Assembly: GCF_013912375.1 (NCBI RefSeq)
Contig: NZ_JACETV010000001.1
Span: forward strand, 682,001 to 746,000
Source of the DNA: Emticicia sp. BO119
Lineage (GTDB): Bacteria > Bacteroidota > Bacteroidia > Cytophagales > Spirosomataceae
Reading direction: 5' to 3'
Length of the DNA: 64,000 bases
The number at the start of each line of letters is the position of its first letter. The stretch's first letter is position 1. Positions 1 to 64,000 of this stretch are shown here, piece by piece. A model generated the notes under the pieces. The model was given only the letters and a program-made list of their open reading frames with translations, did not search any database and was not told the DNA's origin. The translations under genes and the position numbers were made by a program.

Positions 1-2331
1 GGTACAAGTTGCTGTTTGTATATGCTTCTGTATATTAGAAGTCAGTATGGATATGATGAGCATCATGTGGCACCTCAACAATTGTACAGAGTTACCACAG
101 AAGTAACCGAATCTGGCGGACAACCTTTTGCTATGGCACTTACTTCGCCACCTATTGCCAAGGGTTTGAAAGAGGATTTTGGAGAAGTGGCTGCTGTTAC
201 CCGACTTTTTAAAGACCCGGGAGCAGAACGTTTTCTATTAAAAAAAGAAAATGATGCTTTTTATGAAACCAAAGGCTACTATGCCGATTCTTCGTTTTTT
301 CAGCTATTCAACTATCGATTTATAGAGGGCTCGCCAAACCGGGCCTTAAATGAACCTTTGACGGTTGTGCTTTCATCTAAAACTGCGCAGAAACTTTTTG
401 GTAGTCAGGCGGCACTAAACCAGTCAATTAAGATTAATAATGATTTGTATAGAATTACAGGGGTTTACGACGATGCAAACGTGAAATCGCATATCAATGC
501 GCATTTTATTATGTCTTTTAAGGCGGGCGGCATGATTGAGTACCTCAGGACAAGTAACCAATGGGTAGGCATGAATTTAGTCAATACCTATATCCGGCTA
601 AAACCTAATACCGACGCTGAAAAGTTACAAGCCAAATTATCGCCTTTTCTTGAACGCCACGCAAAAGAGCAATTGGCGCAGGTTGGAATCAGAAAAGCCT
701 TATTCCTTCAACCTGTTACTGATGTTCACTTGTATTCTAATCTTGATTCTGAATTAGAAAAGAATATTGAGGGGACTTTTATACGCACGCTATTATTAAT
801 TGCCATCTTGATTCAGGTAATGGCTTGTATCAATTTCATGAATATGAGTACGGCCCGTTCTATTGGTCGTGCCAAAGAAGTAGGCGTACGAAAGGTAATG
901 GGTGCTACCCGGTTATCATTAGCCGGCCGTTTTGTTGGCGAATCAGTTTTAATGGTGAGTCTATCCATTTTGCTGGCTTTACCTTTAGTCTGGCTATTAA
1001 TGCCTGTATTAAATAGCCTGTTGGATGCCGAAATTTCCATCACTTTGAGCCTTATAGGAGATTTATTCGCTATTTCAGGCATGCTGATTGTAATAACCGG
1101 ATTATTGGCCAGTATATACCCTGCTTTCTATCTGAGTGCCTATCAGGCTATAGCTGTACTGAAAGGCAACTTTCAGAACCGTTATAATTCACTATCAATC
1201 CGTAAAAGTCTGGTGGTGGCGCAATTTGTTATTTCTGTCATATTGCTTACGGGAATAATTGTAATTACAAGGCAGTTGAATGTTTTTAAAAACCGGGATT
1301 TAGGTTTTGAGCAAACACAAAAAGTGATAATTCCTTTTACTACCAAAGAGGCCAGTATCCACCAGGTGGCCTTTTCTAATGAATTACGTTCAAGCCCTGC
1401 TGTGAAACAGGTGGGTGGGGCAGCTTATTACCCCTGCCATTGGCTTGGCGAAAATATGCCTCTATTTTATTATCCTTCTGCCAACAGGGAAAAAATCGGT
1501 GCAGGAGTCTGGGTCAATAAAATTGATGAAAACTTTTTATCTACGCTACATATTCCATTGATAGCCGGACGAAATCTTGCACCAGCAGATACAAACCGCC
1601 AGATAATTGTTAATGAGACTACACTACGTGAGTTTGCCATTCCATTTAAAAAAGCCATAGGCACCCGTTTATTTTTAGAATATCAAAAAATACAGGAAGA
1701 ATATACAATCGTTGGTGTAGTGAAAGACTTCAATTATAGAACACTGAAAGAGCCGCTTCGTCCACTAATGTTGAAGATTGCAAAACCTGATCAACTCAAA
1801 TACCTGATTGCGGATGTTGATAATGTTGCCTTAGATGATTTTAAAGAACAAATCTCTGAAAAGTGGCGGAAGCTAATTCCCACTATCCCTTTTGAGTCCA
1901 CTTTGTTAGACGACGACATTCAGCAACAATATGTAGCCGAAAATACTTTACTCAATATTATTAACAGCTCTGCATTTATTGCCTTCCTCATTGCGTGTCT
2001 CGGACTTTTTGGATTAGCGACATTTACAGCAGAGCAACGAACCAAAGAAGTAGGTATCCGTAAGGTTCTGGGTGCTTCGGTTAGCAGTTTAGTAGCATTA
2101 TTATCCAAAGAATTCCTGCAATTGGTGGGCATTGCCATCATCATAGCCATACCAATTGCCTGGTATGCACTCAATGAATGGCTAAAGAATTTTGCCTATC
2201 ATATAGATTTGGAATGGTGGATGTTTGCTCTGGCAGGATTGCTGGCTATTTTCATCGCCTTAGCCACAGTCAGTTTTCAGGCCATCAAAGCAGCATTGGT
2301 TAATCCGGTGAAAAGTTTAAAGAGTGAGTAG
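1..2331 (+). CDS. FtsX/MacB-like ABC transporter permease (5' end outside window)
   Basis: The frame is open from base 1, and a Met at base 16 lies inside what should be the first membrane helix, so the true start is upstream of the window. The layout is that of duplicated orphan permeases: a MacB periplasmic core-like domain, an FtsX membrane domain (about 780-1180), a second periplasmic domain, then a second FtsX domain (about 1950-2320). Each FtsX block carries the family signature of the type TKEVGIRKVLGAS, and the protein ends in NPVKSLKSE as its paralogues do. It sits in the inner membrane; the exported substrate is unknown. No ATPase gene is adjacent, so it may borrow an ATPase or act in a MacB-like way. 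Two close paralogues follow in the same direction. Confidence 0.93.
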   Translation, partial: GTSCCLYMLLYIRSQYGYDEHHVAPQQLYRVTTEVTESGGQPFAMALTSPPIAKGLKEDFGEVAAVTRLFKDPGAERFLLKKENDAFYETKGYYADSSFFQLFNYRFIEGSPNRALNEPLTVVLSSKTAQKLFGSQAALNQSIKINNDLYRITGVYDDANVKSHINAHFIMSFKAGGMIEYLRTSNQWVGMNLVNTYIRLKPNTDAEKLQAKLSPFLERHAKEQLAQVGIRKALFLQPVTDVHLYSNLDSELEKNIEGTFIRTLLLIAILIQVMACINFMNMSTARSIGRAKEVGVRKVMGATRLSLAGRFVGESVLMVSLSILLALPLVWLLMPVLNSLLDAEISITLSLIGDLFAISGMLIVITGLLASIYPAFYLSAYQAIAVLKGNFQNRYNSLSIRKSLVVAQFVISVILLTGIIVITRQLNVFKNRDLGFEQTQKVIIPFTTKEASIHQVAFSNELRSSPAVKQVGGAAYYPCHWLGENMPLFYYPSANREKIGAGVWVNKIDENFLSTLHIPLIAGRNLAPADTNRQIIVNETTLREFAIPFKKAIGTRLFLEYQKIQEEYTIVGVVKDFNYRTLKEPLRPLMLKIAKPDQLKYLIADVDNVALDDFKEQISEKWRKLIPTIPFESTLLDDDIQQQYVAENTLLNIINSSAFIAFLIACLGLFGLATFTAEQRTKEVGIRKVLGASVSSLVALLSKEFLQLVGIAIIIAIPIAWYALNEWLKNFAYHIDLEWWMFALAGLLAIFIALATVSFQAIKAALVNPVKSLKSE

Positions 2332-2418
2332 TGGGTCTGTGTACCACGTCTGTACTCGTCCGAAAAAAGGCTTGGCACGCACGAGCTTAGGAAACCAAAA
2401 AATGTAAAATGATTTGTG

Positions 2419-2439
2419 ATGCGAGCCTCTGTCTCGCAT
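2419..2439. other. Perfect 7-bp hairpin upstream of the second permease
   Basis: ATGCGAG (2419-2425) and CTCGCAT (2433-2439) form a perfect inverted repeat with a 7-base loop. It ends about 20 bases before the preferred ATG at 2461 and would lie in the leader. There is no T-run after it, so it is not an obvious terminator. The role is unknown; it could be a dispersed intergenic repeat or an operator. Confidence 0.45.
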
Positions 2440-2460
2440 TATGGATTAAGCTATTATTTT

Positions 2461-5121
2461 ATGACTAAACAACCTAATAATCTTTCACCTCCTCGCTGGG
2501 CAGATAAACTCCTGAATGCTTTTCTTCCTCCCGATTTGGCAGAAGAACTACAAGGAGATATGCACGAGCAGTTTGAGGCACAGGTTGAGGAGGTAGGCTT
2601 AACCAAAGCCCGATGGCTATACATATGGGAAGTACTACTATTTTGTCGGCCTTATTATTTAAAGCGCCGTCTTAATGCGCAAATTATTTCTATGAATGAC
2701 TATTACTTTTTAATAAACCCTACAATGATAAGCAATTACTTTAAAATCGCCTTTCGGACTTTGTTTAATAATAAAGCCTATTCGGCCATTAATATCATCG
2801 GGCTAAGCATTGGGTTAGCCGCCGCCATGCTGATTATTCTCTATACCAAAGACGAATTAAGCTATGACAGATTTCACGCCAATAATCCGAATATATATCG
2901 GCTTACCTATCAGTCTTTCGCGCCCAAAGGAGGAATGATTTACCAGACAGGCAATACTGGCTACCTGCAAGGACCAAGGTTTGCAGCAGGAGTGCCTGAA
3001 ATACAATCGTATGTCAGATATCAGGCTGAAAGGCGGGATATGAAATTGAATAATGAAATTGTGAGTCAGGAAGTATTCACTACTGATCCTGATTTTTTTA
3101 ATGTTTTCTCGTTCCCACTGATAAACGGTGATGCTACTACTGCACTAAAGCAGCCTAAATCAGTTGTAGTATCAGAAAATATTGCTGAGAAAAGTTTTGG
3201 TACAGCCAACGCTTTAGGTAAAGTACTGATGGTAAAAGAAAATGATAAATTCGAACCTTACACAGTCACAGGTGTTGTCAGAAAATCTCCACAAAATTCC
3301 TCTATCAAATTTGATGTATTGTTGCCATTAAAAGCAGGTAAAGAAGAAATGGAAAATAGTGAAAACTGGCTGAGTACCTCTTTGAATACCTTTGTTCTAC
3401 TTAATCCAAAGGCTGATGCAAAAGCAGTAGCTACTAAAGTAAACAGTATTTTCCAGATTGAGGCGAAAGAGGTAAGAAAATTGTATGCCGAAAAATACGA
3501 AATGAATGAGCAGTGGGTGTATTCGCTTCAACCTTTTACAGATGTCCATTTAAACAAAGACCTCAATGCCGATAATGGACTGGTAGATGCCAGTAACCCT
3601 GCTTTCTCTTATATTTTATCGGGTATAGCACTGTTTATTCTCTTGATCGCCTGTATAAATTTCGTAAACCTGTCCATAGCGAGATCAGTAAAACGAGCCA
3701 AAGAAATTGGCGTAAGAAAAGTAGTAGGAGGCGGAAGGTCTCAATTGATATTCCAGTTTTTAGGTGAGTCTTTTATGCTATGCTCTGCTGCTTTTTTATT
3801 GGCCATTCTTTTAGTTTGGTTTACGCTACCTACTTTCAATCAATTAGCTAATAAAGTGCTTATGCTTAATTATTTGCTTGATACTAAGCTTATTCTTGGA
3901 TATATCGGTCTTTTCTTCCTTACAGGTTTATTAGCAGGGTTTTATCCGGCTCTGGTCTTATCCGGCTATAATCCTGTCCAAACACTTTACCAACGCTTTA
4001 CTTTTTCAGGAAAAAACTACCTGCAAAAATTATTGGTTGTTGTGCAATTCTCTCTGGCTTCCTTTATGATTATTGCCGCCATCACTATTTATTCTCAGCT
4101 GAATTATCTGACCAATAAAGACTTAGGATATGACGACAAACAGGTAATAAGTCTACGAAAGCCTAACCTTACCCGCAAAGAAGCCCAATTATTGAAAGCT
4201 GAGTTGCTGAGAAACCCGGATATATTAGCAGTAGCACCTAAAAATAATGGTTTTTGGGGGACAAGCGCTAAAATCAACATAGACCAGACACTAAGTTTTG
4301 CTTATGAAACAGTTGATGAATCTTTTCTTCCCATGTTTAAGATTCCGATTGTGAAAGGCCGTAATTTTTCTCCTGATTTTCCTACTGATTCCTCTCAATC
4401 AGTCCTGGTGAATGAAGCATTTGTCAGATATGCTAACTGGAAAGACCCTATCGGTCAGACTCTGACTATTTCATATAACAATAATGAAAAATACAAGGTG
4501 ATTGGTGTAGTGAAAGATTACCATTCCCGTCCGTTGAACTATGAAATCAAAGGACAAGTATTTACCATGCGGCAAGGCAACGATTACGGAAAATCATTTA
4601 TAAAAGTTAAGCCAAATACAGAAACAGCCAGTTTGCAATACATAGAGAAAACCTTCAAAAAGCTTTTCCCAATGAACCCCTATACTTACCAGTTTGTCGA
4701 AGAAATTAACAAAGAGAATTATGCTGATGAGGCCAAATGGCGGCAAATTATGATTTTCGGTGCCATACTCACTATCTTCATTTCGTGTATTGGTCTGTTT
4801 GGCCTGGCAACGCTTACAGCCGAGCGCCGAACCAAAGAAATTGGTATCAGAAAAGTATTGGGCGCATCAGTAAGCAGTGTGGTTCAATTGCTCTCCTCCG
4901 ATTTCATCAGGCTTGTAGGATTATCCTTAGTATTTGCATTTCCTACAGCTTATTATGCTATTGAAAAATGGCTGCAGAACTATCCTTACAGAGTAAGCAT
5001 CAGTATCTGGCCTTTTGTCATAACTGCCTTGATTGCTATAATGATAGCCTTTTTCACCGTAAGCATTCAATCTATTCGTGCAGCATTAATGAATCCGATA
5101 AAAAGTTTAAAAAATGAATAA
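2461..5121 (+). CDS. FtsX/MacB-like ABC transporter permease with N-terminal prefix domain
   Basis: This is an inner-membrane permease of about 886 residues from the ATG at 2461. That start is preferred because the next paralogue begins the same way (MxxPxPPxWADKLLxAFLP); an in-frame GTG at 2416 would add 15 residues that look like hairpin sequence. Residues 1-85 are a soluble prefix domain (a permease prefix domain seen in PadR-linked permeases) containing LQGDMHEQFE. A first transmembrane helix, MacB-like periplasmic domain, FtsX domain, second periplasmic domain and second FtsX domain follow. The signature TKEIGIRKVLGAS lies near 4830. It is tandem with the preceding and following paralogues; substrate and ATPase partner are unknown. 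Confidence 0.93.
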   Translation: MTKQPNNLSPPRWADKLLNAFLPPDLAEELQGDMHEQFEAQVEEVGLTKARWLYIWEVLLFCRPYYLKRRLNAQIISMNDYYFLINPTMISNYFKIAFRTLFNNKAYSAINIIGLSIGLAAAMLIILYTKDELSYDRFHANNPNIYRLTYQSFAPKGGMIYQTGNTGYLQGPRFAAGVPEIQSYVRYQAERRDMKLNNEIVSQEVFTTDPDFFNVFSFPLINGDATTALKQPKSVVVSENIAEKSFGTANALGKVLMVKENDKFEPYTVTGVVRKSPQNSSIKFDVLLPLKAGKEEMENSENWLSTSLNTFVLLNPKADAKAVATKVNSIFQIEAKEVRKLYAEKYEMNEQWVYSLQPFTDVHLNKDLNADNGLVDASNPAFSYILSGIALFILLIACINFVNLSIARSVKRAKEIGVRKVVGGGRSQLIFQFLGESFMLCSAAFLLAILLVWFTLPTFNQLANKVLMLNYLLDTKLILGYIGLFFLTGLLAGFYPALVLSGYNPVQTLYQRFTFSGKNYLQKLLVVVQFSLASFMIIAAITIYSQLNYLTNKDLGYDDKQVISLRKPNLTRKEAQLLKAELLRNPDILAVAPKNNGFWGTSAKINIDQTLSFAYETVDESFLPMFKIPIVKGRNFSPDFPTDSSQSVLVNEAFVRYANWKDPIGQTLTISYNNNEKYKVIGVVKDYHSRPLNYEIKGQVFTMRQGNDYGKSFIKVKPNTETASLQYIEKTFKKLFPMNPYTYQFVEEINKENYADEAKWRQIMIFGAILTIFISCIGLFGLATLTAERRTKEIGIRKVLGASVSSVVQLLSSDFIRLVGLSLVFAFPTAYYAIEKWLQNYPYRVSISIWPFVITALIAIMIAFFTVSIQSIRAALMNPIKSLKNE

Positions 5122-5129
5122 AAGTTTGT

Positions 5130-5285
5130 CTTGAACTGTGATTAAATTGATTAATTGATTTCACCGAATATATACCAAAACTGTAATCAATCATACAAGT
5201 AATCGTCTATTGAGAAGTTGATTGATAATACTTAGTTTAATAAATTAATTAAATCAAAACAGTCAGTTAAATCACAGTTCTGACA
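5130..5285. repeat. Imperfect 155-bp palindromic intergenic element
   Basis: The left end reads GTCTTGAACTGTGATT and the right end AATCACAGTTCTGAC, which pair almost completely. The interior is AT-rich with repeated GATTAATTGATT-like words. It fills nearly the whole gap between two permease genes. The form resembles extended palindromic intergenic elements; its function, if any, is unknown. Confidence 0.5.
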
Positions 5286-5315
5286 AAATTAACCACTTTA
5301 TCGCTCAATTACTCA

Positions 5316-7985
5316 ATGAACCGTCCAACTCCCCCAAAGTGGGCCGATAAACTGCTAAGTGCTTTTCTTCCGGAAGATTTGCTGGAAGAATTGCAGGGTG
5401 ATATGCATGAGCAGTTTGAAGTACAGGCAGAAGACTTAGGACTCAAAAAAGCTCAGTGGTTATACATATGGGAAGTACTCAGGTTTTGTCGGCCTTATTT
5501 TCTGAAACGCCGTTTTGTGGAGCAATCAAATTATGCTAATTATTCTCATCCAGTTTCAATATTTTCACCCATTATGATACGCAATTACTTCACCATCGCC
5601 TGGCGGAATCTGATTCGCAATAAAGCGTTTTCCGCCATTAATATTTTCGGATTATCCATCGGCATCAGTTGTTTTATGCTTATTGCAGTTTTTGTTTACC
5701 ATGAATTAAGCTATGACAGATATGTTAATAATGCCGACCAAATTTATCGAGTTAATTTAGCTGTTACCGGAAACGGAAATATAGCACTGTATCCTAATGT
5801 TGACTTCGCTGTAGGAGATGGTATAAAAAATACTTTCCCAGAGGTAAAAGACTTTACCAGAGTATCGCAAGCTGTCGACTTTGTAAAATATGAGAACAAT
5901 CAGTTTAAAGAACAACACATGGCTTTTGCCGAGGCTAATTTTATTAAAATGTTCTCGATTCCTTTATTAGAAGGCAATATTGATAAGGCTTTGGTCGAGC
6001 CAAATAGCATTGTAATTTCGAAAGCTATGGCGACCAAATACTTTGGTGACCACGACCCCATTGGTAAATCTTTGCAAATAGGTACACAACTGACAGAATA
6101 TAAGGTAACAGGTTTATTTGATAAAGTGCCTGATAATTCGCACTTTCATTTTGATGCCTTTTTAAGTATGTCGACCTGGCATGTAAAGAACCCTACCTGG
6201 AGTAATCTTGGTCCATATACCTATATTGAGTTAAACAAAAATACCGATGCCAAAAAACTGGAATCGAAGTTCCCGCAATTAGTGGAAAAGTATGTTGTGC
6301 CGGAGATACAACGCGATATGGGCATCAGTCTGGCAGAAGCACAGAAGTCAGTCGAGACTTTCCGTTTTTTGTTACAACCGCTTACGAAATTACATTTATA
6401 TGGTGGCACAAAATATGAATTAGAACCCGGCGGAGATATACAATACATCTATATTTTCTCGGCTTTGGCAGTGTTTATCCTGCTACTGGCTTGTGTCAAT
6501 TTTACTAATCTATCAACGGCGCAATCGGCTAAACGTTCAAAAGAAGTGGGTATCCGTAAGGTACTTGGTTCTATTAAAAAGCAATTAATCTTGCAGTTTC
6601 TTGCTGAATCTGTCTTGCTGACTTCTTTTGCTATGTTATTTGCCTATTTGTTGATCTTTTTATTTCTGCCATATTTCAATCAATTGGCCAATAAAAATGT
6701 GAGTTTCTTGTTTTTTCTTGATTATAAGGTAATAGCATCGCTTTTTCTGGTAAGTTTCGTATCTGGTATAATTGCGGGTATTTATCCTGCTTTCTTTTTA
6801 TCGTCTTTTGGTATTATCAAGACATTAAAAGGTATGCTGTTTACAGGTGGTAAGCAGAAAAAACCTTTGCAAAGTAGCCTGATTGTCTTCCAGTTTTCGG
6901 TTTCTACTTTATTGATTATTGCTACTATTGTTGTGTATCAGCAATTACAACACATGCAGAACAAAAAACTGGGTTATGATAAAGACCAAGTTATATTTAT
7001 GCCTGACTCACGTGTATTAGGAGGCAATCAACTGGCATTTCAGGAACAATTAAAACGAGATAACAGGGTAGTTTCAGCCAGTATTTCGCGCATGGTTCCG
7101 GGTAATTCTAACTTGAATGGTACCCAGATACACCCAGTAAATGAGAATGGCAATGGTGTAGAGATCCATATTGATATTTTTAATATAGACTACGACTATA
7201 TCAATACGCTGGGCATGAAAATTAAGCAAGGAAGAGCTTTTTCAAAAGAGTTCTCGACAGATTCTTCAGGAGTAATTATTAATGAATCTGCCGTGCGTGA
7301 ATTGGGTTGGGCAAATAAGAACCCGATTGGTCGAAGCATCGTGCGTTCAGGCCAACAGGAGTATAAAGTTTTGGGTGTTGTGCAAGATTTCAATTATACT
7401 TCAGTGAAGCAAAAAGTAGCTCCGGCTATGATGATGCTCGGAAGAAACTACGGCGGCATGGTTATCAAAATTAATACAACCGATATTGAGGGCTTTATGA
7501 TTGACCTTAAAAAGCAATGGGATAGCTTCAATCCGGCAGGGCCTATGGAGTATTATTTCCTTGATGAAAAGTTTGCAGCCCTTTATGATAGTGAGCAACG
7601 GACACAAAAGATATTTTCGGCCTTTGCGTTTCTGGCAATTATCATTGCCAGCCTGGGATTGTTTGCCTTGTCGACCTTCATGATGGAACAGCGCAAAAAA
7701 GAAGTGGGTATCAGAAAAGTATTAGGCGCATCTGTAAGTGGTATTGTGCAATTGCTGGTAAAGGACTTTCTTATACTGGTAATCATTTCAATTCTGATTG
7801 CATCACCATTAGCATGGTATGCTATGAATCAATGGCTGGAAGACTTTGCCTATAAAATAGACTTGCAGTGGTGGATGTTTGCCCTGGCAGGCATTTTAGC
7901 GATTGTTATTGCCATACTTACAGTGAGCTTTCAGGGTATCAAAGCCGCTTTGATGAATCCGGTGAAGAGTTTGAAGAGCGAGTAA
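5316..7985 (+). CDS. FtsX/MacB-like ABC transporter permease with N-terminal prefix domain
   Basis: An 889-residue paralogue of the two preceding permeases. The first 85 residues are the prefix domain (PPKWADKLL, LQGDMHEQFE). The membrane and periplasmic part starts with the helix near NYFTIAWRNLIRNKAFSAIN. Two FtsX domains lie near 6440-6830 and 7600-7980, each with a KEVGIRKVLG signature. It differs enough from its neighbours to be an old duplication. Its role is probably export or envelope-stress related, as for MacB-like permeases, but nothing in the sequence identifies a substrate. A large hairpin lies shortly after the stop codon. Confidence 0.93.
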   Translation: MNRPTPPKWADKLLSAFLPEDLLEELQGDMHEQFEVQAEDLGLKKAQWLYIWEVLRFCRPYFLKRRFVEQSNYANYSHPVSIFSPIMIRNYFTIAWRNLIRNKAFSAINIFGLSIGISCFMLIAVFVYHELSYDRYVNNADQIYRVNLAVTGNGNIALYPNVDFAVGDGIKNTFPEVKDFTRVSQAVDFVKYENNQFKEQHMAFAEANFIKMFSIPLLEGNIDKALVEPNSIVISKAMATKYFGDHDPIGKSLQIGTQLTEYKVTGLFDKVPDNSHFHFDAFLSMSTWHVKNPTWSNLGPYTYIELNKNTDAKKLESKFPQLVEKYVVPEIQRDMGISLAEAQKSVETFRFLLQPLTKLHLYGGTKYELEPGGDIQYIYIFSALAVFILLLACVNFTNLSTAQSAKRSKEVGIRKVLGSIKKQLILQFLAESVLLTSFAMLFAYLLIFLFLPYFNQLANKNVSFLFFLDYKVIASLFLVSFVSGIIAGIYPAFFLSSFGIIKTLKGMLFTGGKQKKPLQSSLIVFQFSVSTLLIIATIVVYQQLQHMQNKKLGYDKDQVIFMPDSRVLGGNQLAFQEQLKRDNRVVSASISRMVPGNSNLNGTQIHPVNENGNGVEIHIDIFNIDYDYINTLGMKIKQGRAFSKEFSTDSSGVIINESAVRELGWANKNPIGRSIVRSGQQEYKVLGVVQDFNYTSVKQKVAPAMMMLGRNYGGMVIKINTTDIEGFMIDLKKQWDSFNPAGPMEYYFLDEKFAALYDSEQRTQKIFSAFAFLAIIIASLGLFALSTFMMEQRKKEVGIRKVLGASVSGIVQLLVKDFLILVIISILIASPLAWYAMNQWLEDFAYKIDLQWWMFALAGILAIVIAILTVSFQGIKAALMNPVKSLKSE

Positions 7986-8005
7986 TTTTTTGGTATAAAT
8001 CGGAC

Positions 8006-8069
8006 AGCATGGGTTAAAGGGTTAGGAGTGTAATTTTAAATTTTTCTCCTACATCTTCTACCCCATGCT
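8006..8069. terminator. Two-part hairpin after the permease array
   Basis: AGCATGGG (8006-8013) pairs with CCCATGCT (8062-8069), and inside it TAGGAG (8023-8028) pairs with CTCCTA (8046-8051). A short T-rich stretch follows. It begins 21 bases after the permease stop codon and may end that transcript. Confidence 0.5.
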
Positions 8070-8193
8070 TTTATTATTTTAAATTTTTTTAATAATTATG
8101 GATTATTTTATAATTTTTTAATTTTGTTTCGTTTATATATACGTACTTTAGCAGACTTTTAGTTAAAAAGTAAAATAAATTGTAATTAAAGCA

Positions 8194-8224
8194 AAAGGCC
8201 TCTTGATTTAGGGGTCTTTTTGTT
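8194..8224 (+). terminator. Rho-independent terminator
   Basis: AAAGGCCTC (8194-8202) pairs with GGGGTCTTT (8211-8219) through nine positions including two G-U pairs, and TTTTGTTT follows. It lies about 209 bases beyond the permease stop codon, after the larger hairpin at 8006-8069, so it may end a separate short transcript. Confidence 0.6.
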
Positions 8225-8320
8225 TGTAGCAAATCAGTCTTTTTACTTTGATTATGATTTCCAACTTTAAATAATTATTTCTTGTCCGATTTGCCCCTTT
8301 TATTTGTCGTTTTTGTACCG

Positions 8321-8350
8321 TTGAGATTTCGCTAATGAATGATAATTTTG
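8321..8350 (+). promoter_or_regulatory. Bacteroidota-type promoter for the MFS gene
   Basis: TTG (8321-8323), 19 bases, then TAATTTTG (8343-8350) match the Bacteroidota -33 and -7 elements. The predicted transcript would start near 8357, about 20 bases before the ATG at 8377. Confidence 0.6.
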
Positions 8351-8376
8351 TAGTACAAAAAATTAGATTCTAATCA

Positions 8377-9603
8377 ATGCAACCAGTAGAAGTAAATCAT
8401 TCTCCACTCACAACCAAAAACATTAGCCGTACCGAATTTATTGCTATGATGGCCTGTATTGAGCTACTTACGGCATTGGCAATTGATATTATGCTTCCCA
8501 CCTTTGACGCCGTTAGGCAGGAGTTTCATTTAGGTACAGAATCAACAGCAACTGCAAGGCTCGTGACCTTTTTCTTTTTCGGGCAATTCTTTCAGTTAAT
8601 TTTTGGCCCTATGGCAGATAAGTACGGACGTATTCCAGTGATAAGAGCAGGCTTTATACTTTACCTGAGTGGTTGTATTGCCACGGTGTTAGTACCCAAT
8701 ATGTTCTGGTTACTAATGGCTCGTTTTATAATGGGTATTGGTTCATCAGCAATGTTTGTTAGCGTTATGGCTTGCGTGCGTGACAGATTTGCAGGAAATG
8801 AAATGGCTCATGCTATGTCAATGATTTTTACCATATTTCTCATTGTTCCGGTTTTAGCTCCTTTATTAGGGGGATTTATATTGTCAGTAAGTAACTGGCA
8901 GACAGTGTTTCTGACACCAGCTGCTTTTGCAATTATTATTTTTATCTGGTCATTACGTTTATCGGAATCTTCACCTTCGCAACAACTCTCAGGTGCAAAT
9001 ATGTTGGCTGTTTTTCAATCTTTCAGAGAAGTATTCAGTAATAAAATATTTATTCGTTATACTGCTATTTCTACTATTCTTTTTGCTGCTTTCAGTTCTT
9101 ATGTAAGCAGTTCTGAGCGAATCGTAGGCACTCTTTACCAGCAGCCTCATTTGTTTATTTATATCTTTGGGGCAATCGGGCTTTGCATGAGTATATTTAC
9201 CTTTCTGAATGCCCGTCTGGTTGGGTGGCTTGGTGCACACCATACCTTACGTTTGCTACTATACATTTATGTTTCTTTGGCAATTCTATTATTGACTTTA
9301 ACAATTGGGTCTACTGAACCTATTCATCTATTTGTCTTATTTACTATTGTTGGGCTTTTGCAGAGTATTAATATTGCTATTGAACCCAATAGTAGTTCTC
9401 TGGCACTTGAGCCTATGGGTCATAAAGCAGGAATGGCGGCTTCTATCTATGGTACATCATATCTGGTAGTAGGAGCTTTTGGAGGATCTTTAATTGATGC
9501 CATGTTGGTGCATTCAGTTATTCCGCTTACTATCGCTTATTTTGTAGGCGGAGTGATTGCTTTGATATTGTTCAGTACGGAGCAGAAGAAAATGAGGAAT
9601 TAA
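8377..9603 (+). CDS. MFS exporter, Bcr/CflA-like
   Basis: A 408-residue inner-membrane protein with about 12 hydrophobic segments. It matches the drug/H+ antiporter DHA1 (Bcr/CflA) type: an opening helix with ALAIDIMLPTFD, then the loop motif GPMADKYGRIPVIRAG between helices 2 and 3 and the RFIMGIGSSA region. Family members export drugs or metabolites using the proton gradient; the substrate here cannot be told. It has its own predicted promoter and stands alone, between the permease array and a small gene on the opposite strand. Confidence 0.88.
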   Translation: MQPVEVNHSPLTTKNISRTEFIAMMACIELLTALAIDIMLPTFDAVRQEFHLGTESTATARLVTFFFFGQFFQLIFGPMADKYGRIPVIRAGFILYLSGCIATVLVPNMFWLLMARFIMGIGSSAMFVSVMACVRDRFAGNEMAHAMSMIFTIFLIVPVLAPLLGGFILSVSNWQTVFLTPAAFAIIIFIWSLRLSESSPSQQLSGANMLAVFQSFREVFSNKIFIRYTAISTILFAAFSSYVSSSERIVGTLYQQPHLFIYIFGAIGLCMSIFTFLNARLVGWLGAHHTLRLLLYIYVSLAILLLTLTIGSTEPIHLFVLFTIVGLLQSINIAIEPNSSSLALEPMGHKAGMAASIYGTSYLVVGAFGGSLIDAMLVHSVIPLTIAYFVGGVIALILFSTEQKKMRN

Positions 9604-9631
9604 CTGATGACATAAATTATGAACTAAGTAT

Positions 9632-9907
9632 TCAGGCTTTTTGTAATCCAGGCAGAACCAGATTTTTGTCAATATCAGGATGATCAAAATTTGTGGCATC
9701 GGCTAACTTTGCAAAAGCAGCCTTCTTCTCATTATTTTCTCCTTTGTTAAAAACTGAAAAGGTTTTCCAGTCTACTACTGCTACATTTCTTACTCTATCA
9801 ATAATTCCTCCACTATCTAATTTTAGTGCATCTAATCTATAATCATAAATAAGCTCAAGACATACTGAAGGTTGATTTTTGGGATAGAAAGTCCAGGTAA
9901 TTTTCAT
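9632..9907 (-). CDS. Hypothetical protein, 91 residues
   Basis: This small soluble protein was not recognised. It has no signal peptide or membrane segment; the composition is normal, with a charged middle (NKGENNEKKAAFAK) and a hydrophobic N-terminal half that could form beta strands (MKITWTFYP, VCLELIYDYRL). It converges on the MFS gene, with 28 bases between their stop codons. It is kept as a gene because the composition looks protein-like and no better frame covers the region. Confidence 0.6.
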   Translation of the reverse strand: MKITWTFYPKNQPSVCLELIYDYRLDALKLDSGGIIDRVRNVAVVDWKTFSVFNKGENNEKKAAFAKLADATNFDHPDIDKNLVLPGLQKA

Positions 9908-10126
9908 AAAAAAGAATTTTGATGCGCAAATTTAATCAAATCTGGTATTTACCTGTGAGTGAAATCCAGAGAAGATTTTGTTTACCATTGAATAAAATTA
10001 GTGGTTAATAGCACTACTTCAATTCAAAATAATACTATAAAACTTTTAAACTCTTAACATGAACAATTAATTTTGGAGGTGGTTAATAGAGAGATTAGTC
10101 CACGAATGTCAATTATCTATGCTTTT

Positions 10127-10951
10127 ATGAAAAAGATTTTCTTTTTAGTACCTGGATTCTTTTTGTTCTCATTTACGCTATCTGCACAAGAGGTAAGTTC
10201 ATTCCTGCTGAAAAAGCTAATAAGGGTAAAGTCTGTTATAGTTGATGATAAAAGTAAGCAATATAACGTATATGGTGGTGGATTTTTAATAAATGGTAAA
10301 TATCTGGCTACGACTTATAGTGTTTATCGTCCTACTGGTTTTACCAAAAAGCCTAAGAGAGTGGTGGTATATTACAACTACACAGTAGATGAAAAACACA
10401 ATCTGAAATGGGATTCAGTTGATGTAGACTTACTATACAAATATGTTGGCAAGCAATATGATTTTTCGAAACATGTGTTTCAGGAGGGTAAATTAGAGAC
10501 TGATTTTATTGTTTTAAAACTAAAACGTGTGGTTTCGGTAAAAACCAACAATTTTAACACAGAAGCCAACCTGCCGAAATATACACAGATGCCTACACTG
10601 GCTTTTGATAACTTAAATGGAAATCTAAGAAATGATACCTTGATTTATCTGTTTCCACAATTTTATAACAATGTAAAAGAATCGTATCAGTTAGTACTAT
10701 TCGGCTTTTCTAAAACTGGGTTTTCCGGTTCCCCAATTTACAATTTGAACGGGGAGATAACCGGTATTATACAGTTTGGTTTAGCAGGAATTAATGAGCC
10801 ATATATAGATGCATTAAGCAAAGCAGGGTGGCTCACAAACGATGATATATTGGCTATCAGGCGAGGTTATATTGAGTTTGATCCTCGCAACTTCGTCTTT
10901 GGGACTAATATCAAGTATTTTTTAGAAAAGTATCTGGTAGGGTTTAAGTAG
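10127..10951 (+). CDS. Secreted trypsin-like domain protein, probably catalytically inactive
   Basis: The start is set at the ATG giving MKKIFFLVPGFFLFSFTLSAQ, a clear signal peptide; an upstream TTG (10073) would add 18 unlikely residues. The fold signs are those of S1/trypsin-like peptidases: GGGFLINGKYLATTY (first lobe), DFIVLKL with the expected Asp at residue 126, and TGFSGSPIYN with the expected Ser at residue 200, followed by EITGIIQFG. The position where the family has His (normally ..YHV) reads TTYSVY, placing Ser65 there. With the His of the triad gone, it is likely a binding or scaffold protein rather than a protease. Neighbours give no partner. Confidence 0.7.
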   Translation: MKKIFFLVPGFFLFSFTLSAQEVSSFLLKKLIRVKSVIVDDKSKQYNVYGGGFLINGKYLATTYSVYRPTGFTKKPKRVVVYYNYTVDEKHNLKWDSVDVDLLYKYVGKQYDFSKHVFQEGKLETDFIVLKLKRVVSVKTNNFNTEANLPKYTQMPTLAFDNLNGNLRNDTLIYLFPQFYNNVKESYQLVLFGFSKTGFSGSPIYNLNGEITGIIQFGLAGINEPYIDALSKAGWLTNDDILAIRRGYIEFDPRNFVFGTNIKYFLEKYLVGFK

Positions 10952-11057
10952 CTTCTATATTTATTTAAAAAACTGTAGAATACCTACCCCCTCAGTTATT
11001 ATGGCATAGAAATTTTTATTCGTTGAGTATTCAATCAACAAAAAAACATTCAATGTC

Positions 11058-11492
11058 ATGAAAACGTTAAAAGTATTATGTTTAGGTCTGATAACTCTTT
11101 TTGGGTTTCAGGCATGTGATAAAGAAGAAGAAGAGGTTTCGATAGAACCAGTTACAATTTCAGATCTCACTTGTCCGAGTGCTGTTTTTTCAGGAACAGC
11201 AAAGGCAGGCGTTACCTATAATGGGGTTTTTACTGTCCCTTACACAGGTGGAGATGGGAATAGTTATACTTCTGATAATGGAGTGTCGTCTACGGGGGTA
11301 ACTGGTTTATCCGCCGTTTTAGTACCGGGCACATTAGCCGTAGGTTCCGGTGTGGTTACCTATACAGTAGCAGGAACACCTTCTGCAGGAGGAATAGCAT
11401 CATTCGTGATTAATTTTGGCGGCCAATCCTGTACAGTTGCATTCCCGGTTACTGAATCTTCAACAACACCTGTACCACCTGTTGGAGAGTAA
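11058..11492 (+). CDS. Small lipoprotein with a Gly/Ser/Thr-rich domain
   Basis: A 144-residue exported protein. The signal peptide ends in a lipobox (LFGFQAC), with Cys20 as the expected lipid site, followed by the acidic stretch DKEEEE that often marks surface lipoproteins in Bacteroidota. The mature part is rich in Gly, Ser, Thr and Val and has two Cys residues (DLTCPSAVF and GQSCTVAF) that could pair in one beta-sandwich domain resembling the repeats of T9SS-secreted proteins. Function is unknown. It is a single gene with short AT-rich flanks. Confidence 0.75.
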   Translation: MKTLKVLCLGLITLFGFQACDKEEEEVSIEPVTISDLTCPSAVFSGTAKAGVTYNGVFTVPYTGGDGNSYTSDNGVSSTGVTGLSAVLVPGTLAVGSGVVTYTVAGTPSAGGIASFVINFGGQSCTVAFPVTESSTTPVPPVGE

Positions 11493-11620
11493 TTAGAACA
11501 TAATATATTGCAAGCTCAAACCCCTTTTACAGAGGCTTTCTTGTAGATACTTACTTCAGAATTATATTTAATGAAGTATATTTTCCTGTAAAAACTTAAA
11601 GAAAATTAATCCTTTTTAAA

Positions 11621-11977
11621 ATGGCTACCTGTCTTTCTTTTTTACGAGTACCTGATATTGAGAAAACACTCAACTGGTATCTGAATTTAGGTTTTAAATG
11701 TATGGGTACTCATGCCGAACCCGGCTGTGGGTTAGACTGGGCTTTACTTGACTGGGATGGCGCGCGATTTATGTTGTATCCAGATCAAAGAGAACATGTT
11801 GAAACAACCAAAGATGCAGGTTTGTATATTACGGTTGATTCGATTGATTCCCTGATTGAACCTGTTAAGAATCAGGCAGAGATAATTGAAATAAATCCTG
11901 AAACCGACTATGGTATGAAAGAAATCGTGTTTAAAGATTTAAACGGTTTTCAGGTTACGTTTGGGTGCGATGTTTAA
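11621..11977 (+). CDS. VOC-family (glyoxalase/bleomycin-resistance fold) protein
   Basis: A 118-residue cytosolic protein of the vicinal-oxygen-chelate fold. The opening LSFLRVPDIEKTLNWYLNLGFKC is the typical first beta-alpha unit, and the ending YGMKEIVFKDLNGFQVTFG is the typical last strand pair, in which family members place a metal-binding Glu/His. Length fits one two-module VOC domain. Members include glyoxalases, dioxygenases and antibiotic-binding proteins; the exact reaction cannot be assigned. A bidirectional hairpin follows about 50 bases downstream. Confidence 0.85.
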   Translation: MATCLSFLRVPDIEKTLNWYLNLGFKCMGTHAEPGCGLDWALLDWDGARFMLYPDQREHVETTKDAGLYITVDSIDSLIEPVKNQAEIIEINPETDYGMKEIVFKDLNGFQVTFGCDV

Positions 11978-12027
11978 TCATTTTTTCATATTTTAAAACC
12001 GGAGGGTCATATTTATCGTAAATAAAA

Positions 12028-12056
12028 AAAATCGTGCAACAGAATCACACGATTTT
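12028..12056. terminator. Bidirectional terminator hairpin
   Basis: AAAATCGTG (12028-12036) and CACGATTTT (12048-12056) form a perfect 9-bp stem with A-rich and T-rich edges. It sits between the VOC gene and the converging YdeI-like pseudogene. Confidence 0.7.
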
Positions 12057-12195
12057 CCTAATAGTATTACAATAAATAAATCAATCCATGTGCCCATGGA
12101 ATTTGACCATTAATTTTAAAAGTTTTTTCTCTTAAATGCAAGAAAAACTAATGAAACTTCATATTTTGGCTTGCAAGTAAATCCTTTTGTTTTGG

Positions 12196-12796
12196 TTATT
12201 GGCTGATACAAATCAGTCGTTGGCTAAGCTTTAAAGACAATTTTACTCTTAGTTTAAATATTCTGTTATATCTTCTTTCCCGGTTCAAGGTCAATAGTAG
12301 TTTTTCAATTCTCTTACTTCTGGTTTCTTGAGTTTTAGCCTTCTCGATTGGAATTGTAAATCTTTTTATTTCTGTTGGAAAGCGTTCAATTAACTTTAAT
12401 ACTTTTGCACTTTTATTTAAAGCTTCTCCGAATTCATATGGAAGTTCTACCATACGAGGATAATTATCTGTGACGATAGTTATTATTACGGTGTCACCAC
12501 TTTTAATGCCTGCTTTTTTTTCTTACTACCGCACTAACAGGTAGCACGAATGCCTCATCCACTGTGGTAGTAGTACTCAGATAAGTATAATTATTGATAG
12601 TAACTTTTACGGCAGATTTATTACTACTACTTTCATTGATAACTGTTATTGAGGAATGGGATTTTTTAAGTTTTAAGTGGCCTATTATTGTTGTAGTACT
12701 TGCATAAGTTCTGTACTTAATCAATTTTATGAAAGAGGGCAACTGCCGGACATGAGAGTATAACAGAGTAAGTTTGAAATAAGAATTAATTTTCAA
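12196..12796 (-). pseudogene. Frameshifted YdeI/DUF1905-family gene
   Basis: Two adjacent reading frames together match a DUF1905 plus YdeI/OmpD-associated protein. The upstream frame holds SAVKVTINNYTYLSTTTT and AFVLPVSAVVRKK. The downstream frame continues AGIKSGDTVIITIVTD, then VELPYEFGEALN and AKTQETRSKRIEKLL. The two join exactly at a run of eight A residues (minus strand, about 12518-12525): seven A would restore one frame. The first 60 residues and the last 25 also look degraded, which favours true decay over a sequencing error, though an error at the A-run cannot be excluded. Intact family members are small cytosolic proteins of poorly known role. Confidence 0.75.
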
Positions 12797-12882
12797 TTTG
12801 GCTGGTGGGCTATTAAATAGTATCTTTTCGGAAAAATCTGAGTCTAAGAATTTAATAGAGAGATTACAGTAAATTGAAATAC

Positions 12883-12890
12883 TAAATTTG
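12883..12890 (+). promoter_or_regulatory. Possible -7 element for the DUF389 gene
   Basis: TAAATTTG matches TAnnTTTG and lies about 50 bases before the ATG at 12941. No good TTG/TTTG is seen at the expected upstream spacing, so this is tentative. Confidence 0.35.
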
Positions 12891-12940
12891 CGATTTCCTG
12901 CTTAATAGTAATACATAATTCTAACAACCACCAATAAAAT

Positions 12941-14245
12941 ATGAAAGCGTTTCTGGCAGAATTAGTGAATCTTCATAAAGGAGAACAGGAAAAAAATAAG
13001 ACATTAATAGACGTAAAAAGGAATATTTCGTTCAGAGGAACAAATCTCTGGGCTTTAGTATGCGCGATAATCATAGCTTCTGTAGGTCTAAATATTAATT
13101 CCACCGCAGTAATTATTGGTGCTATGCTCATTTCACCTTTAATGGGTCCTATTGTTGGCACAGGCTTCGCTTTAGGTATTTATGATTTTGATTTGCTGAA
13201 AAGATCGTTGAAAAATTTGATGATTGCCACTATTGTAAGTCTCATAGCCTCTACAGTTTATTTTTTTATAAGTCCGTTTAAAGAGGCTCAATCAGAGCTT
13301 TTAGCTCGCACTTCACCCAATATTTATGATGTTATGATTGCTTTTTTTGGCGGGTTAGTTGGTGTGATATCTATTACCAGAGTCGAGAAGGGCAATCCTA
13401 TTCCTGGAGTAGCTATTGCTACAGCCCTAATGCCTCCATTATGTACCGCTGGTTTTGGACTGGCTAATGGCAAGTGGACTTATTTTTTCGGAGCATTTTA
13501 TCTGTATTTTATCAACTGTGTATTTATTTGTATTTCCACATTAGTAATTGTGAAGTATCTGAAATATCCTGTTAAGGAAGATATAGATGAAAGGCACGAG
13601 AGACAGGTAAAATACAGTATTTCATTTATAATTATTATTATGCTTTTGCCAAGTGCCTATTTTGCTTATTCATTATTTGAAAAGCAGCAGTTCGAACAAC
13701 GGATAAATACGTTTATTGAAAAGGAATTCACTAATAAGGGTCAGACAGTCATTTATAAAAAAAGCTCATATAATCGAGTTCGTAAAACACTTGAATTAGC
13801 ATTTTTAGCAGATACATTTACGAATCAAGATATTAAAGAAATAAACCGTCAACTCCTGCATTATGGGCTGTTAAATACAAAAGTAATTATCAGGCAGAAT
13901 ACCAGTTTGCAGAACCTTAAATCTGATATTAATAATGAAATTTCGAAAAATCAAAGCGAACTTATAGCTAAGCAGCAACGCATAACTTTACTCGAAAAAG
14001 AATTGAAAAGTAAGGAGTCGGATAGCAAAAAAATGTTTACCGAAGCAAATGTTTTATTTCCGACAATTAATTCCTTATCAATGACAAAACAACAGTTTTA
14101 CGGAAAAGTAGACACAACTATAATAATCCCTGTATTAATTTACCAGGCAAACAGACCTTTAAACAATCGGGATTTGATTAAACTTTCGAATTGGGTAAAA
14201 CAAAGAAATAATCTTAATAATCTTAAAGTGCTTTACTCAAAGTAA
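12941..14245 (+). CDS. DUF389-family membrane protein
   Basis: A 434-residue protein of the DUF389/TIGR00341 type. Residues about 30-235 hold about five hydrophobic segments with the family features GAMLISPLMGPIVGTGFALG and IPGVAIATALMPPLCTAGFGLA. After a last membrane helix (about 223-242) comes a soluble C-terminal half with a predicted coiled coil around residues 320-370, rich in Lys, Glu, Gln and Ser. The biochemical role of DUF389 is unknown. It is a single gene, ended by a hairpin shared with the converging efflux operon. Confidence 0.85.
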   Translation: MKAFLAELVNLHKGEQEKNKTLIDVKRNISFRGTNLWALVCAIIIASVGLNINSTAVIIGAMLISPLMGPIVGTGFALGIYDFDLLKRSLKNLMIATIVSLIASTVYFFISPFKEAQSELLARTSPNIYDVMIAFFGGLVGVISITRVEKGNPIPGVAIATALMPPLCTAGFGLANGKWTYFFGAFYLYFINCVFICISTLVIVKYLKYPVKEDIDERHERQVKYSISFIIIIMLLPSAYFAYSLFEKQQFEQRINTFIEKEFTNKGQTVIYKKSSYNRVRKTLELAFLADTFTNQDIKEINRQLLHYGLLNTKVIIRQNTSLQNLKSDINNEISKNQSELIAKQQRITLLEKELKSKESDSKKMFTEANVLFPTINSLSMTKQQFYGKVDTTIIIPVLIYQANRPLNNRDLIKLSNWVKQRNNLNNLKVLYSK

Positions 14246-14247
14246 AC

Positions 14248-14296
14248 GTTGCTTTACCAAGGCTAAAATGAATACTTTTGGCTTCAGTAAAGCAAC
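14248..14296. terminator. Bidirectional terminator
   Basis: GTTGCTTTAC (14248-14257) and GTAAAGCAAC (14287-14296) form a perfect 10-bp stem. It lies between the stop codons of the DUF389 gene and the converging emrB-type gene. Confidence 0.65.
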
Positions 14297-14312
14297 TAAA
14301 CCTTCTTGAAAT

Positions 14313-15872
14313 CTACTCCATCACCATCTCTGCATGCTCGTTTGTTTCTATTTTCTTACCACCTGCAAATAGCAGGAGTAGTGGTAAACAGAGTAAGAAA
14401 AAAGCACCTATCACCAGAAAAGTGTCGGCATAAGTTAATACTAATGCCTGCCGGACAATACTTCCGTACAACATCTTGTATGCCTTTTCTGTGGCTGTAA
14501 TAAGGGCATCACCTTTTGATAAAAACAAAGACGTGTATTGTTTGAGTCTTTCAACTGATACAGGATTATATATGGATAAATTATCCCCGAGGCGATTCGT
14601 ATGAAAGACAGTACGCGTAGAGATATACGTTGTCATAATGGCTGTGCCAAAAGTACCTCCCAACTGTCGAACCATACTTGACAGAGCAGAACCCTGAGCC
14701 ATTTTGGCGGGTTCAAGATCAGCTACGGTAATCGTCATCAGTGGTATAAAAATTAAACCCATACCAATCCCGCGAATCATCAAAGGCCAGAAGAAATCTT
14801 CAGGGCCAGTAGATAAACTCAACCCTGATAAATCATAGCAGAAGGCTACGAATAATCCGAAACCAATTGCCGCATACCAGATAGGGGACATCAGATTTTT
14901 ACGCATAATAACACCCACCATAAGCATCATAAATCCTGTAACAATAGATCCTGGCATGAGCAGAAGCCCTGTCTGACTTGCTGTAAAACCAAGGATAGTC
15001 TGGCAGAAAACCGGAATAATAAATACAGAGGCAAATAGGCCAAATCCTAAAATAAAATTAAACAGGTTAGCAACTGCGAAACGCCTGCTGGAAAGTAGTC
15101 TTAAATCCAGAATTGGTATGTGCGCAATAATTTGCCTCCATATAAAACCTGCTAACCCAACCACTGCAATTAGGGTCATTACAACAATAAAACCCGAATC
15201 AAACCAGTCCTTTTCGTGTCCTTTTTCCAGAATAATCTGTAAACCGCCTACACCCATTACTAATAATACTAAGGCAAACCAGTCCATCTTTCCAGCAGGA
15301 ATAGGCTCAGTGGGTTCTTTAATATAGCTGAAAGTAAGAAATGTTGCCAATATCCCAAACGGAATATTAATGTAGAATACCCAACTCCATGAAAGGTGGT
15401 CTGTTATATATCCGCCTAAAGTTGGCCCGATTGATGGGCCGATGATAACGCCCATGCCAAAAATGGCATTGGCTAACCCAAGGTCTTCTTTAGGAAAAGT
15501 CTGAATCAGGATTGCTTGTGCTGTGGTTAACAAACCACCACCTCCGATGCCTTGTACAACACGAAAAAATACCAATTCCCAAACATCAGTCGACAATCCA
15601 CAAAAAACAGACGAGATCGTAAATATAATAATAGAAGCGGCGAAGTAATTACGACGGCCGAGCTTGGCACTTAACCAACCCGACATGGTAATCATGATAG
15701 CACTGGCAGCTGCATAGCCTGTAACAACCCAACTGATGTCCCCCAACGATGCACCCAGATTACCCATCATCTGGTTCAAGGTTACGTTTACAATTGAGGA
15801 GTCAATGGTTTGCAAGAGCGCCGCAGTAGTAACGGTTATCACAATTATCCACTTATCAAATCCAATATTCAT
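14313..15872 (-). CDS. DHA2-family (EmrB-like) MFS drug exporter
   Basis: An inner-membrane transporter of about 519 residues with 14 hydrophobic segments, matching the EmrB/QacA (DHA2) type: LLQTIDSSIVNVTLNQM in helix 1, WVVTGYAAASAIMITMSGWLSAKLGRR, and the antiporter motif region FGMGVIIGPSIGPTLGGYI. The start is placed at the ATG 15872 (MNIGFDKW), four bases after the adaptor gene's stop codon; an ATG at 15896 would overlap that gene by 20 bases. With the adaptor and the TolC-type protein it should form a tripartite pump moving toxic compounds across both membranes. It is the last gene of the MarR-controlled operon. Confidence 0.93.
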   Translation of the reverse strand: MNIGFDKWIIVITVTTAALLQTIDSSIVNVTLNQMMGNLGASLGDISWVVTGYAAASAIMITMSGWLSAKLGRRNYFAASIIIFTISSVFCGLSTDVWELVFFRVVQGIGGGGLLTTAQAILIQTFPKEDLGLANAIFGMGVIIGPSIGPTLGGYITDHLSWSWVFYINIPFGILATFLTFSYIKEPTEPIPAGKMDWFALVLLVMGVGGLQIILEKGHEKDWFDSGFIVVMTLIAVVGLAGFIWRQIIAHIPILDLRLLSSRRFAVANLFNFILGFGLFASVFIIPVFCQTILGFTASQTGLLLMPGSIVTGFMMLMVGVIMRKNLMSPIWYAAIGFGLFVAFCYDLSGLSLSTGPEDFFWPLMIRGIGMGLIFIPLMTITVADLEPAKMAQGSALSSMVRQLGGTFGTAIMTTYISTRTVFHTNRLGDNLSIYNPVSVERLKQYTSLFLSKGDALITATEKAYKMLYGSIVRQALVLTYADTFLVIGAFFLLCLPLLLLFAGGKKIETNEHAEMVME

Positions 15873-15876
15873 ATGG

Positions 15877-16989
15877 TTATTTCTTTTGAATGTCAACAGC
15901 TACAGATACGCTCAATCCTGGACGTAGCCTGGCAAAAACCGGACTGTTTTTATCTAACTCAATTCGAACTGGTACACGTTGTACTACTTTTACGTAATTG
16001 CCAGTGGCATTGTCAGGTGGTATTAACGAAAACTTCGCACCGGTTGCCCCCGCAAATGATTCAACCTTCCCGGTCAGGTTTTCTTTACCATAAGCATCTA
16101 TATCTACATTTACTGTTTGCCCAATTTCCATTTCTGTCAATTGAGTTTCTTTAAAATTAGCAGTTACCCATAAGTCGCCAGTATTCACAATAGAACAAAG
16201 TGCTTGCCCTGGTTGAATCAATTGACCTACTTGTACCGAACGTTTAGATACAACACCTGATGCCGGAGCTAATACAACTGTATAAGACAATTGTAGTTTA
16301 GCAAGGTCTAATTCTGCCTGTCGCTGTTTGGCAGTTGCTTGCGCCACACCAATCTGGCTTTCTACAGCCTTCCGCTGCGAATTGGTAACGCCTGTTTGAG
16401 AAGTAGCTGCATTTACCTGCAATTGCGCTGTTTCTAATTGGGATTGTGCTGCTTGAAGAGCGGCCAATGCAGCATCACGTTCAGCCAGAACATTATCAAA
16501 TTGTTGTTGAGGAATTGTTTTTTCCGTTAATAGACGACTATAGCGGTCAAAATCGTTGGTAGCTTTTTTCAAACGAATCTGTGCAGCGGTTACATTGGCT
16601 TGTGCCGTTGCTACCTGATTACGGGCTGTTTGTACATTGGCTTGTGAACTTTGAATGGTAGCTGAAGCCACACCAATATTAAACTGACTTACCCCTCCGG
16701 TTGCCACCGCAGTTTGTAAGGCTGCTTCAGCCTGCGCTACACGAATTTTATAATCAGCATCATCAATCACAAAAAGTGTATCACCCGCTTTTACAAACTG
16801 ATTATCCCTGAAACGAATTGCTTTAATATATCCTCCGATTTTTGGTGTCACAGGGTCAACATTCCCATCAATTTGCGCATCATCGGTGGTTTCGTAACGT
16901 TGTAGGTACTGGATTTCTTTGTATCCATATATAAGTGCAGCAATCAAAACTATTGCACCCACCACTCTGATAATTATCTTGGTATTCAT
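15877..16989 (-). CDS. HlyD/EmrA-family periplasmic adaptor
   Basis: A 370-residue membrane-fusion protein. Residues about 7-24 are an N-terminal membrane anchor. A barrel-sandwich half-motif follows (DAQIDGNVDPVTPKIGGYI), then a long Ala/Gln-rich alpha-helical hairpin (about residues 80-235, many AQANVTAAQ-like heptads), then the second half-motif (VVLAPASGVVSKRSVQVGQLIQPGQ) and a beta-barrel ending in GLSVSVAVDI. It should bridge the EmrB-like pump and the TolC-like channel. It lies 94 bases after the tolC-type gene and four bases before emrB. Confidence 0.93.
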   Translation of the reverse strand: MNTKIIIRVVGAIVLIAALIYGYKEIQYLQRYETTDDAQIDGNVDPVTPKIGGYIKAIRFRDNQFVKAGDTLFVIDDADYKIRVAQAEAALQTAVATGGVSQFNIGVASATIQSSQANVQTARNQVATAQANVTAAQIRLKKATNDFDRYSRLLTEKTIPQQQFDNVLAERDAALAALQAAQSQLETAQLQVNAATSQTGVTNSQRKAVESQIGVAQATAKQRQAELDLAKLQLSYTVVLAPASGVVSKRSVQVGQLIQPGQALCSIVNTGDLWVTANFKETQLTEMEIGQTVNVDIDAYGKENLTGKVESFAGATGAKFSLIPPDNATGNYVKVVQRVPVRIELDKNSPVFARLRPGLSVSVAVDIQKK

Positions 16990-17083
16990 GATTTTTTTGT
17001 ATAAAATAATGTGTTTTTAGATATTTAAGATTCCTATCTCTATTCTGTTCACTGAAACAGAAAGGAGGAGTAAGTAAGCTGGA

Positions 17084-18403
17084 CTAATTTTCACCTGTAG
17101 CTTTCAAAAGTCTTTCATAGGCTAATCGGCCATCAACTTTTGAGTTAATTAGGTTTAATTGTGCTTGTAATAAAAAACTGTTGGCATCAAGCAATTCAGT
17201 AGAACCTACAAGCCCATTACGAAAACGGGATTCTATCAGTCGGTAATTCTCCTGAGCTTGTTGAAGGGCGGTAACAATCACCTTTTGTTGCTCAACAGCT
17301 AACTCATAATTATGATAGGCAGTCACTACTTCTGTATGAACCTGGTCCGTCTGGTGTTGCCCTTGCAAAATAGTTTCATTAATAGAAGCTTTGGCAGTAT
17401 TCATACGCCCTTTCAGATTATAAAGCGAGCCAATATTATAAGAAACCCCCAACCCAATATTCCACGCATTGATAAAAGTATTTGCCTCAGGAATAAAATT
17501 GGCATTCGGATTAACATAATTATATCCTGCTGAAAGACCTATATGGGGATATTTATTGCTTTTAATCAGGCGTAACTGCGCATCAGCCGATTGCTGGCGT
17601 AAGGCATTTGCTTGTAATTCAGGACGCCTCTGAGATGCCAGTAACAAGAAACTGTTCAAAGTTTCAAGTGCCACAGGAGTACTACTTAGGGTAGTATCAA
17701 CTCCAATAGCTTGTATGTCATCAACACCAATTAAAAGGCCAAAATTATACAGGGCTGTTTCCCTGGCTTTTTCAACTTGCAAACGATTCAATTCCAGATT
17801 ATGTTTTTGTAATTGTAGTTTCAATACTTCATTAGGTAATATTATTCCTTCTTTTTCTAAATTTCGCGCATCTTTTTCGCGTGCCTCAAACTGCTGAATG
17901 TTCTGGTTAATAATATCAGTTGAGCGGCTCAGTTTTACGATAGTATAGTAGGCTTCAGTAACAGCATAAACTAATTCCTGCCGATTGCGCTGTACATCTA
18001 ATTTACTCGCATGAACCAGTAAATCTGCCGATTGCTGGGCTGCCTTTTCAGCAAACCCTCCAAACAATTCCTTTTTAACTGAGACAGCACCCATTGTAGC
18101 ACTGAATCCACCTTTCGGAAGCCCAAACAAAGGCTTCCCGTCTTCGCCTTCACCAAAGGCAAAAGGCGTAATAAGACTAAAACGCGAGTAGGAGAGGGAA
18201 GCACTCGCTTGTGGTAACTTGCGGTCTTTTACTTCTTGCGCATGAGCTTCGTTGTTTTCAACACGCAAATTTGCTGCTTTGAGGCCTTTGTTATTCTGGA
18301 TTGCCAGGTCAACAGCCTTACTCAAAGGCATTTGTGCCGATTGAGCAATGACACTTCCAAAACTCAAGCAAACAAATGCAATAGTTGTGATGTAATGTTT
18401 CAT
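17084..18403 (-). CDS. TolC-family outer-membrane efflux protein
   Basis: A 439-residue exported protein. Residues 1-20 form a signal peptide (cleavage near VIAQSAQ). Two outer-membrane efflux protein repeats follow, with long helices: LSKAVDLAIQNNKGLKAANLRVENNEA opens repeat 1, and ANALRQQSADAQLRLIKSNKYPHIGLSAGY opens repeat 2. It ends RLAYERLLKATGEN as trimeric TolC-like channels do. It forms the outer-membrane exit of the pump encoded by the next two genes. The gap to the upstream marR-type gene is one base, showing cotranscription. Confidence 0.92.
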   Translation of the reverse strand: MKHYITTIAFVCLSFGSVIAQSAQMPLSKAVDLAIQNNKGLKAANLRVENNEAHAQEVKDRKLPQASASLSYSRFSLITPFAFGEGEDGKPLFGLPKGGFSATMGAVSVKKELFGGFAEKAAQQSADLLVHASKLDVQRNRQELVYAVTEAYYTIVKLSRSTDIINQNIQQFEAREKDARNLEKEGIILPNEVLKLQLQKHNLELNRLQVEKARETALYNFGLLIGVDDIQAIGVDTTLSSTPVALETLNSFLLLASQRRPELQANALRQQSADAQLRLIKSNKYPHIGLSAGYNYVNPNANFIPEANTFINAWNIGLGVSYNIGSLYNLKGRMNTAKASINETILQGQHQTDQVHTEVVTAYHNYELAVEQQKVIVTALQQAQENYRLIESRFRNGLVGSTELLDANSFLLQAQLNLINSKVDGRLAYERLLKATGEN

Positions 18404-18404
18404 T

Positions 18405-18836
18405 TTATTTGGTTCTGATTTTAGTCAAAAGTGAGTTTAATATTTTTACTTCATCGTCAGTCAGATGGCTGACAATCGACTCAAAATTCTGAAAATCAAT
18501 TGCGACTTTCTTGACAAACTCGTTCGATTCTTCTGTCAGTCGTAGTTTTACCCTACGACGGTTCTCAGGGTCAGTTTCACGTACAATCAGATTTTTGGTA
18601 ATCAGCCGGTCAGTCAGCCGGGTCATATCCGAATTCATCTCGTGCATTTTGCTTTTAAGTTCTCCTGCATTCAGGCTTTCCGGATAAACCTCCTGTAATT
18701 GACGTAATACTATATATTGTTGCACTGATAATTGAAAAGGAGCGAGTTTCTGGTCAAAATAATTAAAGATGTAGCCATCTGTCATGTGTAGATTGGCGAT
18801 CAACTCGTGGTATTGGTTTTTATATTGTTTGCTCAT
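18405..18836 (-). CDS. MarR-family transcriptional repressor
   Basis: A 143-residue winged-helix regulator: dimerisation helices at both ends, with the recognition helix and wing within GELKSKMHEMNSDMTRLTDRLITKNLIVRETDPENRRRVKLRLTEE. MarR proteins bind palindromes as dimers and usually release DNA on binding a phenolic or drug-like ligand. It is the first gene of the efflux operon, one base ahead of the tolC-type gene. A perfect palindrome lies 34 bases upstream within the promoter, so autoregulation is likely. Confidence 0.92.
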   Translation of the reverse strand: MSKQYKNQYHELIANLHMTDGYIFNYFDQKLAPFQLSVQQYIVLRQLQEVYPESLNAGELKSKMHEMNSDMTRLTDRLITKNLIVRETDPENRRRVKLRLTEESNEFVKKVAIDFQNFESIVSHLTDDEVKILNSLLTKIRTK

Positions 18837-18855
18837 TTTTTTTTCAAATGTTGCG

Positions 18856-18886
18856 CAAATGTAGAATGTTTATTTGTTTAAACAAA
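18856..18886 (-). promoter_or_regulatory. Promoter of the marR-efflux operon
   Basis: On the minus strand TTTG (18886-18883), 19 bases, then TACATTTG (18863-18856) match the Bacteroidota elements exactly. The transcript should start near 18850, leaving a leader of about 14 bases before the marR ATG at 18836. Confidence 0.75.
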
Positions 18887-18899
18887 TAACGTTTAAACG
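18870..18899. promoter_or_regulatory. MarR operator candidates (two adjacent palindromes)
   Basis: TTATTTGTTTAAACAAATAA (18870-18889) is a perfect 20-bp palindrome and contains the -33 TTTG of the operon promoter. CGTTTAAACG (18890-18899) directly upstream is a perfect 10-bp palindrome sharing the GTTTAAAC core. A dimer bound here would block RNA polymerase, fitting repression by the MarR protein encoded first in the operon. Confidence 0.7.
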
Positions 18900-19505
18900 A
18901 TTGTTTTTGAGAATATTACTATTTGAAGATTATTTAGATTTATTGAAAGATAAAAAACTACTAAAAGAGACTGAATTAAAAAGCTTTAATATTATAAAGT
19001 GCTTATATAGAGTTACTTGACAGGAACTTATATAGGTTAATATTAAGCCGTATTAAAATGTAATTAAAGTTAGATTTTGTAGTGTTAGTGAAAGTGCAGA
19101 GAAGGCATCAAAAAGTTAGGATGGAGAGATTGTATGCCTTATAAAAATAGTTGAAGGTATTATCTTTCTTCAACTATTGTAGAATTGTAGTAAAATAGCT
19201 TAACCGTTTAGTAAATAATTGTTGCTTTTCTGAGTGCTAAGTCGTAAAATAGAACCATTATTTTACTTACTTGCATATACGCCATGAATCATTTTAAAAT
19301 TATTACTTGCAAATTATCTGAAAACCTTTCTCTACTTTCTGAAAAGTAATTCTGTTGGTTGTTAAAGAATTTCTTTTGAATTAAAAATCTGCTTTCCGCC
19401 TCATTACACATGAACAGACGAAATAGATTACTATTTCTCTGAATTGGTATTATTTATTTCCACTCAAAGAGAAAAGCTGTTTGTTATTCACTTAAAACTA
19501 TTTCT
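18900..19505. other. Long intergenic region before the M36 peptidase gene
   Basis: About 600 AT-rich bases without a convincing gene. The only clear structure is an 11-bp perfect hairpin, AATAGTTGAAG (19146-19156) with CTTCAACTATT (19168-19178), without a T-run. No good -33/-7 pair was seen for the peptidase gene. Confidence 0.5.
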
Positions 19506-22500
19506 ATGTCAAAACTTTTACATTTTCGTAGCCAAACATTGAGAAGGCTATATCTGCTTTTGGGAACCCTTGTTGTGTCGCTTGGTGGATATGCTCAGAA
19601 AGAAGTAGAGAAGGTAAAAACTTACCTTAAATCGAACACCAGTAAATATCAGTTATCGAATAGTGATATTGATGAAATGGGTATTTCAAGTGACCACTTG
19701 TCTCCAACTACCGGATGGTATCATATTTATTTTGTTCAGAAGTATCAATCTATTGAAGTTTACAATGGTATTCTGAATACAGTCTTGGTAAATGATAATG
19801 TCGCAAATGTCACCAGTAATTTCGTAACCAGCATAGCGTCTAAAGTCCCTGTTGTTACAATTATACCTGTAACACCGCTTAACGCCATAAGTCGGGCAGC
19901 TTCAAGCCTTAAATTGTCTGATAATTCAGCAAATACACAGGAAGTAAGTGCCAATAGATTACCTAATGGACAAATCGAATCTGCTATTTATACCAATGCA
20001 GATTTATCTAAGGAGAATATTCCTGTAAAATTGTACTGGTTCCCATATGATACTTTAATCGGGCAGGAAAGGGTATCTAAAGTAAGTCTCGTTTGGAATG
20101 TACAGATTTATACAAAAGATTATAAAAATAACTGGAGTGTGCAGGTTGATGCCTTAACTGGAGATATTATAGATACCAAGGACCTCGTGGTTCATTGTGA
20201 TTTCGGTGTGCCAGGACATACACATGAATCTGGCCTGACTCATGGACATACAAATCCTGCCATAAATGACATCAATTTATTGCAACCCTTAGCCGCCAAT
20301 AGTTATCGTGTATTTGATTATCCATTGGAAAGCCCGAATCATGGAGCAAGAACACTAGTAGCAAGCCCTTATACTAAATTTGTGTCTTCAGGGACCGGAC
20401 CCGGAGTTACCAATGGCTGGCACAATGACAGTACTGCCAATTATACCAACACACGGGGAAATAACGTTTGGGCAAAAGATGATTTGGCGAATGACAATGA
20501 AGGAACCATTGGTAGTAGTCCGTCATCAGCTACTTTAGAATTTGACTATCCATATACACAGGCAACCGGAACTGCCGCAGCCAATCTTAATGCTGCTATT
20601 ACAAATCTGTTTTATTGGAACAACGTTATTCATGATATATTATATAAATATGGGTTTGATGAGCCAAGTGGTAATTTTCAGGAGGCTAATTTAGGTAGAG
20701 GTGGTGGAGGAAGCGATTTTGTATATGCTGATGCGCAGGATGGCTCGGGCACAAATAATGCTAATTTTGGTACACCTATTGATGGACAAAACCCTCGTAT
20801 GCAGATGTACAGATTCAGCGACGCCGGAAACCCTGCTTATACTCCTGATTCTGATTTTGATAATGGAGTGATAACTCATGAATATGGTCACGGTTGGTCG
20901 AACCGATTAACCAGTGGGCGAAATAATGTGACCTGTTTACAAAATGCAGAACAGGCAGGAGAGGGTTGGAGTGATTATCTCGCCTTGATGCTCACTACAA
21001 ACTGGTCTACTTTAACACCAACACTTGCCAGTGCGAATTTGCCAAGAGGTATGGGGTCTTACGTATTAGGACAAACTACTGATGGAAGGGGGATTCGCCC
21101 TTATCCATATTCCTACGATATGGCCACAATTAACGGATTAGTAACTTATGGAAGAGTCGGTGATTCCGGTAATTTTTCTCTGCCTCATGGCATTGGCTCT
21201 ATTTGGGCAACCATGTTGTGGGATATGACCTGGGAGATTATCATGCAGGATAATCAGATTGTAAGCAATATTTATAACACAAGCTCTCTGGTAGGTAATG
21301 TAGCTGCGCTGAAATTGGTTAATGAAGGCCTTAAACTTCAACCTTGTAGTCCGAGTTTTGTAGAAGCCCGTGATGCAATTTTAAAGGCTGATTCTATTCT
21401 ATTCAATAAAAAGTATAAATGTTCCATCTGGAAAGCATTTGCTCGCCGTGGTTTAGGTAGACTGGCTTCTACAGGTTCATTAAAAACAGATCGGGTAGTG
21501 ACTGAAGATTTTACACCATTCTTTGATAGACCATTAACCTCTTCAAAAGTTGCTACTGTCTGCTCTAATACACCGTTCAGTTATACAGCCACTACTTCTG
21601 TAGGTGGTACTACATTTAGTTGGAGTCGTTCTGCTGTAACCGGAATAAGCAATGCGGCTTCTAATGGAAATTCTGCTACGATTAATGAAACTTTGATAAA
21701 TACCACCTCAAGTCCGATAACTGTTACCTATCAGTTTTTCCTGACCCCGAGCAACTGCGCGGCAATTCCTCAATCTGTCCAGGTAAGAGTAGACCCGACA
21801 CCGACACCCACAGTAGCTACTTACAATATTTGTAAAGATGCATCTGTACCCGGCGGGCAGGGTTTAGCTGTAACTAATATTACTGATTCCAATACTTTAA
21901 CAGGAACGCTTACCTACACATCACCTATTTATAGAAGAGGTAATGGAAACAATGTTCTGACCTATACACCTATTGCTTCAAACAATCAAGGTTCAGCGGT
22001 GTATTTTAAAGCGCATACTTTTGTAGCAGCGGTAAGTGGGTCAGTCTCTATTCAAACAGGAGCAGCAACAGCATTGCAATCGGCTGATAGATATGATACT
22101 TATATAACATTATATCAGACCTCATTTGATCCGAATTCTCCTTCTACTAATTTTTTGATAGGAGATGATGATAGCGGACCATTTCAATATAGTTCAAAAA
22201 TAACTTATAATTTTACCGCGGGAAATACATATGTATTAGTTGTGACAACATGGGGGAACAGAGTTATAGGAGATTATACAATGGAAGCCACAGCAACGCT
22301 ATTTAAGCATATAGGTTGGTATGCTAACAGTTCTGGAGGGGCGGCATTGGCTACTTCTAATATTTTTAATCCTGTAGGAGTAGCAGGTTCTGGTGTACCT
22401 AATACTGCCACTCCAGGCACTACCAATTTTTACGTGAGTACTTCTGATTTAGGGACTTGTCGTGCTAAAACGAGTTTCATTATTAATCCAAGTTCGGTTG

Positions 22501-23420
22501 GAGGTAACATAGCCGGCAGTACTAATGTGTGTACCCCAACAAATTCAGGAACACTCACCTTAAGTGGACATACTGGTTCAATTCTTAGATGGGAATCCTC
22601 TACAGATAACTTTGTTAGTAATATAGTAAGTATAACAAATACTACCACAACGCTCAATTTTTCTAATCTTGCACAAACTACTAAGTACAGAGCAGTGGTG
22701 AAAAGCGGAAGTTGCGCACAGGTTTATTCTGCCATTGCTACCATTACTGTTGTCACGGCATCACCACCAACCCCAACGGGTAATAGCCGTTGTGGAACCG
22801 GAACCGTATTGCTTACAGCTACAGGATGTGCAGGGGGTACCATTAACTGGTATGCGGGTGTTAGTGGAGGTTCTGTGCTGGCTTCCGGTACGAGTTTTAC
22901 TACGCCAAGTATCTCTATCACTACTACTTATTATGTCAGTTGCACGGTGAGCGGATGTACGTCAAATAGAGTAGCTGTAACAGCTACTATTAAATCTATT
23001 CCTGGGGCGCCAACCACCACGAGCGTTAGTAGATGCGGACCTGGAACGGTAACACTCACGGCAACAGGTTGCGGGGGAGGAACAATCAATTGGTACACTG
23101 GTTCTACAGGTGGAACACCAGTGGGAACTGGTGGAACTTTTACAACGCCAAGTCTGGCAACCACCACACCATATTATGCAAGTTGTACAGTAGATGGATG
23201 CACTTCTGTAAGAACTGTCGCAACTGCAACCATAAACGTTAATCTTACATTTACCGGAAATCAGGCTGCCGGAAATTACAGGGCTTCTAATTCTATAACG
23301 AGTACAGCCAATGTAGCTACCGGAGTCAACTATTATGCGGCTAAATATATCGAGCTGAATGCCGGTTTTCAGGCAGGAGGGTCTGAGGTATTTCTTGCAA
23401 AAATAGAGAATTGTCCATAG
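19506..23420 (+). CDS. Secreted M36 (fungalysin-type) metallopeptidase with Ig-like repeats
   Basis: A 1304-residue protein. The signal peptide ends near LGGYAQ. Residues about 35-230 form a fungalysin/thermolysin-type propeptide. The M36 catalytic domain spans about 270-670: the zinc motif HEYGH is at residues 458-462 (ITHEYGHGWSNRL) and the third ligand Glu486 lies in GEGWSDY. Both are intact, so it should be active once processed. Ig-like beta domains rich in Thr, Gly and Cys follow, the last two (about 1095-1250) near-identical in pattern (RCGxGTVxLTATGC, INWY, YY.SC). The end, YIELNAGFQAGGSEVF...IENC, matches the GCX_COOH (3-coathanger) C-terminal domain of Bacteroidota secreted proteins. 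Export by type IX secretion is inferred. Confidence 0.93.
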   Translation: MSKLLHFRSQTLRRLYLLLGTLVVSLGGYAQKEVEKVKTYLKSNTSKYQLSNSDIDEMGISSDHLSPTTGWYHIYFVQKYQSIEVYNGILNTVLVNDNVANVTSNFVTSIASKVPVVTIIPVTPLNAISRAASSLKLSDNSANTQEVSANRLPNGQIESAIYTNADLSKENIPVKLYWFPYDTLIGQERVSKVSLVWNVQIYTKDYKNNWSVQVDALTGDIIDTKDLVVHCDFGVPGHTHESGLTHGHTNPAINDINLLQPLAANSYRVFDYPLESPNHGARTLVASPYTKFVSSGTGPGVTNGWHNDSTANYTNTRGNNVWAKDDLANDNEGTIGSSPSSATLEFDYPYTQATGTAAANLNAAITNLFYWNNVIHDILYKYGFDEPSGNFQEANLGRGGGGSDFVYADAQDGSGTNNANFGTPIDGQNPRMQMYRFSDAGNPAYTPDSDFDNGVITHEYGHGWSNRLTSGRNNVTCLQNAEQAGEGWSDYLALMLTTNWSTLTPTLASANLPRGMGSYVLGQTTDGRGIRPYPYSYDMATINGLVTYGRVGDSGNFSLPHGIGSIWATMLWDMTWEIIMQDNQIVSNIYNTSSLVGNVAALKLVNEGLKLQPCSPSFVEARDAILKADSILFNKKYKCSIWKAFARRGLGRLASTGSLKTDRVVTEDFTPFFDRPLTSSKVATVCSNTPFSYTATTSVGGTTFSWSRSAVTGISNAASNGNSATINETLINTTSSPITVTYQFFLTPSNCAAIPQSVQVRVDPTPTPTVATYNICKDASVPGGQGLAVTNITDSNTLTGTLTYTSPIYRRGNGNNVLTYTPIASNNQGSAVYFKAHTFVAAVSGSVSIQTGAATALQSADRYDTYITLYQTSFDPNSPSTNFLIGDDDSGPFQYSSKITYNFTAGNTYVLVVTTWGNRVIGDYTMEATATLFKHIGWYANSSGGAALATSNIFNPVGVAGSGVPNTATPGTTNFYVSTSDLGTCRAKTSFIINPSSVGGNIAGSTNVCTPTNSGTLTLSGHTGSILRWESSTDNFVSNIVSITNTTTTLNFSNLAQTTKYRAVVKSGSCAQVYSAIATITVVTASPPTPTGNSRCGTGTVLLTATGCAGGTINWYAGVSGGSVLASGTSFTTPSISITTTYYVSCTVSGCTSNRVAVTATIKSIPGAPTTTSVSRCGPGTVTLTATGCGGGTINWYTGSTGGTPVGTGGTFTTPSLATTTPYYASCTVDGCTSVRTVATATINVNLTFTGNQAAGNYRASNSITSTANVATGVNYYAAKYIELNAGFQAGGSEVFLAKIENCP

Positions 23421-23435
23421 GCAAGTTACAGATTT

Positions 23436-23613
23436 AGAAACTGTTTGAGTTAAATTTTATGAATCAAAATGAATTATTTTTTACAAAGACAAGATAACAA
23501 AACCAGAGTTTAGCAGAGCTAAATGAGGATTTTGGTAGCGCAGTATTTGCAAAAAAGAACCACGGCGACGGACCGCCATTTTGAACAAAATAAGGTTAAC
23601 TCAAACAGTTTCT
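23436..23613. mobile_element. MITE-like element, 178 bp, with 18-bp terminal inverted repeats
   Basis: AGAAACTGTTTGAGTTAA (23436-23453) and its exact reverse complement TTAACTCAAACAGTTTCT (23596-23613) bound a 178-bp segment that encodes nothing. The interior is richer in GC in one part (CACGGCGACGGACCGCCA) than its surroundings. No clear target-site duplication is visible. It is probably a non-autonomous or decayed insertion element placed just after the M36 gene. Confidence 0.6.
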
Positions 23614-23642
23614 TAATATAGTAAAATATTTATTCATGTATA

Positions 23643-23680
23643 AAATCAGCAAGGTAGCGCAATGGCTGCCTTGTTGATTT
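23643..23680. terminator. Bidirectional terminator
   Basis: AAATCAGCAAGG (23643-23654) pairs with CCTTGTTGATTT (23669-23680) through 12 positions with one G-U pair; an inner AGC/GCT pairing extends it. It lies between the M36 gene and the converging NmrA-like gene. Confidence 0.65.
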
Positions 23681-23706
23681 AATAGATAGTGATTCAGAGA
23701 AAATAA

Positions 23707-24576
23707 TCATTTACCATACACGCTAAACAAATAATCTTTCACTGAAGAAGGCTCTCTACCTAAAATTTTGTCTAAATCTGTTTTTGTTGTAGTAAACTCA
23801 CCTTGCTTAAAACCCTCTGCAAAGGCGGCCGAAACATTTATTATTTCTGCTGGCAATCCTGCCTGGGTCAATAGATCAACAAATGCGGATGAATCAGGGC
23901 TAACATACTCTATTGTTTTACCCGATGCCTCACTAATAAATTTTGCTATGTTATGAAATGTAACTGATTCAGTATTAGAGATTAGATAATCCTTGTTTTC
24001 GTGTCCTTTGCTGGTCAGGATATTTGCCGCTGCTTCAGCCATATCGTCACGAAGTGTGAAAGCGACCGGAGTATTTCCGGCTGGGAAAAATACACCTGTC
24101 TCTAAAACATTTGGCCCGAGAAACATTGGAATATAATCAGCATAAATATTATTTCGCAGAATAGTATAAGTTATTCCACCTTCTTTAAGTGCTTTTTCCG
24201 TTGCTAAATGAGATTTGGCTACAATATAAATCGGAGAAGTTTCTGTTTCATTTTTCCGTTCAAAGCTGGTATATATCACATGGCCTACGCCTGCTTCCTT
24301 TGCAGCATTTACCACATTTTCCTGTTGCTGCTCACGATTTACAATATCATTTCCGGATACAAATAATAGCTTATCAATACCTTTAAAAGCCTTTATTAAT
24401 GAATCATAATCGTTATAATCGCCCAAACTAATTGTAATACCCTTTGCCTTTAGGTCATCTGCTTTGGCCTCGTCTCTTACTAAAGCCGCTATTGTATTAG
24501 GCGAAGTACCCTTTTTCAACAAAAAGTTTATGGTTGCAGTACCAAAATGCCCTGTTGCCCCAGTTATTAAAATCAT
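23707..24576 (-). CDS. NmrA-like NAD(P)-binding oxidoreductase (YtfG type)
   Basis: A 289-residue atypical short-chain dehydrogenase. The N-terminal dinucleotide-binding motif is GATGHFGTATINFLL (Gly-rich loop), with a Rossmann fold through VIYTSFERKNETETSPI. It matches the NmrA/YtfG group, which includes NAD(P)H:quinone oxidoreductases and redox sensors; the usual YxxxK pair is not evident, as in many NmrA-like members. It is divergent from an HxlR-type regulator, 103 bases apart, a common arrangement in which the regulator controls the oxidoreductase in response to quinones or electrophiles. Confidence 0.87.
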   Translation of the reverse strand: MILITGATGHFGTATINFLLKKGTSPNTIAALVRDEAKADDLKAKGITISLGDYNDYDSLIKAFKGIDKLLFVSGNDIVNREQQQENVVNAAKEAGVGHVIYTSFERKNETETSPIYIVAKSHLATEKALKEGGITYTILRNNIYADYIPMFLGPNVLETGVFFPAGNTPVAFTLRDDMAEAAANILTSKGHENKDYLISNTESVTFHNIAKFISEASGKTIEYVSPDSSAFVDLLTQAGLPAEIINVSAAFAEGFKQGEFTTTKTDLDKILGREPSSVKDYLFSVYGK

Positions 24577-24627
24577 AATCAGAAGTTTTATATGATAAAT
24601 TATTTTATTGAGGCAAAAGTAGTTATA

Positions 24628-24666
24628 TTTGCTATATAAAATATAGTACTATACTTTTGTATAGTA
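24628..24666 (+). promoter_or_regulatory. HxlR promoter with two operator-like palindromes
   Basis: TTTG (24628-24631), 20 bases, and TACTTTTG (24652-24659) form the promoter for the HxlR gene at 24680. Two inverted repeats cover it: CTATAT-AAA-ATATAG (24632-24646) and TACTATAC-TTTT-GTATAGTA (24647-24666). They adjoin head to tail, fitting two bound HxlR dimers that could control both divergent genes. Confidence 0.65.
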
Positions 24667-24679
24667 AAAAATAATATCT

Positions 24680-25051
24680 ATGACAATCACAAAAAAAATA
24701 ATGGATTTCGCTGAAGCTAAATCATGCCCTGAACAATTTGTATTGGCTTTGAATGATACCCTGAATGTGCTGACAGGGAAGTGGAAACTACCTATTTTAG
24801 GTTCGCTTATGTTTGGCATCAAACGGTTTACAGATTTGCAGAGAAACATTCCGAAAATTACACCACGGATGTTATCAAAAGAATTAAAAGAACTCGAACT
24901 CAATGGGATGGTAAGACGTAAGGTGTATGATGCCACACCAGTCTTAGTAGAGTACGAATTGACAGAATCGGCTCAAAGATTGTCTGATGTAATTGATAGT
25001 ATGCTAAACTGGGGTCTTAACCACAGAAAAGTAACAATGGGAGTTGGTTAA
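24680..25051 (+). CDS. HxlR-family winged-helix regulator
   Basis: A 123-residue DNA-binding protein: LNVLTGKWKLPILGSLMFGIKRFTDLQRNIPKITPRMLSKELKELELNGMV is the standard HxlR helix-turn-helix and wing lead-in, and YELTESAQRLSDVIDSMLNWG closes it. A conserved Cys lies near the N terminus (CPEQF), the redox-sensing position in quinone- and aldehyde-responsive members. It is divergent from the NmrA-like oxidoreductase, its likely target, with palindromic sites between the two genes. Confidence 0.9.
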   Translation: MTITKKIMDFAEAKSCPEQFVLALNDTLNVLTGKWKLPILGSLMFGIKRFTDLQRNIPKITPRMLSKELKELELNGMVRRKVYDATPVLVEYELTESAQRLSDVIDSMLNWGLNHRKVTMGVG

Positions 25052-25113
25052 GTGCTGAAAATCTGATATTATTTGATTAGAAATGTCAAAGGTTGAATAG
25101 AGTGATTTTGCTA

Positions 25114-25572
25114 TCAGAAATCTTTCTTTTTTACTTCATCATGGTATTTTAAATAAAGTGGTAATGCCGCCGAACCATACCAAGGGTAAATTTCGGCCTC
25201 TAATACCTTAGCTTTTAAGGCGGGGTCTGATTCTAACAGTGCATTTGTATCTTCGGTAGTTTTTGTATTAAGTACAAAAATGCCTCTGTAGTTTTTATCA
25301 TTATTACCTAACGGCCCGGCTACAACTAATTTGCCCATAGCTACCATTTTACCCATATTCATCATATGGCCTCTGAACAGACTATCTAAAAGAATTTTAT
25401 CGGTAGTAGTATTGCTTCCGCTTTTCAGTATAACCAGTGTGTACATTTTCATACCATATTCATCGGCCTCCAGAGAATCAGCTAAGGCCTGTTTGAATTT
25501 TGGATTCGGGTTTTGAGCCTTCGCTACGATTGTAAATACAACCCAGAATAAGATCAGGATAGATTTGTACAT
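25114..25572 (-). CDS. Exported YciI-like protein
   Basis: A 152-residue protein with a signal peptide (MYKSILILFWVVFTIVAKAQ). The rest resembles a YCII-related dimeric alpha-beta barrel domain: YTLVILKSGSN, the helix GHMMNMGKMVAMGKLVVAGPLG, and the ending DPALKAKVLEAEIYPWYGSA. Typical YciI proteins are cytosolic and have a catalytic His/Asp pair; this exported form keeps the GH (GHMMNM) and the DP (ESDPALK). Substrate is unknown. It converges on the HxlR gene. Confidence 0.8.
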   Translation of the reverse strand: MYKSILILFWVVFTIVAKAQNPNPKFKQALADSLEADEYGMKMYTLVILKSGSNTTTDKILLDSLFRGHMMNMGKMVAMGKLVVAGPLGNNDKNYRGIFVLNTKTTEDTNALLESDPALKAKVLEAEIYPWYGSAALPLYLKYHDEVKKKDF

Positions 25573-25634
25573 CTGTAATAGGGTTTTAAGAGGTGATTAC
25601 TTATTTATTGAAAAACAGTTCCCTTTTAATGGCC

Positions 25635-26357
25635 TTACTCATAATTATATTTATAAGTTAGTCCATTATCTTCTAAAACTTCGGTTGGGTAACCCTCTGA
25701 ATCATACTTAAAGACACGTACGAAATTATATCTGCCTGTAGCTTTTAGTACATTATTAGGGCTTTTATTAAATGCGCTTAGCCATTGAGGTTTTTGCTTA
25801 ATAAGATAATAAGGATTAATCTTGTCGTCATATGTATAGAAAACGGATTCTCCGTAAATATCGGTTTCTTTAATAATGTTCCCTTTCGAATCATATTCAT
25901 AAGTACTTACTAACGGATTTGCATCACCATAAGTAACTTGTTTTTCTACCCAGCCATTAGAATTATACACAAACGCTGTAATTGAATTATTTCTGACAAT
26001 TTTAGAAATCTGGCCTTCTGCATTGTATTGAAAAGTTTCTTCTGACTTCATACCTAAGGAAGGGTTGCACAAAGCTGATATACTTGAAAACATACTTCGC
26101 ATGGTAGTTTTCAATTTACTCAGTCTTCTATCTGTATATTCATACGTAAATTCATCGGTAGGATTGATTTCACAAAAACTGAAAGAATTTTCTTTGATCA
26201 ACAAATCGTTCTGAAACTCAAAAGTGATGTAAGGTTTGTTATTAAGCGTAAGACTAATGAGTTTTTTACCAGGAGCAGAAGGTGTTTTAGGGTCAGCAGA
26301 TTCTTTGCTGCAACCTGAAATTAGTATAATAAGGAGGATCAGAGCGTGATTTTTCAT
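25635..26357 (-). CDS. Lipoprotein with YD/RHS-like strands
   Basis: A 240-residue exported protein. The lipobox is LISGC, Cys16 being the lipid site. The mature part has repeated beta-hairpin words such as FQYNAEGQISKIVRNN, YEYDSKGNIIKETD and FKYDSEGYPTEVLEDNG, matching YD-like repeats of Bacteroidota lipoproteins (DUF4595-like). It is probably attached to the outer membrane. Function is unknown. It reads in the same direction as the exported YciI-like gene but 62 bases apart. Confidence 0.8.
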   Translation of the reverse strand: MKNHALILLIILISGCSKESADPKTPSAPGKKLISLTLNNKPYITFEFQNDLLIKENSFSFCEINPTDEFTYEYTDRRLSKLKTTMRSMFSSISALCNPSLGMKSEETFQYNAEGQISKIVRNNSITAFVYNSNGWVEKQVTYGDANPLVSTYEYDSKGNIIKETDIYGESVFYTYDDKINPYYLIKQKPQWLSAFNKSPNNVLKATGRYNFVRVFKYDSEGYPTEVLEDNGLTYKYNYE

Positions 26358-26552
26358 TTTTCCTTAATAAGCCTTGTATAGAGTGGAAATCATAACAAAT
26401 ATAAAGAAAAATAAACACTGCGTAATTTTTTCAAGCCTGAATAAACTGTATAACTCTGTATTATAAACTTTGGAGTGCTTTGCGATGAAAACTTATCTCA
26501 GAATTTACCAATTATTGGCGCAGAGTTACACAAAAGTTTGAAGCAAATTTAT

Positions 26553-27962
26553 CTATTTGCTCAATTGCTCCAGTATATGCTTACCCCCATTATTATTAGG
26601 GTTCAGTTCAATAGATTTCTGATACATTTTTATTGCCTCTTCTTTATTCCCCAATTTCAATAACACTTCTCCTAAACTATCATACACATTCCAGCTGTCG
26701 GGATACAAAGCAACGTTTAATTTGAAGAGTTCAAGAGCTTCCTTATTTTTGTCTTTACTCATTACACGATATGCCCAATCGTTAAGCTCGTTTTCATCCG
26801 GTTTAAAAGCCATGTCTTTTTTACGCGCTTCTTCTACCACCTGCATGGCTTTGTCGTAACCACGTTTATTGAGTTCAGTTCTCAATACGGTGATAGGGTC
26901 TGAGGCAGGAATTTCAGGATCATAATAACCTGCGAGTTCTTCTATCCAGTTTTCAGGAGAAGAACCACCTAAATTGGTAAGGATAATTATTGCCAGGTCG
27001 TCGTCAGGATAGATTAGAAAAGCTGAACGACCCCCACCGCTCATGCCTACTGCCCGATGTTTTGCACGGAATTTATTGACACCAAAGCCTAAAGCCCAGT
27101 TAGTAGGCTTGCCATTATTGAAAGTAATAGGCGACCACATAGTTTTAAGTGTTTCTTTCTTTAGTAATTTGCCTTGTTGGAGTGCAATTACCCACTTAGC
27201 CATATCTTCTGCCGAACTGTTTAAACCAGAACCCGAACGAAGAGAAGGAGAAAACTCTGCATAATTATTAGTCAGTTTAGGCTCTGACAACTGGTATCCA
27301 TCCAGGTAGGATTTAATATTGTAAGTAGGAGCATAATGCGGAATTATATCGCGTGAATCCCCGAATATTGTATGGGGCATTCCTACAACATCAAACTGTT
27401 TATCTTTAAATACTTCAGTAAAATGCTTACCCCTCAACTTACTGATAACTCTGCCTAAAAGCAAATAATTAGTCTGGTTATAACTGAACTGGTTTCCTGT
27501 CGGGAAATCCATGGGCATAGTCTGTATTTTCTGCCATCTTTTTGCTTCAGAAGACTCCTGGATGCGCAATATATCTGGTAAACCTGAGACATGAGTTAAT
27601 AATTGTTGAATTCTGACAGGTTGCCATTGGGCGGGCAGGCTATCAATATACTTTGAAATAGGAGCAGAGAGATCAAGCTTACCCTCTTCAACCAATTGCA
27701 TGATAGCTACACCAGTAAAGGCTTTAGTGCAGGAGTTGATGGCAAAAATAGTCTGGGTGTCTACCTGAACATTATCCTGAAGGTTGGCAAGCCCATAAGA
27801 TTTATTCAATACAATTTTACCTTTTTGAATCACGGCTACCTGTAATCCCGGAATCTGTAAGTCTTTCATCTGACGAAACAGGAAATTATCTATCTGTTTT
27901 TCTCTTGATTGTGTGAAACCAAACTGACTAATCAGCATCAATACAGTAATTAGTTTTTTCAT
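26553..27962 (-). CDS. Exported serine hydrolase (beta-lactamase family) with C-terminal TPRs
   Basis: A 469-residue protein with a signal peptide (MKKLITVLMLISQFGFTQS). The beta-lactamase/class C-type domain spans about 20-350: the nucleophile motif is SCTK (Ser77-Lys80) and the second motif region is FSYNQTNYLLLG (Tyr161). Gln stands where many relatives have Asn in the YxN motif. A third motif candidate is HRAVGMSGGG. Residues about 400-469 are two tetratricopeptide repeats (ALELFKLNVALYPDS, AIKMYQKSIELNPNN). Relatives are esterases, peptidases or penicillin-binding-like enzymes; substrate is unknown. It is a single gene. Confidence 0.9.
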   Translation of the reverse strand: MKKLITVLMLISQFGFTQSREKQIDNFLFRQMKDLQIPGLQVAVIQKGKIVLNKSYGLANLQDNVQVDTQTIFAINSCTKAFTGVAIMQLVEEGKLDLSAPISKYIDSLPAQWQPVRIQQLLTHVSGLPDILRIQESSEAKRWQKIQTMPMDFPTGNQFSYNQTNYLLLGRVISKLRGKHFTEVFKDKQFDVVGMPHTIFGDSRDIIPHYAPTYNIKSYLDGYQLSEPKLTNNYAEFSPSLRSGSGLNSSAEDMAKWVIALQQGKLLKKETLKTMWSPITFNNGKPTNWALGFGVNKFRAKHRAVGMSGGGRSAFLIYPDDDLAIIILTNLGGSSPENWIEELAGYYDPEIPASDPITVLRTELNKRGYDKAMQVVEEARKKDMAFKPDENELNDWAYRVMSKDKNKEALELFKLNVALYPDSWNVYDSLGEVLLKLGNKEEAIKMYQKSIELNPNNNGGKHILEQLSK

Positions 27963-28101
27963 AAATGAATTTCGAAGTAATTTTGTCTTGATACTCTTGT
28001 TTATAAAAAAGGTTACACAAAAAACATCTTAAACTGTAATTTAATTGATTAGATAGTTTATCTTTTCAGAAACATACGAATCAAAATCTCATATTCAAGG
28101 G

Positions 28102-29715
28102 TTACTTTTTTATCAACTTCATCACCATATCTCTAATCGCTGCCACCACCACGTCAGGCTCATCAAGTTGAATATGATGACCACTATTGTGGGCAATTAT
28201 TTGTTTGCTCTGGCTTGATAGTTTCATAAGGTCTTTCTGGTCTTGCAGGCGTTTTTGTTCATCAGCCTCTGTATCATTTGAAAAGGGTTTGCCTCTCGTG
28301 ATTACAATAAGAGGTTTATTGCCTAATGATTGAGGTTTTTGTGCTCTTACTTTAATCATCTGAAGTAATTCATCCATTAAATAAGTGTTATTGCTTGCAG
28401 CATAGTATTCATAATTACCTAAAGCCCATAAACGTATTTTTTGGATAGAATCGGGCAAATGCCTAAAAGAACCATATACTTGTTTGGCAGGTAGGCCTAT
28501 TTTATTCAAAGCATCACCAATAGCTTTTACGGCTTCAGGAGTTCTGGCTAAATTGTTATCTTCGGGCGTAGCAACGGTTTTGATAGGTGGAATGGGCTCA
28601 CCTTTTGAATCTTGTTCAGGGGTTTGCATCCTGCCATTGATAAAGAATCTTCCGGTTTCAGTGCCTCCATCTACCAATATGAGCCCTGCTATTTCATCAG
28701 GATAGGTTTGTTCATAAAGCCTTACCAATATTCCACCAAGGGAGGCGCCGACTAAAATATAGGGCTTAGGTACTTGGGCTTTTTGCAAAAGGCAATGTAA
28801 ATTATAGACAGTTTGTTGCATGGTGTGGGGTCGTGGGCCTAATTCACTCCAGGCCAGACCTGCTCTATCGTAGGAGTAAACTCTGGCAAACTCCGCTACT
28901 TTGGGTTGAACCAATGCCCAGTCGAAGGAGAAATCTCCACTCCCTGCTTCTAAAATTACACTTGGGCCGTAAGTATGTTGAGCACCCTGCTCCAGGATGT
29001 GAAGTCTCCAGCCACCTAAATTAACCATTTTGCCTGATGGATGAGGGGCTTCAGTATTCTGTGCAAGTGTAGTAATGCTGACTCCAAGGCCTATTGAAAT
29101 CAAAAAAGCAGTTTGAACTAAAGGTTTTGGTTGATTGAACGACGACAGGATTTTAACATAAAAGGGCTTCCTGCCTTTTTTGAGTTGAAACGAAGCCGTA
29201 ATGATTATAAAAGTATTTAATAATAAAAGAAGCCCAATCACAATTAAAGGATAAATTGCAAAAAAGGGACTCACTCCTTCAGGACGAACGATACTAATGG
29301 CAAAAGTAACGAATAAAAGCCCATAAGTAAGGCACGACCAGATCAGTTGAAACCGAAGTAGCTGGCGTCCTAATTCTTTTGCGTCTACAATGGTGTCCCT
29401 GTACTTCCACCATAGAAAGGCAGGAATAATTAAATTGCCAAAGGGTATCAGCCAGATCGCCAAAGCAGAGAGATTAAGTAATTGTAGAAAGGTAGGGTCT
29501 TCCTTTAAATCAATAGGTGCGTTCATGCTTAATAAATCTTCAGGTGACTGCCCCAACGCATTAGCAATTAATCTGAGAGTTAAACCCCTGGGCTCTGTAT
29601 GGCCCTGTTCAATTCTTTGCAAAGTTCGCAGATTGATAGAAGCCTTATCTGCTAATTCTTCCTGTGAGAGTCCCTGACCTTTCCGTAAATTAAGAATTTT
29701 TTTAGCTATTGTCAT
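28102..29715 (-). CDS. Fusion protein: XRE helix-turn-helix, DUF4870-like membrane region and alpha/beta hydrolase
   Basis: One uninterrupted 537-residue frame. Residues 1-65 are an XRE helix-turn-helix (GLSQEELADKASINLRTLQRIEQG). Residues about 75-175 are a DUF4870-like membrane region (LNLSALAIWLIPFGNLIIP..WWKYRDT, ELGRQLLRFQLIWS) with about three helices. A fourth hydrophobic stretch (200-219, ending TTLAQN) looks like a buried signal peptide. Residues 225-537 are an alpha/beta hydrolase with nucleophile Ser325 in GASLGG and a His near 513 (NSGHHIQLDEP). Whether the hydrolase faces the cytosol or periplasm is unclear: four helices predict cytosol, while the signal-like end suggests cleavage and release. 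It may be a membrane-bound regulator fused to an enzyme. Target and substrate are unknown. Confidence 0.88.
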   Translation of the reverse strand: MTIAKKILNLRKGQGLSQEELADKASINLRTLQRIEQGHTEPRGLTLRLIANALGQSPEDLLSMNAPIDLKEDPTFLQLLNLSALAIWLIPFGNLIIPAFLWWKYRDTIVDAKELGRQLLRFQLIWSCLTYGLLFVTFAISIVRPEGVSPFFAIYPLIVIGLLLLLNTFIIITASFQLKKGRKPFYVKILSSFNQPKPLVQTAFLISIGLGVSITTLAQNTEAPHPSGKMVNLGGWRLHILEQGAQHTYGPSVILEAGSGDFSFDWALVQPKVAEFARVYSYDRAGLAWSELGPRPHTMQQTVYNLHCLLQKAQVPKPYILVGASLGGILVRLYEQTYPDEIAGLILVDGGTETGRFFINGRMQTPEQDSKGEPIPPIKTVATPEDNNLARTPEAVKAIGDALNKIGLPAKQVYGSFRHLPDSIQKIRLWALGNYEYYAASNNTYLMDELLQMIKVRAQKPQSLGNKPLIVITRGKPFSNDTEADEQKRLQDQKDLMKLSSQSKQIIAHNSGHHIQLDEPDVVVAAIRDMVMKLIKK

Positions 29716-29925
29716 GATTTTGTAAGTTTGTTTTTTGCAAATTTCGCTTACTCTCTAAACAAATATAACGGTTTTCAGGCGTCTTTTCTACGGCATTTAA
29801 TGTTAGCAAAAGAGAGTGGGAGGTTTAGGCATAAATCAACAAGTTATGAGTTATTGAATGATTGATTTTATGGATTATTTAATTGATTTTTGTTTCAAAA
29901 AATATTTCTTGAACAAAAATCAGGG

Positions 29926-31527
29926 ATGTTTAATAAAATTATCATTGCTGGAAGCGGCCTTACAGGGCTCACACTTGCACTACTACTTGCTAAAAAAGGA
30001 GTAAAAGTTATACTATTGGATGAAAAGAATGAAGTCGGAAAGGGCAGTAAAGCAATATGCTTTTCCAGGAGGACTTTAGAGATTTTTGATAAGTTAGGTA
30101 TAGCAAAGCTTGTTTTAGAGCAAGGTGTACAGTGGAATAAAGGTAGGGTATTTTTCAGAAATAAGGAGATTTACAGTTTTGAACTACTACCTGATAAAAG
30201 CGCCAGATATCCGGCTTTTGTCAATATTTCACAATATGAAGTCGAAAAAATACTGATAGCTGCGGTCAATCAGGAAAAAAATATAGAATTACGAAGGCAG
30301 CACCGGATAGATAATTTGACGCAAGACTCAGGAGGAAGTTATATTAAAGTTACAACACCTATAGGGGAGCAGACTTTTAGCACGGCTTTTCTGGTAGCCT
30401 GCGATGGAAGCAGAAGTACCGTCAGACGCCTCATGGGATTAAAGATGATCGGTTCTCGCTCAGAAGAAAAATTTCTGATTATTGATTTTAGAATGGAAGC
30501 TGATTTTCCATCAGAAAGATGGTTCTGGTTTGCACCACTTCATCATGAACACGAAACTATTTTGCTTCACAAACAACCCGATAATATCTGGCGACTTGAT
30601 GTGAAGTTAGGAAGAGGTGTGTCTGAGGATATAGTAAATAATCATGATTTTGTATTAAAAAAGATAAAGCAGGTAGTTGGAGATAAGCCTGTTAAGGTTG
30701 AATGGGTAAGTTTATATCGGTTCAGTAACAAAATGCTCGAAAACTTTGTATTCGGGCAAGTTATTTTTGCTGGCGATGCAGCTCATGTTTTCAGCCCTTT
30801 CGGAGCAAGAGGGGCCAATTCAGGCATACACGATGCAGATAATTTAGCCTGGAAACTCTCAGAGATATTGCAAAATAATGCAACAACCGATTTGTTAAAA
30901 ACCTATAATCATGAGCGTGTAATGGCTTGTAACCAGAATATTACCTGCACTACCAATTCAACACTGTTTATCAGTCCGCCAAGTTTAGAGGCAATCGCTG
31001 TAAGAGATTCAATTTTACAAAATGCTATAGATGATGATGAGGCAAAAAGAAAAGTCAATTGTGGGCGATTGAGTGTACCCAATATATACAGTAAATATCT
31101 ATCAAGCGAACAAGGTGAATGGCTCTCAAAAGACACCTCTCCGGGTTATGGTGTTAAAGATTGCTTGATGAGAGAGGGTTATCTCATTGAAAAGTTAGGG
31201 TATGAATTTACCTTAATCATATATGCTGATATAGTTTCTCCAGATATGCAAGCGTATCTTGGTACTCACGATATTCAGATATTACCTGTTAACAGTTCTG
31301 ATAATCCATCCTTGATTTCGTTATACGAACTTACCCCAACTTCTGCCTACCTCATTACTCCTGACCAGTACATTTTAGGGAGATGGAAAGAATTTACACC
31401 AGAAAAAGCTATTCAGCTCAAACAAACTTATTTATCAGGTGCTTTAGATAATATTACTCCACCTATATTAACAGAGCAGGAGCTAATTGATGAGAAAGTG
31501 GCAAAAAGCTTAATTAATGCAACTTGA
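29926..31527 (+). CDS. FAD-dependent aromatic-type monooxygenase
   Basis: A 533-residue flavoprotein of the PheA/TfdB/UbiH type. The start is at ATG 29926, directly before the FAD-binding beta strand (IIIAGSGLTGLTLALLLAKKG, GxGxxG at residues 9-14); a TTG at 29890 would add 12 residues. The DG motif is CDGSRSTVRRLMG and the GD motif is FAGDAAHVFSPFGARGANSGIHDADNLAWKL. The C-terminal domain (about 400-533) is the thioredoxin-like part of phenol-hydroxylase relatives. It probably hydroxylates an aromatic or polyketide-like compound with NAD(P)H and O2; substrate is unknown. The neighbouring genes give no pathway. Confidence 0.9.
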   Translation: MFNKIIIAGSGLTGLTLALLLAKKGVKVILLDEKNEVGKGSKAICFSRRTLEIFDKLGIAKLVLEQGVQWNKGRVFFRNKEIYSFELLPDKSARYPAFVNISQYEVEKILIAAVNQEKNIELRRQHRIDNLTQDSGGSYIKVTTPIGEQTFSTAFLVACDGSRSTVRRLMGLKMIGSRSEEKFLIIDFRMEADFPSERWFWFAPLHHEHETILLHKQPDNIWRLDVKLGRGVSEDIVNNHDFVLKKIKQVVGDKPVKVEWVSLYRFSNKMLENFVFGQVIFAGDAAHVFSPFGARGANSGIHDADNLAWKLSEILQNNATTDLLKTYNHERVMACNQNITCTTNSTLFISPPSLEAIAVRDSILQNAIDDDEAKRKVNCGRLSVPNIYSKYLSSEQGEWLSKDTSPGYGVKDCLMREGYLIEKLGYEFTLIIYADIVSPDMQAYLGTHDIQILPVNSSDNPSLISLYELTPTSAYLITPDQYILGRWKEFTPEKAIQLKQTYLSGALDNITPPILTEQELIDEKVAKSLINAT

Positions 31528-31603
31528 AAAGTGGGGTTCAAATATTGCTATAAAATAACAAAGAAGCCGTTCATTTATAAACTGGAATGAGTGATGGCTG
31601 TTC

Positions 31604-33862
31604 TTAGAAAATCACCTGAAAAAATACCTTTGCATTGAACGGTGTACCAGGTGTAAAGTGAATTTCTTCTACTGGCTCGTTTTCATTTTGCAGGCGGCTC
31701 TCTGTAGCAAACTGAGTTTCTTTCCAACAGGCATTAAATAAGTTCTGGACATTCAAACCTAATGTATAACGACTCTTCGTATAGCTAAATAAAGCATCTG
31801 TTACAAAATACCCCTTAGCTACTATACTACCATCTTCATTGGCAGGTCGGTCTCCCACATAACGGTAGCGGAGGCTTCCGCTAAGACCATGTTTATTTTT
31901 GAGCGTAATACCCCCAATACTCGTGAATTTCACTGCCAGAGGTAAGAGGTTTTTGCCTTCAGCTTCCCCAACAGCACGAGGTTTCGCCCAGTTGGCATCA
32001 AAATCGGCAAATAAATTTTTTGTCAGTTGATAACGCACCGATACATCAAACCCACTTCTAACCGATTGTCCTGATGGTTCTATTACACCTGCATCGCCAA
32101 CATACACAAATTCTTGCTGTAACCATAAATACCAATAGGCTGCGTTAATAAGTAGTTTTGGGAATGGTTTCCAGGTAGTACCAAAATCTGAACCATAAGC
32201 CGGAGGTAAAATATCCAATCCATTCTTCTCTACTACTACACGGGTATCGTTAGAGTGAAAACCTTTACCCAGATTCAGATAAAATTGAAGTCGGCTATTT
32301 TGCGTGTAATACAGATTCAATTTAGGTGATAGGATAGAGGCACAGGTTTTACTTTTAGTATTGGCTTGCAAATGGTCAATGTATTGGTTATGAAAATAAT
32401 CAAAACGAACCCCAATAGTAGCGGATAGTCTTTTGCTTATCTGAACGCTTTCATCTGCATATAGCCCAAAATTAGCCTCATTAATATCCCCCAGTTTAAT
32501 AGCTTTCAGAAGTTCCGTACGGTTTTTGGTGTGCGATAACTCTGAATCATTGGTTAAATCGTGTCGATAATTTACGCCAATATTAAAAGTAGACTGTTTC
32601 TGCCCGATTCCGTGTGCAATAGAGTAATTGCTATTGTAGCCCCAAAGATTACGGGCTTCTTTTTGCCGGATCTGGTCGCCATTCAGGGGGTCTTCTAAAA
32701 AGAAAGTAAAATTAGAATATAACTCAAAATTATAGTTGGCATAGAAAAACTGATTTTTCCAGACATGATTACGTAGGGTAAGGGTTACGAACTCTGCATT
32801 CAGGTTTGTTCTGCTGGTTTCTCCGCCTTCATTGGGGTCTATGGCTCCAAAGAAACCAATCAATCCGCTCTCAACTGCCCTATCAGGAATTTGTCCGGAG
32901 GCGTTCCACTGGCTCCTGAAAGTAGAAGTAGTAAAAGAAAGATTTGTGTTAGGGCTTATATGTCCATGATATTTACCTACCAGATTCAGACGCTTAAAAT
33001 GTTGAGGTGCATCAAAATAAGCATCAGAATAATTATATTCTCCGGCAACGTAAGCATTTTGGTTATTGTTCTGCGTTTTTTTATTTAAAAGATTAAATCC
33101 GCCAACTAATCTATAAGTTTTGAATTGTCCGGCTTCTGCCTTTAAAAAATTCTGCTCTAACACAGATTTTGTTCTGAAATTCACCCAACCTGCCGTGCTG
33201 AAATTACCTTTATCAGAGTCATACATCCCTTTCTTGAATTCAACCCCATCAATCAATTCAGGAATAATAAAATGGGCATCGGCATAACCTTGTCCATGCG
33301 CATGAGAAACCATATTAATGGGCATTCCATCAACCGTGAGACGGATATCCGTGCCGTGGTCAATATCAAAGCCACGCAAAAAAATCTGTTCGGCTTTGCC
33401 ACCCCCTGCATGTTGGCCGATAACAACACCCGGAATGATGCGGAGTATTTCCTGCGAATTATTAATAGTACGAAGTTTAATATCCAGGCTTGAAATTACC
33501 TGCTGATGTTGCGGATTAATGGCCGATACCTTTATTTCGTCTAAAGATACCTCGGTACTCGAAAGTGTAAAGTTGATGATAGAGGCTTCATCGGCTTTAA
33601 CTACCACAATTTGTGTTTGTGAAAGATAACCCATAAACGATACCTCTATGGTATAGGGCGCTGGTGATAAGTTACTTATCTGAAAATAGCCTGCTTCATC
33701 AGAAATCGCTCCACGATTCAACCCTGTTAATATAATATTTGCACCACGAATAGGCAGGTTGGTCTGACTATCAGTAATTTTGCCAACAATTGTTCCCAAG
33801 TGGCCAAAAACAGTAGAAATGGTAAGAAGGTGTATAAAAAATAACCTTTTCAGTAAAGTCAT
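31604..33862 (-). CDS. TonB-dependent receptor with CarboxypepD_reg domain
   Basis: A 752-residue outer-membrane protein. The signal peptide ends near VFGHLG. Residues about 25-105 form a carboxypeptidase-regulatory-like beta domain (IVGKITDSQTNLPIRGANIILTG). The plug follows, with EILRIIPGVVIGQHAGGGKAEQIFLRGFDIDHGTDIRLTVDGMPINMVSHAHGQGYAD, and a 22-strand-type barrel ends in the aromatic VFFQVIF. The His-rich plug segment (SHAHGQGYADAH) may bear on metal or siderophore choice, but the substrate is not known. It is a single gene, divergent from the nitrilase-like gene. Confidence 0.92.
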   Translation of the reverse strand: MTLLKRLFFIHLLTISTVFGHLGTIVGKITDSQTNLPIRGANIILTGLNRGAISDEAGYFQISNLSPAPYTIEVSFMGYLSQTQIVVVKADEASIINFTLSSTEVSLDEIKVSAINPQHQQVISSLDIKLRTINNSQEILRIIPGVVIGQHAGGGKAEQIFLRGFDIDHGTDIRLTVDGMPINMVSHAHGQGYADAHFIIPELIDGVEFKKGMYDSDKGNFSTAGWVNFRTKSVLEQNFLKAEAGQFKTYRLVGGFNLLNKKTQNNNQNAYVAGEYNYSDAYFDAPQHFKRLNLVGKYHGHISPNTNLSFTTSTFRSQWNASGQIPDRAVESGLIGFFGAIDPNEGGETSRTNLNAEFVTLTLRNHVWKNQFFYANYNFELYSNFTFFLEDPLNGDQIRQKEARNLWGYNSNYSIAHGIGQKQSTFNIGVNYRHDLTNDSELSHTKNRTELLKAIKLGDINEANFGLYADESVQISKRLSATIGVRFDYFHNQYIDHLQANTKSKTCASILSPKLNLYYTQNSRLQFYLNLGKGFHSNDTRVVVEKNGLDILPPAYGSDFGTTWKPFPKLLINAAYWYLWLQQEFVYVGDAGVIEPSGQSVRSGFDVSVRYQLTKNLFADFDANWAKPRAVGEAEGKNLLPLAVKFTSIGGITLKNKHGLSGSLRYRYVGDRPANEDGSIVAKGYFVTDALFSYTKSRYTLGLNVQNLFNACWKETQFATESRLQNENEPVEEIHFTPGTPFNAKVFFQVIF

Positions 33863-33956
33863 GAGTGGTTTGTTAAGGAGTGTTGATGATACCTGTCTGC
33901 AAAAATACTATACTCTTCCCGTAAGAAGAATGACTATTGATGATTAAAGTTAATAC

Positions 33957-33987
33957 TTGATTTTAAATATAATAAAGTTTACTTTCG
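33957..33987 (+). promoter_or_regulatory. Possible promoter of the nitrilase-like gene
   Basis: TTG (33957-33959), 20 bases, then TACTTTCG (33980-33987) match the Bacteroidota elements with one mismatch. The leader to the ATG at 34053 would be about 59 bases. Confidence 0.4.
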
Positions 33988-34052
33988 ATTGATAATTGAA
34001 CGATTTGAAAGTCATAATCAAAGTAAATGCCCTTTAGGGGTTAGGGCACAAT

Positions 34053-34781
34053 ATGAAAATCTGTCTTGCACAAGCAAAAGCTGTAAAAGGTAATATTGAG
34101 GTAAACATTACCAATCACCTGCAATTCATTCACTTAGCATTAGAGAAAAACGCCAAAGCAATATTTTTTCCTGAATTATCTCTGACTGGTTATGAGCCCA
34201 AATTAGCAGGGGCATTAGCTACCAAACTTGAAGATAAGCGTTTGAGTGTTTTTCAGCAAATGGCCGATGCTCACAATATATCTATTGGTGTGGGTATTCC
34301 AATAAGAAACTTAGCCGGAATAGAAATTACAATGCTGATTTTTCAGGCCAATAAGCCTCAGTTGGTTTACGCCAAACAACAGTTACATACTGATGAGCTA
34401 CCTTATTTTGTTGAAAGTAACCAACAAATTCTTCTTTGGCCTGATACACTAAAACTTGCGCCGGCTATATGTTATGAGTCTTTACAGATTAGCCATGCGA
34501 AAAATGCTCACACGCTTGGCGCAAAGATTTATCTGGCCAGTGTTGCTAAACCTGAAAAAGGAATAAACAAGGCTTATTTGCATTATCCGATTATTGCAGC
34601 ACAATACCAGATGCCTGTGCTGATGGTAAACTGTGTAGGGTATTGCGATAATTTCCAAAGTGTTGGTGGTAGTTCAGTCTGGGATAAAAGCGGCAATATA
34701 ATTGCCAGTTTGGACAGCGTCAGAGAAGGGGTTTTAGTGTTTGATCTGGCAAGCAAAGAGTGCATATCCGCCTATCGCTAA
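34053..34781 (+). CDS. Carbon-nitrogen hydrolase (nitrilase superfamily)
   Basis: A 242-residue cytosolic enzyme with the intact Glu-Lys-Cys triad: Glu41 in IFFPELSLTGYEP, Lys108 in YAKQQLHTDE and Cys140 in APAICYESL. Size and motifs fit amidases that cleave C-N bonds of amides such as omega-amides or carbamoyl compounds. The substrate cannot be assigned. It is followed 107 bases later by a lipoprotein gene on the same strand, which may or may not share its transcript. Confidence 0.92.
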   Translation: MKICLAQAKAVKGNIEVNITNHLQFIHLALEKNAKAIFFPELSLTGYEPKLAGALATKLEDKRLSVFQQMADAHNISIGVGIPIRNLAGIEITMLIFQANKPQLVYAKQQLHTDELPYFVESNQQILLWPDTLKLAPAICYESLQISHAKNAHTLGAKIYLASVAKPEKGINKAYLHYPIIAAQYQMPVLMVNCVGYCDNFQSVGGSSVWDKSGNIIASLDSVREGVLVFDLASKECISAYR

Positions 34782-34888
34782 AACTGAAAAATCGTATTAT
34801 ACACAATTTTAACCCCTTCTTACTTGTTTTAAGAGTGAAGATATTACTATATTTCAAAATTATAAATTCAAATGTCCAGGACTTTCTC

Positions 34889-35281
34889 ATGAAAAAACTA
34901 TGTGTTTTATTTTTAACTTTTGTACTTTTCTCATGTAGCGTAATAGATGCAATCGGCCCTGACTTATCGGCTAAGGTCAAAGGTGTTTATCAGGTTTATC
35001 TGGTCGGAGATGGTGTTACGAATGTTAATATGCCTTCAGGTGGAAAATCTATAAGTATAGAACTTACTTCTATAGATAAGAAAACTTCCTCTTATATTAT
35101 CAAACTCAGCAGTGGTGGGAATGTAGATACACAGGAAGGAATATTTGAACTCAAAAAATCAGGAGACCAGACAGATCTTTATCAGGATGATAAAAAGATA
35201 GGGTTTATTAATGGCAATGAATTAGATATTGACTATTCTGATAGTAATGGACTCAGAAGTGTCATGAAAGCAAGAAAATAG
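34889..35281 (+). CDS. Small lipoprotein, 130 residues
   Basis: The start is set at MKKLCVLFLTFVLFSC, a lipoprotein signal with Cys16 as lipid site; reading from an earlier ATG at 34760 would give 43 residues of implausible sequence overlapping the preceding gene. The mature part is a small beta-rich domain (KVKGVYQVYLVGDGV, GKSISIELTSI, SSYIIKLSSGG) ending in an acidic, Asp-rich segment. It resembles lipocalin-like Bacteroidota lipoproteins but was not assigned to a family. Confidence 0.75.
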   Translation: MKKLCVLFLTFVLFSCSVIDAIGPDLSAKVKGVYQVYLVGDGVTNVNMPSGGKSISIELTSIDKKTSSYIIKLSSGGNVDTQEGIFELKKSGDQTDLYQDDKKIGFINGNELDIDYSDSNGLRSVMKARK

Positions 35282-35438
35282 GCATTTATTTATATGGTCA
35301 ACCACTTTAAAAAGAAGCTGAATCTTCTTATATTATTAAGAAAGCCAGAAAAAAATAATGGTACATGATGTACTATAAATTGTCAGGTAAAGTATATATT
35401 GAACCAGAATTAATTAGCAACCCTAAACACTTTTAAAT

Positions 35439-36353
35439 ATGAAACAATGTACTTTACTTGGTTTTCTTATTGTTTTTTTTAGTTCTGTCTCCCTTCTACA
35501 AGCCCAGCAAGTGGCCGATATGGACTTTAGTTATCCGATAAAAAAAACGATGTATGAAACCGGTAAAGGTTCGACCATTGTATTAGACGAAGCCCATTAT
35601 AATTTCCATACGCTGGCAGGTAGATATGCTCCCTTTGGTCAATTACTCAAAAAAGATGGATACGTGTTAAAGTCCGGCAATGAAAGGTTTACCTTAGAAT
35701 ACTTGTCAAATATTAAAATTTTAGTTATTGCCAATGCTATGCCAGATAGCAGCGCTGAATGGAAATTGCCAGCAAAATCAGCTTTTAAAGAAAGTGAGAT
35801 AAATGCACTGAAGCAATGGGTGCAAGAAGGGGGAAGCCTGATGTTGATTGCTGACCATATGCCATTTGCAGGTTGTTCTGCTCAACTTTCATTGGCTTTT
35901 GGATTTAATTTTATTGATGGTTTTGCCATTAGAAGAGACAAAAAGCCGGAGGTTTTTTCATACCAGAGAAATAATCTCAATCAGAACATCATTACCAGAG
36001 GAAGAACAAAAGAAGAAAAGATTGATTCATTAATGGTTTTTACCGGGCAGGCATTTATTGCGCCAAAAGAAGCCACAGTACTTACACGCCTGAATGATGA
36101 GTATGAAATATTAATGCCCAGTGTTGCCTGGGGGTTTAACGAAACTACCCCTCGTATATCAGGACAGAGCTTCGTTAACGGAGCATTTATGGATTATGGT
36201 AAAGGTCGGTTAGTTGTGATGGGTGAGGCAGCTATGTTTTCAGCACAATTATCAGGACCATTGAAAGTTAAAGCAGGTATGAACCATCCGGTTGCAAGAC
36301 AGAATGCACAATTTCTGCTGAACATCGTACACTGGTTAGACAGAGGTGTATAA
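35439..36353 (+). CDS. Exported DUF4350-like protein
   Basis: A 304-residue protein with a signal peptide (MKQCTLLGFLIVFFSSVSLLQAQQ). The remainder resembles DUF4350/GATase-like periplasmic proteins: STIVLDEAHYNFHTLAGRYAPF, a strand-turn ILVIANAMPD, the helix KQWVQEGGSLMLIADHMPFAG, and a closing GRLVVMGEAAMFSAQ. The motif set (DEAHxN, LIADHMP, GEAAMFSAQ) suggests a binding or hydrolase-like site, but no reaction is known. It ends at a strong terminator. Confidence 0.82.
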   Translation: MKQCTLLGFLIVFFSSVSLLQAQQVADMDFSYPIKKTMYETGKGSTIVLDEAHYNFHTLAGRYAPFGQLLKKDGYVLKSGNERFTLEYLSNIKILVIANAMPDSSAEWKLPAKSAFKESEINALKQWVQEGGSLMLIADHMPFAGCSAQLSLAFGFNFIDGFAIRRDKKPEVFSYQRNNLNQNIITRGRTKEEKIDSLMVFTGQAFIAPKEATVLTRLNDEYEILMPSVAWGFNETTPRISGQSFVNGAFMDYGKGRLVVMGEAAMFSAQLSGPLKVKAGMNHPVARQNAQFLLNIVHWLDRGV

Positions 36354-36376
36354 AACTAAGTGTCAATTTAAATTTT

Positions 36377-36418
36377 AAATCAGATGCTGCCTGTTAATTA
36401 TCAGGCAGCATCTGATTT
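36377..36418 (+). terminator. Strong rho-independent terminator
   Basis: AAATCAGATGCTGCCTG (36377-36393) and CAGGCAGCATCTGATTT (36402-36418) form a perfect 17-bp stem with an 8-base loop, 24 bases after the DUF4350-like stop codon. A short T-rich stretch follows. Confidence 0.85.
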
Positions 36419-36451
36419 TATAGATGAGATTAATTTTATTGATAAGCAGTT

Positions 36452-36932
36452 ATGGTACAAATTATTACTATCAGGAAAGGACAACCCAGCGATTTACTAA
36501 AACTGCAAGAATTATTCATAGATACTATATTTACTATCTGTAAGGCACGATTATACCGATGAACAATTAAAGGTTTGGGCATCTGGAGTAGAGAATGTGT
36601 CACGCTGGCAATCAAGGCTGGCACAACAATATGTATTAGTGGCCGAAATAAATAATACTATTGCAGGTTTTTGTACTTTAGATAAAGGTACTTACCTTGA
36701 TTTTTTATATATTCATAAAGACTACCAGCGGCATGGTATTGCTTATGAATTATATAATGTCATAGAATCAGAGGCAAGGCAGCAAAACCAGACAAAGCTG
36801 ACATCTGATGTAAGTAAAACCGCCAGGCCATTCTTTGAAACAATGGGTTTCTGTGTATTAAGCGAACGAACATTAATAAAGCATGGTGTTGAATTGAATA
36901 ATTATAAGATGGAAAAAACACTTATTTATTAA
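36452..36932 (+). pseudogene. Frameshifted GNAT acetyltransferase
   Basis: The first part, from ATG 36452, reads MVQIITIRKGQPSDLLKLQELF.DTIFTIC and then hits a stop. The continuation lies in the next frame: DYTDEQLKVWASGVENVSRWQSRLAQQY, AGFCTLDKGTYLDFLYIHKDYQRHGIAYELYNVIE (acetyl-CoA loop QRHGIA) and FFETMGFCVLSERTLIKHGVELNNYKMEK. Removing one base near 36543-36546 would restore a complete 160-residue enzyme. The rest of the domain is intact, so this is either a recent mutation or a sequencing error. Confidence 0.8.
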
Positions 36933-36978
36933 TAACAAAATCTACCTGAATATTCGATTCTTAAGCGAGTTAATGTAC

Positions 36979-39408
36979 TTACTTTTTTACCCTTTCAAGT
37001 TCTTCTTCTCCGTTGGTTCTGTTTATATTCTTGGTGTTTTTTCCAAAACTTCTCGAGTAAGTAAGTTTTATTACTCTATAAAAAGCTGATTCATCTTTAT
37101 AATTTGACTCACTTCTGATATTGAAAGCAATGGGTGTCATACTTCCGATATGAGTATAAATAGAAGAGGTCTGGAAAAGGTCAGGCAATGACAACTGAAA
37201 ACTTCCTTTATCATTTTTAAGTTTTTTGGCAATGCTTAAATTGACTACACCGAAACCTTTCAGTCGGTTTGCTCCTTCAAAAAATGGTAGGTTCTGCCAG
37301 CCAGATAATTCTATTTCAAAGTTTTCAGGTAATGATAAACGCTGAGTAAAATTCAGATTCTGAAAAAGGTAAGTTTTCTCAGCCGGATTAAGGCTATAGG
37401 ATATTTTATATCTTCGTATTGCGGTAGTACTGCTAATGCTGAATTTCCACCAGGAAGTAATCTGAAATGGAGCATTGATAAATAAATTAATACTTTTCTG
37501 ATAGTCGAGATTCTGTGGTGATGAAACCCCAATATCATTTTGAGGGTTTGCAGTGATCTGATAACGAAGAATCGGATGCAGGTCATACTGAAAAGATAAA
37601 CCGATGTTAAATCCGTTTTTGTTAAACTCAGCTTTTAACGCATCTGTAATAGTTGGTTTCAATAGCGGATTGCCGGAAAAAATAAAGGTAGCATCATTAT
37701 AAAAAAGATTAGATATTAAGTCGTTATAAGCAGGGCGTGTAATTCGGCGACCATAGCTAAAATTCAGATTCGTGTGAGTATTAAGCGTATAGGTATAGAG
37801 CAATGAAGGAAAAAACTTAGAGATTGTGAATCCATTTTTGTAAATATTAATATCTCTTTGCCAGTATTCATAACGTAACCCCGCATGAAAGATTGATTTA
37901 GAGTTGAAAACGAAACGCAATTGTGAATAGGCAGCAAGTATTTTTTCATTTCCATTGATATTACTTTGTGTTCGAGGGTCAATTTCCCATAAATCACTAA
38001 CTTTTCGTTCAATATTACTATTGTTTGAGTTAAGTGTATAACTGCCTTTTATACCAGTTTCAATTTTCACATCAGGATTAACTTGCCGGGTATAATCTGC
38101 CTTAAAAACGGCTACATTAATCCTGGACTGACTTTGCCCCCGATTACCATAATTGAATATAGGATTGGTCGGAGGAATCTCGTTTCTATCTTTGTCAAAA
38201 TATTGGTAAGTAACCAGAGTCGGACTACTGTTAGCGTAGTCTATATAACTTAAGTCAAGGTTTAGTTGAGATTTCGAAGAAAAATTGTGTTGAAAGTACC
38301 CCGATGAAATGAAATTTTGTCTACCTGTAGTTCCATCAGAGAGTCCTTTCGAGCCTAAAAAACTACCATCGGGCATAATACGGTCACCGATAATTTCTAC
38401 AAGGTTATGCATCCGGCTCGAAACCAATGAAATTTCTCCGCCAATTGAGGTTTTAGGAGAAGGGTTGTATTCAGCAGCTACATTCAGATTATGCATCTGC
38501 TGAGTGCGGTCCGTTAAGCCACCAAAAATAGTGCTGTTAAAACCACCTATAAATGGGTAATAAGAAGTGCCTTGACCTCTATAACCTGAATAATCATGGC
38601 TATGGCCGAATGAATATGCTAAATTGACATTTGCCTTCTTAAACCCATGAGATAAACTGACAGCAGTTGATGCTTTCTCCCTGTAGCCAAACCCGGCTGT
38701 AGCCGATAGATTGAGTTTTGTACCTTCATTGTCATTTTTCTTAAAAATAATATTGATGATGCCTGCGCCTCCATCAGCATCATATTGAGCAGTGGGGGAT
38801 GTGATTAATTCAATTTTTTCAATATTATCTGCTACGGTGCTTTCTAATAAATTGAATAACTCTTCCATTGACATCGGTACTCTTCTTCCATTAAAAAGGA
38901 TAGTTATTCCGCTTTGCCCGTTCAGGCTAAACTGGTTGTTGCGTCTGTCAGATATAATTCCTGGTAACCGTTCTAATACCTGCAAAGCATTACTTCCTTT
39001 GGCCATCAGACTACTTTGGACATTGATAACTTTGCCTATAGGAGTGGTTTGAATAAACTCTCTCCTGGCTGAAATTTTTACTTCTTTCAGTTCATGGTTT
39101 TCCTCTGCAATATTAACGGTAGATAGTTGGATAGGGGAATTAGTATAAACAAAGCTTTCAGACTGGTAACTTTGATAACCTATACTACTGATACGCAAGA
39201 AAAACTCACCATCTACGTCAGTATTTACCTTAAATTCTCCATTTTCATTAGTAGTTGTTCCTGTAATAGCAACTGAATCTTTGACAGTGAATAAGACTAC
39301 ATTTGCATATGGAACAGCTTCTCCATTAGTCGAGGTTACCTTACCAATAATTTGTCCGGTAGCATTAAATGAGAATAAAACAGTTAATAATAGTAATAGC
39401 GTTTTCAT
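36979..39408 (-). CDS. Outer-membrane beta-barrel (TonB-receptor-like) protein with CarboxypepD_reg domain
   Basis: An 809-residue exported protein. The signal peptide ends near FNATGQ. Residues about 20-100 form a carboxypeptidase-regulatory-like domain (IIGKVTSTNGEAVPYANVVLF). The plug is at about 110-220 (VQSSLMAKGSNALQVLERLPGI, SGITILFNGRRVPMSMEELFNLL, TSPTAQYDADGGAGIINIIFKKN). The rest matches the OMP_b-brl_3 barrel group, ending without a classical aromatic residue (EELERVKK). Members may bind peptides or other substrates; no partner genes identify a cargo. It stands alone, divergent from the FadR-type regulator gene. Confidence 0.92.
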   Translation of the reverse strand: MKTLLLLLTVLFSFNATGQIIGKVTSTNGEAVPYANVVLFTVKDSVAITGTTTNENGEFKVNTDVDGEFFLRISSIGYQSYQSESFVYTNSPIQLSTVNIAEENHELKEVKISARREFIQTTPIGKVINVQSSLMAKGSNALQVLERLPGIISDRRNNQFSLNGQSGITILFNGRRVPMSMEELFNLLESTVADNIEKIELITSPTAQYDADGGAGIINIIFKKNDNEGTKLNLSATAGFGYREKASTAVSLSHGFKKANVNLAYSFGHSHDYSGYRGQGTSYYPFIGGFNSTIFGGLTDRTQQMHNLNVAAEYNPSPKTSIGGEISLVSSRMHNLVEIIGDRIMPDGSFLGSKGLSDGTTGRQNFISSGYFQHNFSSKSQLNLDLSYIDYANSSPTLVTYQYFDKDRNEIPPTNPIFNYGNRGQSQSRINVAVFKADYTRQVNPDVKIETGIKGSYTLNSNNSNIERKVSDLWEIDPRTQSNINGNEKILAAYSQLRFVFNSKSIFHAGLRYEYWQRDINIYKNGFTISKFFPSLLYTYTLNTHTNLNFSYGRRITRPAYNDLISNLFYNDATFIFSGNPLLKPTITDALKAEFNKNGFNIGLSFQYDLHPILRYQITANPQNDIGVSSPQNLDYQKSINLFINAPFQITSWWKFSISSTTAIRRYKISYSLNPAEKTYLFQNLNFTQRLSLPENFEIELSGWQNLPFFEGANRLKGFGVVNLSIAKKLKNDKGSFQLSLPDLFQTSSIYTHIGSMTPIAFNIRSESNYKDESAFYRVIKLTYSRSFGKNTKNINRTNGEEELERVKK

Positions 39409-39701
39409 CAGTCTCGAATTTTTTGATGAATTTATGTCGTTGCCGAAACTGTTTTTATGAGACTTGATAATCTGTGAACTTTAATTGATGAAAAGCAGAC
39501 TATAGAGGATTAAAACTGATCCGAAACTGTTGAAATATTTCTTAATGCGATTTTTATACTGAAATAGACGAGTTGAAAACGCAGTAGCAACAATAAAATC
39601 AGGCATTAATTTAATCTTCTAAATCTTATCATTCTACGAATTAAATAGCAGTGGTTGCGAAGAAAATCAGGAAGTAGTATCAAATATTTTTTTTAGAAAT
39701 G

Positions 39702-39733
39702 TTTGCAGGTTTGAATATCCAATTCTATTTTTG
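39702..39733 (+). promoter_or_regulatory. Promoter of the FadR-type regulator gene
   Basis: TTTG (39702-39705), 20 bases, then TATTTTTG (39726-39733) match the Bacteroidota elements. The transcript should begin near 39738-39742, only about 4 to 8 bases before the ATG at 39746 and inside the operator. Confidence 0.65.
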
Positions 39734-39744
39734 TCATCAGATGA
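39734..39744. promoter_or_regulatory. FadR-type operator, copy 1
   Basis: TCATCAGATGA is a perfect 11-bp palindrome (TCATC-A-GATGA) resembling FadR-family sites (tNGTNNNACNa with G/C changed to A/T). It covers the predicted transcription start of its own regulator gene, ending one base before the ATG. The surrounding 21 bases are repeated exactly at 40420-40440. Confidence 0.7.
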
Positions 39745-39745
39745 T

Positions 39746-40405
39746 ATGATGAATAAACCTATACATAAACGCTCATTAGCTGAAGAGGTAGCTAACCAGA
39801 TCAGTATCTATATTCAGGCAGGTCATTATGTAGTAAATCAGAAACTACCAACAGAACCTGAACTGATGAAGCAATTTGGTGTGGGGCGTTCAACTATTCG
39901 TGAAGCAGTGCGAATGCTTGCAAACTCAGGATTATTGCGTGTTCAACAGGGTGTTGGGACTTTCATTGAAGAGTATTCATCAGGCAATGAAACTTTAAAT
40001 CAAAGATTAAAAAGGGCTCATGCCAAAGATATTGATGAGGTGAGGCAAATGTTAGAAATTAAGATTGCACAAAAAGCTGCCGAAAATCGCAATGTGCAGC
40101 AATTAGCTCAGATAGAAATGTTTCTGGATCAGCGGATTCAAACTTCAGGAGCCGGATTATTGGAAGATTGCATAACAGCAGATATTAATTTTCATGTCAG
40201 TATTGCCAAGGCATCAGGCAATGAGATTCTGGCAGATATGTATCAGGCATTTTCAACGCACCTCAAAAGCTGGTTTTTGCAGATACACGCTGATACCAAA
40301 GCATTTGTCCAGACTAACGATTTGCATACTTCCCTGTTTCAAAGTATTAAAGATCGTAATGCTGAGAAAGCCTTACATTATGCCACTTTAATTTTAAGAC
40401 ATTAA
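39746..40405 (+). CDS. FadR/GntR-family transcriptional regulator
   Basis: A regulator of about 219 residues. The start is at ATG 39746 (or the adjacent ATG 39749), followed closely by the GntR winged helix: RSLAEEVANQISIYIQAGHYVVNQKLPTEPELMKQFGVGRSTIREAVRMLANSGLLRVQQGVGTFIEE. An all-helical FCD-type ligand domain follows (about residues 80-219, with DINFHVSIAKASGNEILADMY as the metal/ligand face). It probably represses itself and the following Fsr-like exporter, which carries the same operator 27 bases after this gene's stop codon. Confidence 0.9.
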   Translation: MMNKPIHKRSLAEEVANQISIYIQAGHYVVNQKLPTEPELMKQFGVGRSTIREAVRMLANSGLLRVQQGVGTFIEEYSSGNETLNQRLKRAHAKDIDEVRQMLEIKIAQKAAENRNVQQLAQIEMFLDQRIQTSGAGLLEDCITADINFHVSIAKASGNEILADMYQAFSTHLKSWFLQIHADTKAFVQTNDLHTSLFQSIKDRNAEKALHYATLILRH

Positions 40406-40419
40406 TTTTTTACTATAAA

Positions 40420-40430
40420 TCATCAGATGA
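40420..40430. promoter_or_regulatory. FadR-type operator, copy 2
   Basis: TCATCAGATGA, identical to the site before the regulator gene and with the same spacing to a double ATG (40432, 40435). With flanking bases it extends to ATCATCAGATGAT. It lies 14 bases after the regulator's stop codon, so it may control a second promoter or block elongation. Confidence 0.7.
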
Positions 40431-40431
40431 T

Positions 40432-41646
40432 ATGATGAATGTAACAAAGTCAACTACTACTCCACAACCCGGGGTTATACAGCAGACGGTCTATTCGATA
40501 TTATATTCAATCAGCTTTGCCCATTTACTCAATGATATGATTCAGGCCGTTATTCCGGCTATCTATCCGTTAATAAAAGAAAGTTTCCATCTCGATTTTT
40601 CACAAATAGGCCTGGTTACCTTAGCTTATCAGCTGACAGCCTCTATTCTTCAACCCTTTGTAGGGTTATATACAGACCGTTACCCTAAGCCGTTTTCATT
40701 AGCTATTGGTATGACTATTTCGTTGGTTGGCCTATTCAATCTGGCCTTTGCCTCTGATTTTTACTGGATTCTTTTATCAGTAAGCCTGATTGGTGTAGGT
40801 TCATCTATTTTTCATCCTGATTCTTCTCGTGTGGCCTATCTGGCATCGGGTGGTAAACGTGGCCTGGCTCAGTCAATTTTCCAGCTGGGTGGTAATGCAG
40901 GTAGTGCTTTAGGCCCTTTATTAGCTGCCTTAATTGTGGTGCCTTATGGGCAACACAGTGTGTTGTGGTTTGGTATTGCTGCCTTAATCGGTATTATATT
41001 ATTGTATAATATCGGTAGTTGGTATAAAACGGTGGCTTTGCCTAAAGTAGCCAGAGCAGTGCACGAAACAAGCCTGAGTTTGAGCAAAAACCGGATAATT
41101 ATCTCTATGTTTATTTTAATCCTGTTAATGTTCTCAAAGTTTTTCTACATGGCAGGTATGACAAGTTATTATACTTTTTATCTGATGGATAAGTTTAAAC
41201 TGAGCGTAAAAGATGCACAGATTCAGCTATTTATCTTTCTGGCAGCAATTGCCATAGGAACCTTCGCAGGGGGACCTTTAGGTGATAAATTTGGCCGCAA
41301 ATATATAATCTGGGTTTCTATTTTGGGGGCTGCCCCGTTTACCTTATTATTACCTTATGCCAGTCAGCTTTTTACTCCCATTCTGGCAGCATGTATCGGG
41401 TTACTAATATCATCAGCATTTTCGGCTATTCTTGTTTATGCACAAGAACTAATGCCCGGCAAAGTAGGTATGATTTCTGGTTTATTCTTTGGATTAGCCT
41501 TCGGAATGGGAGGGCTTGGCTCCGCACTTTTAGGTACATTGGCTGACCATACAACCATCGGCTATATGTTTGATGTATGCTCTTATCTGCCACTTATAGG
41601 TGTTCTTACAGGCTTCTTACCTGATGTTGAGAAGAAGAAAAAGTAA
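40432..41646 (+). CDS. MFS exporter, fosmidomycin-resistance (Fsr)-like
   Basis: A 404-residue inner-membrane transporter with about 12 helices. It closely fits the Fsr group: SFAHLLNDMIQAVIPAIYPLIKESFHLDFSQIGLVTLAYQLTASILQPFVGLYTDRYPKPFSLAIGM near the N terminus, and IGVGSSIFHPDSSRVAYLASGGKRGLAQSIFQLGGNAGSALGP in the middle. Fsr-type pumps expel fosmidomycin and related compounds; the natural substrate here is unknown. It is cotranscribed with, or separately controlled by, the FadR-type regulator just upstream. Confidence 0.9.
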   Translation: MMNVTKSTTTPQPGVIQQTVYSILYSISFAHLLNDMIQAVIPAIYPLIKESFHLDFSQIGLVTLAYQLTASILQPFVGLYTDRYPKPFSLAIGMTISLVGLFNLAFASDFYWILLSVSLIGVGSSIFHPDSSRVAYLASGGKRGLAQSIFQLGGNAGSALGPLLAALIVVPYGQHSVLWFGIAALIGIILLYNIGSWYKTVALPKVARAVHETSLSLSKNRIIISMFILILLMFSKFFYMAGMTSYYTFYLMDKFKLSVKDAQIQLFIFLAAIAIGTFAGGPLGDKFGRKYIIWVSILGAAPFTLLLPYASQLFTPILAACIGLLISSAFSAILVYAQELMPGKVGMISGLFFGLAFGMGGLGSALLGTLADHTTIGYMFDVCSYLPLIGVLTGFLPDVEKKKK

Positions 41647-41719
41647 ATCTGTTAGCCATTGATACACTGCCTATGTTGCTTCCGGGAGCGTAACTGTATA
41701 ACACGTCTTTCATAAACTA

Positions 41720-41995
41720 TTATTTTTCATCAATATTGTTCGGCTCGAAATTACTTTCTTCTCTTTCAGGAGGAGTCTTTTTGTCTTCATTTGCATAACT
41801 AAAATCATCTACAGTAGGAGTAGGAGCTTCATCAGGCAATTCTTCATCTTCTAAATTTTCATCTTCTAATACATCTTCATCATCAATATCTCCACCGTTA
41901 TAAGAAGTACCATCACCAGGATTCAGAAAAAAGTTAAGAAACCTGAAATTATATATAAGACCAGGTGAAAAGGCTGATAATTGTGTTGTTTTCAT
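41720..41995 (-). CDS. Hypothetical acidic protein, 91 residues
   Basis: It was not recognised. The first 35 residues are hydrophobic or aromatic (AFSPGLIYNFRFLNFFLNPGDG); the rest is highly acidic and Pro-rich (many Asp/Glu runs such as DDEDVLEDENLEDEELPDE), likely disordered. No signal peptide or membrane helix is convincing. Low complexity makes coding status less certain, but the start, stop and biased composition are consistent with a small Bacteroidota protein. Confidence 0.5.
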   Translation of the reverse strand: MKTTQLSAFSPGLIYNFRFLNFFLNPGDGTSYNGGDIDDEDVLEDENLEDEELPDEAPTPTVDDFSYANEDKKTPPEREESNFEPNNIDEK

Positions 41996-42182
41996 AATTA
42001 TATTATTTTATTATGAATACTTAAAAAAACGTACCAGCAAAAAAGTAAGTAATAAAGAAAACGGAAGGAAAAGTTATACAGAGTTAAGAAAAACAGGCGA
42101 AAAGTGAATATGGTATCATATATACGCCTTATGTGACAAAGCAAAGTGCAATTACAAAGCCCATTGATAAAACAAATTATCG

Positions 42183-42190
42183 TATCTTTG
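42183..42190 (+). promoter_or_regulatory. Possible -7 element for the YjdM gene
   Basis: TATCTTTG matches TAnnTTTG; the transcript would start near 42197, about 46 bases before the ATG. A TTG at 42164-42166 is closer than usual (16 bases), so this is tentative. Confidence 0.35.
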
Positions 42191-42242
42191 GGTGTAAATA
42201 AAGATAGGTTAAAAATCTTCCTCAATTATTAATTAGAACCTT

Positions 42243-42581
42243 ATGTCAGAATTTCCACCTTGTCCGAAATGTAAAAGCGAATATGTGTATCCAAGTGATG
42301 GTTTATTGATTTGTCCAGAATGTTTTTATGAATGGAATCCTGAGGAAATGGAGGTCGAAGACGTAAGCCTGAAGGTAGTCGACTCTAATGGAAATGAGTT
42401 AAAGGATGGAGATACAATAGTTGTAATTAAAGATTTACCCGTAAAAGGTGCACCAAAACCTGTTAAAGCCGGCACTAAAGTTAAGAATATTCGTCTGACT
42501 GTCGGAGATCATAATATTGACTGTAAAATCGAAGGCTTCGGCGCAATGAGTTTGAAGTCTGAATTTGTAAGAAAAGCATAG
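42243..42581 (+). CDS. yjdM: YjdM/PhnA-family zinc-ribbon protein
   Basis: A 112-residue protein. The N-terminal zinc ribbon has CPKC (residues 7-10) and CPEC (24-27). The C-terminal beta domain is [44 protein letters not shown]. This is the PhnA/YjdM family. Despite the name it is not needed for phosphonate breakdown in Escherichia coli, and its exact role is unsettled; some relatives cleave phosphonoacetate, but the zinc-ribbon form here is the general one. It is a single gene. Confidence 0.93.
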
Positions 42582-42681
42582 GTAATTTGATATAGATATA
42601 ATTTTAATGGTCTAAAAACAATATATTGACTTGTGTGTTGTTAGTAATAATAACCACAGACTTGATATACGTAAATAGCCA

Positions 42682-43680
42682 ATGAAACGACTAATCATTT
42701 TACTACTGATTACCGCTGGCGCTGCGCACGCACAGACCATAGCAGAGTTCAGACAATGTTATCTCGACAAACAAATCATTAATCCGGCCTTATTGGTGAA
42801 TGCTCCAGCCAATAATGCGTTGCTATCTTTTTCTCCGGGAAGTTATACGCTCAATTACCCAAAAGATTCCTATAGGTTTAATAATTACCAGTTTTTAGCT
42901 TCAGGTACATACCACCCGGACAAAAGCCCACATCATTTTGGGGCTTATATCTGGGGTCAACAACAAGTGAGTAACTCAATATCCTTTGATTATGCCTATG
43001 AAATACCCATTGATAGACATACCAATATAGCTTTCGGAGCAAATATAGGTGTATATAATCCATTAGAATTTATGGGTGGAAAAGTATTCAGATATGGCGC
43101 AGGCGTAGCCTTGCAAAATAAAAATAAAGAGAACTACATAGGGCTTTCGTTTCCGCATATAGTGACTTCCGTTAATAAGGGAGACTTTTCTCAAAGCCCT
43201 TATAAAGCGTTGATTGTGCAGGGTGGATATACTTTTTATTTACCTTGGAACATAAAATTTATTCCAGCGGCTTATCTCCAGCTTGATATAACCAAAAAAT
43301 ATGGTTCAGCCGGACAACGACAGTTCTTTGCTACAGATTTAGCTTTCCGATACAAAGAATTAATATATGTAAATGGAGCTGTAGGTGTAAAGAATTTTAA
43401 TTTCAGCTCTACAGGCCTTCAAAGATTTGGGGTAGGTATTAAACCTAAGCCCGAAATTATGTTTGGTTATCAAAGAGATGCTTTAGATGCCACCGATTTT
43501 AGGTATCATAGTATATGGGCCAGGTATTTCTTTTTGACTAAGAGTAGAACTAAGGGAGTTATTCATGCCTCACGACCTGTAAAGAATAATTCTCAACTAA
43601 AAAATAATACTGTAAAGCAAACGACTAATCAACCGAAAACTCCTGTAAATAAGCCCAAAACAACTCCTAAAAAGAAATAA
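42682..43680 (+). CDS. PorP/SprF-family type IX secretion membrane protein
   Basis: A 332-residue exported protein. The signal peptide is MKRLIILLLITAGAAHAQT. The family start QCYLDKQIINPALLVNAPANNALLSFSP corresponds to the INPAY region of PorP/SprF. The rest alternates polar and aromatic strands (FGAYIWGQQQ, NIAFGANIGVYNPLEF, YIGLSFPHI), fitting an outer-membrane barrel. The last 50 residues are a basic, low-complexity tail (KNNSQLKNNT, NKPKTTPKKK). PorP/SprF proteins act in type IX secretion and surface attachment; paralogues often sit beside the adhesin they serve, but none is adjacent here. Confidence 0.85.
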   Translation: MKRLIILLLITAGAAHAQTIAEFRQCYLDKQIINPALLVNAPANNALLSFSPGSYTLNYPKDSYRFNNYQFLASGTYHPDKSPHHFGAYIWGQQQVSNSISFDYAYEIPIDRHTNIAFGANIGVYNPLEFMGGKVFRYGAGVALQNKNKENYIGLSFPHIVTSVNKGDFSQSPYKALIVQGGYTFYLPWNIKFIPAAYLQLDITKKYGSAGQRQFFATDLAFRYKELIYVNGAVGVKNFNFSSTGLQRFGVGIKPKPEIMFGYQRDALDATDFRYHSIWARYFFLTKSRTKGVIHASRPVKNNSQLKNNTVKQTTNQPKTPVNKPKTTPKKK

Positions 43681-43728
43681 TAAGAGCAATGGCATGGATT
43701 TTTATTTATTTCAATAAAAAGAAAAATC

Positions 43729-43968
43729 ATGAAAACCGGAAAATCAATGCTTATTCTATCATTATTACTTACTTGTTTTTGCTGTAATAAAAAAGCAAAC
43801 TCACTTGGGCAATGTGTGGAAAAACCGAGTGATGGAAGAATATGTACTGCCATCTATCAGCCAGTGTCTGGATGTAATAACAAAACTTATGGTAATTCTT
43901 GCGAGGCCGAGGCAAGGGGAATAACGAAATATAGTGAAGGTGAATGCAAGAAAGTTCTTAACCCCTAA
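43729..43968 (+). CDS. Small lipoprotein with a Kazal-type domain
   Basis: A 79-residue exported protein. An N-terminal lipoprotein signal ends around LLTCFCC. One Kazal-like inhibitor domain follows: CVEKPSDGRICTAIYQPVSGCNNKTYGNSCEAEARGITKYSEGEC. Bacterial Kazal domains usually read PVCGC here; this one reads PVSGC, so one of six Cys is missing and one disulfide is lost. It may still bind a protease, but activity is uncertain. It follows the PorP/SprF gene by 48 bases on the same strand. Confidence 0.85.
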   Translation: MKTGKSMLILSLLLTCFCCNKKANSLGQCVEKPSDGRICTAIYQPVSGCNNKTYGNSCEAEARGITKYSEGECKKVLNP

Positions 43969-44003
43969 AGAACCACTTTTTTAAGGGAGGAATGAATTTC
44001 CCA

Positions 44004-44028
44004 TCAGGAATTTAGTGGAATTTCCTGA
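44004..44028. terminator. Possible terminator hairpin
   Basis: TCAGGAA (44004-44010) and TTCCTGA (44022-44028) form a 7-bp stem in the short gap between the Kazal gene and the converging DsbA-family gene. Confidence 0.4.
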
Positions 44029-44043
44029 CAGGAAAAAATCATA

Positions 44044-45024
44044 CTATTTTATCCAGAGTGCTCCATTTTTCGTTACAAGCTTTTTGATTTTATTTGTTTC
44101 TACCAGTGTTTCAAGTGTTTGTTCTGCTTCCTGAAAGGAAATTTCGCTAAGCTCAACAAATTCTCTTAAGGTAAGGGTAGGATACTTTTCAAACAAGCTC
44201 TGCCAATCTTTTTTATATGCCTTCTTGATAACTGACGGACAAATTTTCTGGATAGCGTTTTCATAATTCAGATATGGTTTAGTGCCATAAATAAACTCTG
44301 AACCACCGGTGCTATTGGTTACAAAAATAGATGGGAAGCCTCTGATACCCATTTTTTTGGACAGGCTTAAATCAGCCTGGAAAAGCTCTTTTGCTTTGCC
44401 CTCATAATCTTGTTTTAATTGAACTACATCCAGACCTGCTTTAATAGCGGCTTGTGCTATTATTTCCCATCTGGTTATGTTTTTCTTCTGTAAAAATACC
44501 ATTTCACGTAAGCTGCGCAGGAAAATAACGGCCTTTTCTTCATTCTGCAATTGAGCCGCCTTAAACGCAATAGATGGAGGATAGGATGAATCTAATGGGT
44601 CTTCGAGCCATATATTGCCATTGATAGGCATTTTGTAGTGGAGGCTTACCTCATCCCAATGGTGTGCTACATCCGATGGCTTATTGATACCCCCGCTATT
44701 ATAAGACCAATCAGGTAGAAGCCCTCCCATATGGTACTCAAACTCAACATCGTGGCCATATTCTAATTTTAGTCTCCTCAACTGAGGTTCAATACCCCAG
44801 CAAGAAGAACAGATTGGGTCTGTGAAATAGATGATTTTCACTGGCTTATTCTGAGGAGCGATTGGCTGTTTTTTAGAAGTATTCTCGGCGCCTGGAATCT
44901 CACAAATACCTGATTCAGGGTCACACAATAGCGGATTATTATTGGTTGTCATTGGTTTTTTGGTTTGTGCCTGGCAATTAAAAATACCAGCAATTACTAA
45001 AAATATTAAAGGTTTAATGTTCAT
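44044..45024 (-). CDS. DsbA-family (SpxH/FrnE-like) thioredoxin-fold protein
   Basis: A 326-residue protein. The redox motif is CSSC (Cys72, Cys75) in DPICSSCWGIEPQLRRLK, in the extended DsbA fold of the SpxH/YjbH and FrnE group (GGLLPDW, EDPLDSSYPPSIAFKAAQLQ, GIRGFPSIFVTN). The C-terminal 80 residues are helical (FVELSEISFQEAEQTLETL) like a small winged-helix domain. The first 20 residues look like a signal peptide (MNIKPLIFLVIAGIFNCQAQ), unusual for this mostly cytosolic group; a second start at Met25 (44952) would give a cytosolic form. It is divergent from an HxlR-type regulator. Confidence 0.88.
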   Translation of the reverse strand: MNIKPLIFLVIAGIFNCQAQTKKPMTTNNNPLLCDPESGICEIPGAENTSKKQPIAPQNKPVKIIYFTDPICSSCWGIEPQLRRLKLEYGHDVEFEYHMGGLLPDWSYNSGGINKPSDVAHHWDEVSLHYKMPINGNIWLEDPLDSSYPPSIAFKAAQLQNEEKAVIFLRSLREMVFLQKKNITRWEIIAQAAIKAGLDVVQLKQDYEGKAKELFQADLSLSKKMGIRGFPSIFVTNSTGGSEFIYGTKPYLNYENAIQKICPSVIKKAYKKDWQSLFEKYPTLTLREFVELSEISFQEAEQTLETLVETNKIKKLVTKNGALWIK

Positions 45025-45034
45025 GAAACTGAAT

Positions 45035-45052
45035 TGGTTGAACCATTTTCAA
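45035..45052. promoter_or_regulatory. Operator-like inverted repeats in the DsbA/HxlR divergent region
   Basis: TGGTTGAACCA (45035-45045) is a perfect 11-bp palindrome with a central base, and TTGAA-CCATT-TTCAA (45038-45052) is a second overlapping inverted repeat. They lie 11 to 28 bases upstream of the DsbA-family start, a suitable place for HxlR binding. Confidence 0.5.
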
Positions 45053-45120
45053 TTGAATTATTTTATATGTTTATACAAAGGTCAGAAACCTTCAGTTTAC
45101 AGTCAATAAGTCAAAAAAAC

Positions 45121-45435
45121 ATGACTACTAAAAAGATTGAAGAAAATACAGAAACCTGCCCGGCACAGACATTATTAAAACTTTTGTCGGGGAAATGGAA
45201 GCCGGAAATCTTTCGTTTGGCGGTTGTGGGTCCATTGCGTTTCAGTAGTTTATTACGCCAACTGGAAGGTTCAAATAAGCAAACACTGGCAATAGCTCTA
45301 AAAGAACTAGAAGAAGCGGGCTTACTCGAAAAAGTAACCATTAAGCTAAAACCGCTTCACATCGAATACTATCTGACAGAAAAAGGCAAAACAATGATTC
45401 CTGTTTTTTTAACATTGGAGGCATTGGTGGATTAA
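45121..45435 (+). CDS. HxlR-family winged-helix regulator
   Basis: A 104-residue protein from ATG 45121 (MTTKKIEENTETCPAQTLLKLLSGKWKPEIF); an earlier ATG at 45034 would add 29 implausible residues. The HxlR helix-turn-helix is LRFSSLLRQLEGSNKQTLAIALKELEEAGLLEK, with wing EYYLTEKGK. Cys13 (ETCPAQ) is at the redox-sensing position. It is divergent from the DsbA-family gene, its likely target, which fits a thiol-redox switch. Confidence 0.88.
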   Translation: MTTKKIEENTETCPAQTLLKLLSGKWKPEIFRLAVVGPLRFSSLLRQLEGSNKQTLAIALKELEEAGLLEKVTIKLKPLHIEYYLTEKGKTMIPVFLTLEALVD

Positions 45436-45485
45436 TTGAATCATAAGCCTTACTCCTGCAAAACCCCTCTTATGGCCCGATAATC

Positions 45486-46184
45486 TCAATCGTTGCGGTG
45501 GTCATTGGGTAATTCAAATATCGTAATGACCGCCTGTTTTTTACTTTCTGGTATATCCTTCACTTCTCGTTTGTCTCGCCACAAATCAGGTCGACGGTTT
45601 TTGAGCCAGAATATCTGAGCCCTGGTGTCAGGTATTACCTCTTTGGTCGTTACTTTGATTTTCTTCAAAACATCGCTGGGCTCATTCAAAAAGGTTCCCA
45701 CCATATGGGTAACCTTTTCAAGTTCCGTTTCTGTAACTGGTACACTGACAGACTCCTTATTCAAAAAGGTTCCCACCAGATTGGTAACCTTTTCCGGTTC
45801 CGTATGAGGTGCTGGTGCTTTCAAAGGTTTCTCATTCAGAAAGGTTCCCACCGTATCGGTAACCTTTTTCGGTTTCGTTTGGGTAGCTGGTGCTTTCACA
45901 AACTCCGAAGTTACTTGCAGATAATTATAGCCAATTGCTTTCTTGTACAGGCTTTCGGCTACCTTCATATCAGTCAGTTCTTTTCCTCTCCTGACAGCTT
46001 CCTTAAAACCCGGATATTTCTTCATCCATTTTTTCAGGGTAGTAGTAGATACCCCGAAAAACGCTGCGAGCGTTTCGTTGGTTGCCCCTAATAGGCAATA
46101 ATTGTAGTCTTGTTGAGCAAAGTCGGGTCTGTAATCAGTGATTCATCTGCCCCCAAGATTGATTTTGGTTTTCTCTTCTTCCAT
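45486..46184 (-). pseudogene. Phage terminase small-subunit-like gene with an in-frame stop and palindromic coding repeats
   Basis: Reading from ATG 46184 gives MEEEKTKINLGGR, then TGA (46145-46143), then in the same frame a full terminase-small-subunit-like protein: a helix-turn-helix (YCLLGATNETLAAFFGVSTTTLKKWMKKYPGFKEAVRRGKELTDMKVAESLYKKAIGYNY) and the family end (PDTRAQIFWLKNRRPDLWRDKREV, ELPNDHRND). The TGA suggests a nonsense mutation; translation could only restart at Met46025, losing the DNA-binding helix. Between the two conserved halves lie three 25-residue repeats (KVTxxVGTFLNE) coded by palindromic DNA. No large terminase or other phage gene is nearby. Confidence 0.75.
45690..45867. 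repeat. Three 75-bp tandem repeats with 28-bp palindromic cores
   Basis: Cores at 45690-45717, 45765-45792 and 45840-45867 are spaced by exactly 75 bases. Each begins AAAGGTTCCCACC and ends GGTAACCTTT, so AAAGGTT pairs with AACCTTT around a variable centre. The 75-base period keeps the host frame, giving a 25-residue protein repeat with VGTFLNE constant and the linkers variable. Confidence 0.8.
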
Positions 46185-46496
46185 AATAGTATTTGTTGTG
46201 TGAACGGCTAGTTGTGGACGACCAGTAGTTGTAAGACTAGACATCTTTTAAATTTCTGACTTAGAATTATGTTTTCAAAGTGTTTGGAGAAGACTTTGGT
46301 AAAATCATACTGCTGGATAGTATAATGAAAGTCATAAGGGGTAAAAACCGTGCAAAAGCTGACCTGCTCGAAAAAGGCTGACAATAAAGCTAGCCCCTTG
46401 CATATTTTTTATTACTGCATATAAAAGGGAGCAACAATGATTCTTATTTTTGAGATTTAGGAAGCATTTATTAATTGATTGATAACTACTAATATT
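46185..46496. other. Intergenic region, no gene seen
   Basis: About 310 bases between the terminase-like pseudogene and a hypothetical gene on the same strand. It contains AAGGGG (about 46337) and CCCCTT (about 46394) about 50 bases apart, which could pair weakly, but no family was recognised. Confidence 0.4.
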
Positions 46497-47030
46497 TTAA
46501 GAAAGAGAATTAATAGTTGTTATAAAATTCTCAGTAACTAAATACCTTCCATCTCCTGTAAACTCAGTAAATGTATTATCAATATCAAATGCTTCAATTA
46601 ACCTGAACTTACTTTTAGGATAATTGAGGGTGTCTAATAAATCTTTTAAATAAAAATCATCGTTGAATTTTGATGAATATTCCTCTAGAAAAACCTTCAA
46701 AAAATCGAGCCCGATTACCAGAATTTCGCCACTATCCACACCAAATAAGCATTCTTCCGATAAATCATACTCTTCAAAGTCTTCCTTGAAAATTCTGATT
46801 ATTTCGGAAACATCTATTTCATTTTTACCTTCAATAAAGTCATTTATTCGGTAAAAACCGATAATATAACCACCATAGGGAAACAATTCTTTATTGATTT
46901 TTTCTGCCTTAGCAGGTGTAATTTGCTCTTCATCTGGCAAAGCAAGAAAATAATCTACCACCTCCTTATTAATAAACAAGGGGTCAATTATTACGACATT
47001 GGGTGATGATAAATAGATGTCAAACTTCAT
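46497..47030 (-). CDS. Hypothetical protein, about 177 residues
   Basis: It was not recognised. The start is at Met 47030 (MKFDIYLSSPNVVIIDPLF); an ATG at 47057 would add nine residues. It is an acidic soluble protein with alternating strands and helices: NKEVVDYFLALPDEEQITPAKAEKINKELFPYGGYIIGFY, an acidic helix (IIRIFKEDFEEYDLSEECLFGVDSGEILVIGLDFLKVFLEEY), and GDGRYLVTENF near the end. Such acidic lone proteins are sometimes immunity-like, but no toxin gene is nearby, so no function is claimed. Confidence 0.7.
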   Translation of the reverse strand: MKFDIYLSSPNVVIIDPLFINKEVVDYFLALPDEEQITPAKAEKINKELFPYGGYIIGFYRINDFIEGKNEIDVSEIIRIFKEDFEEYDLSEECLFGVDSGEILVIGLDFLKVFLEEYSSKFNDDFYLKDLLDTLNYPKSKFRLIEAFDIDNTFTEFTGDGRYLVTENFITTINSLS

Positions 47031-47257
47031 TGCTTTTAAATATCGGGTGGAAAGCAATATTAACTATTTATATCCTAACTTTAGCTTCAAACATAAAAAA
47101 TAGAAACAAGGTAATGATAAAGCCTAAGATGATTTATCAGCGATGCGCTCACTGCATTTCATCAATTATTTCTTACCTTACATCAAGCAGGTTTTGAATA
47201 CGATTGAGATTCGCTGTATCTTTCGGTATTAGTTAATCAGTCACTATTCTTGTTTTG

Positions 47258-48322
47258 ATGCAAAATTGGTTTTTTAAATATAAACTTCATCATATTGTTT
47301 TCTGGATAGGTTATCATCTGTTATGGATGTGGATTAACATCGGTAATCTGAAAGATGCTTATGCTTACCTTTTTCTGGGTTCTTTACCTATTAAATTCTA
47401 CGGCTATATCATTTTTCAGGCTTTAGGAGCTTATTTTAACCTCTATTTCCTGATACCCCGATTTCTGTATGTAGGCAAATACAAAACCTATATAGCCCTC
47501 GTAATCCTGACTATAATTGTATGTTCAGCTTTTATTGTGGGCGGCTATTATCTGGCTCCTTATTTCTCTGATTTGACTTTTCAACAACTCTTTGGCCGTC
47601 GCCCAGACCAATATCTGCTTATTTTTACTTCTAATGCCTTACCCTCTACCGCTGGCAGTATGACATTGGCCATGAGTATAAAACTTGGCAAAAACTGGCT
47701 GGAAACCGAGAAAAAACGCCGTGATTTAGAAAAAGACAATCTGGAAACTGAACTGAAATACCTTAAATCGCAGATAAATCCACATTTCTTATTCAATACT
47801 ATCAATTCTATTTTCGTATTGATTCACAAAAACCCTGATTTAGCCTCGGAGTCTCTGGCTTCATTTTCTGATATGCTAAGGTATCAGTTGTATGAATGCA
47901 ACGATCAGGAAATTCCACTAAACAAAGAACTGCATTTTCTGGAGAATTTTATTGAACTGGAATCCCTCCGGCTGAATGAAAACCAGACTGAGCTACAATT
48001 TGAGATTAATCATGCCTCCGCACATGGTATAAGTATTGCTCCATTTATTTTACTACCTTTTGTGGAGAATACCTTTAAACACGTATCAAAAGGCAAAACG
48101 CAGAAGAACTTTATACGAATGTGTCTGAATGTAAAAGAGAATAAACAATTAGAAATGCACATAGAAAACAGTAGGGGAGGAGAGTCTACCTCACCCTCGT
48201 CGGGCATAGGATTGAAAAATGTAGAACGGAGACTGAATCTGATTTATCCGCATCATCATCAATTGCATATTGAAGCAGATGCCAGAACCTATAAAGTAGC
48301 TTTGACCATAGATTTAAAATGA
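47258..48322 (+). CDS. LytS-type sensor histidine kinase
   Basis: A 354-residue membrane kinase from ATG 47258 (a TTG three bases earlier is also open). Four hydrophobic segments lie in residues 10-145. The His_kinase domain has phospho-acceptor His176 in LKSQINPHFLFNTINSIF, followed by a linker and the HATPase part (LPFVENTFKHVSKGK as N-box, GIGLKNVERRLNLIY as G-box). It should pass phosphate to the LytTR regulator whose start overlaps its stop by four bases (ATGA). The signal is unknown. Confidence 0.93.
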   Translation: MQNWFFKYKLHHIVFWIGYHLLWMWINIGNLKDAYAYLFLGSLPIKFYGYIIFQALGAYFNLYFLIPRFLYVGKYKTYIALVILTIIVCSAFIVGGYYLAPYFSDLTFQQLFGRRPDQYLLIFTSNALPSTAGSMTLAMSIKLGKNWLETEKKRRDLEKDNLETELKYLKSQINPHFLFNTINSIFVLIHKNPDLASESLASFSDMLRYQLYECNDQEIPLNKELHFLENFIELESLRLNENQTELQFEINHASAHGISIAPFILLPFVENTFKHVSKGKTQKNFIRMCLNVKENKQLEMHIENSRGGESTSPSSGIGLKNVERRLNLIYPHHHQLHIEADARTYKVALTIDLK

Positions 48323-49044
48323 AACTCAGGTGTGTCATAGTGGACGATGAGCCATTAGCAAGCGAAGGCTTAATGAAGTACATTGAGGTAATTGATTACC
48401 TTGAACTGGTAGCTATTGCCGAAAACCCATTGGAACTGAATAAAATACTCGAAAATGAGCGAATCGACCTGATATTTCTCGATATTCAGATGCCTCATAT
48501 GACAGGTCTTGATTTTCTGAAAATCAAGACTAATCTGCCTATGGTCATTATTACAACAGCTTACCCAAATTATGCTTTAGAGGGTTTTCAGTTCGATGCG
48601 GTCGATTATCTCCTGAAACCCATTACTTTCAATCGGTTCTTTAAAGCTACAAACAAGGCTAAAGAATTGCACTATCTGAAAAACCAAAAAACAGAAAACC
48701 AACCCCAGAATTCAGAACCGGATTACCTGTTTATTAAATGTGAAAGCAAATACGAAAAAATTCTGATTGATGAAATACTCTTTGTGCAAGCCCTCCAGAA
48801 CTACGTAATTATCTTCACTACTCGTGGCAAATACATGACTTTACTGCCACTGAAAACAGTAGAAGAATACCTTGACCCAACGCGCTTTCTACGTGTGCAT
48901 AAATCATATCTGGTTGCCATTGCCAAAATCGGCAGTATCGAAAACAACGACATCACCATCCAAAGCCACCTCATACCCATCAGCCGCACCATGCGCGAGC
49001 AGGTGATTGAAATTGTGGTGAAGAGTAAATTATTGACTAGATAA
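48319..49044 (+). CDS. LytTR-family response regulator
   Basis: A 241-residue regulator. Residues 1-118 are the receiver domain: acidic pair DD (9-10), phospho-acceptor Asp55 in LIFLDIQMP, and the conserved Thr/Lys region (VIITTAYPNYALEGF, YLLKPITFNRF). Residues about 135-241 are the LytTR DNA-binding domain (FIKCESKYEKILIDEILFVQALQNYVIIFTTRGKYMTLLPLKTVEEYL, RVHKSYLVAIAKI, PISRTMREQV). It is coupled to the kinase by a 4-base overlap. Targets cannot be named; no clear operator was seen nearby. Confidence 0.94.
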   Translation: MKLRCVIVDDEPLASEGLMKYIEVIDYLELVAIAENPLELNKILENERIDLIFLDIQMPHMTGLDFLKIKTNLPMVIITTAYPNYALEGFQFDAVDYLLKPITFNRFFKATNKAKELHYLKNQKTENQPQNSEPDYLFIKCESKYEKILIDEILFVQALQNYVIIFTTRGKYMTLLPLKTVEEYLDPTRFLRVHKSYLVAIAKIGSIENNDITIQSHLIPISRTMREQVIEIVVKSKLLTR

Positions 49045-49103
49045 TTTGTTTTGGAAAGTGGTTTAAGGAGAAGTCAATATATAGAGATAACTTCAACCAG
49101 TCT

Positions 49104-49661
49104 TTAGAAACAGTAACCCAAAGCAATAATGACTCTCGGAAAAGTTCCAATCTGATGACTCAGTGTTTCTCTATCATATTCAAAAGAGGCACCTCCACCT
49201 ACATTGCAAACCAGTCCTTTTTTTCCGGCATACTGATAACCAATATTGGCACCAAATGATAGGGTTTCGAATGTAGGATAATTGGCCATGATATGCGGAC
49301 CAAGATAAAATCCATTCAGCTTTCTGGCAGATGTTTTTAATACATAATATCTTAGGTCTCCGATAATCTGAGCCAACCTTCCTTCATCGTAGCTTTTAAG
49401 CGGTTTTCCGCCAATAATTATTATAGTGCCACCTGGATTGTAGTTTCTATTAGCAACAGTGTATACGCCTACACCCACTTGCCACGAAAACCTTTTGCCA
49501 ATAGCTTGTTCGTACTGAACGGTTGGATAATTAGAAAATATATTAGCCAGATTTAACTTTATAGCTCTTGCTTGGGCAAAAGATTCTATGAACGGACAGA
49601 CCGACAAACCCAGAATATAAAACCAAAGCTTTAAATATCTACCAATCTTTCTCTTTGCCAT
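49104..49661 (-). CDS. DUF3575-like outer-membrane protein
   Basis: A 185-residue exported protein. A basic start and a hydrophobic stretch (LKLWFYILGLSVCPFIESFAQ) form the signal peptide. The rest is an eight-strand-like barrel: IKLNLANIFSNYPTVQYEQAIGKRFSWQVGVGVYT, GFYLGPHIMANYP, SFGANIGYQYAGKKGLVCNVGGGASFEYD and the aromatic ending ALGYCF. It resembles the DUF3575 group of small outer-membrane proteins. It overlaps the upstream lipoprotein gene by 23 bases and is the last gene of the C10 peptidase operon. Confidence 0.8.
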   Translation of the reverse strand: MAKRKIGRYLKLWFYILGLSVCPFIESFAQARAIKLNLANIFSNYPTVQYEQAIGKRFSWQVGVGVYTVANRNYNPGGTIIIIGGKPLKSYDEGRLAQIIGDLRYYVLKTSARKLNGFYLGPHIMANYPTFETLSFGANIGYQYAGKKGLVCNVGGGASFEYDRETLSHQIGTFPRVIIALGYCF

Positions 49662-50115
49662 AATAGGAATAATAGTATCTGATGGTATCTACAGGTGTTT
49701 TTCTGGTATTATCGATGAGATCGCTTGTAATTAGAATCGGATTAGGTTTACTCCCGGTAGACTGGCTATTGTCATATTCCATCCAGATATAATTCTTGAA
49801 ATCCAGTTGCCATGTGCAAGAGAATTTTTGCTTTGACTGTTTTTCAGAAATGATGCTTTCAACAGTAGGCTTTGATAAAACCGACTTTTTATCACGATAA
49901 ATAGTATAAAATTTATTTCGGTTTCCGTCTTCTTTCATCTCAAGTAATTGTTCATAGCCTAGTTGGCTGGCAGAAATATTCTGATTGGGACTAGTTATTT
50001 TTTCCAGTTTCCAGACTCCCTGCAGATAAAAAAGCAATGGAACATCGTCAAAATATTTTTTTTCACAAGAGACTAGCAAAACTACCAGTACTGTTGAAAG
50101 CATTATTTTCTTCAT
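49639..50115 (-). CDS. Lipoprotein, 158 residues, linked to the C10 peptidase
   Basis: The lipobox is LLVSC (Cys17), so it is likely anchored to the envelope. The mature part resembles lipocalin-like small beta domains: YLQGVWKLEKITSPN, LEMKEDGNRNKFYTIYRDKKS, CTWQLDFKNYIWMEYDNS and TIRYYYSYYGKEKDW. The gene starts eight bases after the C10 peptidase stop codon and overlaps the next gene by 23 bases. In Bacteroides fragilis C10 proteases are linked to small protease inhibitors, so an inhibitor role is conceivable but unproven. Confidence 0.75.
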   Translation of the reverse strand: MKKIMLSTVLVVLLVSCEKKYFDDVPLLFYLQGVWKLEKITSPNQNISASQLGYEQLLEMKEDGNRNKFYTIYRDKKSVLSKPTVESIISEKQSKQKFSCTWQLDFKNYIWMEYDNSQSTGSKPNPILITSDLIDNTRKTPVDTIRYYYSYYGKEKDW

Positions 50116-50123
50116 GGCAAGTA

Positions 50124-51473
50124 TTAATTTCTTCTTATTCCTGTTAAAGCTCTTAAATAGGTATTATAATTATCTCCCTGATGAATGAAACTATAATTAG
50201 CGCTATAATATCCATTATCATTTCCTCCATGACCCCAGTTCATAGCTATGTATTCATACAGAACACTTACGCAATTATCGTTACAAATCTGATTTTCCGG
50301 GCAATTATTAACATAATATTGATAAGAAAGATATGAATAACCATCACCTACCCAGATATGAGCATCAGTAAAATTAACGCTCCCGGTAGTACCTACAAAA
50401 ATGACAGGAAAAAAATTCTGTAGGTCGCTTTTTACCTGAGGATAATTACTGTATAAATCATCCCATGTGCCCCCACCGTTAAGATAACCTAAATTAGCAA
50501 AAGCATTGTTGATACTACCCGGATACGTGGCTGTATTACAGTTTCCTAAAATACCATATTGTGTAGATGATTCTACGCCACATCGTCTCACTAATAACGC
50601 AAGTTGCTTTTCATTATTGTTGCCATAAAGACAGTTACTCGCTGGAAATCGAGGCATATTGGCATAGTCCATAGTTTCGCAATCACCGTTAACGCATACG
50701 TAGAAATTGTCAGGAAAATGATGGTATCTCATAACCATTCCCATAGCCACCGGGCCGCAACCAGCCAACTTTCTGTTACATTGTGCATCACTATTGCAAC
50801 CATTATCCGAAGGAGAATAATAGCTTGTAAAGCCCTTCTGCCACCAACGAGCTAACGCATCCACATATCTTCCGGTTTCATAATAAGTGGTAAATTCATC
50901 ACATTGATCATTTGTGCGACCTTTTTTCTGTGCGGTATTACCTTCCAGAATTTCCCATAGTTTTTTTGTTTCAGCCGGGATTTCTTTTTTCGACTTAGCA
51001 AGTTTTATATGTTTCCCCGCATTTTGAAACCAGTTTTTGACCCCAGGTAGGTTTTCGTCGCTAAAACTGGAATTATCTGAGTAGGCAAGAATCGGACTTG
51101 CCCTTTTGTCTGCCGCAACGATAACAAATCCCTCTCCCTCTTTATAGTTAATAATATGATAAAGCTCTTCCTCTGAGTCCTTAACGGTTCTCAAGGATTG
51201 AATCTCGCGATTTTGAGGTTTAAATGGATTAGTGGTTGTTTTTGATCTACGTAAACGCTGATAATTTTGTTCTTCTACAATCATTAGCTGGTGTTTTGCT
51301 AAATTCTGAGCATCGGAAAGAGAAACTTTAAATTCAGTTTCGACTTTTTTTGAAGAAGTAGATTTATCAGGGTGAAGTTGGTTGTCTTTACTGCATTGAG
51401 TGAGTGATAATATAAAAACAACAAGCACTGCGACAAGCTTGTAGCCCGCCGGGAATTTAAAAGAAAGTTTCAT
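50124..51473 (-). CDS. C10-family (streptopain-like) cysteine peptidase, lipoprotein
   Basis: A 449-residue secreted protease. A lipoprotein signal ends in LTQC (Cys27). Residues about 45-170 are the Spi-type prodomain (FKVSLSDAQNLAKHQL, GEGFVIVAADKRASPILAYSDNSSF). The catalytic domain has nucleophile Cys239 in RKLAGCGPVAMGMVMRYHHFP and catalytic His372 in DAHIWVGDGYSYLS, followed by WGHGGNDNGYY; both key residues are present. Additional Cys pairs suggest disulfides. It is the first gene of a three-gene operon with a lipoprotein and a DUF3575-like protein. Confidence 0.92.
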   Translation of the reverse strand: MKLSFKFPAGYKLVAVLVVFILSLTQCSKDNQLHPDKSTSSKKVETEFKVSLSDAQNLAKHQLMIVEEQNYQRLRRSKTTTNPFKPQNREIQSLRTVKDSEEELYHIINYKEGEGFVIVAADKRASPILAYSDNSSFSDENLPGVKNWFQNAGKHIKLAKSKKEIPAETKKLWEILEGNTAQKKGRTNDQCDEFTTYYETGRYVDALARWWQKGFTSYYSPSDNGCNSDAQCNRKLAGCGPVAMGMVMRYHHFPDNFYVCVNGDCETMDYANMPRFPASNCLYGNNNEKQLALLVRRCGVESSTQYGILGNCNTATYPGSINNAFANLGYLNGGGTWDDLYSNYPQVKSDLQNFFPVIFVGTTGSVNFTDAHIWVGDGYSYLSYQYYVNNCPENQICNDNCVSVLYEYIAMNWGHGGNDNGYYSANYSFIHQGDNYNTYLRALTGIRRN

Positions 51474-51981
51474 GTAATAGAAAGTGAAAGTTTGAGTGAA
51501 ATTATATAGACGCTTTAGACGGTGCGCAATTTAATTCAGAACGAATAAGATATGCACACAGATAAATACCGTAGGGCGTTAAGCCAACGTAATGGAGAGC
51601 AAAAAAAAGTTTTGGATTTGATACCGATAGGTTTAATCAGTATTGTTGAAAGTTTACCTGGATTTTGTCATGATTGAGTATTTAATGTATAGTCACGCTT
51701 TTTTATTTCACTGCAAGATAATTCTTTAAACTTTAGCTGCAATGGAAAAAATTAAAAAATTATTTTACGGTATTTTTAAATCTAAAATGCTTTAGAAGGC
51801 AATTATTCTGAGATATTATCACAAATAACACACGTTAGATTTATTGTAGAAGATAATAAACAGTAAAAATGGAGGTAAAATTTGCGAAGAATATCAAAAC
51901 TACACTCCATTTTACTTATTCGAATATAATGCACTGTATTCCTTAAAACTAATATATCAGATTAAGAAATTATAATATTGA
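51474..51981. other. Intergenic region between the C10 peptidase and GH43 genes
   Basis: About 508 AT-rich bases with no gene seen. The one structure is a 9-bp inverted repeat, AAAATGGAG (51866-51874) with CTCCATTTT (51905-51913), 30 bases apart, shortly after the GH43 stop codon on the minus strand; it may serve as a terminator. Confidence 0.45.
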
Positions 51982-53556
51982 TTACTCATATTTCAACTGC
52001 ATAGCCTTTATCTCACCTTTACCGGCAGTTTTACCGGATACATTTACGCCCACCCTTGCAGCTCTGTCCCAACGTGGTAGCCAGAGATTATCCACTTCAA
52101 CTGTCTTGTTGGCAGCATCAGGTTTCTCTCCTTTGAATTCGTAGCTGAACTCATAGAAACGACCATTATAGCTGTGTAATTTAAGAGCAATATCTTTTCC
52201 GCTGGCAATAGCTAGCGTTTTAATGGTTTCATGCACACCATCTTTTACTCGCCATACCTCCACCATATTTTTGCGTACACCATAACCAAGCGCATTTTTT
52301 GCATCGCCATAAATTACAATACTTTGCATTAACTCATCTTTGGGGGCAACCTCTACCATGAAAGTATAACTCCCTTTTTTGATATTAAACCCGATAAAAT
52401 TTCCTGTTTCAATCAGGTTTGAGTTTTCAATCTGTAGAGAGCCATCTTTTACAGTGTAATCGGGTTTTGGAAGCCTTACATCATGAACCCATCTCAAATT
52501 TGGTATGGGCTGACTAAAGTCTACATTAAAACCCGAATAATTAGCGATACTTGTACCAGCCGGAGAATTGGCTTGTTGAGGCGTTGTTTTACCGAATCTG
52601 AAAACCGGCCATTTGGTGGATTTATTCCATACCAGTTCTGTGAGAACCCCTTGTCTGCCAACAAATGTGAAATCGGCCGCGCTATAAGCATGATGCAAAT
52701 AGAAATAGCGGTTATCAGGAGTAGTTACAACTGTGCCGTGCCCCGGGCATTTCCAGACATCATCACTTACCAGAATCGGATTGCCGGCATACTTTATCCA
52801 TGGACCCTGAATTTTTTCGGCCCTTGCTACCCCTACCATATAATTGCATTTGCTTCCACAACACGAATTGCCAGAATATAACATATACCAATACTTGCCT
52901 CTTTTAAAAATACACTGCCCTTCCGCACCACCTGCTTCCCAGTCTTCTTTGTTAGCTGTAATAATATTAAATGCTTTACCTGTTACTTTTAATCCATCTG
53001 GCGACAACTCAGCCCCTAATAATTCTATTGTCTTTCCTTTATCAAGACCGTAGGCTTTCCAGGTAATGTACAATTTTCCTTTATCCTCTACTACGTAGGC
53101 ATCAATAGCTTCTGTCGTCCATTCGATAATTAAGCCATGATCTGTAAAGCCTTTTTTCAAATCTTTGGTAGTAGCTACACCAATGTAAGACTGTTTATCT
53201 GATTTACGGCGTGCAGTATAATAACAGTAAAAAGTATCATTATGATAAAACAATTCAGGAGCCCAGAAGCTACCCATAGTCCACTCAGGTATTTCGGCAA
53301 AAACCGGACCCACATATTCCCAGTCTACCAGGTTTTTTGAGCTATAAATCGGGTAAGCCGGTCCCCATTCTGATGAAGTCCCGGCCGCATAATAGGTATC
53401 TTCAACACGAATGACCGAAGGATCGGCAAAATCTCCGGCTATAACTGGATTTCTATAAGTATTAACTGCCCGAAGGGTCTGTCTTTGTGCCCAGGTAGCT
53501 GTGGTAAAAATTATTGTAAATATAAATGGGATGGATAGTAATCTCATAAATGTCAA
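51982..53556 (-). CDS. Secreted glycoside hydrolase family 43 enzyme
   Basis: A 524-residue exported protein with a signal peptide ending near ATWAQ. The five-bladed beta-propeller domain (about 35-330) carries the GH43 residues: Asp45 in FADPSVIRVEDTYYAAGTSSE (base), Asp152 in EAIDAYVVED (pKa modulator) and Glu212 in GGAEGQCIFKRGKYWYMLYS (acid). A C-terminal beta-sandwich (about 350-524, YSGFNVDFSQPIPNLRWVHD) is the accessory domain of many GH43 enzymes. It probably cleaves arabinose or xylose side chains of plant polysaccharides; no SusC/SusD genes are adjacent, so the target is unresolved. Confidence 0.92.
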   Translation of the reverse strand: MTFMRLLSIPFIFTIIFTTATWAQRQTLRAVNTYRNPVIAGDFADPSVIRVEDTYYAAGTSSEWGPAYPIYSSKNLVDWEYVGPVFAEIPEWTMGSFWAPELFYHNDTFYCYYTARRKSDKQSYIGVATTKDLKKGFTDHGLIIEWTTEAIDAYVVEDKGKLYITWKAYGLDKGKTIELLGAELSPDGLKVTGKAFNIITANKEDWEAGGAEGQCIFKRGKYWYMLYSGNSCCGSKCNYMVGVARAEKIQGPWIKYAGNPILVSDDVWKCPGHGTVVTTPDNRYFYLHHAYSAADFTFVGRQGVLTELVWNKSTKWPVFRFGKTTPQQANSPAGTSIANYSGFNVDFSQPIPNLRWVHDVRLPKPDYTVKDGSLQIENSNLIETGNFIGFNIKKGSYTFMVEVAPKDELMQSIVIYGDAKNALGYGVRKNMVEVWRVKDGVHETIKTLAIASGKDIALKLHSYNGRFYEFSYEFKGEKPDAANKTVEVDNLWLPRWDRAARVGVNVSGKTAGKGEIKAMQLKYE

Positions 53557-53710
53557 GACGAATAGTAAAGCGAAGAAAAGGAATAATTCTGATATAAGAA
53601 ACTCTTAAAGGAATATTTAGATGGAACAGAGTCATACACCTAAGATTATTGCAAAGTATAATCTGAAAAATTTTTATATAATCACATAGTCCACTACCGT
53701 ACATCCTAAC

Positions 53711-53724
53711 GTCCGATTTCGGAC
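53711..53724. promoter_or_regulatory. Palindromic enhancer-like site upstream of padR
   Basis: GTCCGA-TT-TCGGAC is a perfect 14-bp inverted repeat. Its centre is about 86 bases upstream of the start predicted from the sigma-54 promoter at 53778-53793, the usual distance for an NtrC-type activator site. Confidence 0.6.
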
Positions 53725-53777
53725 AATAAATACTTATAAATTATACAGAATTTGCTTAAAAAGGCGATTTTGGCACA

Positions 53778-53793
53778 TGGAACAGTATTTGCT
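53778..53793 (+). promoter_or_regulatory. Sigma-54 promoter of the padR-permease operon
   Basis: TGGAAC-AGTAT-TTGCT has GG and GC separated by exactly ten bases, matching the sigma-54 consensus (TGGCAC-N5-TTGC) with one change. The transcript should start near 53804, about 28 bases before the padR ATG. Confidence 0.6.
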
Positions 53794-53831
53794 ATACAAA
53801 TGAGAAAGATATAAAGTAACCTATAAGAATT

Positions 53832-54170
53832 ATGAAAGGAGACCAGCTGGGAGAATTTGAAGAATTAGTATTATTAACAATTGCCCTGCTATATGACGAT
53901 GCCTACAGCGTAGCAGTGGTAGAAGAACTAAGCAAACGACTGGAACGCCCTATTAGCTTGGGAGCGGTACACCGAACCATGCAAAGACTTGAAGAAAAAG
54001 GCCTGGTAGCTTCGCGTTTTGGAGAAGCTTTAGCCGAAAGGGGAGGGCGTAGAAAACGCTTGTTCACAGTTTCCACATCGGGCGAACAAGCCTTACAGGA
54101 AGCACGCCAGATTCGGAATGATTTATGGTCAGGAATCCCCAAAGTAGCCTTCGGAGGAGGCATGTCATGA
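53832..54170 (+). CDS. PadR-family transcriptional regulator
   Basis: A 112-residue winged-helix protein: LLTIALLYDDAYSVAVVEELSKRLERPISLGAVHRTMQRLEEKGLVASRFGEALAERGGRRKRLFTVSTSGEQAL is the PadR helix-turn-helix with wing. The C-terminal dimerisation helix is short, as in PadR-s1-like members. Its stop codon overlaps the permease start by four bases (ATGA), so the two are translated together. PadR proteins usually repress the linked transporter; a sigma-54-type promoter and palindrome lie upstream. Confidence 0.93.
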   Translation: MKGDQLGEFEELVLLTIALLYDDAYSVAVVEELSKRLERPISLGAVHRTMQRLEEKGLVASRFGEALAERGGRRKRLFTVSTSGEQALQEARQIRNDLWSGIPKVAFGGGMS

Positions 54171-56803
54171 AAGATTCCCCTCGTCCTTACCGCTGGGCAG
54201 AATGGCTAATCAGCCACATAGCCGCCCCGCATCTGAGAGAGGAATTATTAGGTGATTTAGACGAATTCTTTTATAAACGTGGGCATAAGTACGGCTATTC
54301 CACTGCAAAATTATTGTATCTGGTGGATATACTTTTACTGCTTCACCCTCGCCTCTGGCGCAGGCTGGCAGATACTTATGGAAAAACTATTTATTCATCA
54401 TCCTTTATCCTTCACCCAGATATGTTACGCAACTATTTCAAAATCGCTTTTCGTAACCTTTTTAAAAATAAGGTTTATTCATTCATCAATATCAGTGGAC
54501 TAGCCGTGGGCATTGCCTGCTGCCTGGCTATCTGCCTCTATGTGTACGATGAATTTAGTTTCGACCGCTTTCACACCAATGCCCACAACCTCTATCGCAT
54601 AGTAGAAAAACAGAATCAGGCAGGTACATTATACGATGTGGCTTCGTCTCCGGGCCCATTATCCCCCACCTTAAAAGCTGAATTTGCCGAAATCAAACAA
54701 TATTGTCGCTTTGACCGATATTGGGGCATATTAAAACATGATTCTACCATTATTGAAGACATAGATATCCTGGGTGTCGACCATTCATTTTTCAATATGT
54801 TCAGTTTCCCATTACTACGAGGTAATGTAAATCAGGCTTTATTGAACCCTAATGAAATTATTATTACTGAAAGCGCGGCCGAGCGATTCTTTGGCAGTCA
54901 ATGGAAACATTCAACCAATATATTAGGTCAGCCATTTCAATTCAAAGACAAAACCTTTACGCTAACCGGAATCGCCCAGAACCCCCCACATAATTCACAT
55001 ATTCAATTTGATATTCTGTTTTCTTATCTTTTGACACAGAACGACAAAGACCAGTATAAATGGAATAATGATAGCCATTACAATTACATCTTATTACAAC
55101 CTCATACAGATGTAGCATCCCTCGAAAAAAAGATATTCAGTTTTATGAATAAGTATCGGCCTTCTGATAAACCCACTATCAGGTTGCAACCAATGCTTGA
55201 TATTTATCTGAATCCGGATTTTAGCTTTCAAACAGACTGGCAGACTAAGGGCAGTCGGTTATATATATGGGTTTTTATATCCGTTGGCAGTATTGTATTG
55301 CTCATTGCCTTATTCAATTTCATGAATCTATCAACTGCAAGAGCTATGAAACGGGCACAAGAAGTAGGGGTTAGAAAAGCCATTGGCGCGGTTCGTTTAC
55401 AGTTAGTCGTACAGTTTTTGGGAGAATCATTATTGTTGACGTTGCTATCAGTTATTTCGGCCATTGGTTTATTGATTCTGTTTTTGCCTTTACTGAATGA
55501 AATAGCAGCCAAGTCATTAACAATTCCATTTGCTGAACCTGGGTTCTGGTTGGTAATTATTGGTTTTACCTTGTTAATTAGTTTTCTGGCGGGTATGTAC
55601 CCCGCCTTTTACCTATCCGGTTTCCAACCCGTTAAAGTGCTGAAGGGCGTGTTTAACGTTCAATCTGGACAACTTTTCCGTCGCACATTGGTGGTAAGTC
55701 AATTCACAATGTCAGTCATGCTGGTAACAGGAGCTATCGTCATTTACAAGCAATTAACATTCATGCAGAACAGAAGTCTGGGATTTGATAAATCACAATT
55801 ATTATCAACCTGGATACGCCCAGAACTGCACAATAAAATTCAGATGATAAAAGCTGATTTGCAACAACAAAGCAGTATTGCTCAAGTAACCCTGACTACA
55901 GGAAACCTGGTAGATATGAACAACTCAACCTACGATTTTTCTTGGGAAGGACAAGCACCGGGAGAGGGAATGGTAATTACACATGCCAATTCGGATCCTG
56001 AATTTTTGAAAACTACCGGAATGAAACTCATTGCCGGAAGAAATTTTGATCCAAAAATTGCAAGTGATACAACAGATGCTTATTTAATTAATGAAACTGC
56101 CGCGAAGCGAATGAAATGGACACCCGAACAGGCTTTAGGCAAAACAATTACATTCTGGCAAAATAAAGGAAAGGTAATCGGAGTATTGAAAGATTTTCAC
56201 TTCCGCCCACTCACAGCAGCTATCGAACCATTTTTGTTACGCTATTGGCCTCACGGTCAATATAATTATAATAATTTCTTGATCAAAACCCGTCCTGATA
56301 TGAATCATGAAGGTATTGTAGCATTAGAACAGATTTATAAGAAATATAATAGCATTATGCCGCCATATTACGAATTTGTCGACCAGTCTTTAGAAAACCA
56401 ATACCGCACCGAGCAACGCACAAGTAAGGTAGTATTCTATTTTTCAGCATTGGCAATTTTAGTATCATGCCTCGGTTTATTTGGTTTGGTAACCTTCACG
56501 GCCGAGCAGCGCACTAAAGAAATTGGTACCCGCAAAGTACTGGGAGCAACAGTAACCAATATTGTAACCTTATTATCAAAAGACTTCCTGCAATTGGTAG
56601 TATTAGCAATCATTATCGCATCTCCGCTTGCATGGTTCCTCATGAACCAGTGGCTGGCAGATTTTGCCTATAAAACCAATTTTGAATGGTGGATATTTGC
56701 CTTGTCAGGTTTTCTGGCGATTGTTATTGCTCTAATTACTGTCAGTTTTAAAGCGATCAGAGCTGCACTTATAAATCCTGTAAAAAGTTTGAGAAGTGAG
56801 TAA
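54167..56803 (+). CDS. FtsX/MacB-like ABC transporter permease with prefix domain, PadR-linked
   Basis: An 878-residue inner-membrane protein from ATG 54167, which overlaps padR; an earlier TTG at 54125 would add 14 residues. The prefix domain is RPYRWAEWLISHIAAPHLREELLGDLDEFF (residues 4-75). The first helix lies near NYFKIAFRNLFKNKVYSFIN, then two MacB-like periplasmic domains each followed by an FtsX domain (about 55270-55650 and 56420-56800), with TKEIGTRKVLGAT in the second. It is a paralogue of the three permeases at 1-7985, but these lack a padR gene. No ATPase gene is nearby. Confidence 0.93.
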   Translation: MKDSPRPYRWAEWLISHIAAPHLREELLGDLDEFFYKRGHKYGYSTAKLLYLVDILLLLHPRLWRRLADTYGKTIYSSSFILHPDMLRNYFKIAFRNLFKNKVYSFINISGLAVGIACCLAICLYVYDEFSFDRFHTNAHNLYRIVEKQNQAGTLYDVASSPGPLSPTLKAEFAEIKQYCRFDRYWGILKHDSTIIEDIDILGVDHSFFNMFSFPLLRGNVNQALLNPNEIIITESAAERFFGSQWKHSTNILGQPFQFKDKTFTLTGIAQNPPHNSHIQFDILFSYLLTQNDKDQYKWNNDSHYNYILLQPHTDVASLEKKIFSFMNKYRPSDKPTIRLQPMLDIYLNPDFSFQTDWQTKGSRLYIWVFISVGSIVLLIALFNFMNLSTARAMKRAQEVGVRKAIGAVRLQLVVQFLGESLLLTLLSVISAIGLLILFLPLLNEIAAKSLTIPFAEPGFWLVIIGFTLLISFLAGMYPAFYLSGFQPVKVLKGVFNVQSGQLFRRTLVVSQFTMSVMLVTGAIVIYKQLTFMQNRSLGFDKSQLLSTWIRPELHNKIQMIKADLQQQSSIAQVTLTTGNLVDMNNSTYDFSWEGQAPGEGMVITHANSDPEFLKTTGMKLIAGRNFDPKIASDTTDAYLINETAAKRMKWTPEQALGKTITFWQNKGKVIGVLKDFHFRPLTAAIEPFLLRYWPHGQYNYNNFLIKTRPDMNHEGIVALEQIYKKYNSIMPPYYEFVDQSLENQYRTEQRTSKVVFYFSALAILVSCLGLFGLVTFTAEQRTKEIGTRKVLGATVTNIVTLLSKDFLQLVVLAIIIASPLAWFLMNQWLADFAYKTNFEWWIFALSGFLAIVIALITVSFKAIRAALINPVKSLRSE

Positions 56804-57161
56804 TTTTAGCATAACTATCTCCTGGTAAATAATATATTCATGTATAGGTTATCGCCGGGTAAAGATGATAGTTTACCTGACTATGCGTGTTTTTCCAACA
56901 ACCTCAACTCTATCTTATTTCATCAGATAGAAATAACTATGAGTGATAGATATATATTTGTATCCGTTTAATAAGTGTTTGTGGCGGAATGGAAAAAAAA
57001 ACAGAAATACGCGCGTATCGCAAGCAGGATGGTATTAAAATTGTACAAGGAAAAGGAATAATTAAACATTGATCAAACCCGATTTTTTTTACTGCTGAAA
57101 ACCGGGCCTTCAGATGGTAATTATCAGATTGCTTTCGTTATACTTTTCCCTCAATTAGCTA
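56804..57161. other. Upstream region of the giant secreted protein gene
   Basis: About 358 bases without a convincing gene. TATATTTG (56953-56960) matches the -7 element, but no TTG/TTTG lies at the expected distance and the leader would be nearly 200 bases. A 27-codon frame (56990-57073) is too short to support as a gene. Confidence 0.4.
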
Positions 57162-60100
57162 ATGAATCACCTATCCATCTCTGGTAAACTGCTGTACTTG
57201 ATTTTTTGCTTATTGCTGTCTTCTATTACTTTTGCTCAATTTCCTCAGTCAGGCAAAAGCTCTGTAAAAAAGCAAGTCAGTACTGCTATCACTCCAATTA
57301 ATGCTCTTGACCGTACACTGAATGCCAGTGTACCTGATAAGATAAAAAACAAAGAATTTAAGGGCTTTTCAGTTTCAGAGCCTCCTTCTTTCAGTAATCT
57401 CAGTTCGGTTTCGGTTAGTCCGAAAAGTATGAGAACTGCGATGGCTTTTATTCAAGCTAATCCATCCGGAAAAAAAATAAATAGCCAGAATAGTCATCTG
57501 ACGCCGACAATTGGAATCAATACATTCCTGCTTTATGCCAAAGCCGAAAAAACTGATTTTCATAATTTTTCTATCGCGTCGGGTGCTATAAGACCTCCAA
57601 CATCTTTATCAGCCAGCCCTGCCAATGTTTGTGAGGGAAATGATGTTACCCTGGCAGCGACTTGTCAGGCTGGAACCGTGACCTGGTATAATCAGTCCAG
57701 CGGAGGTTCATCTATTGGTACCGGAGGCTCATTAGTTATAAACCCTACTGTTACCCAAACCTACTACGCATCTTGTTATGTTAGCAATATACCGGCAGAA
57801 AGTACCAGAGAATCTGCCGGAACAGTAACTGTTACAAGCGTACCAGCAGACCCAACGGGTGTTTCGGTGAGTCAGGAAAATATATGTACCGGAACGGCTG
57901 TCATACTAACTGCTACCTGTGCTACAGGAACGATTGCCTGGTATAATCAGGCAACGGGCGGGTCGGCTATCGGAACAGGTTCGGAACTCAGCCAGAGTCC
58001 GACTGAAAATACTACTTACTACGCCGCCTGTGCAGGCGAATTTTGCGAGAGTGTGCGTGTAGCTACGGAAGAGATAACTGTTATGACTATGCCGGATGCC
58101 CCAACAGGTGTGCTAGTAAACCAGACAAGTGTTTTTATTGGCGGAGGCGTTTATTTAACAGCCAACTGCAGCACCGGTACTATTACGTGGTATGACCAGG
58201 CCGATGAAGGTTCTGCTTTAGGAACAGGGTCTGGATTTAATATTATCCCTGCTGCTGCTACTACGTATTATGCAAGTTGTAAAAACGGCTATTGTGAGAG
58301 CAATCGGGTACCTTGCAGCGAGGTAACAGTGGTGAATCTGACAGACCCGACCGGGGTCATGGTAAATAAGACAAGTATTGTGAATGGTGCTAAGGTTATG
58401 CTTAGTGCTGCCTGTAGTGCCGGAAAGGTTGTCTGGTATAACCAGGAAAATGGGGGTAGTGATATAGGCGGGGGTACTTCTGTGACCTATTATCCGGCTC
58501 AAAACACCACTTTCTATGCTACTTGCCGAAATGGTATTTATGAAACTGCAAGAGTTGCTACCCATACAGTAAATGTGGTGAGTATGCCTCGATTACCTTA
58601 TATGGTAAGTGACAATATTAATCCGGGAGAGACGCAATCAGAGCTGGAGGACCTGACAAATGTGAATGGAACGTTATTTTTTATCACTGAAAACGCGGAG
58701 TATGGCCGGGAATTGTGGAAAACTGATGGAACCCTGGAAGGAACTACGCTGGTGAAGGATATTAATCCCGGACCAGACCCTTCGTATATCAACTCACTTA
58801 AAAAAGTAGGTAATCTTTTGTTTTTTGCCGCAAGCGATGGGGTAAATGGCAATGAATTATGGATAAGTAACGGGGAAGTAGATGGGACAGTTATGGTAAA
58901 AGATATAACTGAAGGTATTACCAATTCCCAGATCAGTGACCTCATTGATATAAACGGAACGGCCTATTTTGCTGTGAACGATGAAGAAGGCATCGGGAAG
59001 GAATTATGGAAAAGTGACGGAACTGCCAGTGGTACTGTATTAGTGAAAGATATATGGCCGGGTATGAATAGTGCCGATGTGAGTAGTTTTACCAGTGTAA
59101 ACGGTACTTTATTTTTTACTGCTATTACTGAAGGAAAGGGTAGAGAACTGTGGAAAAGTGATGGTTCTACCGAAGGGACAATCATGGTAAAAGATATCTA
59201 TAGTGGTATGAATATGAGTTCTAATCCTACGAATCTGACTAATGTAAACGGTATTCTCTTTTTTGTTGCCAACGATGGTGTGAATGGAAAGGAGCTCTGG
59301 CAAAGTGATGGTTCGGAGGACGGCACCACTCTTGTAAAAAACATTACGAGTGGGGCTGGTAATACCACTATAGATGAGATTACGGCAATTGGTAATATAG
59401 CATTTATGTCTCTTACAACCAGCACCTATGGCATGGAACTCTGGCGCAGCGACGGCACATCTGACGGAACCTATCTGGTAAAAGATATTCGTACAGGGTC
59501 TCATTCGAGTAATATAGAATACCTGGTGAATATGGAGGGGGTTTTATATTTTACGGCAGATGATGGTACTTATGGTAATGAACTCTGGAAAAGTGATGGC
59601 ACTGAAAGTGGAACGGTAATGGTCAAAGATATCTGGGAGGATTTTGAAAGTTCGATTGGTTCAGCTCTGGTTACGAGCGAAAGTACTTTGTATTTTGGAG
59701 CCGATGACGGAAGGCGTGGTACTATTCTCTGGAAAAGTGATGGGACAGTCGAAGGAACCGATATGGTAAAAGATATAAGCAAGGGGCCTTCAAGTTCAGC
59801 CCCAAGCCTTCTTACTGATGCTAACGGTAAATTATATTTCAGGTCATATTCAAGTTCAGAGATATTTAATTATGGTGCTGAAATGTGGAGCCTTGGTACT
59901 TGTACTGATGTGAACAGAATCGTAGCAACCACAGGCAAAACCAGGTATTTTAACGCTCAGCAACAGGTTATTGCAGCAACCGAAATATGCCATTGCGATA
60001 TATTCAATAACCTTATCAGCAAAATAGATGCTGTAGGGAACAATCCTGTGGTGGGGGTAGTTGATGTCAAAGAATGGATTGATGAAGCCGCTTCTGCCGA

Positions 60101-63100
60101 CTTTGTGAGACGCCATTTCGAGATTAATCCTGTGGCCAGCACTCCTGTTGCCACCGGTAAGGTAACTTTATATTTTACTCAGACAGATTTTGACGCTTAT
60201 AATAGCGCCATTGACCCGGAAGCACCTAAACTACCTGCCAGCAATTCAGATACTGAAGGTGTGGCAAATGTGGGAATTGCTAAATATACCGGCAAGAGCA
60301 ATGATGAAACCGGAATGCCTGATACCTATAATGCCGGATTTGAGTGGATTAACCCGGCGGATGCAGATATAGTCTGGAACAGTGAGGCGGAAAGATGGGA
60401 GGTAAGTTTTGCAACCACGGGTTTTGGAGGCTTTTTTGTAAAAGGCCTGACATTTGGCATGCCTGAATCTGTAAAAGCGAGCTCAACCAGTATTTGTGAG
60501 GGGCAGAGTGTTACCTTAACTGCGAGTTGTGCTGTGGGTACGGTTGTCTGGTATAAACAATTGGTAGATGGTACTGCTATTGGTACCGGTTCGCCATTTA
60601 TACAGACCCCTGAAAATACTTTTAATAGTTATTATGCCGCCTGCGAAACAGATGATTTAAAAAGTTTCCGGGTATCGCCCGAGACAATAATTCTTACCAA
60701 CATTGATAGACCTACAGATGTATCGGTTGATAAAACTGCTATTGTCGCCGGATCAAAAGTAATCCTCAACGCTACTTGTAGTATTGGGAAGGTGGTGTGG
60801 TACAATCAGGCCAGCGGAGGGGCCGCCATAGGCTTTGGTACTTCTGTTGCTTATTATCCTACAAAAAATACAATCTTTTATGCTACCTGCCAGAGCGGTA
60901 TCTGTGAAACTCCGGCTATTGGCACCAGCGAGGTAAGCGTTGTACGTCTGCCTCAGCTGCCTTATCTGGTAAGTGATGTTTATCCAGGCGAAACCTCTTC
61001 AGCTCCTAATAATTTTACGAATGTGAACGGAACTGTATTTTTCTCAGCCGTCACAGAAGCCTATGGAAAGGAACTATGGAAAAGCGATGGTACGGTAGAA
61101 GGTACTGTTCTTGTAAAGGATATAAATCCCGGAGAAGGAGGGTCAGTTATCGACCAGATTACAAAAGTAGGTAATCTTGTATTTTTTACTGCTAACGATG
61201 GGGTACACGGAACTGAATTGTGGGTAAGTAACGGAGAAACCGAAGGAACTTTTATGCTTAATGAAATTAATGTCGGTATGACTCTACCTGAAATAGATTA
61301 TATAACCGATGTTAACGGAATTGCCTTCTTTACGGCCTATAAGACCACTACCGGGTTTGAATTATGGAAAAGTGATGGTACTCCTGAAGGTACCATGATA
61401 GTGAAAGAAATAAGAAGTGGAAATCTTGGAGGGGATCCCTATGCGCTTACAAATGTGAACGGAATCTTGTTTTTTTCGGCAGACGATGGCGAAAATGGCA
61501 GAGAACTGTGGAAAAGTGATGGTACTGAAGCCGGAACAATACTGGTAAAGGATATTTCTGCCGGTGGTGCTTCGGAGCCTGACAATATGAAAAATATTAA
61601 TGGTATTCTGTATTTCTATGCCAGTGATAATTTGAATGGCCCTGAATTATGGAGAAGCGATGGCACTGACGCTGGAACATTTATAGTAAAAGACATTAAC
61701 AGTGGCAATGGCGGGGTTTATCTGCATTTGATGGAAGAAATGAACGGCATTATATATATGGTTCTTAATGATGGCGTAAACGGCGAAGAACTCTGGCGAA
61801 GTGATGGAACACCCATAGGCACTTACCTTGTTAAAGATATTTATGAGGGAAGTAATGGTAGTGGTATCCAGAAGATTTTACCTGTGAACGGGAAATTATA
61901 CTTTGTGGCAAATGATGGTATTAACGGTGAAGAATTGTGGAAAAGTGATGGCACACCTGAAGGTACTGTTTTAGTAAAAGACATAAGGGAGGGGGGATCA
62001 AGCGGATTGCGCTCTTTGTTAACAAATAGTGACGGTACACTTTATTTCGTTGCCAATGATGGTATCAATGGGGATTTACTCTGGAAAAGTGACGGTTCTG
62101 CTGACGGGACTGTTGTAGTAAAAGATATTTCTACCGGAAGCACAAGTTCTCAACCAAATAATATTACCAATGTGAACGGAAAAATATATTTCAAGGCAAG
62201 GCCGGGAGGTGACCTCTATACTACCGGTGATGAAATATGGAGCCTCGGAACCTGTACTGATGCGAATAAAATTGTAAGTGCTATTGGTAAAACCAGCTTT
62301 TTTAACAGTCAGCCGCAACCTGTTGCCGATACCCTTAGCTGTCATTGTGATTTATACAATAAGCTTATTACTACTATCAAGGCAACAGGAGAGATGCCGT
62401 TGAGTAATGCGCTGGAGGTAAAAGAATGGATAGATGAGACCGCCTCAGATACTTTTGTCAGAAGACACTATGAGATTTATTCCAATTCGGATGCGGTAGC
62501 CCAGGCGGCTGGTACGGGACGTGTAACTTTGTATTTTACTCAGGCTGATTTTGATGCCTATAACAATGCTGTAGGCGGAGATGCCTCCAAACTTCCAACC
62601 AATAGCGATGATGATACAGGGAAAGCTAATGTCATCATCCATAGATATCCGGGTACGAGCGGGGATGAGAGCGGAACGCCGGAGAGTTATTCTGTAGAGC
62701 CGGTTCTGATTAATCCGGAGAATTCAGCTATCAGTTGGAATAATGCCCTTGAAAGATGGGAGGTTACTTTTGCTACGGTAGGATTAGGCGGCTATTTCCT
62801 GTATGGGCTGGAATTACCAGACCCTACGGAAGTTGCTGTTGATAAAACAGTGTTATGTGCCGGAGGCAGCGTTTCTTTAACGGCTACCTGCGAAACCGGA
62901 ACAATAACCTGGTATAATCAGTCTTCAGGTGGTTCGGCTGTTGGTACAGGCTCGCCCCTGGTTATTGCAGTAAATACCACCACTACTTATTATGCAGCCT
63001 GCGAAGATGATGGAGCCACCAGTAACAGAATAGCTACAGATGAGGTAACGACGAACCCCATACCAAATGAGCCGATCGGGGCTGGTGTGAGTAGTACAGC

Positions 63101-64000
63101 GATTATTTATGGGAATCCGGTTACTTTGAATGCTGTTTGTACCACCGGAGATGTTGTCTGGTATAATCAGCTTTCAGGCGGTGCGGCTATTGGTACAGGT
63201 AATCTGGTTACTTTCTATCCGGCATCTACGGTTACCTATTATGCTACCTGTAAAACCAGTAATTGTGAAAGCAGTAAAGCTGGAACTCATGAGGTAGTCG
63301 TAACAGCTATGGATTTAGTGCCTTATATGGTGAAAAATATCAATATAGCTACTGACGAAAGCTCTGAACCGAACAAGTTTGTGGCCGTTAATGGTACGCT
63401 GTATTTTGTAGCAACAGATGGTATATCAGGTATTGAGTTATGGAAAACAGATGGAACAAATGAAGGAACTACCCTTGTAAAAGATATTACCTCCGGTGGA
63501 GATTCGGATATTTCCAGTCTGACCAATGTGAATGGTACGCTGTATTTCAGTAGAAAAACAGCGAGTTTTTACGAACTATGGAAATCTGATGGCTCGGATG
63601 CCGGAACTATAAAAGTAAAAGATGTGTGGGCCGTGAATCCCGGGCAGAGTATTGATGGTTTTCGGGCCCTGAATAGTGTCTTGTATTTTGTTGCTTTAAA
63701 TACCAGTGATCATGTAGCGGAGCTATGGAAAAGTGATGGAACCAGTGATGGTACTGTGCAAGTAATGAATATTAATGAGAATGGGGTAGATATAAGAGGA
63801 GATGAACTGGTAGTTATGAATAATGTTTTATATTTTCAGGCAAATACCGATGCTTATGGCACAGAATTGTGGAAGACTGACGGTGCAAACACTGAAATAG
63901 TAAAAGATATCGTGGAAGGGACAAGCGATTCGAGAGTACAGTACTTAACGAATGTCAATGGCATTTTATACTTTGCAGCCAGTGATGCTACAAACGGGCT
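57162..64000 (+). CDS. Giant secreted modular protein with Ig-like and ELWxSDGT repeats (3' end outside window)
   Basis: One frame of at least 2279 codons, open to the window edge; codons checked at 58710, 60120, 61080 and 63900 stay in phase. It starts with a signal peptide (GKLLYLIFCLLLSSITFAQ). After a 120-residue linker come four Ig-like repeats (57594-58586; pattern TC.xGTVxWYNQxxGG..IGTG..YYA.C), then eight ELWKSDGT-type repeats plus a ninth ending MWSLGTCTD (58587-59905), then a cap domain of about 185 residues (CHCD, VKEWIDE, VRRHFEI, VTLYFTQTDFDAYN, WEVSFATTGFGG). This block then repeats with two Ig-like domains. It resembles T9SS-exported adhesins or extracellular enzymes' accessory parts; no catalytic domain is seen so far. 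The C-terminal sorting domain would lie outside the window. Confidence 0.9.
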   Translation, partial: MNHLSISGKLLYLIFCLLLSSITFAQFPQSGKSSVKKQVSTAITPINALDRTLNASVPDKIKNKEFKGFSVSEPPSFSNLSSVSVSPKSMRTAMAFIQANPSGKKINSQNSHLTPTIGINTFLLYAKAEKTDFHNFSIASGAIRPPTSLSASPANVCEGNDVTLAATCQAGTVTWYNQSSGGSSIGTGGSLVINPTVTQTYYASCYVSNIPAESTRESAGTVTVTSVPADPTGVSVSQENICTGTAVILTATCATGTIAWYNQATGGSAIGTGSELSQSPTENTTYYAACAGEFCESVRVATEEITVMTMPDAPTGVLVNQTSVFIGGGVYLTANCSTGTITWYDQADEGSALGTGSGFNIIPAAATTYYASCKNGYCESNRVPCSEVTVVNLTDPTGVMVNKTSIVNGAKVMLSAACSAGKVVWYNQENGGSDIGGGTSVTYYPAQNTTFYATCRNGIYETARVATHTVNVVSMPRLPYMVSDNINPGETQSELEDLTNVNGTLFFITENAEYGRELWKTDGTLEGTTLVKDINPGPDPSYINSLKKVGNLLFFAASDGVNGNELWISNGEVDGTVMVKDITEGITNSQISDLIDINGTAYFAVNDEEGIGKELWKSDGTASGTVLVKDIWPGMNSADVSSFTSVNGTLFFTAITEGKGRELWKSDGSTEGTIMVKDIYSGMNMSSNPTNLTNVNGILFFVANDGVNGKELWQSDGSEDGTTLVKNITSGAGNTTIDEITAIGNIAFMSLTTSTYGMELWRSDGTSDGTYLVKDIRTGSHSSNIEYLVNMEGVLYFTADDGTYGNELWKSDGTESGTVMVKDIWEDFESSIGSALVTSESTLYFGADDGRRGTILWKSDGTVEGTDMVKDISKGPSSSAPSLLTDANGKLYFRSYSSSEIFNYGAEMWSLGTCTDVNRIVATTGKTRYFNAQQQVIAATEICHCDIFNNLISKIDAVGNNPVVGVVDVKEWIDEAASADFVRRHFEINPVASTPVATGKVTLYFTQTDFDAYNSAIDPEAPKLPASNSDTEGVANVGIAKYTGKSNDETGMPDTYNAGFEWINPADADIVWNSEAERWEVSFATTGFGGFFVKGLTFGMPESVKASSTSICEGQSVTLTASCAVGTVVWYKQLVDGTAIGTGSPFIQTPENTFNSYYAACETDDLKSFRVSPETIILTNIDRPTDVSVDKTAIVAGSKVILNATCSIGKVVWYNQASGGAAIGFGTSVAYYPTKNTIFYATCQSGICETPAIGTSEVSVVRLPQLPYLVSDVYPGETSSAPNNFTNVNGTVFFSAVTEAYGKELWKSDGTVEGTVLVKDINPGEGGSVIDQITKVGNLVFFTANDGVHGTELWVSNGETEGTFMLNEINVGMTLPEIDYITDVNGIAFFTAYKTTTGFELWKSDGTPEGTMIVKEIRSGNLGGDPYALTNVNGILFFSADDGENGRELWKSDGTEAGTILVKDISAGGASEPDNMKNINGILYFYASDNLNGPELWRSDGTDAGTFIVKDINSGNGGVYLHLMEEMNGIIYMVLNDGVNGEELWRSDGTPIGTYLVKDIYEGSNGSGIQKILPVNGKLYFVANDGINGEELWKSDGTPEGTVLVKDIREGGSSGLRSLLTNSDGTLYFVANDGINGDLLWKSDGSADGTVVVKDISTGSTSSQPNNITNVNGKIYFKARPGGDLYTTGDEIWSLGTCTDANKIVSAIGKTSFFNSQPQPVADTLSCHCDLYNKLITTIKATGEMPLSNALEVKEWIDETASDTFVRRHYEIYSNSDAVAQAAGTGRVTLYFTQADFDAYNNAVGGDASKLPTNSDDDTGKANVIIHRYPGTSGDESGTPESYSVEPVLINPENSAISWNNALERWEVTFATVGLGGYFLYGLELPDPTEVAVDKTVLCAGGSVSLTATCETGTITWYNQSSGGSAVGTGSPLVIAVNTTTTYYAACEDDGATSNRIATDEVTTNPIPNEPIGAGVSSTAIIYGNPVTLNAVCTTGDVVWYNQLSGGAAIGTGNLVTFYPASTVTYYATCKTSNCESSKAGTHEVVVTAMDLVPYMVKNINIATDESSEPNKFVAVNGTLYFVATDGISGIELWKTDGTNEGTTLVKDITSGGDSDISSLTNVNGTLYFSRKTASFYELWKSDGSDAGTIKVKDVWAVNPGQSIDGFRALNSVLYFVALNTSDHVAELWKSDGTSDGTVQVMNINENGVDIRGDELVVMNNVLYFQANTDAYGTELWKTDGANTEIVKDIVEGTSDSRVQYLTNVNGILYFAASDATNG
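57594..60461 (+). repeat. Supermodule 1 of the giant protein
   Basis: Four Ig-like domains, eight full ELWxSDGT repeats (TELW/KELW spacing about 50-56 residues) and one degenerate repeat, then the cap domain (about 59908-60461). It has two more Ig-like domains than supermodule 2. Confidence 0.8.
60462..62816 (+). repeat. Supermodule 2 of the giant protein
   Basis: 2355 bases: two Ig-like domains (60462-60950), eight full ELWxSDGT repeats and one degenerate repeat (60951-62250), then the cap domain (about 62262-62816). The same word WSLGTCTD falls 2352 bases after its copy in supermodule 1. The second ELW unit is ELWVSNGE here and ELWISNGE in supermodule 1, so order within the block is conserved. 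Confidence 0.85.
62817..64000 (+). repeat. Supermodule 3 of the giant protein (cut by window edge)
   Basis: Two Ig-like domains (62817-63311) followed by the start of a third ELW block (at least four units seen). The opening words PYMVKNIN and NGTLYF match the openings of blocks 1 and 2 about 2361 bases earlier. Confidence 0.8.

What the first reader, a model, noticed from the sequence alone, without database searches (positions are those of the whole stretch)
57162..64000. Giant secreted protein built from 784-residue supermodules
Seen: one open frame of over 2279 codons in which a block of Ig-like repeats, exactly eight ELWxSDGT repeats plus a degenerate ninth, and a cap domain repeats. WSLGTCTD recurs at a spacing of exactly 2352 bases, and unit-specific words (second unit SNGE) keep their order, so whole supermodules were duplicated, not single repeats. 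Known: ELWxxDGT and Ig-like repeats occur in Bacteroidota surface proteins exported by T9SS. Inference: a long surface fibre or adhesin whose length can change by recombination between supermodules.
Basis: partly seen in the sequence, partly recalled or inferred. Interest (0 to 1): 0.75.

Follow-up and report, generated by a model that had tools for sequence, protein, structure and literature searches.

The report
Giant three-propeller surface protein
A very large, probably secreted bacterial protein appears to be a chain of three nine-bladed propeller domains joined by immunoglobulin-like links, and its repeat type seems to be counted in nines in diverse bacteria.

Summary
The frame continues past the window to a stop: an intact 3231-residue protein with three supermodules, not two. 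Each is eight ELWxSDGT repeats plus a ninth ending in E[LMI]WSLG, then an unnamed ~190-residue cap; four, two, two and at least three Ig_7 domains lie before, between and after. Spacing is 784, then 786 residues.

What it most likely is: each repeat block is a closed nine-bladed beta-propeller. AlphaFold2 models supermodule 2 this way (block pLDDT 79-98), with an N-terminal strand left to complete blade nine; the fold matches beta-propellers in the PDB. Nine looks like a family property: among uninterrupted arrays in whole reading frames, 54 of 61 in a cross-phylum scan and 17 of 17 in a separate Bacteroidota survey have 9 or 18 blades. Interrupted and degenerate arrays were not counted.

The cap has no convincing Pfam, NCBIfam or PDB sequence match. 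In other Bacteroidota it follows propellers, peptidases or other bodies, often before a T9SS sorting domain.

Not supported: length change by recombination between supermodules. Their longest shared exact DNA is 24 bases. Adhesion is inferred, not shown.

The parts
57162..57236 (+). Signal-peptide-like N-terminus (residues 1-25)
   Evidence: Seen in the translation; no signal-peptide predictor was run
57594..58580 (+). Four Ig_7 domains (approx. residues 145-473)
   Evidence: PF19081, 8 stretches in the window part and 12 in the whole protein; WY.Q motifs at 175, 260, 343, 425; borders approximate
58593..59897 (+). Propeller 1: N-terminal closing strand, eight ELWxSDGT blades and blade nine (residues 478-912)
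   Evidence: TIGR04534; repeat positions
59898..60449 (+). Cap domain 1 (residues 913-1096)
   Evidence: Alignment of three copies
60450..60947 (+). Two Ig_7 domains (approx. residues 1097-1262)
   Evidence: PF19081; motifs at 1130 and 1213
60951..62249 (+). Propeller 2 (residues 1264-1696), modelled as a nine-bladed propeller
   Evidence: AlphaFold2, pLDDT mostly 90-98; PDB fold matches over model residues 165-601
62250..62810 (+). Cap domain 2 (residues 1697-1883)
   Evidence: model pLDDT 74 overall
62811..63305 (+). Two Ig_7 domains (approx. residues 1884-2048)
   Evidence: PF19081; motifs at 1917 and 2000
63309..64000 (+). Start of propeller 3; continues beyond the window (residues 2050 to about 2482), followed by cap 3, three or more Ig domains and GCX_COOH at 3179-3231
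   Evidence: Extension in L011

Best explanation
It is a secreted Bacteroidota surface protein built as beads on a string. Three units, each a closed nine-bladed beta-propeller of ELWxxDGT repeats followed by one cap domain, are held apart by Ig_7 domains and end in a C-terminal GCX_COOH domain. Shown by sequence: the intact frame, the repeat counts, the domain order. Predicted: blades of four strands, with the strand before blade 1 ([LV]PY[ML]V[SK][DN]) supplying the missing fourth strand of blade nine. Inferred: export by the T9SS with GCX_COOH as anchor or sorting end; the propellers present binding faces away from the cell, so the protein works as a multivalent adhesin or binding protein. 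The units arose by old duplications, the clearest between units 1 and 2. Present-day exchange between them is unlikely.
Against: No experiment. Model coordinates could not be inspected, so the pairing of the closing strand is read from DSSP only. As I recall, the named fold matches are mainly seven- or eight-bladed; none proves nine. In the half-repeat test this protein's own first unit scored -1.2, which I put down to one extra residue in its closing strand. Seven of 61 scanned arrays have other counts (17 three times, 16, 15, 14, 8), and 14 interrupted frames in each sample were not counted. Related frames in the genus are looser: 9 in L012, L092 and L094, 10 in L091 and L093, 19 in L090, irregular in L089; the other five ELW frames of this genome are degenerate or need gap filling. 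Supermodule 3 keeps no blade register with 1 or 2 except at repeat 9. The protein lacks the classical T9SS tail. Ligand, surface location and adhesion were not tested.
Confidence: 0.72

Rival explanations
1. The ELW blocks are open, elongated beta-solenoids or stacks rather than closed propellers, making one long fibre.
For: Tandem 48-residue repeats with conserved glycines could stack linearly; arrays of 18 run on without a linker in 26 of 61 scan arrays.
Against: A linear stack needs no fixed number, yet counts are mostly 9 or 18. In 7 of the 14 interrupted scan frames the break falls exactly between two arrays of nine. The half-repeat ends fit ring closure; AlphaFold2 and fold matches give a propeller.
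Confidence: 0.06
2. A length-variable protein whose supermodules are gained and lost by homologous recombination.
For: Cap number differs among related genes: three here, one or two in frames of sister genomes G001 and G007.
Against: Longest exact shared DNA 24 bases between supermodules; codon-aligned DNA identity 54-62%, fourfold sites 30-38% identical; the three cap copies have branches of 0.52-0.71 changes per column, while a likely ortholog pair between species is about 0.1 apart.
Confidence: 0.06
3. The propellers are enzymes or enzyme scaffolds (for example glycan-cleaving), not binding domains.
For: Secreted propellers are often glycosidases or gates of peptidases (recalled); fold matches include peptidases with propeller domains.
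Against: No catalytic domain was found in the protein by Pfam or NCBIfam; the blade consensus looks mainly structural (inference).
Confidence: 0.15

Closest known systems
ELWxxDGT repeat proteins (NCBIfam TIGR04534)
   Same: The same repeat, 24 stretches in this protein; six other reading frames in this genome also carry it
   Different: Most uninterrupted relatives have one array of 9 or 18, and only 3 of 80 scan loci have the cap; this one has three arrays of 9, each with a cap, and Ig links
Grappling hook protein GhpA of Aureispira (PDB 9flp and others)
   Same: Ig_7-type domains; phmmer E 7.4e-36, best stretch our 2719-3039 on its 4384-4706, inside the piece titled base, 4151-5009
   Different: No sequence match of our first ELW block and cap to it or to any PDB chain at E 10; hook assembly was not testable here
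Single-chain beta-propellers (DPP-IV, BamB, Fbw7, designed Scone-E)
   Different: Sequence identity 6-14%; the block here has nine blades by sequence and by DSSP. Nine-bladed propellers as such are known (17 papers listed; passages of PMC6805158)
ZU5 and GAIN domains (ankyrin, CD97, BAI3), for the cap only
   Different: Best plain Foldseek E is 0.023, to a GH98 enzyme; the self-cleavage motif H[FL][ST] is in 0 of 48 caps

Membership tests
ELWxxDGT repeat family (TIGR04534) | Score over the curated cut-off of 65 bits | tested here: met
   1359.9 bits, 24 stretches
Beta-propeller | Tandem four-stranded blades in a ring | tested here: met
   Prediction only: DSSP pattern and pLDDT, fold matches over 165-601
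Beta-propeller | Ring closure by a blade shared between the two ends | tested here: inconclusive
   Half-repeat ends across 85 frames and DSSP fit; the pairing itself was not inspected, and this protein's own first unit scored -1.2
T9SS cargo | Classical C-terminal sorting domain Por_Secre_tail | tested here: not met
   No match at E 0.01 (NCBIfam) or 0.1 (Pfam); C-terminus is GCX_COOH
T9SS cargo | T9SS translocon in the same genome | tested here: met
   SprA, 2198 bits
T9SS cargo | Secretion lost in a T9SS mutant | not testable with these tools
   Needs a mutant
GhpA-like grappling hook | Ig_7-type stalk domains | tested here: met
GhpA-like grappling hook | Same sequence architecture over the rest of the protein | tested here: not met
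   First ELW block and cap have no PDB sequence match at E 10
ZU5/GAIN fold (cap) | Fold | tested here: inconclusive
ZU5/GAIN self-cleaving domains (cap) | H[FL][ST] cleavage motif (motif recalled) | tested here: not met
   0 of 48 caps; a hairpin G[FLM][SG] is in 47 of 48

The most novel reading that the evidence does not exclude
ELWxxDGT repeats form a prokaryote-wide family of nine-bladed beta-propellers in which blade number is held at nine even though blades keep being amplified one at a time; longer arrays are strings of nine-bladed rings. This protein strings three such rings on Ig links, each ring followed by a so far unnamed domain of secreted Bacteroidota proteins that may be a non-cleaving bacterial relative of ZU5/GAIN domains.
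Probability: 0.6. Interest if true: 0.65.

Novelty: new variant of a known kind. Interest (0 to 1): 0.5.

Why it matters
The repeat already has a family name but I found no solved structure by sequence and no paper naming it in the open library searched. A family whose arrays come mostly in nines across many phyla is a natural test of what fixes the number of blades in a propeller. The cap is an unnamed module of Bacteroidota secreted proteins: 56 of 222 genomes of the family carry it, own genome included.

Tried and rejected
Recombination between supermodules: rejected on DNA divergence. Tandem Repeats Finder found no array at 56000-64000; its longest period is 500 bases. Pfam and NCBIfam scans of 43 of the 48 collected caps gave only matches in one or two members, best E 0.0075. 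A viral-contig scan with the cap found no relative. Pfam lists odd names on the repeats (for example PB2_627-dom, IFR3_antag); on this protein all are below cut-off, while on relatives some pass by summing repeats; I dismissed them. A first hairpin count with a loose pattern was wrong in register and replaced.

Paper searches: 'ELWxxDGT', 'coathanger stack' and 'GCX-COOH' gave no paper. Of PMC9218822 and PMC6805158 I saw only passages returned by find; of other papers only search listings. The original grappling hook paper was not seen.

Full report
Observation. The open frame at 57162-64000 is real, 2279 codons to the window's end. The window lies at G000:C1:682001-746000. Stretch L011 shows the frame running on to a stop: 3231 residues, no internal stop, identical to the window where they overlap. 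There are three supermodules. WSLG[TS]CT is at residues 909, 1693 and 2479 (784 and 786 residues apart), and each block has eight ELWxSDGT-type repeats and a ninth.

Domains. NCBIfam gives ELWxxDGT_rpt (24 stretches) and GCX_COOH at 3179-3231; Pfam gives Ig_7 (12 stretches). By motif 11 Ig domains show: 4 before propeller 1, 2 before propeller 2, 2 before propeller 3 and 3 after. The Ig part matches the Aureispira grappling hook protein GhpA, E 7.4e-36.

Age of the duplications. Units 1 and 2 are 53% identical in protein, unit 3 is 45% identical to either; blade register is kept in 5 of 9 repeats between 1 and 2 and only at repeat 9 against 3. Codon-aligned DNA identity is 54-62%, fourfold sites 30-38% identical, longest exact shared DNA 24 bases. 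A tree of 18 of the collected caps leaves the three copies unresolved, on branches of 0.52-0.71, whereas a likely ortholog pair between this genome and G007 has branches of 0.03 and 0.07.

Propeller. I counted blades with a profile built from this protein's 24 full repeats and iterated on the fetched frames. The genome scan kept the best 80 of 566 relatives. 79 of the 80 loci (not L134) gave 88 frames with at least three blades: 13 were cut by a contig end, 61 were whole and uninterrupted, 14 interrupted. Of the 61, 28 have 9 and 26 have 18; the rest have 17 (three), 16, 15, 14 and 8. Four of these seven exceptions (16, 17, 14, 8) come from one genome, Planctomycetales bacterium 10988; two of the 17s (L130, L187) show a further degenerate blade by eye.

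That scan used a query of nine-blade and two ten-blade rows, which could disfavour short arrays. From all 22 genomes besides the window's own I fetched 32 regions. They gave 33 frames with at least three blades (two with fewer were dropped): 2 cut, 17 whole and uninterrupted, 14 interrupted. All 17 have 9 (14) or 18 (3). The interrupted frames of both samples were not counted; several need filling of gaps to reach 9 or 18, and others do not reach it. In 7 of the 14 interrupted scan frames the break parts two arrays of nine; the others read 9-8-9, 10-10, 9-7, 9-4-5, 14-3, 2-15 and 3-10.

Within the genus the count is looser: 9 in L012, L092 and L094, 10 in L091 and L093, 19 in L090, irregular in L089. 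In this genome the frame in L013 has 18 only if one gap is filled, and L014, L109, L110 and L111 are degenerate (17 with gaps filled, 8, 10, 3 and 6). These were not part of the two samples.

Closure. In 85 uncut frames with at least eight blades (75 from the scan, 10 of this genome and genus), the last repeat's match ends at median profile position 33, other repeats at 48. A half-repeat like VKDIN stands before the first blade in 64%, after the last in 7%, after other blades in 94%, in random stretches of the same frames in 21% (the stretch before the first blade was 15 residues, the others 24). This protein's own first unit scored -1.2 there, probably because its strand has one extra residue; the strand is visible by eye. 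A few frames (L116, L178) have nine full repeats and no half-repeat in front.

In 39 frames with exactly 18 blade hits, neighbouring blades are the most alike (mean score 113.8), with a small rise at offset nine (109.3, against 104.0 and 105.9 at eight and ten). I read this as amplification of single blades plus some doubling of whole rings. That propellers are amplified from single blades and that lineages prefer a blade number is in print (passages of PMC9218822).

Locus. In sister genome G007 the flanking genes, which I read by eye as two ABC-transporter permeases and an oxidoreductase, are 79.5-85% identical in DNA. There, too, a giant ELW gene (2192 residues, 19 blades, one cap) lies in this neighbourhood, but between the second permease and the oxidoreductase gene instead of between the two permeases. 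Aligned parts of the two giants are 43-55% identical in the four best matches. Loss of different old tandem copies, or movement of the gene, would explain it; I cannot tell which.

Export. SprA is encoded, with 61 GCX_COOH and 42 Por_Secre_tail matches in the genome. That GCX_COOH serves T9SS export is inferred from this company. Function as a multivalent adhesin is inference from architecture.

Noticed in passing
L090 (G007:C1:128000-142000) against L011: The giant gene sits at neighbouring, different junctions of a conserved gene row in two sister species; each junction is empty in the other.
   Followed up: partly
window 59898-60449 and 62250-62810, and 48 collected copies (three of them in this protein): The cap is an unnamed domain of Bacteroidota secreted proteins, with a possible ZU5/GAIN-like fold and a conserved G-F-S/G hairpin.
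   Followed up: partly
L128, L157, L170 (Planctomycetales bacterium 10988): One genome holds four of the seven uninterrupted arrays that are not 9 or 18 blades (16, 17, 14, 8), as if it used seven- and eight-bladed rings too.
   Followed up: no
G000:C24:494789-494932 and G000:C10:5-145: Two GCX_COOH ends lie at contig ends, so repeated giant genes may break this assembly.
   Followed up: no
L178, L116: Some nine-blade frames have nine full repeats and no half-repeat before the first, suggesting a different closure with the same blade number.
   Followed up: no
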